Of a DNA stretch of 38,819 bases, positions 1-38,819 are shown one piece after another; positions within the stretch are counted from its first letter, which is position 1, and each line of letters opens with the position of its first letter. The stretch spans positions 1-38,819 of the forward strand of contig QILF01000129.1 in NCBI GenBank assembly GCA_003233235.1. The letters are read 5' to 3'. The notes beneath the pieces are model-generated. The model was not told the origin of the DNA and did no database searches. It saw only the letters and a program-made list of their open reading frames with translations. This DNA is from Zetaproteobacteria bacterium. GTDB taxonomy: Bacteria > Pseudomonadota > Zetaproteobacteria > Mariprofundales > Mariprofundaceae. The position numbers and the translations under genes were made by a program.

Positions 1-97
1 ATGTGCACGTAATAGCACGGCTATTGCGAAACATTGCAACGCCGAGTTGGTGCATTATAAATGTAAAATGCAAATCCATGAATTGATCAGCGCTTCC
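1..97. mobile_element. Right end of an IS5-like MITE, cut by the window edge
   Basis: The terminus at about 67-97 (ending CAGCGCTTCC) matches the right end of the complete element at 749-932 and is followed by CTAG, the same flank as there. A short stretch near 13-24 (TAGCACGGCTAT) also matches the interior of that element. The left end lies outside the window. The copy ends five bases before the cyclase stop codon. No transposase is visible. Confidence 0.55.
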
Positions 98-102
98 CTA
101 GT

Positions 103-741
103 TTACGCCAATGACTCCTGCTTTTCTATCCGGTAGACGTCTATCGGCAGGGCTTTCCCTTTGAATTGCTGGCGTCGAAAAAAATGACAATGCATTTCGG
201 CAAAGTCAGAAGGCAAGGCACTTCGAGCCTCATCGGTAATCAAGGCTTGAAACGGCCCGGCAATACCACACAATCGCGCTGCGGTATTCACGACATCGCC
301 AATCACAGTAAATTCACGGCGCTCTTCAATCCCCAACAAACCCAGCAGCACCTTGCCGTCGTTGATGCCGAAACCAACCGGACTGGGCAATGTCAATCCC
401 GTAGTTTCCTGTTCCCTAAGCACATCCAGCATGTCCAAAACACAATTTACGGCACGAAATACACGTTGTTCACCGGAAAAACAGGCGAGCAAACCATCGC
501 CGAGGAATTTATTAACACTACCCTGATGCCTAATCACCAATCGCGTCTGGGTGGCCAAACTGGCATTGATAGCGGCATACACTTGGCGAGCCGGATGCGC
601 TTCTGCCAACTGTGTAAAACCGCGCATATCACTGAACAAAATAGTCATTTCCGCATCAAATGCCAGATCATCCGGAAAACCCGGAGCGATTGAGTCCAGC
701 ATTTCCAATGTTTCCGGTGGCAGGAAGGTCGATAGCGTCAT
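103..741 (-). CDS. Stand-alone class III adenylate/guanylate cyclase catalytic domain
   Basis: The 212-residue product is almost entirely a class III nucleotidyl cyclase domain, predicted to make cAMP (or cGMP) from the nucleoside triphosphate. Visible motifs are the first metal-binding stretch TILFSDMRGFT (about residues 33-43), the second metal Asp in NKFLGDG (about 77-83), and the transition-state region EFTVIGDVVNTAARLCG (about 143-159). Lys in VNKFLGD and the Thr before VIGD favour ATP as substrate, by family knowledge. No transmembrane, FHA, CHASE or HAMP region is present, which is unusual since most such cyclases carry a sensor. The ATG sits only 7 bases from a MITE end and has no recognisable Shine-Dalgarno; an in-frame stop lies just upstream of it. 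The gene may be a decapitated remnant or may depend on promoter signals in the MITE. Confidence 0.85.
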   Translation of the reverse strand: MTLSTFLPPETLEMLDSIAPGFPDDLAFDAEMTILFSDMRGFTQLAEAHPARQVYAAINASLATQTRLVIRHQGSVNKFLGDGLLACFSGEQRVFRAVNCVLDMLDVLREQETTGLTLPSPVGFGINDGKVLLGLLGIEERREFTVIGDVVNTAARLCGIAGPFQALITDEARSALPSDFAEMHCHFFRRQQFKGKALPIDVYRIEKQESLA

Positions 742-748
742 GTTTTAG

Positions 749-932
749 GGAAGTGCTGAATAAAGCTGGTTCGATGCTGATGCAATGAAAAACGCGCGAG
801 TTCAAGGCAAAGATTGCAATCCATAGCACCGCTATGGTGACCGGAGGAAATACCTGTGGTGTTCAAATCTTTAACGCGGAAATCGTTCATTTTACGTGCA
901 GGGTCACGAATCATGGTTTGTTCAGCGCCTCC
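749..932. mobile_element. IS5-like MITE, complete, non-coding
   Basis: The ends are imperfect inverted repeats of about 29 bp: left GGAAGTGCTGAATAAAGC, right (reverse complement) GGAGGCGCTGAACAAACC. They are flanked by TTAG on the left and CTAG on the right, fitting the YTAR-type 4-bp target of IS5-group elements (family knowledge). The interior has an imperfect palindrome at about 815-845 and no credible ORF. A diverged copy ends at 97 and a relic of the left end lies at 8958-8995. Assignment to IS5 rests on the end sequence and target only. Confidence 0.65.
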
Positions 933-936
933 CTAG

Positions 937-1057
937 TGTCCTGCCCCGTAGAAGAGCGTACCATCAGAGCCACCCCAAAGCGCCAAGGCAAGGCGCGCCC
1001 CTTGCCGCACATCCCGCCAGTACTCGCTGATAGTGCGCGCTTCTACGGGATAGGACA
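937..1057. mobile_element. Second MITE-like element with about 35-bp inverted ends
   Basis: The left end TGTCCTGCCCCGTAGAAG and the reverse complement of the right end TGTCCTATCCCGTAGAAG agree closely and continue to match for about 35 bp. CTAG lies outside both ends (933-936 and 1058-1061), so it is either a 4-bp target duplication or part of the palindrome. The left CTAG is also the outer flank of the IS5-like element, so the two are directly abutted. The family is not recognised, and there is no coding capacity. Confidence 0.6.
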
Positions 1058-1110
1058 CTAGGTAAAAAACCCGCCGTAAGGCAGTCATCGGCGACTTTTG
1101 TTAAGAGGAA

Positions 1111-1230
1111 ATGGCTGAACATACTTGTGAACATACTCGTGAGTCAGCAAATCAAGTGCCATGTTGCGCATATCATTTCCATTTGAATGCTCAACAGCTA
1201 GCCTGCAAAAATGGACACCACACCGATTAG
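1111..1230 (+). CDS. Possible 39-residue Cys/His-rich small protein
   Basis: A short ATG-initiated frame ends in TAG 20 bases inside the thioesterase gene. The peptide would have four Cys (6, 18, 19, 32) and six His (4, 8, 22, 24, 36, 37), a composition suggestive of metal binding but without a known motif. An AGAGGA stretch precedes the ATG but is too close for an ideal ribosome site. A 12-bp direct repeat (TGAACATACTTG/TGAACATACTCG, 1116-1139) makes up its N-terminal codons, so the composition may simply reflect repeat DNA. It could serve as a leader peptide coupling translation to the next gene. Function unknown. Confidence 0.2.
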   Translation: MAEHTCEHTRESANQVPCCAYHFHLNAQQLACKNGHHTD

Positions 1231-1648
1231 CACAACGTGTATATCCACTGTCTACACTGTTCAAGACAACGATTTGAATGGCTACCACGTCTTGCATGGC
1301 GGCCGGCTACTCACGCTGGCCGATGAAGTGGGTTTCCTTGCCGCGCACCGCTTTTGCAACTTCGACTGTATGACCGTAGCGGTGCACCGGGCCAGATTTC
1401 ACTACCCGTGTAAATGCGGAGAAACACTTCAAATCAAAGCACAGGTCGCATTAACCGGCAACAGCAGTATGTGGGTTCCAATTGAATTCATAAACACCGA
1501 GCGTGTCTGCATCATGGATGCTGTATTCGTCTATGTTGCAGTGGATTCACAGCGACAGCCACTGCATATCGGGCAGATTATTGCAAAAACATCGCACGAG
1601 AAAGCATTGCAGCAGCGCATGCAAGAACTTAAAACAAACATCCGTTAA
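1211..1648 (+). CDS. Hot-dog fold acyl-CoA thioesterase family protein
   Basis: The 145-residue product has the pattern of the acyl-CoA thioesterase (4HBT/YciA-BACH) family: NGYHVLHGGRLLTLADEVGFLAA at about residues 23-46 holds the conserved Asn, His-Gly-Gly and catalytic Asp positions. The following beta strands (VAVHRARFHYPCKCGETLQI) fit the substrate tunnel. It likely hydrolyses acyl-CoA thioesters in the cytoplasm; chain specificity cannot be read. Length matches one hot-dog domain. The start is weakly supported because no clear Shine-Dalgarno precedes it. The EEP-family gene follows after 14 bases on the same strand and may be co-transcribed. Confidence 0.75.
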   Translation: MDTTPISTTCISTVYTVQDNDLNGYHVLHGGRLLTLADEVGFLAAHRFCNFDCMTVAVHRARFHYPCKCGETLQIKAQVALTGNSSMWVPIEFINTERVCIMDAVFVYVAVDSQRQPLHIGQIIAKTSHEKALQQRMQELKTNIR

Positions 1649-1662
1649 AAGGGCGGTAACGC

Positions 1663-2475
1663 ATGAAGCAGCATCTTTCAGAACAAACTGGGAGAATGAA
1701 CCGGGAGAATAAACTGGGCAAAACTTTATCGCCGCTCAGATTCAGGCTGGCCAGCTACAATATTCAGGCCGGTATCGGTTCCCGTCGCATGCGCCATATG
1801 CTGACCTATAGCTTCCGTTATCTGTTACCGCACAGGCAAACTATCGCCAATCTTGACCGCATTGCCGAACAAATGAATTTCGATATCATCGGCCTGCAGG
1901 AAGCCGATTGCGGTTCATTTCGCAGCCGATATATTCAGCAGGCGCAATACATTGCCTTCCGCGCCAATCTACCTTACTGCTACACCCAAACCACGCGCGA
2001 TATCGGCGCAATTGCCAGCATCGGCCTTGGCCTGATAAGCCGCTATCCCTGCGTTCATTTAGAGCGCCATAGACTGCCTGCTTCACGACATGGGCGCGGC
2101 TTAATGGAGGGTTTGTTTCACATCGGAAATAGCGATCTGGCAATATTCGTAACGCATTTATCCCTACAAAAATCAAGCCGAATACGCCAATTACGTTACA
2201 TCGTGAACCGCTTGCGACAGCATGAAAACGTCATCCTTCTCGGCGATTTAAACTGTGAGCCGGATTCGGAAGAGTTCCGCTTTTTATTCGAAGAAGCCAA
2301 TCTGAAAATGCCCGCTACCCTGCTCCGGACATTTCCCAGTTGGCAGCCGCAACGTCACCTTGATCATATTCTGGTGCGTGGGAGAATGCGAATTCTAAAA
2401 CTCGAAACCATGCCGTTTATCGGCTCGGATCACCTGCCAATCTGCGCAGAAATTGAACTTTATGATAACAACTGA
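1663..2475 (+). CDS. Endonuclease/exonuclease/phosphatase (EEP) family protein
   Basis: This 270-residue protein shows the complete EEP signature in order: SYNIQAG (about residue 29), GLQEAD (about 76, metal-binding Glu), RGLMEGL (about 146), THLSL (about 164), LLGDLNCEPD (about 192, Asp-x-Asn), HLDHILV (about 232), and terminal GSDHLPI (about 255, catalytic His). The fold covers nucleases, inositol-phosphate phosphatases and sphingomyelinases, so the substrate is open. There is no signal peptide, suggesting a cytoplasmic enzyme. An alternative ATG at 1696 would remove an 11-residue, poorly conserved N-terminus. It follows the thioesterase closely. Confidence 0.85.
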   Translation: MKQHLSEQTGRMNRENKLGKTLSPLRFRLASYNIQAGIGSRRMRHMLTYSFRYLLPHRQTIANLDRIAEQMNFDIIGLQEADCGSFRSRYIQQAQYIAFRANLPYCYTQTTRDIGAIASIGLGLISRYPCVHLERHRLPASRHGRGLMEGLFHIGNSDLAIFVTHLSLQKSSRIRQLRYIVNRLRQHENVILLGDLNCEPDSEEFRFLFEEANLKMPATLLRTFPSWQPQRHLDHILVRGRMRILKLETMPFIGSDHLPICAEIELYDNN

Positions 2476-2512
2476 AACACAGCCACACAAAATAATCTGA
2501 AAATTAAAATAC

Positions 2513-2543
2513 AAAAAAAAAGACCCCGACAGGAGTCGGGGTC
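2513..2543 (-). terminator. Rho-independent terminator downstream of tRNA-Gln
   Basis: A perfect 9-bp stem GACCCCGAC/GTCGGGGTC with an AGGA loop is followed, reading on the minus strand, by nine T. It lies about 130 bases after the tRNA-Gln 3' end and just after the end of the convergent EEP gene, so it can also block read-through. Confidence 0.85.
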
Positions 2544-2671
2544 AAATAGTCCGGCGAAATTTATAGGGAGGGGAGGAGGGAATCGCGCCGAACTATGCGT
2601 AATTCTATCTTCTCTTTATTGATTAAAGATGAATTCGAAATTAAAAAACATTCACTTAAACACACAAAAAC

Positions 2672-2745
2672 TGGCTGGGGGACGAGGATTCGAACCTCGG
2701 TTGACGGAGTCAGAGTCCGTAGTCCTACCACTAGACGATCCCCCA
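2672..2745 (-). tRNA. tRNA-Gln (anticodon CTG)
   Basis: The cloverleaf reads on the minus strand. The acceptor pairs TGGGGGA with TCCCCCA, D-arm contains TCTAGTGGTAGGA, the anticodon stem CGGA/TCCG encloses loop CTCTGAC (anticodon CTG, reading CAG), and the T-arm is CGAGGTTCGAATCCTCG. CCA is encoded at 2672-2674. The U1-A72 pair is characteristic of glutamine tRNAs. It stands alone. Confidence 0.95.
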
Positions 2746-2760
2746 AACGGGAAGCGGAAC

Positions 2761-2786
2761 TCTATAAATGAAGTCTACCAAGTCAA
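2761..2786 (-). promoter_or_regulatory. Candidate sigma-70 promoter of tRNA-Gln
   Basis: On the minus strand a TTGACT (2781-2786) and TATAGA (2761-2766) lie upstream of the tRNA. The 14-bp spacer is short, so the true hexamers may be offset. The predicted start would be about 9 bases before the tRNA. Confidence 0.4.
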
Positions 2787-2859
2787 CCATGCCCGATGAC
2801 CCGTATCAGAAGCACATTAGCTGCCCTGTTTTAGAAAAAAATAAATTGTCCGTATTAAC

Positions 2860-2985
2860 GAGCCACTTGCAAAAGTCGTGAGCGGCGATTTTCGGTAAAT
2901 GGAACCACCATTCACCTCATTCCAACTCAAAATCGCACTCGAAGTGGGATTGCAACTCATCCACCCAGATTTTTGCAAGCGGCTC
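2860..2985. mobile_element. MITE copy 1 (GAGCCACTTGCAAAAGTC family), 126 bp
   Basis: The element begins GAGCCACTTGCAAAAGTC and ends in its near inverted complement (TTTTTGCAAGCGGCTC). TAAC flanks both sides (2856-2859, 2986-2989) as a 4-bp target duplication. The interior carries the shared module ATGGAACCACCATTCACCTC found in copies 3 and 4. It is non-coding. Confidence 0.85.
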
Positions 2986-3046
2986 TAACGGTTTATCACA
3001 GGTGAACCGAACAGAATCACTAGAAAAAATTACGCGAAGGGTAAAG

Positions 3047-3077
3047 GTGGTTTGTTGAAAGACATGCTTTCAGCCAC
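3047..3077 (-). terminator. Possible hairpin after the rmlA-rmlB-tviB operon
   Basis: TGAAAG/CTTTCA pairs around a 5-base loop and is extended by GTGG/CCAC across bulges, about 45 bases downstream of the tviB-like stop. There is no T-run, so termination is uncertain. Confidence 0.25.
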
Positions 3078-3120
3078 TGTATCTCAGAACTAACAAAGGA
3101 GATAATAACAAGCGGTTTAC

Positions 3121-4410
3121 TCACAAGCGCCACACCCGGAATCCGGCCTGTCGCAAGGCGTTCCGGTCAAATGTGGATTTCACATCCATAAACGGAATCG
3201 CACGCCTGTCGGCAAAGTCAGCGAAATATTCCACATTCGTATCGACCAGCTCGCGATGTGCCACGGCAGCCACAATCGCATCCACGTTGCTGATTTTTTC
3301 CAACGTAACCAGTTCAATACCATATTCATGTTTTGCTTCACTGGCATCCGCCACAGGATCATGCACCAGCACATCTATGCCGTAGCTCTCAAGTTCGCGA
3401 ATCACATCAATCACCCGTGAGTTGCGCAAATCAGCACAATCCTCTTTGAAGGTTAAACCAAGGACCAGCACGCGCGCCCCTTTGACCACCCCTCCGGCAT
3501 CAATCATCTGCCGCACCGTCTGCTCGGCAATATAACGACCCATCCCGTCATTAATTTGCCGACCGGACAGAATCACATCCGGATGATAGCCCGCCATTTC
3601 CGCCTTGTAGGTCAAATAATACGGGTCCACGCCAATACAATGCCCGCCAACCAGGCCCGGACGAAACGGCAGAAAGTTCCATTTCGTCCCTGCGGCTTCC
3701 AGCACGTCAAGCGTATCAATGCCCAGCTTATCGAAAATGATGGATAACTCATTCATCAGCGCAATATTCATGTCGCGCTGGGTGTTTTCGATGACTTTGG
3801 CCGCCTCGGCAACACGAATAGCCGGTGCCCGGTGTACGCCAGCCTCAATAATCATTTCATAAAGCGTCGCCACCTGTTCCAGCGTATCCGCATCCTGTCC
3901 GGAAACAATCTTCACAATACGTTCCAGCGTATGCACCTTGTCGCCGGGATTCACCCGTTCCGGCGAATAGCCCACCGTGAATCCCACGCCGCATTTCAAT
4001 CCCGATTCGCGTTCCAGAATCGGCACACAAATATCCTCGCTAACACCCGGATAGACCGTCGATTCAAAAATCACAACCGCTCCCGGTTTGAGGTTCCGGC
4101 CCACGGTTTCTGTCGCCCGGATAACAGGCGTAAGGTTTGGTTGATGCGCATGATCCACCGGCGTTGGAACCGCCACAATAACAAAATCCCCTTCAACAAT
4201 TTGTGCAGCATCCGTGGTATAGGCCAATTTATCCGCCCGCACAAATAATGCATCATCCATCTCGCCCGTTGGATCAAAACCCTTGCGATACGCTGCTATT
4301 TTATCCTTGGAAATATCAAAACCAATCGTCTTCATCACACGCCCGAAGGCCAATGCCAGCGGCAAGCCGACATAACCAAGCCCAACGATGGATACCGTTT
4401 TATTGTTCAC
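3121..4410 (-). CDS. tviB: UDP-N-acetyl-hexosamine 6-dehydrogenase (TviB/WbpA type)
   Basis: This 429-residue protein is a nucleotide-sugar dehydrogenase that oxidises the C6 hydroxyl of a UDP-sugar to a carboxylate with two NAD+. The N-terminal Rossmann motif VGLGYVGLPLA lies at residues 10-20. The catalytic Cys258 sits in GGHCIGVDPYYLT, and the C-terminal UDP-binding domain includes VLGLTFKEDCADLRNS. These features fit the TviB/WbpA subgroup (UDP-GlcNAc or UDP-GalNAc to the uronic acid) better than UDP-glucose dehydrogenase, by family knowledge. The start overlaps the rmlB stop by 4 bases, so translation is probably coupled. It ends the operon. Product likely feeds capsule, exopolysaccharide or O-antigen. 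Exact substrate is inferred. Confidence 0.85.
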   Translation of the reverse strand: MNNKTVSIVGLGYVGLPLALAFGRVMKTIGFDISKDKIAAYRKGFDPTGEMDDALFVRADKLAYTTDAAQIVEGDFVIVAVPTPVDHAHQPNLTPVIRATETVGRNLKPGAVVIFESTVYPGVSEDICVPILERESGLKCGVGFTVGYSPERVNPGDKVHTLERIVKIVSGQDADTLEQVATLYEMIIEAGVHRAPAIRVAEAAKVIENTQRDMNIALMNELSIIFDKLGIDTLDVLEAAGTKWNFLPFRPGLVGGHCIGVDPYYLTYKAEMAGYHPDVILSGRQINDGMGRYIAEQTVRQMIDAGGVVKGARVLVLGLTFKEDCADLRNSRVIDVIRELESYGIDVLVHDPVADASEAKHEYGIELVTLEKISNVDAIVAAVAHRELVDTNVEYFADFADRRAIPFMDVKSTFDRNALRQAGFRVWRL

Positions 4411-5453
4411 AAAAACTCCTGTTTTCCAGCATTCAGCAACACACCCATTTTACTCAAATACCATGCCACGGTTTTACGTATTCCCGTCTCGAAGGTTTCG
4501 CATGGCTGCCAATCCAGCGCGGTGGAAATTTTCGAAGCATCAATCGCATAACGCCAATCATGCCCGGCGCGGTCCGTCACAAAGGAAATTAAATTGGCAT
4601 GCGGTGCATGTTGCGGAAAATACTCATCCATCAGCGTGCAAACCCGCTTCACAACCGCAAGATTCTCCCATTCGTTGCAACCACCGATATTATACACCTC
4701 ACCCGGCTTCCCTCGACGCAACACAGCATCAATGCCCGAGCAATGATCCTCAACATACAACCAATCACGGATGTTGCCGCCGTTGCCATAAACCGGAATT
4801 GACGACTGCGCCACACCATGGCGGATAATCGTCGGAATAAGCTTCTCGTCGTGCTGATATGCCCCGTAATTATTCGAACAATTGCTGGTCGTTACCGGCA
4901 GGTTGTAGGTATGAAACCAGGCACGTGCCAAGTGATCAGAAGCGGCCTTGCTGGCCGAATACGGCGAATTCGGCGCATAGGGCGTGTGTTCGGTAAATGC
5001 TGCATCCTGTTTAGCCAACGTACCGTAAACCTCATCGGTGGAAACATGGTGAAAACGGCATTGCGATTGGCTCCAGCCCTGCTCATCCAGCCAATAAGCG
5101 CGTGCGGACTCAAGCAGGGTATAGGTTCCCGTCACATTGGTTTTAATAAAAATTTCCGGGCCGGAAATGGAATTATCCACATGCGATTCAGCAGCAAAAT
5201 GAACAATGCAATCAATATGGTACTCACGCAACAGGCCATCCACCCGTTCGCGATCACAAATATCGCCCTGCACAAAAACATGCCGCGATTCATCCGGCAA
5301 ATCACGTAGATTTTCCAGCGAACCGGCATAGGTCAGTGCATCCAGATTCACAATACGTACCCCGGAATCATTTTTCAGCATATAACGAACAAAATTGCAG
5401 CCGATAAAACCCGCTCCGCCAGTCACCATGATATTGCGCGGCGAATAATTCAT
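4407..5453 (-). CDS. rmlB: dTDP-glucose 4,6-dehydratase
   Basis: This 348-residue short-chain dehydrogenase converts dTDP-D-glucose to dTDP-4-keto-6-deoxy-D-glucose. It shows the NAD-binding TGGAGFIG (residues 11-18), the diagnostic STDEVYG with catalytic Asp/Glu (about 138-144), the catalytic YSASK (Tyr-x3-Lys), and [17 protein letters not shown], typical of RmlB. It overlaps rmlA upstream and the dehydrogenase downstream by 4 bases each. No rmlC or rmlD lies nearby, so the keto-sugar may go to an aminotransferase or other branch encoded elsewhere. Confidence 0.95.
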
Positions 5454-6319
5454 GTTTCGTTCAGCAGCGATTGAAGATAAAAACCGTAATCACTTTTATT
5501 CAGCGGTGCGGCAAGCGCCAACAAATCCTCGTCGTCGATATAACCCATACGCCAGGCTACTTCTTCAAGACAACCGATTTTCATTCCCTGTCTGCGCTCA
5601 ATCACCTCCACATAACGCGCCGCATCCATCAACGATTCGTGTGTTCCGGTATCCAGCCATGCCGCGCCCCGGCCAAGCAATTCGGCACTGAGTTTACCCT
5701 GCTCCAGATACCACTGGTTGATAGAGGTAATTTCCAACTCTCCGCGCGCCGACGGCTGCACATTTTTCGCAACATCAACCACCTGATTGTCGTAAAAATA
5801 AAGCCCGGTCACGGCCCAGCGGGATTTTGGATTTCGCGGTTTCTCTGCAAGCGATAACACCTGCCCGGAGGCACCAATTTCCGCTACACCGTAACGCTCC
5901 GGATCACGTACCTGATAACAAAACACCGTCGCCCCTTCATCGCGGCTCACTGCTTTGTGCAATGTCGGTGCCAGCCCTTGCGCGTAAAAAATATTATCAC
6001 CAAGAATCAGCGCCACCGGCGAATCGTCGATAAATTCGGAACCGATGAGGAAAGCTTCAGCTAAACCGCGAGGTTGCGACTGTTCAGCATAAGAGAAATT
6101 CAGGCCCCACTGCCTGCCATCACCAAGCAACTGCCTGAATCTGGGCAAATCCTGCGGCGTTGAAATAATCAGAATATCGCGAATACCGGCCAACATCAGC
6201 ACCGAAAGCGGATAATAAATCATCGGCTTGTCGTAAACCGGAAGCAATTGCTTGCTGATCACATGCGTTGCCGGGTAAAGGCGTGTTCCCGTGCCTCCGG
6301 CAAGAATTATACCCTTCAT
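5450..6319 (-). CDS. rmlA: Glucose-1-phosphate thymidylyltransferase
   Basis: RmlA makes dTDP-glucose from dTTP and glucose-1-phosphate, the first step of the dTDP-deoxysugar pathway. The N-terminus [16 protein letters not shown] is the canonical nucleotide-binding loop, followed by [18 protein letters not shown] and LGDNIFY. I chose the ATG at 6319 over an upstream in-frame start at 6364, because it begins at the conserved MKGIILAGG and has GGAG 8 bases ahead. The 289-residue length is standard. First gene of the operon; the glucose-1-phosphate could come from the AlgC-type mutase at 12735. Confidence 0.95.
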
Positions 6320-6426
6320 CGACGCATCTCCTGTTACCAAATGAACGAACAAAGCTAACCACAACGCGCCCGCGAATCCAACAGCCCGTTGCCAGTCGTC
6401 GTTCTATATAAACAGCAAGCGTGTAG

Positions 6427-6472
6427 ACATCAGATGTGTGCATCAGATGTGTACATCAGATGCATACGTCAG
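6427..6472. repeat. Three and a half tandem 13-bp repeats upstream of rmlA
   Basis: Units ACATCAGATGTGT, GCATCAGATGTGT, ACATCAGATGCAT and a partial ACGTCAG run head to tail. Each contains the near-palindrome ACATCAGATGT. They lie 108-153 bases upstream of the rmlA start, a position that suits an operator array, though they may be simple replication slippage. Confidence 0.6.
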
Positions 6473-6530
6473 GTTCCATTTCAGGTATCAAGCAAGTAAC
6501 ATTCGCCGCCCGTGGAAATTCCGACGCACG

Positions 6531-6570
6531 ATTAGTTCCGCTGGATAGAGCGCAGCCCTCCGAATAGAAT
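6531..6570 (+). pseudogene. tRNA-Arg relic (D-arm and anticodon region only)
   Basis: TAGTTCCGCTGGATAGAGC then, after the same 5-base gap, CCTCCGAA aligns without gaps to the intact tRNA-Arg at 6758. Twelve identical bases in the D-arm and eight at the anticodon are preserved. The acceptor and T-arm are absent, so no functional tRNA can form. It lies 232 bases upstream of the matching point in the intact gene. Confidence 0.6.
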
Positions 6571-6757
6571 ACTCACCCTTTGACTTTGGTCGCGTGAGCA
6601 AGACTTTCTATATTAAAAACAAGAGGTTAGGGACACTGAGGTTAAGGGTTATTTTTTCGTGTGAGCAAATCGCGACCCTTTGGTGACCACGACATTTGAT
6701 TTCCCCTTTTAAGACAATAGATTGCGCGTGGTCACAAGTTTGCTAACTTCTCAAAAT

Positions 6758-6834
6758 GCACCCTTAGCTCAGCTGGATAGAGCATGCGCCTCCGAAGCGC
6801 AAGGCCAGTGGTTCGAATCCACTAGGGTGCACCA
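6758..6834 (+). tRNA. tRNA-Arg (anticodon CCG)
   Basis: A full cloverleaf is seen: acceptor GCACCCT/AGGGTGC, D-arm GCTCAGCTGGATAGAGC, anticodon stem TGCGC/GCGCA with loop CTCCGAA (anticodon CCG, reading CGG), T-arm CCAGTGGTTCGAATCCACTAG, discriminator A and encoded CCA. Confidence 0.95.
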
Positions 6835-6853
6835 TTTTACACTTTAGAATAAG

Positions 6854-6942
6854 GAGCCACTTGCAAAAGTCGTGAGCGGCGATTTTCTTCCCCACTTCGA
6901 GTGCGATTGCAACTCATCCACCCAGACTTTTGCAAGTGGCTC
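6854..6942. mobile_element. MITE copy 2 (GAGCCACTTGCAAAAGTC family), 89 bp
   Basis: The shortest copy: the 18-bp termini are perfect inverted repeats and TAAG flanks both ends (6850-6853, 6943-6946). The central module present in the other copies is missing. It lies between tRNA-Arg and hipB. Confidence 0.9.
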
Positions 6943-7047
6943 TAAGAACTATTTGAAATTTCATTGTTTTTCCATGCCGCTGTGTGACCAGTTTAGTGGC
7001 TAAACCGCTGAAGCGACAAGGCAATACTGTTAGTTGAGATATTGTCC

Positions 7048-7138
7048 CAGACCTCTGAAGAGCTATGTCTATTTTAGACCCTTAAAGGTCTATATTTACT
7101 ATAGACCTCTAAAGGTCTATAGTGACACCTGAGGTGTC
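7048..7138. promoter_or_regulatory. hipBA operator array
   Basis: Two palindromes TAGACC-N6-GGTCTA stand at 7075-7092 and 7102-7119, and a degenerate one (CAGACC-N6-GAGCTA) at 7048-7065. All three are exactly 27 bp apart. A different palindrome GACACC-TGA-GGTGTC (7124-7138) overlaps the hipB Shine-Dalgarno (GAGGT). HipB family antitoxins bind such inverted repeats to repress their own operon, so the array is inferred to be the autoregulatory site. Confidence 0.75.
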
Positions 7139-7141
7139 GAT

Positions 7142-7402
7142 ATGAAATACAAAATAGCTATTGCTCAACAACTTTCATCGCTTCTTAAAAGTATGAGGAA
7201 ACAGGCCGGTTTAACCCAGAAAGATATGGGGGAAAAGCTCGGTATATCACAGCGAGTATTTGCCCGGAATGAGACACATCCGGAGAACGTTCACTTTGAG
7301 CGGATACTGCAAATACTGTCCGAACTGGATGCCGATTTGGTGATCAAAAAAAGAGAGGGCAATTTAGAACATAATAAGCATTCCGATGCGGATTCATGGT
7401 GA
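7142..7402 (+). CDS. hipB: HipB-like antitoxin, XRE-family DNA-binding protein
   Basis: This 86-residue protein has a Cro/C1-type helix-turn-helix at about residues 9-65 (RKQAGLTQKDMGEKLGISQ). The DADLVIKKRE segment is typical of HipB dimerisation. It is expected to neutralise the HipA kinase and repress the operon by binding the palindromes immediately upstream. A GAGGT sits 6 bases before the ATG. Its stop overlaps the hipA start, a classic toxin-antitoxin coupling. Confidence 0.9.
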   Translation: MKYKIAIAQQLSSLLKSMRKQAGLTQKDMGEKLGISQRVFARNETHPENVHFERILQILSELDADLVIKKREGNLEHNKHSDADSW

Positions 7403-8751
7403 TGCCAGTGCGTAGGCACTCGAAAAACCGGCGGTCATTAAATGTCTGGATGAACGGTCAATTGGCCGGAACATGGCGTGTGTACAAGAACAGGCCACAG
7501 GAATTTCAGTACGCTGATACATGGCCGAGTTCCCCTCATGGAAGAATGCTTTCACTGTCCATGCCATTTCAACCGGGAAACCTCCCGTACAAAGGCGATC
7601 TCGTTGAATACTATTTTGATAATCTGTTGCCCGATAGTGAGGAAATCCGACGGAGAGTTCAGCAAAAATATAATACCAAAGGATCATCCGCATTCGATCT
7701 GTTGGCAGAAATTGGCCGAGACTGCGTTGGTGCCATTCAACTGCTTCCCGAAGATGAGAAGCCTGATGGGTGGAACCGTATTGAAGCAAAACCACTCACA
7801 GATATGGAAATTGAGATGCGTTTGAATGCTGCGGTAAGCGCCACACTGGTGGGTGAAGAACAGGGTGAATTCCGTATCTCTCTTGCCGGTGCTCAAGAGA
7901 AAACGGCACTCCTGTGGCACGACAATCAATGGCATACCCCCATTGGCACAACGCCGACAACGCACATCATGAAACTACCGATCGGACTGATTGGCAATAT
8001 ACGTGTGGATATGAGCACCTCCATCGAGAACGAGTGGCTCTGTTCCAAAATCATGCAATCCTATGGCATCGAAACAGCTCATTGCGACATGGCGCGGTTT
8101 GGAGAAACCAAGGTGCTGGTGGTGAAACGCTTCGACCGTAAACTGTCGGGCAAAGGTAAATACTGGCTGCGGTTGCCACAGGAGGATATGTGTCAAGCAC
8201 TGGGAGAACCGCCATCCCGAAAATATGAGAACGATGGTGGACCGGGCATGACCCGGATTCTTGAGCTGCTGCGCGGATCAAGAATGGCAAACCATGACCG
8301 GCGAACATTCTACAAAAGTCAGCTTCTATTCTGGATGCTTGCCGCTATGGATGGGCATGCCAAGAATTTCAGCATCTTTCACGAGACTTCAAATATCTAT
8401 CATATGACACCGCTTTACGATGTGATTTCTTTTTGGCCGATTGTGGGAGAGATGGCAAATCACCTTAGCATCCATGATGTGAAATTGGCCATGGCATTTC
8501 GTTCCAAAAATGCTCACTATAAGTTAAAGGATATTTATCCGCGCCATTTCTACTCAACATCTAAAAAGCTTGGTCTTGCCGGTGAAGTGGACTCAATCAT
8601 TGAAGAGATTCTGGTTGCGACACCGAAGGTAATAAGTGTCGTGAGCGCTATGATTCCGACAGGTTTTCCTCAGCAAGTGGCTGATACGATTTTTTCCGAG
8701 TTGGAAAAGTCAGCTAAGAAGATTCAGAAAGCGCGTGGTTCAGGCCTTTGA
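7402..8751 (+). CDS. hipA: HipA-like Ser/Thr kinase toxin
   Basis: HipA toxins phosphorylate glutamyl-tRNA synthetase, stalling translation and causing persistence (family knowledge). The product of about 449 residues shows an N-terminal couple-HipA region, the ATP-loop ISLAGAQEKTALL with the autophosphorylated Ser at residue 160, the catalytic loop MLAAMDGHAKNFS, and the metal-binding LYDVIS. All key residues are present, so the toxin looks intact. Start choice: ATG at 7402 overlaps the hipB stop (TGATG); an ATG at 7396 in the same frame is equally possible and adds two residues. It is adjacent to tRNA-Arg and a MITE, a typical accessory position. Confidence 0.9.
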   Translation: MPVRRHSKNRRSLNVWMNGQLAGTWRVYKNRPQEFQYADTWPSSPHGRMLSLSMPFQPGNLPYKGDLVEYYFDNLLPDSEEIRRRVQQKYNTKGSSAFDLLAEIGRDCVGAIQLLPEDEKPDGWNRIEAKPLTDMEIEMRLNAAVSATLVGEEQGEFRISLAGAQEKTALLWHDNQWHTPIGTTPTTHIMKLPIGLIGNIRVDMSTSIENEWLCSKIMQSYGIETAHCDMARFGETKVLVVKRFDRKLSGKGKYWLRLPQEDMCQALGEPPSRKYENDGGPGMTRILELLRGSRMANHDRRTFYKSQLLFWMLAAMDGHAKNFSIFHETSNIYHMTPLYDVISFWPIVGEMANHLSIHDVKLAMAFRSKNAHYKLKDIYPRHFYSTSKKLGLAGEVDSIIEEILVATPKVISVVSAMIPTGFPQQVADTIFSELEKSAKKIQKARGSGL

Positions 8752-8784
8752 CATTCTTCATTCCCGAATATGGAATATATACAG

Positions 8785-8808
8785 CCGCGCCCTTGCTTGT
8801 TCCTTTGT
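8785..8808. repeat. 24-bp direct repeat, copy A
   Basis: CCGCGCCCTTGC followed by TTGTTCCTTTGT is exactly repeated at 11110-11133 in the same orientation. The two copies bracket the rep gene, about 2.3 kb apart. Confidence 0.8.
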
Positions 8809-8831
8809 CCGCAACGAATCTATCATCCCCC

Positions 8832-8867
8832 AGAGGGTACTCTGCGCAATACCCCAGAGTACCCTCT
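8832..8867. other. Strong hairpin, 13-bp perfect stem
   Basis: AGAGGGTACTCTG pairs with CAGAGTACCCTCT around a 10-base loop. It lies downstream of both convergent genes hipA and rep and could act as a bidirectional terminator, but there is no T-run on either side. Confidence 0.6.
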
Positions 8868-8957
8868 CTGCCGTAAGCGGCATTCACCTTGGCGCAATTC
8901 ACCGCTCAGCATACCGACATCCAGTGGCATATGATGATTGGGCAGCACAATATTATT

Positions 8958-8995
8958 GCTCAATAAAGCTGGTTCGAGGAGGCTGCAATGAGGAA
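8958..8995 (+). mobile_element. Relic of an IS5-like MITE left end
   Basis: AATAAAGCTGGTTCGA followed by TGCAATGA matches the left interior of the element at 749-932, while the outermost bases are degraded. No right end was found nearby. Confidence 0.45.
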
Positions 8996-9082
8996 TATCT
9001 CAATGGATGGTGGCACGCCTGCGATTACGAGGAACTAATTGCCCGCGCTATCCATTCCATGCTGTGCATCGCGCACCATTTT

Positions 9083-11071
9083 CTATTGTTTCTTAGAGCT
9101 TTGCATGGCTGCTTCCAGCCTTTGGCGCATCGCAGCCATATGCGATTGGGCTTCTTCGTGGGCGGCATCGGAATTCGGTTCACGATCCACCCACTCGACA
9201 AATTCACCACCCAATTCCTGTAAAAATGGCGACGGTTTCATCGATTCCACCTGCCCGAAGCGCCGCCGCTTGCGTGAACAGCTTAACGTCAAATAGAAAC
9301 GGGCACGCGTCACCGCGACATACATCAAGCGCCGCTCCTCCTCCAAACGCTGTTCTTCAATAGCATTTTTATGTGGAAATCCACCCTCTTCAACACCGAT
9401 GATATACACGTGATCAAATTCCAGACCTTTGGCCGCATGCACTGTCATCAAACGCACCACATCGCCGCTTTTATCTTCCTCGCGATCAGCTAAAAGCGCC
9501 AGATTCTGAATAAAATCAGCGATATTCCTGCCATTTTCGGCATAGCCTAACCACCAGCGCCGAAGTGCCTGAACGTTACCCAGCCGCGCATCGCGTTCGC
9601 GTTCATCATCGGCCTCGGCGACAATCATATCCTCCAGCCCTGATTCCTCCAGCAGCGCATCAAATGCATCATCCGCCTCACCATGATCAAAAACATGGCC
9701 GAGCCCTGAAATCATCTGTGCGAATCCGGCAAATACCGGCTGCCGCGCATGTATCAACGCATCATCCAGACATGCATTCAGCAACGAACAGCCCTGCTGA
9801 TGGGCAAACACACCCAAATCACCCAAGGCCTTGTCGCCAATACCACGGCGCGGTCGTGAAATGGCTCGCATAAAAGCCAAATCATCGTCCGGATTGGCCA
9901 CCAGCCGCAAATAGGAAAGCACATCACGAACTTCCGCCCGATCAAAAAACGACAACCCGCCACTGACATGATACGGCACACCGCGCTCGCGCAATGCCAA
10001 TTCGAGTGGTCGCGACTGGTAGGAAGCACGATACAGAATACAGAAATCACGCCAGCATGATTTGGAAGAGGAACAGCGTGCAACAATATCCGCCACGACC
10101 CGTTCCGCCTCGTCTTCCGGTGTTGCCGCCTCCCATATCCGCGCCGGTTTGCCGCGTCCGAGATTGGAACGCAAGGTCTTCCCCAAACGCTGGCTGTTAT
10201 TGCCAATCAGCGCATTCGCCGCATGCAAAATCGCAGCCGTTGAGCGATAATTTTCCTCTAGGCGCACCACCTTCAGACTAGGATAATCGGTATCCAACTG
10301 AAAAAGATTACTGATTTCCGCACCGCGCCAGCCGTAAATCGACTGATCATCGTCGCCAACCACCGTTAAATTCCCTTCCGGTGGCACTAAAAGACGCACC
10401 AACGCGTATTGCACGCGGCTCGAATCCTGATATTCATCAACCAGAAAATGCCGACAACGCTCGCGCCACAAGGCCTGCGCCGAGGCATCCTCATCCAGCA
10501 AACGAATCGGCAGCAACAGCAAATCATCGAAATCCACGGCATTCATACGCTCCAGCAGCGTGTCGTAACGCTGGCGCACCGGTTGCAAACCGCTATCACC
10601 ATCCAGAAGGCCGTTTTTGAGCTGCGAAATTCGTCCGAGAATCGCATCCACCTGCTTGGCATCGGACGGCAAACGCATGTCCTGTAAGACGCTGCGCAGC
10701 ACCCCGCGCTGTTCGCCACCGGCAAACACTGAAAGATTGGCTTTGCGATTAAAATGACCCGCATGCTTGCGCAGCATTGCCAGACCGAGTGCATGGAAAG
10801 TGCAAATCCGTAACTTTTTGGCCTGCTCTCCGAGCCGTTTTGTCAGGCGCTGGCGCATTTCTTTTGCCGCTTTGTTGGTAAAAGTCACCGCTGTCACCGC
10901 ATCCGGCGGCACATCGCGCTCAACAAGCGCAGCAATGCGCTCGGTAATCACCCGTGTCTTGCCGGAACCGGCCCCCGCCAATACCAAAAGCGGCCCACCG
11001 CGATAAAATACGGCTTCATATTGTGCGGAATTCAATTGATTTGGATTAGGTCCATTTGAAGAACTCGACAT
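9083..11071 (-). CDS. rep: ATP-dependent 3'-5' DNA helicase, UvrD/Rep family
   Basis: The 662-residue superfamily 1A helicase shows the motifs in order: Walker A AGAGSGKTRV (about 32-41), TFTNKAAKEM (motif Ia), Walker B VDEYQDSS (about 216-223), GDDDQSIYGWRGAE (motif III, about 240-253), EENYRS (IV), TVHAAKGLEFDHVYIIG (V) and VAVTRAR (VI). Length and the GDDDQSIYGWRGAE form match Rep rather than the longer UvrD or PcrA, so it probably helps replication forks pass protein barriers. The ATG at 11071 lacks a strong ribosome site. Exact 24-bp repeats lie on both sides. Confidence 0.85.
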   Translation of the reverse strand: MSSSSNGPNPNQLNSAQYEAVFYRGGPLLVLAGAGSGKTRVITERIAALVERDVPPDAVTAVTFTNKAAKEMRQRLTKRLGEQAKKLRICTFHALGLAMLRKHAGHFNRKANLSVFAGGEQRGVLRSVLQDMRLPSDAKQVDAILGRISQLKNGLLDGDSGLQPVRQRYDTLLERMNAVDFDDLLLLPIRLLDEDASAQALWRERCRHFLVDEYQDSSRVQYALVRLLVPPEGNLTVVGDDDQSIYGWRGAEISNLFQLDTDYPSLKVVRLEENYRSTAAILHAANALIGNNSQRLGKTLRSNLGRGKPARIWEAATPEDEAERVVADIVARCSSSKSCWRDFCILYRASYQSRPLELALRERGVPYHVSGGLSFFDRAEVRDVLSYLRLVANPDDDLAFMRAISRPRRGIGDKALGDLGVFAHQQGCSLLNACLDDALIHARQPVFAGFAQMISGLGHVFDHGEADDAFDALLEESGLEDMIVAEADDERERDARLGNVQALRRWWLGYAENGRNIADFIQNLALLADREEDKSGDVVRLMTVHAAKGLEFDHVYIIGVEEGGFPHKNAIEEQRLEEERRLMYVAVTRARFYLTLSCSRKRRRFGQVESMKPSPFLQELGGEFVEWVDREPNSDAAHEEAQSHMAAMRQRLEAAMQSSKKQ

Positions 11072-11109
11072 GAAGTCGCCAGCCTAGCCCGCACTATTCA
11101 TAAATTCTA

Positions 11110-11133
11110 CCGCGCCCTTGCTTGTTCCTTTGT
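11110..11133. repeat. 24-bp direct repeat, copy B
   Basis: Identical to the copy at 8785-8808, 39 bases upstream of the rep start. The surrounding sequences are unrelated apart from a CCGCAA stretch a few bases further on. Confidence 0.8.
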
Positions 11134-11310
11134 GTACAATAACCTCCGCAAACCTCGAAGAACGAAGATTGAACCCGCCGAAAGCACCACGCTCATCATA
11201 ATATCAAATCATAAAACCGCTTATTCACCATCCAGTCAGCTCCCCGAAAAAATGATAAATGCGGGTATTGCCCCGGATGTCCGCAGTGCTTGGTTTTAGT
11301 GTTTAAACAA

Positions 11311-12441
11311 TCATGGCATCAGCAAACAGAAATCAGCTGCTCCTATTGAAACACCATTCACTATGATCTCAACTGTGTGTAAACCTTGATAATAAACACG
11401 CGTGCTTATTTTTTTGATACGGTGTTCTTTTTTGAATGTCAGTGATTTATTTGTGGCTAAAATTGTCGTTCGCCATTTGAATACTTTTGGAGATGTTTTA
11501 CCGTTCGCTTTTCGATGATGAATGATATAATCAATCATAAGAGGCTGGTCGCGGTTAGCATTTGAGAACATTGACAAGGTAAATTGCAATACTTCACCAA
11601 ACACGACTTCCGGTGTTTGTATTATGAAGCTGACCTGTTTCATTTCAGGCAGCTCATAACCAAATAGCCGCAACACTTTCCTGTTCCCTTGTTTTATCAA
11701 TGTCCGGCAAGCATGTCGAACCAGCTTTTTCCGCGCCTTACTCGCGCCATACATCCATTTTTTTGCAATCTCCGCCACAAGTTCAGGATGGTCTTTAGCA
11801 ATATCATTTAAATTATTTGCGACCGAACGCCGCACATATTCGTCATCGTCATTTTTCAGTATCTCTAATAATTCAATCACAGGTGCGGGATCGTTAATAA
11901 ATTGAGGTAACTGCATCGCCCAAGGCAACCTCGGACGCGCGCCTTCCGATGCCAAACGCCGCACATGCCTATTCTCATCTTTTGCCCATTTTTTCATTTC
12001 TGCCAATGTTTTTTCAGATGCTTCGAGTAAAAAGAAACGAATCCCGAACTCAGAAGAAAAGCGTTTGGTGCATTCTTTTAATATAGTCATGGATAAATCG
12101 AAATGCTTATGGCCGTGCAACCCGACATAATGTGTTATGGGCATAATCGCCCATCCGGCAATCCCTTTATCATCTACTGTGAGGCCAAAAATATCACCTT
12201 CAGATGCAGGGCTAAGGCTTGCCAGGAGGATGTTTCCTGCTTTTATAAAATCACCCGGCAGGTATTCAGCCATCGCATTCATGATTTGTTCAGAACGTTC
12301 CTTTAATTCAAGCTTATCTAAATTTTCCGAAGCTGAATATGAAAAACCTTTAGAATTAAATTCAGGCCACTGCTTCTTAAAATGCTTCGCCATAGCAAAA
12401 ATAAGTTGTCGGTTAAATGCATTCTTAAATGGTTCCGGCAT
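11311..12441 (-). CDS. alkC: AlkC-type DNA alkylation repair protein with C-terminal Ig-like region
   Basis: The first about 265 of 376 residues form the HEAT-like repeat scaffold of the AlkC/AlkD glycosylases: MKKWAKDENRHVRRLASEGARPRLPW (about 148-173) and DDDEYVRRSVANNLNDIAKDHPE (about 197-219) are typical. The last about 110 residues are beta-rich (FGEVLQFTLSMFSNANRDQPLMIDY), consistent with the Ig-like domain known in some AlkC proteins. AlkC excises 3-methyladenine-type bases without base flipping (family knowledge). An MITE copy ends 16 bases upstream of the start codon, so expression may be altered. Alternative: AlkD-like with unknown tail. Confidence 0.8.
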   Translation of the reverse strand: MPEPFKNAFNRQLIFAMAKHFKKQWPEFNSKGFSYSASENLDKLELKERSEQIMNAMAEYLPGDFIKAGNILLASLSPASEGDIFGLTVDDKGIAGWAIMPITHYVGLHGHKHFDLSMTILKECTKRFSSEFGIRFFLLEASEKTLAEMKKWAKDENRHVRRLASEGARPRLPWAMQLPQFINDPAPVIELLEILKNDDDEYVRRSVANNLNDIAKDHPELVAEIAKKWMYGASKARKKLVRHACRTLIKQGNRKVLRLFGYELPEMKQVSFIIQTPEVVFGEVLQFTLSMFSNANRDQPLMIDYIIHHRKANGKTSPKVFKWRTTILATNKSLTFKKEHRIKKISTRVYYQGLHTVEIIVNGVSIGAADFCLLMP

Positions 12442-12456
12442 ATATTGAGCCCCTAT

Positions 12457-12641
12457 GAACCACTTGCAAAAGTCGTGAGCAGCGATTTACTTCCCCACTC
12501 CGGCGCGATTTCACTTGGATTTCAAGTTGGAATTTCGGCAAATGGAACCACCATTCACCTCATTCCAACTCAGAATCGCACTCGAAAACCGCACTCGAAG
12601 CGGGATTGCAACTCATCCACCCAGACTTTTGCAAGCGGCTC
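12457..12641. mobile_element. MITE copy 3 (GAGCCACTTGCAAAAGTC family), 185 bp
   Basis: The left end is slightly decayed (GAACCACTTGCAAAAGTC); the right end matches GACTTTTGCAAGCGGCTC. CTAT and TTAT flank it, a 3-of-4 match to a target duplication. It contains the ATGGAACCACCATTCACCTC module plus an extra internal GATTTCACTTGGATTTCAAG stretch. It separates the divergent alkC and algC genes. Confidence 0.85.
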
Positions 12642-12700
12642 TTATCACGGTTCATTATTTTTGCTAAACGTAGTGCATACGGGGAAAATCCGCAAAACAC

Positions 12701-12728
12701 TTGAGCGAGAGAACGCTGGCGCTATAGT
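12701..12728 (+). promoter_or_regulatory. Candidate promoter of algC, leaderless arrangement
   Basis: TTGAGC (12701-12706) and TATAGT (12723-12728) are 16 bp apart. The expected start point falls on or next to the ATG at 12735, and no Shine-Dalgarno precedes that ATG. Confidence 0.45.
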
Positions 12729-12734
12729 CAATAT

Positions 12735-14108
12735 ATGCTGAACATCCCGCATCAGACATTTCGAGAATACGATATTCGCGGCATTGCGCATAAAGAAATC
12801 ACCCCTGAATTTGCCTGGCATCTGGCCCATGAATTTGCTGGCATGCTACCGGAAAATGCCAACGAACCCGTCGTGGTCGGGCGCGATGCGCGGCTTTCCG
12901 GGCCGGAATTGCAGCAGGCGGTGATTCGCGGTCTGACCGATGCCGGTCGCAACGTACTCGACATCGGCATGGTCCCCTCTCCACTCGCCTATTTTGCAGT
13001 ATTTCAACAGAATTCTGCGGGCTGCATCATGGTCACCGCTAGCCATAATCCCAGCGAAGACAACGGTTTCAAATTAATGCGCGGCAAAGAAAGCCTGCAT
13101 GGCAAGGATATTCAGACCTTGATGCAACGCATGGAAAAACATAAAAAAATCGTCCCCCCCGAACACGGACATGTACGTCAGCAGGATGTCTGCCGCGCCT
13201 ACCATGACCATGTTCTCGCCGATATTCGTCTGGCCCGCCCGCTAAAAGTGGTGATTGACGCGGGAAACGGCCCTTCCGGCATTATTGCCGCACCGCTGTA
13301 CCGCAAACTATGCGCGCATGCACCATGCGAGGTCATTGAACTTTTCTGTGAACCGGATGGGCGTTTTCCCAACCACCATCCCGATCCCACCGTGGAAAAC
13401 AATCTGCATGAACTGAAAAGAACTGTACTTGCCCACAAAGCAGACCTCGGTATTGCCTTCGACGGCGACGGCGATCGCATCGGCGTGGTGGATGAAAACG
13501 GCAGGGTTATTCCGGGTGATATGCTGTTACTTCTACTCGCCCGCGATCTGCTGCACACACATCCGGGAGCCATCGTTATTTCAGAGGTGAAAAGTTCACG
13601 TCGTTTGTATGCCGATATTGAAAAAAATGGTGGCACAGGGGTGATGTGGCGCACCGGCCATTCGCCGATTAAAGCGAAAATGAAAGAAACCGGCGCACTG
13701 TTGGCCGGCGAAATGAGTGGTCACTTTTTTTTCGCCGACCGCTACTACGGCTTTGACGATGCCACCTATGCCGGCGCACGTCTGATGCAACTTCTGGCGG
13801 CACAGGAAAAACCCTTATCCGAATGTTTTACCAACGTGCCGCCTGCCTTTTGCACACCTGAAATTCGCATGGAATGCGCCGATGAACGGAAATTCGCTCT
13901 TATAGAAGAAGCGAAAGCCTTCTTCTCCAGCCAAGGCTACACCATGATTGATGTGGATGGCATGCGCCTCGAATTCGATGATGCATGGGGCTTGCTGCGC
14001 GCTTCCAACACACAAGCGGCACTGGTGCTTCGCTTCGAAGCAGAGAGCATTGAACGACTGGCTGAAATACGCGATCTGATAGAAAGCTGGCTTGCCGCCA
14101 ACCGCTAA
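12735..14108 (+). CDS. algC: Phosphomannomutase/phosphoglucomutase, AlgC type
   Basis: This 457-residue alpha-D-phosphohexomutase interconverts 6- and 1-phosphates of mannose or glucose, supplying GDP-mannose and dTDP-glucose routes. All four active-site motifs are visible: phosphoserine loop VTASHNPSEDNG (about 97-108), metal-binding FDGDGDRIG (about 242-250), sugar-binding GEMSGHFFF (about 327-335) and phosphate-binding RASNTQAALVLRFEA (about 423-437). N-terminal FREYDIRG is typical. No Shine-Dalgarno is seen; a promoter ends so close to the ATG that a leaderless transcript is possible. It converges with the flagellar cluster and could feed rmlA. Confidence 0.9.
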   Translation: MLNIPHQTFREYDIRGIAHKEITPEFAWHLAHEFAGMLPENANEPVVVGRDARLSGPELQQAVIRGLTDAGRNVLDIGMVPSPLAYFAVFQQNSAGCIMVTASHNPSEDNGFKLMRGKESLHGKDIQTLMQRMEKHKKIVPPEHGHVRQQDVCRAYHDHVLADIRLARPLKVVIDAGNGPSGIIAAPLYRKLCAHAPCEVIELFCEPDGRFPNHHPDPTVENNLHELKRTVLAHKADLGIAFDGDGDRIGVVDENGRVIPGDMLLLLLARDLLHTHPGAIVISEVKSSRRLYADIEKNGGTGVMWRTGHSPIKAKMKETGALLAGEMSGHFFFADRYYGFDDATYAGARLMQLLAAQEKPLSECFTNVPPAFCTPEIRMECADERKFALIEEAKAFFSSQGYTMIDVDGMRLEFDDAWGLLRASNTQAALVLRFEAESIERLAEIRDLIESWLAANR

Positions 14109-14124
14109 AGAAACACTCTTCCAA

Positions 14125-14415
14125 TCAGTGCAACATTCTACTGATAGTTTCTAAATCCTCCTCGGTATGGCGCATATGCCACGATAACTGGCGCATTACC
14201 TTGCGGTGCATAATATCAAGCTGGCGCATGCCGCTCATCTCCACTTCATTTGTCTCATCTGTGCCGAATCGCTCCAGATAATGCCGCAGGCGGGCAAAAC
14301 TTTCCCCGTAAAATTCCACAGCAGTATCCAATCGCTGCCAGTCACGTCTTTCAATCACCTGCCGCACTGCGATCATTGCATCGCGCGAAGCACCGATATA
14401 TTCAGTCAACGCCAT
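14125..14415 (-). CDS. Small flagellar protein in the FliT position
   Basis: The 96-residue mostly helical product has no motif I can name with certainty. Its place directly after fliS (start overlaps the fliS stop, TGATG) and its helical, charged composition fit FliT, the export chaperone for the FliD cap. Sequence similarity to known FliT cannot be confirmed by eye. It ends the filament operon and converges on algC with 16 bases between. Confidence 0.5.
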   Translation of the reverse strand: MALTEYIGASRDAMIAVRQVIERRDWQRLDTAVEFYGESFARLRHYLERFGTDETNEVEMSGMRQLDIMHRKVMRQLSWHMRHTEEDLETISRMLH

Positions 14416-14816
14416 CAGCCAGCCGCGACCTTACGTTCCGCATGCTGAATAAGCTTCTGGTTCTCAATCGACTGCCATCCTTCGCGCAAGGTTTGCACCA
14501 AAGCCATCACTTCATCTACCGCCGCCGGAATGCAAGAACACATCCCCTCATTCAAACGCCGCGCCATATAACCATATAATGAAGCAAGCGAGGTGGCAAT
14601 ATCTCCGCCTTTGTCTGCATTGAGGCTGCTTGAAAGTTCAATAATCGCCTCCATGGCACGCCCGGTATGATCCACTTCGGCGGCCAAATCACCGGCCTCA
14701 ATCGCGCGTCGGGCATGACCGAGTTCTTTGTAGAGTGCTTCGTAGCTGAGCAGGACAAGTCCGAGCGGGCCGGAACCTTCCACCTGATTTCCCTGATATG
14801 CCTTATATCCAGTCAT
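14415..14816 (-). CDS. fliS: Flagellar export chaperone FliS
   Basis: FliS binds the C-terminus of flagellin in the cytoplasm and prevents premature polymerisation. The 133-residue protein begins MTGYKAYQGNQVEGSGPLGLVLLSYEALYKEL, matching the Y-x-x-Y-x-x-N/Q opening and the LILMLYDG-like helix of FliS. The last helices (MALVQTLREGWQSI) also fit. It follows fliD after 19 bases and overlaps the next gene. Confidence 0.9.
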   Translation of the reverse strand: MTGYKAYQGNQVEGSGPLGLVLLSYEALYKELGHARRAIEAGDLAAEVDHTGRAMEAIIELSSSLNADKGGDIATSLASLYGYMARRLNEGMCSCIPAAVDEVMALVQTLREGWQSIENQKLIQHAERKVAAG

Positions 14817-14835
14817 GACCGTCTCCTTTTCTCTT

Positions 14836-17175
14836 TTAATTATTCCTACCTACATTTGCATACTGGGTCAAAAATGCACCTGTGGACTGAAAAACCGACA
14901 TCGCCGACTCCATACGTGCAAAAGACCGACTCAACGTCTTCCGCTTTAACTCCAACTGCAACTGTGAATCGCTAATCTGCTTACCCAGTGAATCGTATGT
15001 TTTCTGAGATTCGTCAATGGATTTCTGCAACATGCCCGTGAAAGAATTAGAAAATGTGTCCAGCGAACCTTCGAATAAAGCTGCCGCGCCGACACCAATC
15101 GTCATATCACCGATTGCGCCAGTCGAGGTCCCTGTGTAGGAAATTGCCAGCCCGTCTACTGCGCCTGTGGAACCAATCAGCACCTGGCCGCTGCCCGTTG
15201 CCGCCAAACCATTGATCGTGCCTGCAATACTCACACCGGCAACCGTCTGATTGGTAATCCCCAAGCCATTCACACTCTGTGAAATCGTGTAACCCGCTGT
15301 GGAACCCCAACCCTTGCTGCGAATCTGCACACCATTCCCTGATGCAAGTGCTTCAACACCCAGTGCATAACGTCCCTCGGTAACCACACTATCGGCTCCG
15401 AAAGCCAACGTGCCGCCCCCTTCATTGTTGGCGGTCAGGCTTAGGGTTAATTGACTATCACCCGTCTGTGAATCCGTTACCACCACACGTCCGGCGGTAT
15501 CGATACTTGCCACCACCTGCTGATTAAAAGCAGACTGAATCGCACTGAGCAAACCATCTACGGTATCCACGCCGGTATTAAATATCGTATAAGTCGCACT
15601 GATACCGGAACCTGCGCGATCTGTACCACTGATGGTAATGGTATCGTTGGCTAGCGATCCCAAACCGATGTCCAAGAAGGTGTTACTACCCGTGGCCGGG
15701 CTGCCGACAACAGTAAGCGCGGTTGCAAACTGGTGTTTTTCGGTGTAACTCTTATCAAATTCGCTATTCAACGCAGTGATAATACCGCTCTGATTCAACG
15801 TCGGGGCAAGTGTCACGCTAGCCAGATGCGCACCGCTGGTCTCGGTAATCGAAACCACATCATTGGCTGCTGCGGTAAATGTACCCAGCGTATTGTTCAA
15901 CACATCATTCGAACCGCTCAACTGGGCGCGTGTACCGACGGCAGTGAGATTCACGGCATAGCTGCCTGATGTCGTACTCAAGCCGTTAACCAGAAAATTC
16001 AGTTTGGTATTGGCACTCGTGCCATTGGCCACAAAGACATCGCGAATCGTATTGGGATCAGTGTTAAGAAAATTATCAAATAGCGTGCTATTGATACTCA
16101 AACGACCATTACTGTCCGGCTCCACCCCAATCCGGACAAGGCTGTTACGGTCTGAGGCCAAACCCTGCACCGACTGAAATAGCGAAGTTGAAAGCGCACT
16201 CTGTATCGAACGCAGCGTCGTTTCTCCGGCGAGAACACCATTCTCCCCGGTTTTCGCATCAACAATAAACTGGCTGTTGATATAATCCTGTACCGCATTG
16301 TATTCATCCGCAAATTTTTGCACATTGCTCTGCAATGATGTGGTGTCCACAGCGATATTCATAGTCAATGTGGTGGTGGTATCAGCCTGCTTCAAATTCA
16401 TGGTTACGCCGGAAAGCGCATCGCTGATTGTATTGCTGTCGCGCGTAATGGTCAGGCCGTCAACGATAGCTTCAGCATCCTGTGCCACCTGCAACGATGT
16501 CGGTGCGGAGAGGTTCAATTTACCCAAGGTGGCGGCATTTGAAAGATCAGCGCCTGCAATAACAAAACTGTTGGCCGCACCGGTGCTATCCGCAGTGAAA
16601 ATCAACCGGTAATCACTTGTCCCCGCCTTGATAACCGTCGCTGTCACGCCTGTAGCTGCACTGCCGGTATTGGCCTGATTCACACTGTATGCAACATCCT
16701 GTAGCGAATCAGCGGCTGTAACCGTCACGCTTGTCCCTGCGACGGTAAAACTACCGGAGAGACCAAGCGACGTGGTATCACTATTCACTGCTGTACCGGC
16801 ACTATCCTGTACGGCAAGCGAGGATGAATTTTTCTGGGCAAGCGCCAATTTGTTGATTTTAATGGTATGGCTGCCCGCCGAAACCGAACTGGTTCCGCTC
16901 ACAGAAATCAGGCTGCTGGCCGACACACTGGAGCTACTGCTCAAACTCGCGGTATAGGAAAAGAAATCCGCCGTCGTGGACATCGCGATGGATGTATTGC
17001 GGAGGTTCTGCACAAGACCTGTAAATTTGGATAATTCGCTTTGTTTCGTAGTCTCGGCGGTTTGCTGAGAGGTAAGGCTGTCAATTCGTGCCTGCTGTGG
17101 TCGCAGTATTTCCTCGACAGCCCCTTTGATATTAAAACCGGCAATCAGGCCGGATATGCTGGAAAGCCCCGCCAT
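14836..17175 (-). CDS. fliD: Flagellar hook-associated protein 2 (filament cap), enlarged
   Basis: FliD caps the growing filament and directs flagellin insertion. The N-terminus MAGLSSISGLIAGFNIKGAVEEIL and the coiled C-terminus (SIDESQKTYDSLGKQISDSQLQLE, ending near RMESAMSVFQSTGAFL) are the conserved FliD_N and FliD_C regions that form the leg and core. At 779 residues it is far longer than the usual 450-500. The extra material, roughly residues 390-690, is Ser/Thr/Gly-rich and beta-repetitive, probably surface-exposed head domains. It lies 3 bases after flaG. Fast-evolving caps of this kind often carry adhesive or antigenic domains (inference). Confidence 0.9.
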   Translation of the reverse strand: MAGLSSISGLIAGFNIKGAVEEILRPQQARIDSLTSQQTAETTKQSELSKFTGLVQNLRNTSIAMSTTADFFSYTASLSSSSSVSASSLISVSGTSSVSAGSHTIKINKLALAQKNSSSLAVQDSAGTAVNSDTTSLGLSGSFTVAGTSVTVTAADSLQDVAYSVNQANTGSAATGVTATVIKAGTSDYRLIFTADSTGAANSFVIAGADLSNAATLGKLNLSAPTSLQVAQDAEAIVDGLTITRDSNTISDALSGVTMNLKQADTTTTLTMNIAVDTTSLQSNVQKFADEYNAVQDYINSQFIVDAKTGENGVLAGETTLRSIQSALSTSLFQSVQGLASDRNSLVRIGVEPDSNGRLSINSTLFDNFLNTDPNTIRDVFVANGTSANTKLNFLVNGLSTTSGSYAVNLTAVGTRAQLSGSNDVLNNTLGTFTAAANDVVSITETSGAHLASVTLAPTLNQSGIITALNSEFDKSYTEKHQFATALTVVGSPATGSNTFLDIGLGSLANDTITISGTDRAGSGISATYTIFNTGVDTVDGLLSAIQSAFNQQVVASIDTAGRVVVTDSQTGDSQLTLSLTANNEGGGTLAFGADSVVTEGRYALGVEALASGNGVQIRSKGWGSTAGYTISQSVNGLGITNQTVAGVSIAGTINGLAATGSGQVLIGSTGAVDGLAISYTGTSTGAIGDMTIGVGAAALFEGSLDTFSNSFTGMLQKSIDESQKTYDSLGKQISDSQLQLELKRKTLSRSFARMESAMSVFQSTGAFLTQYANVGRNN

Positions 17176-17178
17176 GTC

Positions 17179-17532
17179 CTATGCGTTCCTATCCAAAAGA
17201 ATACCTGCCAATTCCTTCATATAGGCGGCATGCTCAATGAATGCCTTGGGAGGAATTTCCTTAACAACTGCACCACTCTGTTTATCCAGAATCTGAACAT
17301 AGAGTTGCCCCAAACGCTTCTCAAAAACGAAACCAACCTGCTCGTTGCTGCCAGCTATATCTATGTTCGCCTGTTTTACTGCCTGACGAACACTTTTTTC
17401 GCTAACTTTTGTCTGTTCTTCCGATGCTTGGGCCACGACTTTGGAATTCACCCCAACCGTAGCTACCGGTGCTTCAGATTTTGCAGATACTGGAGAGGAG
17501 ACAGTGGTATTAACTGAGCTTATTTCAAGCAT
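17179..17532 (-). CDS. flaG: FlaG family flagellar protein
   Basis: The 117-residue product ends in the FlaG core GFVFEKRLGQLYVQILDKQSGAVVKEIPPKAFIEHA (about residues 67-102), preceded by a disordered Ser/Val/Thr-rich N-terminus. FlaG influences filament length in other bacteria; the mechanism is unclear. A very strong AAGGAGGT lies 6 bases before the ATG. It sits between fliC and fliD, the usual place. Confidence 0.85.
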   Translation of the reverse strand: MLEISSVNTTVSSPVSAKSEAPVATVGVNSKVVAQASEEQTKVSEKSVRQAVKQANIDIAGSNEQVGFVFEKRLGQLYVQILDKQSGAVVKEIPPKAFIEHAAYMKELAGILLDRNA

Positions 17533-17562
17533 GACTGTACCTCCTTATATCACTTTGCCTTA

Positions 17563-17588
17563 CGCCCCCTCCCCGGAGGGAGGAGGCT
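17563..17588 (-). other. GC-rich hairpin between fliC and flaG
   Basis: CCCTCC pairs with GGAGGG across a CCG loop just after the flagellin stop codon. Without a T-run it may be an attenuator or RNA-stability element lowering flaG-fliD expression relative to flagellin (inference). Confidence 0.4.
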
Positions 17589-17599
17589 TTGGGGCCAAA

Positions 17600-18760
17600 T
17601 TACCTGAACAAAGTCAGGACATTCTGAGATGCCTGATTAGCCTGAGCCAGCATAGCTGTACCAGCCTGAACCAGAATCTTGCTCTTCGTGAAATTCGCCA
17701 TTTCAGCTGCCATATCGGCATCCCGGATGGTCGATACTGCTGCCGAAATCTGCTCGACACTTGTTGCAAGATTAGCGCCAACATAACCCAACTGATTCTG
17801 GGTTGAACCCAGCGTTGAACGGTTAGAGACAATGGTAGTCAACGCCGTGGTCAATAAATCCGCATAGGTACGGGCATTGGCCACAGTAGTGATATCACCA
17901 CTGAGGGATAAACCGGTCGTGTTGTAGTTATTATTAAACGCAACACTGAGTCGGTTGTTGGCATTATTATCTGCGCCCACCTGGAAGGTGTTTGCCGCTG
18001 CTGACGAGGTTACAACAGTACCAATCGCCGTTGTTGTAGCTGCAGCCGCATTGGTCGTCTGACCGGTCAGGGCTGAATTAACGGTCAATTTTACACCCAG
18101 ATCGCCAAAGTTCAGATCTACCGTACCCAGACCCGTTGCAAGTGCAGATACCGTCACGGTTTGCGTTGTGGTTCCATCGCTCACTGTGATTTTATCACCT
18201 GCACCAAAAGTACCGGCAGCTGTTGCTGAAGCCTCTTGCAGATATACGCTAAAGGTCGCCGAAGCAGCAGCACCATCCAACGTCACTGCCTGCAGGCCTT
18301 CTGCGGAAGTGAAGGAATTGGAAGATACCGTCACACCAGCCGTACCATTAAGCAGCGATACGCCGTTGTACTTGGTGGAACCGGCAATTTTATCAATTGC
18401 ACTTTCCAGTTTGCTGCGTTCGCCGTCCAGACGGTTGCGTTCACCATCATTATTGGCTGATTGAGCCTGCGTAGCAAGCACTTGCAAACGTGTTACCATA
18501 TTCTGGATCTCGTTCACACCTGCATCAGCAGTCTTCACCATAGCTTGAGCCTGAGCGACGTTGGTTGCAGCTGCTTTCAAACGACCAGCCTGAGCATCAA
18601 GCTTGGATGAAACAGCAAAGCCTGCTGCATCGTCAGCCGCAGAATTGATACGAAAGCCGGAAGACAACCGCTCCAGAGCCTTATTCATCTGCAGGTTATT
18701 CGTATTCAGATGCTTCAGGGCTGTGTTTGCCGCGTTATTTGTTTGTACTGTTAGTGCCAT
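17600..18760 (-). CDS. fliC: Flagellin
   Basis: This is the filament subunit. The conserved N-terminal D0/D1 region (NTNNLQMNKALERLSSGFRINSAADDAAGFAVS, residues about 19-51) and C-terminal D1/D0 region (SAVSTIRDADMAAEMANFTKSKILVQAGTAMLAQANQASQNVLTLFR, about 340-386) are typical. The central Ala/Thr/Gly-rich part is the variable surface domain, relatively short in this 386-residue protein. It has AAGGAG before the ATG and a sigma-28-type promoter 100 bases upstream. An OGT-like glycosyltransferase gene follows upstream of this promoter, so Ser/Thr in the central domain may be glycosylated (inference). Confidence 0.95.
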   Translation of the reverse strand: MALTVQTNNAANTALKHLNTNNLQMNKALERLSSGFRINSAADDAAGFAVSSKLDAQAGRLKAAATNVAQAQAMVKTADAGVNEIQNMVTRLQVLATQAQSANNDGERNRLDGERSKLESAIDKIAGSTKYNGVSLLNGTAGVTVSSNSFTSAEGLQAVTLDGAAASATFSVYLQEASATAAGTFGAGDKITVSDGTTTQTVTVSALATGLGTVDLNFGDLGVKLTVNSALTGQTTNAAAATTTAIGTVVTSSAAANTFQVGADNNANNRLSVAFNNNYNTTGLSLSGDITTVANARTYADLLTTALTTIVSNRSTLGSTQNQLGYVGANLATSVEQISAAVSTIRDADMAAEMANFTKSKILVQAGTAMLAQANQASQNVLTLFR

Positions 18761-18815
18761 TTTCTCTCTCCTTAGAGTGTATTAAAACGCGAACGACATC
18801 CTTGCCTTGTCACGT

Positions 18816-18829
18816 CCTGCTTTTGCAGG
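18816..18829 (-). other. Small hairpin in the fliC 5' leader
   Basis: CCTGC pairs with GCAGG around a TTTT (AAAA in the mRNA) loop, about 60 bases before the flagellin start codon. It lies within the predicted transcript and may stabilise it. Confidence 0.35.
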
Positions 18830-18860
18830 TACGAAAGTTTGTCACTTCCGCTTGGAGTAT

Positions 18861-18887
18861 CTATCGCCGACACGGTTCTGGACTTTA
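18861..18887 (-). promoter_or_regulatory. Sigma-28 (FliA) promoter of fliC
   Basis: Read on the minus strand, TAAAGTCC (18880-18887), an exact 11-bp spacer, and GGCGATAG (18861-18868) match the FliA consensus TAAAGTTT-N11-GCCGATAA at 12 of 16 positions. It implies a leader of about 95 bases. Confidence 0.85.
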
Positions 18888-18903
18888 GAAAAAATAAACA
18901 TGC

Positions 18904-20829
18904 CTACTCGGTATCCTCGCACCACTGCTTCCATATGGCCTGATAAGCTTGCTCAAGTTCACCGAGCAGCGGTTCCGCATCGCACAACACTTCACAGCAT
19001 CCTTGATGTGCTTTTAGCTTGCGATCATGGAGTTTTTCGACATCGGCAACCAACTCATCACAAATACGCACATATTCAACCCCATCTCCGGCAATCAAAT
19101 CCTCAAGACCGACACCCGTTAGCAGGCTGGCCCCAACTCGGGACGCATGCACATCCCCAATCCGGGTAACAACCGGAACACCCATAAACAAGGCCTCACA
19201 GCTTGTGGTCGTACCGTTGTAAGGGTAAGTATCCAAAGCAACATCAACGCTTCGATAAAGCCTAAAATGATCTTCGAGGGACAATTGCCATGAGATAAGT
19301 TCCAATCGGTTTTTTCCAATGCCAAATTTTTTGAATCTGGAAATCAAATGTTTGCGAGTCGAGGCATCCACCATAGCCACATTCTTGATAATCAGGGCTG
19401 AATCAGGAACTGATTTGAGAACATTCGCCCACATTTCTACGGTTTCATCCGTTATTTTTGCCAATAAATTAAAACTGCCAAATATTATTCCTTTTCGCTT
19501 ATCTTGTTCAATCGCAGGCTCATCAAATACACGCATAGCAACTGCTGGCGGTGCATAGCGGAGAAAACCGCTCGATAGGCGTATCAATTTTTCACCGTGC
19601 CAAGAATCAGCGCCATCTTGATCGACTACTGGATAGGATTTTGAGCCAGAATCCGGATCAGCAACCAGATCGGTAACCCGCCAAGCGATTGCGCTCAGGC
19701 CTGTGCTATTGGGATAACCAATATGACTGACCTGCACTGGAGCCGGATGCATAGCAAACATTCGCAGTCTGTTTTTCGATGTATGGCCGGACAGATCAAT
19801 CAATATGTCAATCGCATCAGCACGAATACATTTGGCCAGATCTGCATCACTCATGGCGGCGGTATCCCGCCAGACATCAGCGCTTGCGCGCAACTGTCGC
19901 TGCATATCATCATTCTTCCGTGAATCTGAATAACAACACACGTCAAACAGCTCGCGGTGATGCCCTCGAATCAAAGGCCCGGCAAAGAATGCGACCGAAT
20001 GAAAATGGAAATCCGGAGATACATATCCGATTTTCAGGCGACGCTCCGTTTTGCGTTGATTTTCCCAATGATCGAAGCAAGAAATCGATGAAAGGTAGTG
20101 TTCCTCCCATCCCCGATGGGCTGTCGAAACTTCTTTTGTATCATGTATATCGTAATTCAGGGCGAGTAGAAAATTACTGTATGCCTCGCTGCCATGCTCC
20201 GGCGATGATGAAGCTTGCAGATATGAATCACGGGCTGCAGCGGTTTCTCCCATCATCATTTGCAAATGCCCAAGCTCATTCCATGCCTCAAAATACGATG
20301 GTCTTAAACGAACCACCTTACGCAAAGACTGAAGCGCAGGCTTCCAGTCACCTTTTATTTTTAACAACATCGCCCGATTGAAATGGGCATCGGCAAGATC
20401 CGGCTGTAAACGAACTGCTTTATTCACATGCTGCAAAGATGCGGCAAATAATGCCTGTGCCTTGATCATGGCATCGGAAATGCCTTGTTCCGATGTGTCC
20501 ATGAGTTGTTCTGCACCCTTCTTAAAAGCAACAGCCAGATTTGCGTGCCACGCGGCGCATCTGGGCTGCTGATCAACAGCTTCTTGTAGCATTTTAACGG
20601 CTGTTTCAGTTGACCCGGCCTGCAAATACACCAATCCTAACAAATGTTTGGATGGTCCATGACATGGCTGATGCGACAAGATGGCCTCGCATGCATGTTT
20701 AGCTTCCTGCAATTCGCCGCGTTGAAAGCTCTGCGTCGCCAATGAAAGCAATTGCGCTATTAAATCATTGAGTTTGGGCATGCTAAAACATCGCAAGAAA
20801 CAGGCCAAATTCAACGCCTTTCCAGACAC
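18904..20829 (-). CDS. TPR-containing O-GlcNAc transferase-like (SPINDLY/OGT, GT41) protein
   Basis: The N-terminal about 230 residues are tetratricopeptide repeats (LVYLQAGSTETAVKMLQEAV, ADAHFNRAMLLKIKGDWKPALQSLRKVVRLRPSY). The C-terminal about 370 are the GT41 catalytic region: IGYVSPDFHFHSVAFF (about 267), ILIDLSGHTSKNRLRMFAMHPAPVQVSHIGYPNSTG, FGSFNLLAKIT, and VDVALDTYPYNGTTTSCEALFMGVPVVT. The donor is normally UDP-GlcNAc and the acceptor protein Ser/Thr. Next to fliC it is a candidate flagellin glycosyltransferase (inference). A GTG at 20829 with AGAAGG 6 bases ahead is the best start; an ATG at 20781 would also fit but lacks a ribosome site. Confidence 0.85.
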   Translation of the reverse strand: MSGKALNLACFLRCFSMPKLNDLIAQLLSLATQSFQRGELQEAKHACEAILSHQPCHGPSKHLLGLVYLQAGSTETAVKMLQEAVDQQPRCAAWHANLAVAFKKGAEQLMDTSEQGISDAMIKAQALFAASLQHVNKAVRLQPDLADAHFNRAMLLKIKGDWKPALQSLRKVVRLRPSYFEAWNELGHLQMMMGETAAARDSYLQASSSPEHGSEAYSNFLLALNYDIHDTKEVSTAHRGWEEHYLSSISCFDHWENQRKTERRLKIGYVSPDFHFHSVAFFAGPLIRGHHRELFDVCCYSDSRKNDDMQRQLRASADVWRDTAAMSDADLAKCIRADAIDILIDLSGHTSKNRLRMFAMHPAPVQVSHIGYPNSTGLSAIAWRVTDLVADPDSGSKSYPVVDQDGADSWHGEKLIRLSSGFLRYAPPAVAMRVFDEPAIEQDKRKGIIFGSFNLLAKITDETVEMWANVLKSVPDSALIIKNVAMVDASTRKHLISRFKKFGIGKNRLELISWQLSLEDHFRLYRSVDVALDTYPYNGTTTSCEALFMGVPVVTRIGDVHASRVGASLLTGVGLEDLIAGDGVEYVRICDELVADVEKLHDRKLKAHQGCCEVLCDAEPLLGELEQAYQAIWKQWCEDTE

Positions 20830-20905
20830 AATTGGCCTTCTGCTTGCTTTGCAGATTAATTACATCAATAGCCAAGGAACCCGCAATGACATTCAGCACT
20901 GTGAC

Positions 20906-21709
20906 ATGCCCGTAAAAAAACAGCCATTACGCATTATTCACAACATGGCGCGCTCCGGCAGCACGCTGATATGCAAATGCCTCGGTTGCATGCATCGCAT
21001 TGCTTTACTGAGCGAAATTCATCCGGCGGCAACGCAAATGTTCAATCCTCTCAATCAGGCGCATCATTGGTTTTCTCTACTCAACAAAAAAGATATTGCC
21101 CAGCTTCAGCAAGGACGTGTTTTAGATTTTGTTGATACCATCCGCCTCATCGACAAACGAAGCCGCCAGAAAAAGAAGGTGCTTGTCATCCGCGACTGGG
21201 CACATCTCGATTTTACCGGTCACCCTTTTCTGGATAACCCTGCACGCAATCTCGCACTGGCCAATGTGCTTCAAGAACATTTTGTATTGATTCAAACTGC
21301 CATCGTGCGTCATCCGATTGACCAGTGGTTAAGCCTTTCCCGTCTGGCCGTGATGCAGGAGCCGATTAAGCAGGGAAAACTGACCGTTCGAACCTTTCTT
21401 GAAGGGTACGAAGCCTTTGCCCGGTACTGTGTTGAAACAGGATTTATGCGTTATGAGGATTTCACCAGCCATCCGGAGAAAAGCATGCAAGATATGTGCA
21501 AAAAACTGGCCCTCCCCTTCGATGCAGGGTTCATCAGCCGCTGGGTCGATTACCGAACCATTACCGGGGATGTGCAAAGCACGCGCGGAAGCGATGCAAT
21601 AAAAACGCTGAAACGCCGGAACTGCGATTCCGCTGTATTAAAGTTGTTTGAAAATGAAGATAGTTATTGGCACAGTTTACAAATTCTCGGCTACTCGGTG
21701 GATCGTTAA
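20906..21709 (+). CDS. PAPS-dependent sulfotransferase family protein
   Basis: The product of about 267 residues opens with MPVKKQPLRIIHNMARSGSTLICKCLG. NMARSGSTLI is the 5'-phosphosulfate loop, and IVRHPIDQWLSLSRL (about residues 131-145) is the 3'-phosphate-binding helix of PAPS sulfotransferases. I chose the ATG at 20906 over the longer frame from 20768, because the upstream part overlaps the divergent OGT-like gene and has no family similarity. The two genes share a 76-base divergent control region. The acceptor is unknown; protein glycans or polysaccharide are possible. Its stop overlaps that of convergent recG. Confidence 0.75.
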   Translation: MPVKKQPLRIIHNMARSGSTLICKCLGCMHRIALLSEIHPAATQMFNPLNQAHHWFSLLNKKDIAQLQQGRVLDFVDTIRLIDKRSRQKKKVLVIRDWAHLDFTGHPFLDNPARNLALANVLQEHFVLIQTAIVRHPIDQWLSLSRLAVMQEPIKQGKLTVRTFLEGYEAFARYCVETGFMRYEDFTSHPEKSMQDMCKKLALPFDAGFISRWVDYRTITGDVQSTRGSDAIKTLKRRNCDSAVLKLFENEDSYWHSLQILGYSVDR

Positions 21710-23706
21710 TCCACACTCTCAGCCATCGGTCGCCAAAAATGTAGCATGGCTTCCGTTGGCTGCATTTCCGGTAAATGTTCATGCCAGTGGCGAATCAATG
21801 CTCCATCGCGGCTGACATCGAGCAGCCGAAAGCCCATATCCCCACTTTGCCGTGCACCGACAGCATCACCTGCACCGCGTAATTTTAAATCCAATTCCGC
21901 CAATTCCAAGCCATCGTGACATCCGACCATATGCCGCAAGCGTTCCAACGCATGATTCGACGCCTCGCTGGAAGGCAGCAGCACACAATAACCCTGTGCC
22001 TCATCACGCCCGACCCGCCCGCGTAACTGATGCAACTGCGCCAATCCATAGCGATCCGCCTGTTCAATCACAATCAACCGCGCTTGCAGCACATTGACAC
22101 CCACCTCGACTACCGTTGTCGAAACCAATAATCGACATGACCCATCGGCAAATGCAATTAGCGACTTTTCCTTGTCTGCGGCCTTCATCTTTCCATGCAT
22201 GCCAAGAATACCGGCATCAGGAAAACGCTTTTTAAGTCCATCGACGCGTTGTTCGACCGACGCGCCGTCTTCATCCTCGTCAATACGCGGTACAATCCAG
22301 TAAATTCGTCCGTCTTCGTCCAGCATGCGCTGCATGCCATCAGCCAATTTGCTCCGATTGCCGACCAAACGCGTTTCAACCGGTTTGCGCCCCGGCGGCA
22401 TACCGCGCATTAAACTCAAATCCATATCACCATAAAGCGCCAAAGCCATCGAACGTGGAATCGGCGTTGCGCTCATCGCCAGTAAATGCACAGCTTCGCC
22501 GCGTCCCGTTAATTCCCAGCGTTGCCGCACACCAAAGCGGTGTTGCTCATCAACAATCGCCAAGCCCAAATTACGGTACACCACATCCTCTGAAATCAGC
22601 GCATGTGTACCGACTACCATATCAATAGAACCATCGGCGAGTCCGGCAAGCAATGCACGCCGTTCAGCAGCCTTCATACCGCCTGTCAGCAGCGATACAC
22701 GTTTCCCCAACGGGGCAAGAAGATCGTTCAGCGTCTGCACATGTTGCACTGCCAACACACTGGTCGGAGCCATCAATACCGCTTGTTTATCATTCTGCAC
22801 CGCTATCAACATCGCCAGTGCCGCAATCCATGTTTTGCCCGAACCGACATCGCCTTGCAGCAAACGATGCATACGTTGGCCTCTTGCCAAATCTGCACGA
22901 ATTTCCTGCCATGCCTTCTCCTGTGCATCGGTCAACGAATAAGGAAGTACGTCAAGAAACGCCGAACACAACGCATCATTATGCCATTTTTCAGCGACAA
23001 TTTGCGCCTGTCGACGCATGCGTAGCATCACATGCAGGTAGGTAATCAATTCTTCAAGTTTCAGGCGTTCAAAAGCCTGTTGCATGTCGGAGCCAGATAG
23101 CCCTTGAATATCCGGTTGGTGCGCCCGCTTTAACGCCTGCGCAAACGTCGGACGCGGTGCAAGCAAAGTATCGAAAGGACTCTGCGCAGCAGCCCCGCAA
23201 AGATTCAGCGCAGCACTGACCAGCTTGCCCATGCGGGCGCTATTCAGACCAGCCTGTCCGGCATAAACAGGCTGCCAACCGGCATGAAATGCCTCCTCAG
23301 GCAACCAATCCGGATGCAACATCTGTGCTTGCCCGTGCCACCACTCCACTTTGCCACGGATACTGAGCCTGCGTCCCGGCGCAAGACGTGCGTCACGCAG
23401 CAGAAACGGTGAATGGAAAAATCGTAGTTGCAGGCTCGCCCCGTCGTCGTCACTGACCGTCACCACCACCTGTTTGCGACGCCCATATCCGCTTGCATCC
23501 AGTTGCTGCACATAACCATGCGTACGCGCTTCAACACCCTCCTGCAAATCACACATCGGAATGCTAATGCGATCATCGACATAATCACGGGGAAGATGCA
23601 GCAATATATCGCCCACGCATTGCACACCGCTCTTCTGCAAACGTGAGGCTATCGCCGGGCCGATGCCGGGTAATATGCTGATATCCTGTTCTATGATTCC
23701 GTACAT
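21706..23706 (-). CDS. recG: ATP-dependent DNA helicase RecG
   Basis: RecG regresses stalled forks and processes branched DNA. The 666-residue protein has the N-terminal helix-hairpin-helix like GIGPAIASRLQKSGV, the wedge/OB domain (about 60-150), Walker A GDVGSGKT (about 283), DEQH box IVDEQHRFGVRQR (about 383-395), SATPIPRS, and the C-terminal LHQLRGRVGRDEAQGYC and DLKLRGAGDAVGARQSG (TRG region). Length matches the family (about 690). It converges with the sulfotransferase by a shared TTAA. Confidence 0.95.
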   Translation of the reverse strand: MYGIIEQDISILPGIGPAIASRLQKSGVQCVGDILLHLPRDYVDDRISIPMCDLQEGVEARTHGYVQQLDASGYGRRKQVVVTVSDDDGASLQLRFFHSPFLLRDARLAPGRRLSIRGKVEWWHGQAQMLHPDWLPEEAFHAGWQPVYAGQAGLNSARMGKLVSAALNLCGAAAQSPFDTLLAPRPTFAQALKRAHQPDIQGLSGSDMQQAFERLKLEELITYLHVMLRMRRQAQIVAEKWHNDALCSAFLDVLPYSLTDAQEKAWQEIRADLARGQRMHRLLQGDVGSGKTWIAALAMLIAVQNDKQAVLMAPTSVLAVQHVQTLNDLLAPLGKRVSLLTGGMKAAERRALLAGLADGSIDMVVGTHALISEDVVYRNLGLAIVDEQHRFGVRQRWELTGRGEAVHLLAMSATPIPRSMALALYGDMDLSLMRGMPPGRKPVETRLVGNRSKLADGMQRMLDEDGRIYWIVPRIDEDEDGASVEQRVDGLKKRFPDAGILGMHGKMKAADKEKSLIAFADGSCRLLVSTTVVEVGVNVLQARLIVIEQADRYGLAQLHQLRGRVGRDEAQGYCVLLPSSEASNHALERLRHMVGCHDGLELAELDLKLRGAGDAVGARQSGDMGFRLLDVSRDGALIRHWHEHLPEMQPTEAMLHFWRPMAESVD

Positions 23707-23856
23707 AGCCTAATCTTGGCGAAGCCATGCCGCATGAACAAGGTCCATAAGTGCAAACAGCCTGTATAAACAGCATAATGCCTTGCTCGTTTACTTAGAA
23801 AATATCAAAATTTGCGCTGGGTATTGCACTTGATGTGTATCAGGCATAAAACACCT

Positions 23857-24030
23857 GAGCCACTTGCAAAAGTCTGGGTGGATGAGTTGCAATCCCACTT
23901 CGAGTGCGATTTTGAGTTGGAATGAGGTGAATGGTGGTTCCATTTGGTGGTTCCATTTGCCAAAATTACAACTCAAAATCGCGCCGCAGTGGGGACGAAA
24001 ATCGCCGCTCACGACTTTTGCAAGTGGCTC
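23857..24030. mobile_element. MITE copy 4 (GAGCCACTTGCAAAAGTC family), 174 bp, inverted
   Basis: Both 18-bp ends are intact and ACCT flanks both sides exactly (23853-23856, 24031-24034). Relative to copies 1-3 the interior runs in the opposite direction, with GAGGTGAATGGTGGTTCCAT and a local duplication of TGGTTCCATTTG. It ends 35 bases before the hydrolase start. Confidence 0.9.
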
Positions 24031-24065
24031 ACCTATACTTAAGATAACGATTGGAGGCTATCGAA

Positions 24066-24884
24066 GTGCACTATCAATACGTGAATGTCGCCGGACATCG
24101 CATCGCCTACCTTCGCCAAGGCAAAGGGCCGGTTCTTCTGCTGATTCACGGCATCACCACTTATTCGCGTATCTGGAAAAACATCATTCCCGCACTGATG
24201 GAAAAATTCGATGTGATTACCGTCGATTTACCCGGTTGCGGTAACTCCGATAAACCGCTGGATATATCTTATGCACTGAAAGCACATGCCAATTATCTGA
24301 CAACGATGATGCACAAACTCGGAATTTCCCGCTATCATATCATCGGCCATGATTTGGGCGGTGGTATCGGTCAGATTATGGCCGTACAACAAACAAACAG
24401 TATCCTCAGCCTCAGCCTGATTAATTCCGTGGCATTCAATTTCTGGCCGGTACAACCGATCACCGCCATGCGCATTCCGGTTATCCGCCAACTGCTAATG
24501 TCGATTTGCGACCTTGGTGCATTTAAATTACTGCTTGGCAGGGGAATGCTGCATCGGGAAAATATCACGGCAGCGTTAATTGATGACTTCTGGCAACCCT
24601 TGGCGAACAGTGAGGGGAAGAAAGCCTTTTTGCATTTTGCTAAATGTCTCGATAATCATGATTTGATGCGCATTTCCGGGCAACTGAAGCGGCTTCGCAT
24701 CCCTGTGCTGATTGTTCGCGGCGATGCAGACCCGTTTTTATCCGCTAAAATTGTGGAAAAACTGCATGCACATATTCCGCACAGTCGTTTGCAACGCATT
24801 GCTACAGGCAGCCATTATATTCAGGAGGATGAACCTGCATGGCTAAGCAAAACCCTACTCAAATTCCTAGGTGAAGCGGTATGA
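24066..24884 (+). CDS. Alpha/beta hydrolase with an Asp at the nucleophile position
   Basis: This 272-residue protein has the oxyanion region LLIHGITTYSRIW (about 25-37), LDLPG-like VDLPGCGNSDKP, the nucleophile elbow IIGHDLGGGIGQ (about 95-106), the acid VRGDADPF (about 219-226) and the catalytic His in GSHYIQEDEP (about 251-260). Asp replaces Ser at the elbow, as in epoxide hydrolases and haloalkane dehalogenases, so C-X or epoxide chemistry is likelier than esterase. GTG at 24066 is chosen because GGAGG lies 8 bases ahead; a TTG at 24051 overlaps that site. It overlaps the LOV kinase gene by 4 bases (ATGA), so the two are probably co-translated. Confidence 0.8.
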   Translation: MHYQYVNVAGHRIAYLRQGKGPVLLLIHGITTYSRIWKNIIPALMEKFDVITVDLPGCGNSDKPLDISYALKAHANYLTTMMHKLGISRYHIIGHDLGGGIGQIMAVQQTNSILSLSLINSVAFNFWPVQPITAMRIPVIRQLLMSICDLGAFKLLLGRGMLHRENITAALIDDFWQPLANSEGKKAFLHFAKCLDNHDLMRISGQLKRLRIPVLIVRGDADPFLSAKIVEKLHAHIPHSRLQRIATGSHYIQEDEPAWLSKTLLKFLGEAV

Positions 24885-27409
24885 ATGATTCAACCAGCAA
24901 AACTATTTCCGAACTTGAAGCAAGAATCCGGCATCTGGAAGCGGAAAACGACCAACTGGCCGAGCGCGCCGAAGACACCCTGTTGCTTGGTCAGATTTCC
25001 GAAACCATTTCCCGCCAGACGAGTGTCAAACGCATTCTGAGCAGTGGTCTTGAGTGCATCTCGTTGCTCAAAGATATTCCCGTTTGTATGGTCATCCATT
25101 GCCAGCAGGAAAAGAATAAAGTGACCGCCGCATATCTTTCCTATACTTCGGAAGACATCACCGGCCTGGACGTCATTATTCCTGCGGATATTAAAAATAT
25201 GCTAGTTTCAACGGGAGCTATCATCCGTTTGGCAGAACAATCTGCAATTGATATGAAAGATCAGCTACCGGAACAATATACAGTCGGGCAAACACTGTGG
25301 ATACATGATCAAAGCATCGCCTGCCCCGGCAATATCTATGCCTTTATCTTTTCACCCGAAGAAGCAACAGAACAAGCGATATTGATGCAACCGATGTTGC
25401 AACGTGTCACGGAAATCATGACGCATGCTATGGACAGGCTGATTATGGTCGAATCTTTGCAGGAATTAAATGCAGGACTTGACCGCAAGGTCGAGAAACG
25501 AACTGCCGCATTGAAAAAAAGCAAACAACATTTCCGTTCACTCATTGATCAGGCTCCGGATGCTATTTTTCTCATTGATGACCATGGCAACATCATCAAG
25601 GCAAACCGAACGGCCAGCCTTAAACTCGGTTACAGCCGTAAAGAATTGCTGAAAATGAAAGTGCCGGACATTGACATAAATTTCTCCATAGATGGCGTGG
25701 AACAACTTAATAAAAACACCAGAGAAGGTTGCTCTACCACCTTCGAAGGTTTGCACAAAAAGAAAGACGGTGTTGTTTTTCCGGTTGAGGTTCACCTCTC
25801 TCGAATCAGCTATGGCAAGGAAAGCTGTCTGCTGGCCCTAGCCCGCGATATTAGCGAACGTAAACGCGCCGAAACAACGATTCGTATGCATCAGAGAGCG
25901 ATGGATGCAGCCGCCAACGGCGTGATTATCACCGATGCCCGCAGGCCGGATATGCCAGTTATTTACTGCAATAAAGCTGCACAAACCATCTCCGGCTATT
26001 CAAATGAAGAAATACTCGGAAAAAATTGCCGCTTTCTACAAGGTGATGGAACCGACCAGCCGGAAATCCGGCGCATGCGCCGCGCCATTGCGAAACAACA
26101 GGAATGCACAGTCACGCTGCGCAACATCCGGAAAAATGGCGATATATTCTGGAATGAAGTGAGCTTGTCGCCGGTATTCGATGAAACAGGCCGACTGATT
26201 GAATATATCGGGATTCAATGCGATGTCACTTATGAACGCGATCTTGAGGAGCAACTGGCTCAATCGCAAAAGATGGAAGCAGTCGGCACGCTGGTCGGAG
26301 GTATCGCACATGATTTCAATAATATGCTGGCCGGTATGATGGGTAATCTTTATCTGATGCAAAAAGACGTCTCGGCTTCGGAAATACTGAAATCCAGAGC
26401 CGAAACAATTCAAGAACTTTGTGAGCGTGCGGCAACGATGATTTCCCAACTTCTCACCTTTGCCCGTAAAGGTCCTGTTCGCATGCAGAGTATTAATATA
26501 AAAGAGTTTCTTGAAGAGAACATCCCTCTTTCAAAGATGAGTATTCCGGAAAACATATGTTTTGAGTACGTGTTGGAAAGTCCTGAAAATATACATATTC
26601 TCGGTGACAGGACCCAGCTGCAACAAGTTCTGCTAAACCTGCTGGTGAATGCACGCGATGCCGTTGCCGATAAACCTAAGCCGACAATACGTGTCGAGCT
26701 GAAACAGATTGAACAAAACACTGCTCTGAATGCAATATATGACGAGCTTGGTGAAGGTCCATGGATAGAGCTATCTGTAGCGGATAATGGTTGTGGGATT
26801 CCAGAGGTAATAAAAGACCGGGTTTTCGATCCCTTTTATACAACCAAGGAAGTCGGCAAAGGAACCGGTCTCGGGCTAAGCATGGTCTACGGCGCGATTC
26901 AATCACATCAGGGTACGATTCGTATTGAAAGTGAAAAGGACAAAGGAACATGCTTCTATATCTACCTGCCGATACACGGAGGAAGAGAGAAAATATCCGA
27001 AAATACTCTAGGCGACCTGTTGCACGGGTACGGGGAAACAATTTTACTGGTCGATGATGATGAAGTTGTGCGCACCTCGGTTAAAGAGTTACTGGAACAT
27101 CTGGGTTACAGGGTCGAACTGGCATGCAATGGACGGCAGGCGGTTAAACATAAGGCGTTGAAAGATGTTAATCTGGTCATTATGGATGTTGTGATGCCCG
27201 AATTGGGTGGCGTCGATGCCGCCGTGCAATTGCGTCAACGCTATCCGCATTTGCCTGTCCTCTTTGCCACCAGCTACGACCGCAACCAAGTGCTGCAACA
27301 TCAGGAGGCATTGACGAACAGTGCAACACTTTGCAAACCTTTCCGTTTAAAAAGCTTCAGTGGAACGTTACGTAATCTTCTCGAAGGGCATGAAGGAAAC
27401 TGTCGCTAG
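24881..27409 (+). CDS. LOV-domain hybrid histidine kinase (putative blue-light sensor)
   Basis: The 842-residue soluble protein begins with a coiled coil (about 8-35) and a GAF-like sensory region (about 35-190), followed by a coiled linker, a PAS domain (about 215-330), and a LOV domain (about 335-450). LOV carries GKNCRFLQG with photoactive Cys383, plus RNIRKNGDIFWNEVSLSPV and FIGIQ-like YIGIQCDVT. A HisKA region with His477 in GGIAHDFNNML and an ATPase with NARDAV, DNGCGIP and GTGLGLSMVYG follow. The C-terminal receiver has LLVDDDE and phosphoacceptor Asp769 in VIMDVVMPE. Blue light should form an FMN-Cys adduct and change kinase activity (family knowledge). Output partner is not encoded nearby. 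Confidence 0.9.
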   Translation: MNDSTSKTISELEARIRHLEAENDQLAERAEDTLLLGQISETISRQTSVKRILSSGLECISLLKDIPVCMVIHCQQEKNKVTAAYLSYTSEDITGLDVIIPADIKNMLVSTGAIIRLAEQSAIDMKDQLPEQYTVGQTLWIHDQSIACPGNIYAFIFSPEEATEQAILMQPMLQRVTEIMTHAMDRLIMVESLQELNAGLDRKVEKRTAALKKSKQHFRSLIDQAPDAIFLIDDHGNIIKANRTASLKLGYSRKELLKMKVPDIDINFSIDGVEQLNKNTREGCSTTFEGLHKKKDGVVFPVEVHLSRISYGKESCLLALARDISERKRAETTIRMHQRAMDAAANGVIITDARRPDMPVIYCNKAAQTISGYSNEEILGKNCRFLQGDGTDQPEIRRMRRAIAKQQECTVTLRNIRKNGDIFWNEVSLSPVFDETGRLIEYIGIQCDVTYERDLEEQLAQSQKMEAVGTLVGGIAHDFNNMLAGMMGNLYLMQKDVSASEILKSRAETIQELCERAATMISQLLTFARKGPVRMQSINIKEFLEENIPLSKMSIPENICFEYVLESPENIHILGDRTQLQQVLLNLLVNARDAVADKPKPTIRVELKQIEQNTALNAIYDELGEGPWIELSVADNGCGIPEVIKDRVFDPFYTTKEVGKGTGLGLSMVYGAIQSHQGTIRIESEKDKGTCFYIYLPIHGGREKISENTLGDLLHGYGETILLVDDDEVVRTSVKELLEHLGYRVELACNGRQAVKHKALKDVNLVIMDVVMPELGGVDAAVQLRQRYPHLPVLFATSYDRNQVLQHQEALTNSATLCKPFRLKSFSGTLRNLLEGHEGNCR

Positions 27410-27454
27410 GAAAGGTGTTTTTTAACAAATCTCTTAAACGACCCGCCCGGCATG

Positions 27455-27501
27455 AGGGGATTCAATAAAGGCTTGTCTGGAAGTGGTTGATCCCCTAAAG
27501 T
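27455..27501 (+). promoter_or_regulatory. rpmB promoter with overlapping inverted repeat
   Basis: TTGTCT (27473-27478) and TAAAGT (27496-27501) are spaced 17 bp. An inverted repeat AGGGGATTCAA (27455-27465)/TTGATCCCCT (27487-27496) straddles them and could be a binding site. Confidence 0.45.
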
Positions 27502-27534
27502 GCGCACCCTTTAACGATTTGTAGGAGAAATATT

Positions 27535-27726
27535 ATGGCTAAACGTTGCGAAATTTGTGGCAAAGGACCGATGAGCGGTAATAATGTCAGTCATGCACAC
27601 AACACGACCCGTCGTCGCTTTCTGCCCAATCTTCATAGAATGCGTGCCGTGCTTAACGGCAGTGTCAGTAAAATTCGCGTGTGTTCGCAGTGCCTGCGTT
27701 CCGGCAAGGTGCAAAAAGCCGCCTGA
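27535..27726 (+). CDS. rpmB: 50S ribosomal protein L28
   Basis: L28 is a small basic protein of the large ribosomal subunit. The 63-residue product starts [33 protein letters not shown], the conserved L28 core. Cys pairs CEIC (5, 8) and CSQC (50, 53) make it the zinc-binding C+ form. GTAGGAG lies 7 bases ahead of the ATG. It stands alone without the usual rpmG partner directly after. Confidence 0.95.
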
Positions 27727-27761
27727 ACCTTTAACGCAGCCTGAACTTTTAATAATTCAGC

Positions 27762-27792
27762 AAAAGAGGCGTCATTTGATGCCTCTTTTTTT
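27762..27792 (+). terminator. Rho-independent terminator of rpmB
   Basis: AAAAGAGGC and GCCTCTTTT pair around GTCATTTGAT (partly self-pairing) and end in a run of eight T. It sits 36 bases after the stop codon. Confidence 0.9.
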
Positions 27793-27831
27793 TACCTTTT
27801 TCCAAACCCTCTTCCCGCCAGATAAGAAAAC

Positions 27832-28212
27832 TTATCCCACGCGCGCAATCAAATCCATTTCAACGCGTGCGCCAAGCGGCAATGCGGCAACCGCCACCGT
27901 TGCCCGCGCTGGCAGATGACCACCCAACCAGTCACCGTACAAAGCATTCAATGCCGGAAAATCAGCCATATCAATCAAATAAATATTCACTTTGATGATG
28001 TCCGTCACCCCGCATCCGGCTGCTTCCAGAACCGCGTGCAGATTACACATCACCTGATTCGCCTGCTCAGCTAACGTCTCGCCAACAAGCTTGCCGGTCC
28101 GTGCATCAAGACCAATCTGTCCGGATGTAAACAACATATCCTGATGCCGTACCGCCTGCGCATACGGCCCGACTGCTGCTGGCGCTGCTTCACTGTGAAT
28201 CGTCTCAAGCAT
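27832..28212 (-). CDS. ridA: RidA family reactive-intermediate (enamine/imine) deaminase
   Basis: The 126-residue protein shows the RidA signature: SEAAPAAVGPYAQAVRHQDMLFTSGQIGLD (about 7-36) and ARATVAVAALPLGARVEMDLIA (about 102-123), with the active-site Arg in PARATV. RidA hydrolyses 2-aminoacrylate formed by pyridoxal-phosphate enzymes (family knowledge). AAGGAG precedes the ATG and overlaps the spoT stop, so it ends the gmk-rpoZ-spoT-ridA cluster and is translated from the same transcript. Confidence 0.9.
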   Translation of the reverse strand: MLETIHSEAAPAAVGPYAQAVRHQDMLFTSGQIGLDARTGKLVGETLAEQANQVMCNLHAVLEAAGCGVTDIIKVNIYLIDMADFPALNALYGDWLGGHLPARATVAVAALPLGARVEMDLIARVG

Positions 28213-28216
28213 AGTC

Positions 28217-30361
28217 CTACTCCTTGTCCTGTTGGCTATCCTGATCGGCGGATTCCCCGTGCATCATATTGTTTAATGTCCGTTTGATGCGTTGCGCCGC
28301 GCCCTCGTGCCGACGCAATTGGAAATTACGTTTAACCTTAATCACCCCGTCAACCCGGCGTAAACCACGCATAACCTTGGCCAGATGTACGCGATCCCTG
28401 ACCTCAATCAACATCTCAAGTGTCGTCAAATCACCGGCTAACTGATGGATTTGCAAATCGTCGATACTTGCATTCAATTGTGCCACTGCACCGGAAATAG
28501 CTGCCAGCATGCCACGTCGATTCATTGTTTTAAGCTTCAGCGAGGTCGAATATAATTTTCCTTTCTCCGGTTTCCAGTCAATACTCATCCATGCGCTATT
28601 TTCCTCCCCGGCAGCCACAGCACATTCCTGATGATGCACGGTCATCCCCTGACCATGCTCGAAACGACCAAGCACGGCATCGCCCGGCAGTGCTAGGCAA
28701 CATTTCGCCGCGTTGATAAAACCCTGCTCAGTACCCTTCAAATGCAAACGGCGCGGTGAACGTCGTTTCGCTTCACCAAGCAACCGTTCCAACGGTATCT
28801 CACCGCGTCCGATTTTAATCATCAGATCATCGCGATTCTTGCACTCCAATGCAGCCAGCGTTTCCTTGCCGGGTTTCTTGCGGCCGAATACCTCTTGTAC
28901 AATTTCAGCACCAACGCGCAAGCTCGCACTCTTCTCCTCACGACGGAACCACTGACGAATCGACTGCCGTGCACGCGGCGTACGCACCCACTGCAACCAC
29001 TGTCTGCCCGGCGTTTGCTCGGCGTTAACCAGCATCTCAATCTGATCGCCATTACGCAGACGTGTCTGAAAATCAGCCGGCTGTCCGTTGATTCGCACAC
29101 CAATACAGTGATTACCAATATCGGTATGTACTGCGTAGGCAAAATCCAACGGCAGCGCACCACGCGGCAGCGCGAAAAGATCACCGTCACGACTAAATAC
29201 GTACACCTCTTTAACAAATAAATCGAGCCGCACATTCTCAAGAAATTCACTGGGATGATCGCTGTCCTGCAACAATTCCGTCAACTGTTTCAGCCATTGA
29301 AAATTACGTTGATCGCTGGCATCCAGATTTCCGTCTTTATACAGCCAGTGTGCAGCCACGCCATCTTCGGCATAGCGATGCATGGCCTCGGTGCGAATTT
29401 GCACCTCTAAACGATAATTATCCGGCCCGATAATCGACGTGTGTAATGACTGGTAACCATTCGGTTTGGGTAACGCGATATAATCCTTAAAACGACCCGG
29501 AACCGGGCGATACAGGCTGTGAATTATGCCCAGCGTTTGATAGCAAGAGGCTGTATCTTCGACAATCACACGGAAGGCGACCAAATCATAAATGTCGTCA
29601 AAATCCAGTTGTTTGCGCTGCATTTTCTGAAACAGACTGTACATATGTTTCATCCGACCCTGCACACGCGCATTGCTCCCCTGCCGGTTGACCGCCTCCT
29701 GCATAATCGCTTCCAGACGCTCACGCACACTGTTTAGACCATCAATATGATCCGCCATTCTTCCGGAAAGTTCGCAGAATGCTTCCGGTTCAAGATGTGA
29801 AAAAGAAAGGTCTTCGAGTTCCTGCGTCAACCAATGAATACCAAGCCGATGCGCCAGCGGCGCGTACAATTCCATGGTTTCGCGCGATATATAACCGCGT
29901 TTCCGTTCCGGAAGAAAACCCAGTGTACGCATATTGTGCAAGCGGTCAGCCAGTTTCACGAGCAATACCCGCAAATCCTTGGCTGTGGCTAAAATCATCT
30001 TGCGGAAATTTTCCGCCTGCTGGTGCTCACTGGAAACGAACCGTATCTGGCCAATTTTGGTCACCCCATCGACCAGTAACGCCACTTCGGAGCCGAAACG
30101 ACTTTCGATATCCTGTAGTGTGACCGCCGTGTCTTCAACGGTATCGTGCAACAAACCGGTAACGATGCTTTTATCGTCGAGGCGTAAACTGGCGAGTATA
30201 TTGGCCACTGCCAGCGGATGGGTTAGATAAGGCTCACCGGAGCTGCGCTTCTGATTGGCATGCGCATTAGCAGCAAATACATAAGCGCGGTTAATCAAAT
30301 CAATATCCGCACCTGAATCGTGCGCGCGCACCTTATCAGTTACCTCAAAAATGCGACTCAC
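28217..30361 (-). CDS. spoT: Bifunctional (p)ppGpp synthetase/hydrolase
   Basis: The 714-residue RelA/SpoT protein makes and degrades the stringent-response alarmone. The hydrolase HD site is intact (TGLLHDTVEDT, about 68-78), the synthetase has GRFKDYIALPKPNGYQSLHT (about 289-308) and EVQIRTEAMHRYAEDGVAAHW. TGS (VFSRDGDLFALPRGALPLDFAYAVHTDIG, about 380-410) and C-terminal ACT (about 640-700) regions follow. Intact HD plus HRYAEDGVAAHW fit a SpoT/Rel type. A GTG at 30361 is the apparent start. Gene order after rpoZ and gmk is that of many proteobacteria. Confidence 0.95.
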   Translation of the reverse strand: MSRIFEVTDKVRAHDSGADIDLINRAYVFAANAHANQKRSSGEPYLTHPLAVANILASLRLDDKSIVTGLLHDTVEDTAVTLQDIESRFGSEVALLVDGVTKIGQIRFVSSEHQQAENFRKMILATAKDLRVLLVKLADRLHNMRTLGFLPERKRGYISRETMELYAPLAHRLGIHWLTQELEDLSFSHLEPEAFCELSGRMADHIDGLNSVRERLEAIMQEAVNRQGSNARVQGRMKHMYSLFQKMQRKQLDFDDIYDLVAFRVIVEDTASCYQTLGIIHSLYRPVPGRFKDYIALPKPNGYQSLHTSIIGPDNYRLEVQIRTEAMHRYAEDGVAAHWLYKDGNLDASDQRNFQWLKQLTELLQDSDHPSEFLENVRLDLFVKEVYVFSRDGDLFALPRGALPLDFAYAVHTDIGNHCIGVRINGQPADFQTRLRNGDQIEMLVNAEQTPGRQWLQWVRTPRARQSIRQWFRREEKSASLRVGAEIVQEVFGRKKPGKETLAALECKNRDDLMIKIGRGEIPLERLLGEAKRRSPRRLHLKGTEQGFINAAKCCLALPGDAVLGRFEHGQGMTVHHQECAVAAGEENSAWMSIDWKPEKGKLYSTSLKLKTMNRRGMLAAISGAVAQLNASIDDLQIHQLAGDLTTLEMLIEVRDRVHLAKVMRGLRRVDGVIKVKRNFQLRRHEGAAQRIKRTLNNMMHGESADQDSQQDKE

Positions 30362-30493
30362 AGCAAGGTTTTCCCAAGAGTGAACAGGCGATTTCTATTA
30401 AAAAACAAGCGTTTAATGGAGAAAGGAAAACAGCGCGAACACATGCTACTGCGACCGGGATTCACAACGGAACCGGAAAACCGGTCAGTTCAT

Positions 30494-30532
30494 ACGGGGC
30501 GACACACAAAACAAACAATTTGTGTGCCCCGT
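30494..30532. other. Long hairpin between rpoZ and spoT
   Basis: ACGGGGC-gac-ACACAAA pairs with TTTGTGTGCCCCGT (14 bp with a 3-base bulge, 8-base loop) immediately after the rpoZ stop. No T-run follows on the minus strand. It may separate rpoZ and spoT expression by processing or attenuation. Confidence 0.65.
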
Positions 30533-30539
30533 GTCCATA

Positions 30540-30800
30540 TCAAACGGTCTCTTCAACCTCTTCCCGGGATGCAGCCAGCAAACGCTGACGCTCCAACTCA
30601 TCAAGTTCAAAAAGCCTCTCCCAACTGACATGCCCGTCGCCAAGTTCCTTCAGCGATTGCACCACGGGTTTATGCATTTCATCATCAGCAACGGGTGAGA
30701 TGCCCTTGAGCAACTGACGGGCGCGGCGGGCAGCCAGCAGCACCATCTCGAAACGGTTGGGATAATAGCGAATACAATCTTCAATTGTTACACGCGCCAT
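30540..30800 (-). CDS. rpoZ: RNA polymerase omega subunit
   Basis: The 86-residue protein begins MARVTIEDCIRYYPNRFEMVLLAARRARQLLKG, the conserved omega core that binds the beta-prime C-terminus and contributes a ppGpp site. The C-terminal tail is acidic and variable. GGAGGT lies 10 bases ahead of the ATG. It follows gmk after 71 bases, the standard order gmk-rpoZ-spoT. Confidence 0.95.
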   Translation of the reverse strand: MARVTIEDCIRYYPNRFEMVLLAARRARQLLKGISPVADDEMHKPVVQSLKELGDGHVSWERLFELDELERQRLLAASREEVEETV

Positions 30801-30871
30801 AATTATTTATACCTCCAGAAAAAGAAATCCCAGCCTAGATTTAGGCTGAGAAAATAGCAAACAGCGATTCG

Positions 30872-31769
<898 letters not shown>

Positions 31770-31889
31770 TCAGGATGCGAAGCATACACTGGCTGCAGAC
31801 TGGTGAAAGCCCACTGGAAAATCCGTTTGTAGATTCAAACACATGCTCGCAAAGGTAAATCAGACTATCGTTAAGGAAGCTCTCTCCCT

Positions 31890-33401
31890 TCACCACGCGC
31901 GTTCGCGTTCCATTTCGCCGCTCTTTAATTTTCCCATATAGTCGCGCAAAGCGCCTGCGACTTTGCCTTGCAGCAGATAAAGCGCCAGAAAATTAGGAAA
32001 TGCCATAGACAGCAATAATAAATCACTGAAATCAAGAATATTTCCGGCACTAACCAGACTGGCCAGCACAATCACCATCACGAACAAAATCCGATACACC
32101 ATTGAAAAGCGTTCACCGAACACATATGTCCAACAACGCTCGCCGTAATAGGACCACGAAATCATCGTCGAATAGGCAAATAACACTACCGAAATCGAAA
32201 GAATCACCGGAAACCACGACAACACCGAGCCGAATGCCACTGCAGTCAACGCAGCACCTTTGCTTGCCACCACCAGATGGTGATACTCCGGCGCATTCCA
32301 CACCCCGGTCAACACAATCACCAGCGCCGTCATCGTGCAAATAATCACAGTATCAATAAACGGTTCGTACAATGCGACAAAACCCTGCCGCACCGGGTAG
32401 CGAACGGATGCCGCCGAATGGGCAATCGCTGCTGAACCAATCCCCGCTTCGCTAGAAAATGCAGCGCGTTGAAAACCAACCACCAGCACACCCACAAATC
32501 CGCCAGCCACTGCCGTCGGTGAAAATGCACCGTGGACAATCGATATCAGCGCAGCAGGAATATCCGCTGCATGAGAAAGTATAATATACAGGCAGGCGGA
32601 GAGATAAATAAACACCATCGTCGGTACAATCGCTTCTGCAGCGCGTGCAATCGAACGGATACCACCGATAATGACCAGCGCTACCGCACCGCCCATGAAA
32701 ACACCGAATACCCACGGGTAGGTATCAAAAAATGGGAATACATTCTGCACCGCGCCCAGCGCCTGCGAAACCTGAAACGCATTGCCGCCGCCCATTGATG
32801 CACCAACACAAAAAACTGCAAACAGAATTGCCAGCATTTTACCCAGTCCGGCCCAACCATATTCAGCAAATCCCTTCGATAGATATTGCGTCGCACCGCC
32901 CAACACATGACCATCCGGACGGAATTCACGGTACATCTGGGCCAGTGTCACCTCGGCAAACTTGGATGTCATGCCGAAAAAACCGGCCAGAACCATCCAC
33001 AACGTGGCTCCGGGACCGCCAATACCCACCGCAATCGCCACACCGGCGATATTTCCCAGCCCGACGGTCGCCGAAAGTGCCGCTGAAAGCGCTTGAAACG
33101 GCGTAACCTCACCCTTGTCCTCCGATGATTGATAGCGCCCGCGAATCACCTGAAAAGCATGCCCCATCATGCGTAAATTGATAAAACCGAAACGAAACGT
33201 AAGGTAAACAGCCCCGACCGCCAGCCAACCGACAATAAACGGCATCTTTGCTTCACCCGGCATCACATCGAAAAACAACACCGCAGCCAATTTATCGTTC
33301 AGCAAAGCGAAGAAATCATCCACACCGCCACTTGATGCATGCGCCAACGACGAAACCAGCAGCATGGGCAGCAGTAAACCCAACCTGTAGCAGAATCTCA
33401 T
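31890..33401 (-). CDS. AGCS family sodium:amino acid (alanine/glycine) symporter
   Basis: This 503-residue inner-membrane protein has about 10-11 hydrophobic helices after a signal-like N-terminus. GKEVTPFQ-like GEVTPFQALSAALSATVGLGNIAGVAIAVGIGGPGA (about 96-131) is the AGCS hallmark, with FGMTSKFAEVTLAQMYRE following and SSEAGIGSAAIAHSAA (about 318-333) later. It imports small neutral amino acids with sodium. GGGAG stands before the ATG. It lies 51 bases after the M50-HlyD gene and may be co-transcribed with it, though a functional link is not evident. Confidence 0.9.
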   Translation of the reverse strand: MRFCYRLGLLLPMLLVSSLAHASSGGVDDFFALLNDKLAAVLFFDVMPGEAKMPFIVGWLAVGAVYLTFRFGFINLRMMGHAFQVIRGRYQSSEDKGEVTPFQALSAALSATVGLGNIAGVAIAVGIGGPGATLWMVLAGFFGMTSKFAEVTLAQMYREFRPDGHVLGGATQYLSKGFAEYGWAGLGKMLAILFAVFCVGASMGGGNAFQVSQALGAVQNVFPFFDTYPWVFGVFMGGAVALVIIGGIRSIARAAEAIVPTMVFIYLSACLYIILSHAADIPAALISIVHGAFSPTAVAGGFVGVLVVGFQRAAFSSEAGIGSAAIAHSAASVRYPVRQGFVALYEPFIDTVIICTMTALVIVLTGVWNAPEYHHLVVASKGAALTAVAFGSVLSWFPVILSISVVLFAYSTMISWSYYGERCWTYVFGERFSMVYRILFVMVIVLASLVSAGNILDFSDLLLLSMAFPNFLALYLLQGKVAGALRDYMGKLKSGEMERERAW

Positions 33402-33452
33402 TGCTTCTCCCTACCCGACAGATACGTCCTCGCGGACACTAAAATCCTAAAA

Positions 33453-35546
33453 TCAGAAACCGCTTTCGCGAATCACGACGGCAATCACCTGATTGAAAAA
33501 CCGCGCCAGTATGCTTTTACGCGAACCTTCGATATATACCTTGCCGCGTATACTCTTTTGCACTGGCGTATCTTGTAAGGGGTGCAGTATCACCCGATAC
33601 ACCGCCTGCTGTGGGATAAGTGAACCGCCTTTGCCTTGAAGAACAGGAATATCTCCGCCGAAAATCGACGCCAACGGCGGATCAAGCAACACTTTAGCAC
33701 TGGCTCGATCAATGTCTTCCACGCGCATATCCATCGCCTTCAAAGCTGGATCGTCCGGATAAAAACGCGCCTTGGCACCTGCCTCGAATCGCCCCAAATC
33801 ACTCTCGGAAACATAAGCACGTACTGTGGCTTTTTTACTATCCACAAGGCTCAAAAGCTTCTCACCACCCTGCACGTAATCACCCTGACTGGCATCCAGA
33901 TTAACCATCACAACTTCGCCGGAAAACGGGGCTTTCATCTTCAACCGGGCAATGCGCTCTTTCAACGAACCCAATTGGGCGACATCACCAATAATCTGTT
34001 GACGAAGAATACGCCCCTGCGCAGCCACATCGCCGGAAACACCTTGTGCCGATGTCTGCCACTGCAACAAGTCCATCTGCCGCTGCAAACCATCCAACTG
34101 GTGGTCCAGTTCGTCCGATTGCAGCTCTATAAGCAATTCACCCTTCTGCACATGCTGGCCGTTGACGACTGGAAACGTCAACACATGCGCATTTTCCGGT
34201 GCATAAAGTGCGATCCGGTGCTCTGCATCCAAAACCCCGGATAACGGCACACGCGTCTGCCATGGAACTAGCAGAAGCATCAAAATCAACCCGAAAACAG
34301 CCAGCGTTCGGTAGCCGCTACGATTGTTCGCCTTATCCCGACGCTTCCACCACTCCTTCATCTCCAAAAAAATCGGCAACACAAGAAACCAACCCACCTC
34401 AACAACCATCAGAAAGATACCTAGAACCTTGAAGAAAAAGAAATAAACCAGCGCGGAAATACCCAGAAACAGGAAAAAACGATAAACCCACGTGATCCAA
34501 GCATAAATCAGCAGTTGATTTCGTAACTTGTCATCCATTTCTTCAGGAACAGGTTCGCCGGGAGCAAACAGCACTTCACGCATCCGCCAGCGGGCCAGCG
34601 CAAAAGCCCGCTGTTGCAAATTATCGACCTCCATCCAATCGGAAAAGAGATAATACCCGTCCCAGCGCATGAAAGGGTTCATATTAATCATCATCGTTAT
34701 CACCCACGTGGTGGTAGCGAGCAGAAAAGTGACGCTCTTCAGCGGCCCTTCGGGCAAAAACGACCACAATAGCGTGGCCATCACAGCCAGCGATAATTCC
34801 GCTAAAAATCCGGCGGCATTAATCCACATACGTTTATGATTGTCGGTCAATTTCCATGCGTCACTGGTATCGGTATACATCACCGGCATCATCACCAGCA
34901 GCCCCATGCCCATGGTCGGCACGCGCACCCCGAAATGACAAGCCGTATAGGCATGTCCGAATTCATGAATAACTTTAGTAAACATCATCGTTAAACCATA
35001 AAAAAGCAGTCCCTGTAACGAGAAAAAATAGCTGAAAGTATGTAGAAAAGACTCCCATTGACGTGAAACCAGATAAACTCCGACAACACCGGAACATAAC
35101 AAAAACCAAATATAGGAACGGGTAAAAAAGAAGCTTACAAGATGCACGGTACGTTTGAGAAATGCATCCGGATGAAACAGCGGAATGCGCAGGAACAGAT
35201 AGTTGTGCAGCAGCCATGTCGCCCAGTGCCCGCGCGCCGCGTTTGCCTGACTGGCAAGGATGCCAAGCCCTTCCGCACCGTGTACCTGCACCAGATTATT
35301 GCCCTGCAAAAACATCGCAACATCAATAACATTTGAGGCTTCCACATTCAGCGTTGTGGCCTCGTTGACCTGTTCGGCAATCTTTTCCGGATCACCCAAA
35401 CGCCAGCGACGCAGCATTTCGAATTGCGGCCAACCAAAGCGGAAATAACGGTTGCGTAACGGATCATACAGCGAGTAGGTCGGCATACCGTTACGCGCAC
35501 GCGGCCCGTCGCATAAGGCCAATTCTTCCCTGAGCGGCGGCAGCAA
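33453..35546 (-). CDS. PqqD-like / M50 metalloprotease / HlyD fusion protein
   Basis: Three parts are visible in 697 residues. Residues about 20-90 (YSLYDPLRNRYFRFGWPQFEML) resemble a PqqD/RRE-like winged-helix peptide-binding domain. Residues about 140-440 are a polytopic M50 site-2-protease region with zinc motif HEFGHAYTACHFG and distal Asp in NMNPFMRWDGYYL. Residues about 440-690 form a HlyD-type adaptor (APENAHVLTFPVVNGQHVQKGELLIEL, coiled helices, MKAPFSGEVVMV). The start is TTG at 35546 with an AGGTC ahead, 6 bases after the HlyD gene. Such fusions accompany HlyD adaptors in diverse bacteria and their substrate is unknown. It may cleave or conduct a peptide or protein cargo across the inner membrane (inference). 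Confidence 0.85.
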   Translation of the reverse strand: MLPPLREELALCDGPRARNGMPTYSLYDPLRNRYFRFGWPQFEMLRRWRLGDPEKIAEQVNEATTLNVEASNVIDVAMFLQGNNLVQVHGAEGLGILASQANAARGHWATWLLHNYLFLRIPLFHPDAFLKRTVHLVSFFFTRSYIWFLLCSGVVGVYLVSRQWESFLHTFSYFFSLQGLLFYGLTMMFTKVIHEFGHAYTACHFGVRVPTMGMGLLVMMPVMYTDTSDAWKLTDNHKRMWINAAGFLAELSLAVMATLLWSFLPEGPLKSVTFLLATTTWVITMMINMNPFMRWDGYYLFSDWMEVDNLQQRAFALARWRMREVLFAPGEPVPEEMDDKLRNQLLIYAWITWVYRFFLFLGISALVYFFFFKVLGIFLMVVEVGWFLVLPIFLEMKEWWKRRDKANNRSGYRTLAVFGLILMLLLVPWQTRVPLSGVLDAEHRIALYAPENAHVLTFPVVNGQHVQKGELLIELQSDELDHQLDGLQRQMDLLQWQTSAQGVSGDVAAQGRILRQQIIGDVAQLGSLKERIARLKMKAPFSGEVVMVNLDASQGDYVQGGEKLLSLVDSKKATVRAYVSESDLGRFEAGAKARFYPDDPALKAMDMRVEDIDRASAKVLLDPPLASIFGGDIPVLQGKGGSLIPQQAVYRVILHPLQDTPVQKSIRGKVYIEGSRKSILARFFNQVIAVVIRESGF

Positions 35547-35552
35547 AGTGAC

Positions 35553-36896
35553 CTACCAGCCCAATTTTTGTCTAGCGACAGCGAGTGGCCTGCGCAGCAA
35601 ATAATAAATGATTGGAACCCGTTTGCCATATATCTTGGCCACGCCGCGCAAGCCGATTCGCGGCGGCTTCTGACCGGGCAGGAACTGCGCGCGCATTTCA
35701 TATGCAAGAACACCACCTGAATCTTGCTGCGCCTGATAAGCGGCATAACTCAATATCGCCGGAATCGAATGTGTAGGTTCCATGTTCAGAAACAACGAAA
35801 CCTTGGCATTTTCAGGGAAAATCAAGCTGTTGCCAACCGGCAACATCATACGTATCTCAGCCTTGGTCGGATCGGCAATCACCACCAGTCGTTCACCAAT
35901 TCGTACCGGCATGCCAATAAGATCGTCACTGTTGGTGAACAGTGCCAAACCGTCGCGCGGCGCTCTGATTTCCAGTTTATCCATTTGTTTCTTGAGAAAA
36001 TTCACGTCCTCACGTTTCTGCATCGCCTTGGCACGCAACGTAACCAGACTCGCTTTGCTGCGTGCATCGCGGAACGATTGTTGAATCAATTGCTGGTATT
36101 TGGCCTCCATCATGGCCATTTCCTTGTTGGCTATCTGTAATTTGGTGCGAATCTCATCGTCGTCCAGAACCAGCAGAACATCGCCTTTCTGAACCGGTTG
36201 ATTCGGCTCGATATTCACTTTATCAACAATCCCGGCCAGCGGCGAACGCACCACCTGTGCATCCAGCGGTCGTACCTCAGCAGGAGCAAGAACGGATTGC
36301 CGTATCGGTGCAAAAAGCGCACCCAATACCAGAATCATAATGCCCCAGAAGCGCCAGCGATTGGATATCCAACGCGATTTTATCCGCCGCCAACTCCAAT
36401 TGGATTCCTTCGCCAGATGGGCAAACCATGCGTGCGCATAAACATAACGCAGGTGATTGAGCAACGTCGTTTCCGCCTGCGCCCAAGCCCGATCACGCGC
36501 CAGAAGTATACCACCCAGACGTTTCTTACCGGCATTCAAGGGAACCCAGATGACATGCCGTGGCAACCACTCCTGCCAGCCTTCAGCCAATTCCTGAGGC
36601 ACATCCCCAAGGCTGAGTTCGCGCGCTTCTTTGCCTCCTGCCGCGTATAAATATGAGGTTAAACGCAACATCCACTGCATAAATGGCGCATCACGCTGCA
36701 ATACAGGCAGGCCTGAAACTGCAGCGATTCGATTTTTACCGTGTGCTTCAAATAGCACCGCCTGCCGGTATTCAATCAGATTATGGGTTTCATTGACGAT
36801 ACAGAAACCCAGGCCTTCTGCATTGATGGTTTCCCAAGCCTGCTGTTCAAGCGACAGCAGCGCGGCAACACCCTGATATTGGGACTGTTCAGCCAT
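35553..36896 (-). CDS. HlyD-family membrane adaptor with N-terminal GAF-like region
   Basis: The 447-residue protein has a cytoplasmic region of about 180 residues that looks like a GAF-type sensor (VIWVPLNAGKKRLGGILLARD), one transmembrane helix (RFWGIMILVLGALFAPI, about 186-202) and a periplasmic HlyD part. There ADVRPLDAQVVRSPLAGIVDKV-like and MDKLEIRAPRDGLALF are the two lipoyl half-motifs flanking a helical hairpin. It starts 2 bases after the preceding adaptor gene and ends 6 bases before the M50-HlyD gene, so the three form an operon. The cytoplasmic domain could couple a signal to the complex (inference). Confidence 0.8.
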   Translation of the reverse strand: MAEQSQYQGVAALLSLEQQAWETINAEGLGFCIVNETHNLIEYRQAVLFEAHGKNRIAAVSGLPVLQRDAPFMQWMLRLTSYLYAAGGKEARELSLGDVPQELAEGWQEWLPRHVIWVPLNAGKKRLGGILLARDRAWAQAETTLLNHLRYVYAHAWFAHLAKESNWSWRRIKSRWISNRWRFWGIMILVLGALFAPIRQSVLAPAEVRPLDAQVVRSPLAGIVDKVNIEPNQPVQKGDVLLVLDDDEIRTKLQIANKEMAMMEAKYQQLIQQSFRDARSKASLVTLRAKAMQKREDVNFLKKQMDKLEIRAPRDGLALFTNSDDLIGMPVRIGERLVVIADPTKAEIRMMLPVGNSLIFPENAKVSLFLNMEPTHSIPAILSYAAYQAQQDSGGVLAYEMRAQFLPGQKPPRIGLRGVAKIYGKRVPIIYYLLRRPLAVARQKLGW

Positions 36897-36898
36897 CG

Positions 36899-37684
36899 TT
36901 AGCGAGCACCGTCGGCAAACGGCATCACCAGACGGCCACTCATACCTGTAATCAAACCACGTGTATCACCCTGAATGACACCGACCAGTTTCACCGTCTG
37001 ACTAACCGAATCAATCTCCGCACCAATATTTTTTACCGTGGCCTGATAAGTCATCCCGGTTTCATCAATAATCAGTGAAAACGGCATACCCATTGTCATC
37101 CGGGTCAGCCAGTTCGAAGGAATTAACGCCTCCACTTCAAATTGCGTATCGTCGAGAATTTTCATCAACTTATCGCCCGGTCTGGCGTACTCATAAGGCT
37201 GCACATGCAGCACGGCCACATGCCCGTCGTAGGGTGCATAAATACGGCAACGGCGAACCTTCTCCTGCCAGATTCGCTGTTCGGCTTTGGCTTTAACTGC
37301 TTCGCTTTTGGCCATCACCAGTTCCAACTTGCTGATGGAATCAAGATCAATAAGCTCCTGACTTATCTGAGCCCGTTCTTTCGCTGTTTTATAGGTTGCA
37401 TTGGCACGCGAAAGCTCCGCATTCTCGACAGCGCAATCAAATTCAATCAGCAAACTTCCCTTACGAAAACCGCTGCCTTCCTGAACTGGAATGCGCAGAA
37501 TACGCGCACCCATCACCGAAGAAAGTTCGGCATGTTGTTTGGCGCGTACACGACCATTAATCGCACTATCTTTTTCTACAGAAAAAAGGCCTTGCGAACC
37601 CGTCCTAGGCGCAAGTTCGGCGGCCTGAGCAGAAAGCATTGGCATCAGAAAAACAAATACCACTGACAAAATTCGAACTATCAT
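36899..37684 (-). CDS. HlyD/RND-type periplasmic adaptor (membrane fusion protein)
   Basis: The 261-residue protein begins with a signal peptide (MIVRILSVVFVFLMPMLSAQA). A lipoyl half (SVMGARILRIPVQEGSGFRKGSLLIEFD, about 55-82), a short helical hairpin, the second lipoyl half (RIYAPYDGHVAVLHVQPYEYARPGDKLM) and a beta-barrel follow. It is expected in the periplasm. It is first of the three-gene operon and has GGGGGTAAACCC before the ATG. No RND, ABC or TolC gene is visible, so its usual partners must be elsewhere or the M50 protein may replace them. Confidence 0.85.
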   Translation of the reverse strand: MIVRILSVVFVFLMPMLSAQAAELAPRTGSQGLFSVEKDSAINGRVRAKQHAELSSVMGARILRIPVQEGSGFRKGSLLIEFDCAVENAELSRANATYKTAKERAQISQELIDLDSISKLELVMAKSEAVKAKAEQRIWQEKVRRCRIYAPYDGHVAVLHVQPYEYARPGDKLMKILDDTQFEVEALIPSNWLTRMTMGMPFSLIIDETGMTYQATVKNIGAEIDSVSQTVKLVGVIQGDTRGLITGMSGRLVMPFADGAR

Positions 37685-37986
37685 GGGTTTACCCCCGCAT
37701 ATCGTTAGCTAAAGCTACAGCAAATTTGAGGCCAAATGCGAATGTATCTGTTCGCCGTAACCTAAGCAGTCAAACCGAGTTCCACCCTGCGGATTTTTGA
37801 TCTATCCGCAACCGTTTTGTTATCAATGACGACAATAACTATTAAGACCGTGCTATAAATGGTTTGGAAAGAGAATCGCTGCAAAATTGAGCCTACGTCT
37901 ACCGAGTATCCGCCAATGACTTGGCTTCCAGAAAAATCGGGAACGTCCGCTTGGAAACTATCCCTGTTTTAACGCATTGGCAAAAT
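37685..37986. other. Intergenic region upstream of the adaptor operon
   Basis: A weak promoter-like TTGACT on the minus strand lies near 37770. No gene or repeat was found apart from the hairpin at its far end. Confidence 0.3.
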
Positions 37987-38003
37987 TTAACGTGAATTTT
38001 GCC
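37979..38003 (-). other. Hairpin spanning the stop codon of the OmpA-like gene
   Basis: GGCAAAATT pairs perfectly with AATTTTGCC around a 7-base loop; the gene's stop lies in it. There is no T-run after it. It may stabilise or end the mRNA. Confidence 0.5.
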
Positions 38004-38819
38004 TTCTGGCATTATTGGCAGCATCTGCCGCTTGTAACTCACGCATGCGCTGCATATTGATTAGCGGAACATAATCAAACGGGTATTTGACAACATAAAG
38101 CTCGACGCGCCGGTTTCTGGCACGTCCTTCAGCCGTCGCATTAGAGGCCACCGGAGATGCCGGACCATAACTCTTGACTGCAATGCGACTGCGCTCCACG
38201 CCATGCTTCACAAGATAACGATAAACAACACGTGCCCGTTGTGCCGAACGGCGATGGGTTTCGACCAGCGTGCCGTTGTTATCACTAAAACCAATGGCTT
38301 CAATCTTCAAATCGGGGTGATCGCGGAGAAATCGGGAGGCTCGATCCAAAGCCGTCGTGGATTGCGGCGAAAGTTCAGCTCCTGTTGCACCGAAAGCCAC
38401 TGTCTCCAACTTGCGTGAGGTGCGCATCGCTTTATCTAGGCGTTTGACATCCTTTTTCAGTTGTTTCACATCCGGTTTAGGCGAACCATCCATCTTTCCA
38501 ATAACTTTATTGGCGATCTTTTCAGCAAAACGCTCGGCAACCTTATCCGCCACCCTCTCAGCCAGCTCATCTTCATTCAAATTTTTCCCGGCAGAGACCT
38601 CGGCAACGACTTTCTCAAGCTCTTTCTTCGGAATGCGGAAATTATCTTCATCGTAGGACTGATCCTCACGCTCCGGTGCATAACAAGCCCAGTTAAACGG
38701 TGCGGTTTCAGCCTTTGTCCATGTGCCGATATTATGGGCCAGAAGATTGCGCAAATCACCGATATCCACTTTATTAAAGGCATTCGGAAGCGGATCGACA
38801 CCCATACTGTCGTAAATAT
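37987..38819 (-). CDS. OmpA-family peptidoglycan-binding protein, N-terminus beyond window
   Basis: The frame stays open to the window edge, so the protein is longer than the 277 residues seen. A Lys/Glu/Ala-rich helical stretch (ADKVAERFAEKIANKVIGKM) and a coiled linker lead to a C-terminal OmpA domain: VAFGATGAELSPQSTTAL, IEAIGFSDNNGT, RRSAQRARVVYRYLVKHGV, SYGPASPVASNATAEGRARNRRVELYV. The Asp in GFSDN and Arg in RNRRVEL occupy the peptidoglycan-binding positions. It probably anchors an outer-membrane structure to the wall. It lies about 300 bases upstream of the adaptor operon on the same strand. Confidence 0.85.
   Translation of the reverse strand, partial: IYDSMGVDPLPNAFNKVDIGDLRNLLAHNIGTWTKAETAPFNWACYAPEREDQSYDEDNFRIPKKELEKVVAEVSAGKNLNEDELAERVADKVAERFAEKIANKVIGKMDGSPKPDVKQLKKDVKRLDKAMRTSRKLETVAFGATGAELSPQSTTALDRASRFLRDHPDLKIEAIGFSDNNGTLVETHRRSAQRARVVYRYLVKHGVERSRIAVKSYGPASPVASNATAEGRARNRRVELYVVKYPFDYVPLINMQRMRELQAADAANNARRQNSR

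Follow-up and report, generated by a model that had tools for sequence, protein, structure and literature searches.

An Asp-nucleophile hydrolase conserved beside sensor kinases with a GAF-like N-terminal domain, and a zetaproteobacterial member that includes a blue-light LOV domain

In 2011, Nadezhdin, Brody and Price reported RsbQ-type hydrolases whose genes lie upstream of those for PAS-kinases, PAS-phosphatases and PAS-cyclases (PMC3183031). These systems depend on the catalytic triad of the hydrolase, and the hydrolase makes contact with the PAS domain, which is the most N-terminal sensor domain of output proteins that are otherwise variable (PMC3183031). Two models were offered, in which the hydrolase either delivers its product to the sensor domain or is itself the receptor, and the ligand of RsbQ was still unknown at the time of that paper (PMC3183031). 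If the pair that we describe here arose independently, with its different nucleophile chemistry and different sensor fold, hydrolase-sensor pairing would be a general design. Among papers under an open licence, we found nothing on a hydrolase/GAF-kinase pair or on LOV domains in Zetaproteobacteria beyond the 2011 RsbQ study.

The window, by which we mean the whole stretch of 38,819 nucleotides that was analysed (contig QILF01000129.1), comes from a 2.0-Mb draft genome of a zetaproteobacterium. On its plus strand, an alpha/beta hydrolase of 272 residues (24066-24884, GTG start, TGA end) is followed by a hybrid sensor histidine kinase of 842 residues with an ATG start (24881-27409). The kinase ATG begins inside the hydrolase stop codon, and the shared ATGA bears out the 4-base overlap, and with it the translational coupling, that a first-pass annotation had read at this junction. 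The GTG at 24066 was taken as the hydrolase start because a GGAGG at 24054-24058, judged from its sequence to be the probable ribosome binding site on the plus strand, fits it; the longest possible hydrolase would start at the TTG at 24051. Between the kinase and a convergent ridA lies a possible terminator (27762-27789, plus strand), a 12-pair stem followed by a T run, which is a pattern match only, the count of such sites being equal to the shuffled expectation.

From its N terminus, the kinase begins with a coiled coil, a GAF-fold domain and a second helix (residues 1-212, 24881-25516), followed by a PAS domain recognized by Pfam (residues 213-332, 25517-25876). Next come a LOV domain, which Pfam reports as a second PAS (residues 340-450, 25898-26230), and a HisKA dimerisation and phosphoacceptor domain (residues 469-530, 26285-26470) with His477 at 26309-26311. 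A HATPase_c domain (residues 575-698, 26603-26974) and a receiver domain (residues 721-824, 27041-27352), whose phosphoacceptor Asp769 is at 27185-27187, complete the protein; all of these lie on the plus strand.

This locus resembles RsbQ/RsbP-PAS in several respects. The hydrolase gene lies immediately upstream, the constant partner is the most N-terminal domain of the signalling protein, a coiled coil sits beside that domain, and the outputs are variable and include hybrid kinases with receivers. However, PAS comes first in the RsbP type, whereas the window kinase has a predicted GAF fold first and PAS second. The nucleophile of RsbQ is a serine. In the hydrolase family described here it is Asp in 16 of 17 members and deleted in the other one, but not Ser. 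The closest solved structures to the window hydrolase are also different, being haloalkane dehalogenases, and the window kinase has a LOV domain added. Based on the fold of the N-terminal domain and the nucleophile, we rejected membership of RsbQ-PAS proper. The earlier annotation had called the partnership of hydrolase and kinase unexpected; it is unusual, but RsbQ-type hydrolases upstream of PAS proteins (PMC3183031) are a precedent. The gene pair is real, conserved and under-described, and the hydrolase-sensor arrangement itself is known from RsbQ-PAS.

The predicted catalytic triad of the window hydrolase consists of Asp96 (24351-24353), His250 (24813-24815) and Asp222 (24729-24731), all encoded on the plus strand, with the nucleophile elbow GHDLGG. 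An Asp-His-Asp triad is complete in 16 of the 17 family members, and a cap-domain motif, WPVQPI (residues 127-132, 24444-24461, plus strand), is invariant in all 17; the AlphaFold model of the cap is poor over residues 129-168 (pLDDT below 50). Haloalkane dehalogenases (AncHLD2/5, DhaA, PRK03592) are the best sequence matches and share the fold, the Asp nucleophile and the catalytic His, and D96, H250 and D222 agree with the dehalogenase triad. However, where those enzymes have HGNP and HDW the window hydrolase has HGIT and HDL, leaving it without the halide-binding Asn and Trp, and its match to PRK03592 is 113 bits against a cut-off of 241. Across all 17 family members the corresponding residues are Leu or Val at position 97 (one member being gapped there) and Ile or Val at position 30. 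With neither the halide-stabilising Trp after the nucleophile nor the Asn of HGN, identity as a haloalkane dehalogenase was rejected.

Soluble epoxide hydrolases and fluoroacetate dehalogenases likewise have the Asp nucleophile and the fold in common with this protein. We rejected the former identity since HGIT stands in place of the HGxP oxyanion motif and the cap tyrosine pair is absent, the two Tyr-rich cap columns being Phe124 and Leu162 in the window hydrolase. Fluoroacetate dehalogenase was rejected for want of an Arg beside the nucleophile (HDRGG), the family having HDLG or HDVG wherever the elbow is present. The assignment to an epoxide hydrolase or dehalogenase type in the first-pass annotation thus holds for the fold and the Asp nucleophile but fails at the halide-binding residues, HGxP and the cap tyrosines. 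Because the triad is intact but the residues that define the dehalogenases, epoxide hydrolases and fluoroacetate dehalogenases are absent, the sequence fits the Asp-nucleophile group, as a plausibly catalytic member with no particular reaction assigned to it.

Within the LOV region of the kinase, Cys383, the predicted adduct-forming cysteine (26027-26029), lies in GKNCRFLQG, in agreement with the GxNCRFLQ motif, and is accompanied by the expected flavin-contacting residues Arg384, Gln387, Asn415, Asn425 and Gln446, at what we take to be the canonical spacing of phototropin and YtvA. The region aligns with solved LOV proteins including YtvA, plant phototropin and Pseudomonas LOVs, with a best E of 5e-47 to LOV-kinase chimeras. 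Judged by its residues, the kinase has a canonical blue-light LOV domain with the residue set complete. The LOV hybrid kinase with Cys383 proposed earlier was therefore recovered in full, together with HisKA, HATPase_c and receiver domains, as were the PAS domain (by Pfam) and the GAF-like N-terminus, the latter by its AlphaFold2 fold and without a Pfam match.

One could read the LOV kinase alone as the functional unit and the hydrolase as an accidental neighbour on a shared transcript. Its C-terminal half does resemble the LOV hybrid histidine kinases of NCBIfam PRK13557 and related proteins, with which it shares the LOV-HisKA-HATPase-receiver order and the complete LOV residues, and it matches PRK13557 with 427.9 bits over 500 residues (340-839), below the curated cut-off of 631. 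Unlike that type, however, the window kinase has a long N-terminal GAF-like and PAS extension and a coupled hydrolase gene, and the pair recurs across class and phylum borders where the kinases are without LOV. Because the pair is conserved without LOV, we consider an accidental neighbour very unlikely. Among the 17 kinases with this N-terminal domain (15 paired with a hydrolase and two unpaired), the window kinase alone has the LOV cysteine, which was looked for in the other 16 and found in none. A genuine LOV domain with 46% identity occurs in another pseudomonadote (G047), a genome in which no high-scoring member of this hydrolase family was found, and the nearest domain within the window's own family, at 44% identity (G008), is without the cysteine. 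We conclude that the blue-light domain is a lineage-specific decoration and not the core of the hydrolase-kinase module.

On these counts we rejected the hydrolase as partner of the LOV domain, which the first reading of the locus implied. The physical arrangement in the window is all that speaks for light as the ancestral input with the hydrolase as a light-dependent effector of LOV, and the absence of LOV from 16 of 16 other kinases with this N-terminal domain contradicts it, so that we give this reading almost no credence. What is constant is the N-terminal domain: the coiled coil and GAF-like region is common to all hydrolase-paired kinases, and the remaining domains vary, with one or more PAS domains, an Hpt domain in one genome (G048) and LOV in the window only. 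Given that the LOV cysteine is absent from the 16 related kinases, the conserved partner of the hydrolase is the N-terminal GAF-like domain of the kinase.

Residues 1-212 of the kinase matched no Pfam family at E values up to 10, with only chance matches to coiled coils. The AlphaFold2 model of this region (pLDDT 86) has the order helix-helix-beta-beta-helix-beta-beta-beta-helix, which is a GAF-type fold flanked by two long helices, and the top Foldseek matches are GAF-containing regions of phytochromes (best E 3e-7). The predicted fold and the flanking signalling helices are like those of GAF domains in phytochromes and other sensors (TM by query 0.45-0.65), but identity to them is just 10-14%, with no match to Pfam GAF. 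The conserved residues of the domain (L19, E22, N23, L26, E58, S61, L63, K64, P67, N197, L200 and R207) are mostly helical. Since conservation is concentrated in helices, we read it as pointing to a signalling helix or a protein contact more than to a ligand pocket.

A scan for the hydrolase over GTDB genomes returned seven relatives at 49-60% identity and two that were much weaker. Close relatives occur in Desulfobulbaceae (L043, L050) and in deltaproteobacterial (L044), Anaerolineae (L045) and zetaproteobacterial (L047) MAGs, and in all five of these loci the next gene on the same strand encodes a large sensor protein with the same N-terminal coiled coil and domain. When 78 genomes of the class were searched by profile, 10 contained the hydrolase (416-494 bits) and 12 the N-terminal domain, and each of the 10 hydrolase genes directly precedes, in the same orientation, a gene for a kinase with that domain. 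Adjacency in relatives had been set beforehand as a check on the pair, and the pair survives it: a sample of 399 Pseudomonadota held 11 strong hydrolases and 13 strong N-terminal domains, with adjacency in 11/11 of the hydrolase-positive genomes. The next-best hydrolases in these 399 genomes reach at most 215 bits, and the loci read show no kinase of this type beside them. In the phylum of the deltaproteobacterial seeds (samples of 395 and 277 genomes) and in that of the Anaerolineae seed (251 genomes sampled), only the seed genome of each sample exceeds 400 bits. A search of plasmids found only relatives at 32-37% identity.

Weaker hydrolase matches, which reach no more than 216 bits in Desulfobacterota and other Pseudomonadota and 224-232 bits in Chloroflexota, were rejected as members of the pair. 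The ones that were inspected either stand alone or are fused to a thioesterase-like domain, and none of these adjoins a kinase with the N-terminal domain. Chloroflexota open frames (L119-L123), at about 230 bits to the hydrolase family profile, join a putative PaaI/hotdog-type thioesterase domain, identified by reading the sequence, through a linker rich in proline to an alpha/beta hydrolase with an Asp nucleophile.

Overall, the hydrolase was found directly upstream of the sensor protein in 15 pairs, at intergenic distances of -17 to +63 bases and mostly overlapping. Flanking genes differ by lineage (rlmE, recG, lpxB and others), and the hydrolase stays beside the kinase throughout. Distances between hydrolases correlate with those between N-terminal domains (Mantel r 0.89, n=15, permutation p 1e-4), although this figure and those for co-occurrence are inflated by kinship of the genomes. 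The two trees largely agree; the exceptions are the window and one Desulfobulbaceae locus (L050), whose positions have weak support. Distance correlation and tree agreement are as expected of co-inherited partners. Mean identity is 56% among the hydrolases and 31% among their N-terminal partners, the hydrolase being the better conserved of the two.

Hydrolase and kinase are nevertheless separable, as two zetaproteobacteria (G089, G091) keep the kinase after rlmE without a hydrolase, and two deltaproteobacterial MAGs (L046, and L048, the latter titled Geopsychrobacter) have hydrolases that fall within the paired ones in the tree and no kinase of this type that could be found. Such single genes, together with the intact triad and the dehalogenase/epoxide-hydrolase fold, would suit a metabolic or detoxification enzyme whose substrate is sensed by the kinase, which then controls expression or degradation, the two proteins not forming one joint sensor. 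However, the loci read show no genes for transport or catabolism accompanying the pair, the flanks change by lineage while the hydrolase stays put in all 15 pairs, and such close co-variation with a single sensor domain is not expected of a catabolic enzyme; we regard this explanation as unlikely, though deserving of weight. In one genome (G062; L097, 2106-2912) the hydrolase has lost five residues in frame, and with them the nucleophile elbow, the rest of the protein and the kinase being intact. The assembly has 8% contamination, and the loss may reflect decay, a fault in the assembly or a version of the hydrolase that serves only as a receptor.

Pair conservation, the distance correlation, the RsbQ-PAS precedent and the complete LOV residues lead us to favour, with moderate confidence, a two-protein sensing module in which the hydrolase and the co-translated kinase handle a chemical input, joined here by blue light. 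In our proposal, a small electrophilic molecule would be bound by the hydrolase and probably hydrolysed by way of a covalent intermediate on Asp96, and the result, whether product or occupancy, would be passed to the GAF-like domain at the N terminus of the kinase. From this domain the signal could travel along the coiled coils on either side of it to reach the histidine kinase and the receiver, and with LOV placed between sensor and kinase, the light input and the chemical input would feed a single phosphorelay. We infer the contact between hydrolase and N-terminal domain, the route of the ligand and the convergence of signals, and the two inputs may act without interaction in the kinase. By analogy with RsbQ, two models would remain for the window pair: the sensor domain may receive a product made by the hydrolase, or the hydrolase may itself act as the receptor. 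We suggest more tentatively that this is a second, separately evolved module, in which an Asp-nucleophile hydrolase serves as the ligand-processing receptor for a GAF-type domain, with LOV in series, so that one kinase would combine both cues. A natural member with LOV could be of practical value, as a light-switchable kinase would give a controllable baseline for gauging the contribution of the hydrolase. An Asp nucleophile can also trap covalent intermediates in His mutants, which offers a practical route to the ligand.

Other features of the window deserve mention. On the minus strand, a TPR protein with an OGT-like glycosyltransferase family 41 domain (18904-20829) is encoded beside flagellin and FliD genes and is possibly involved in flagellin glycosylation. 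Also on the minus strand, a metalloprotease of M50 type in fusion with HlyD-like segments (33453-36896) lies beside a second HlyD-like protein and gives a weak match to a model for daptide-maturation proteases (133 bits against a cut-off of 300). A dispersed, near-palindromic repeat about 90-190 bases long occurs at 2860-2985, 6854-6942, 12456-12641 and 23856-24031, the last copy ending about 35 bases before the hydrolase start. The repeat has the ends TGAGCCACTTGCAAAAGTC and GACTTTTGCAAGTGGCTCA, a predicted hairpin of -102 kcal/mol and a variable number of an internal GGTGGTTCCATTT-like unit. Of 179 candidates in the 2-Mb genome, 40 were scored as copies, with 85-93% identity to the one at 23856-24031, and the element is MITE- or REP-like.
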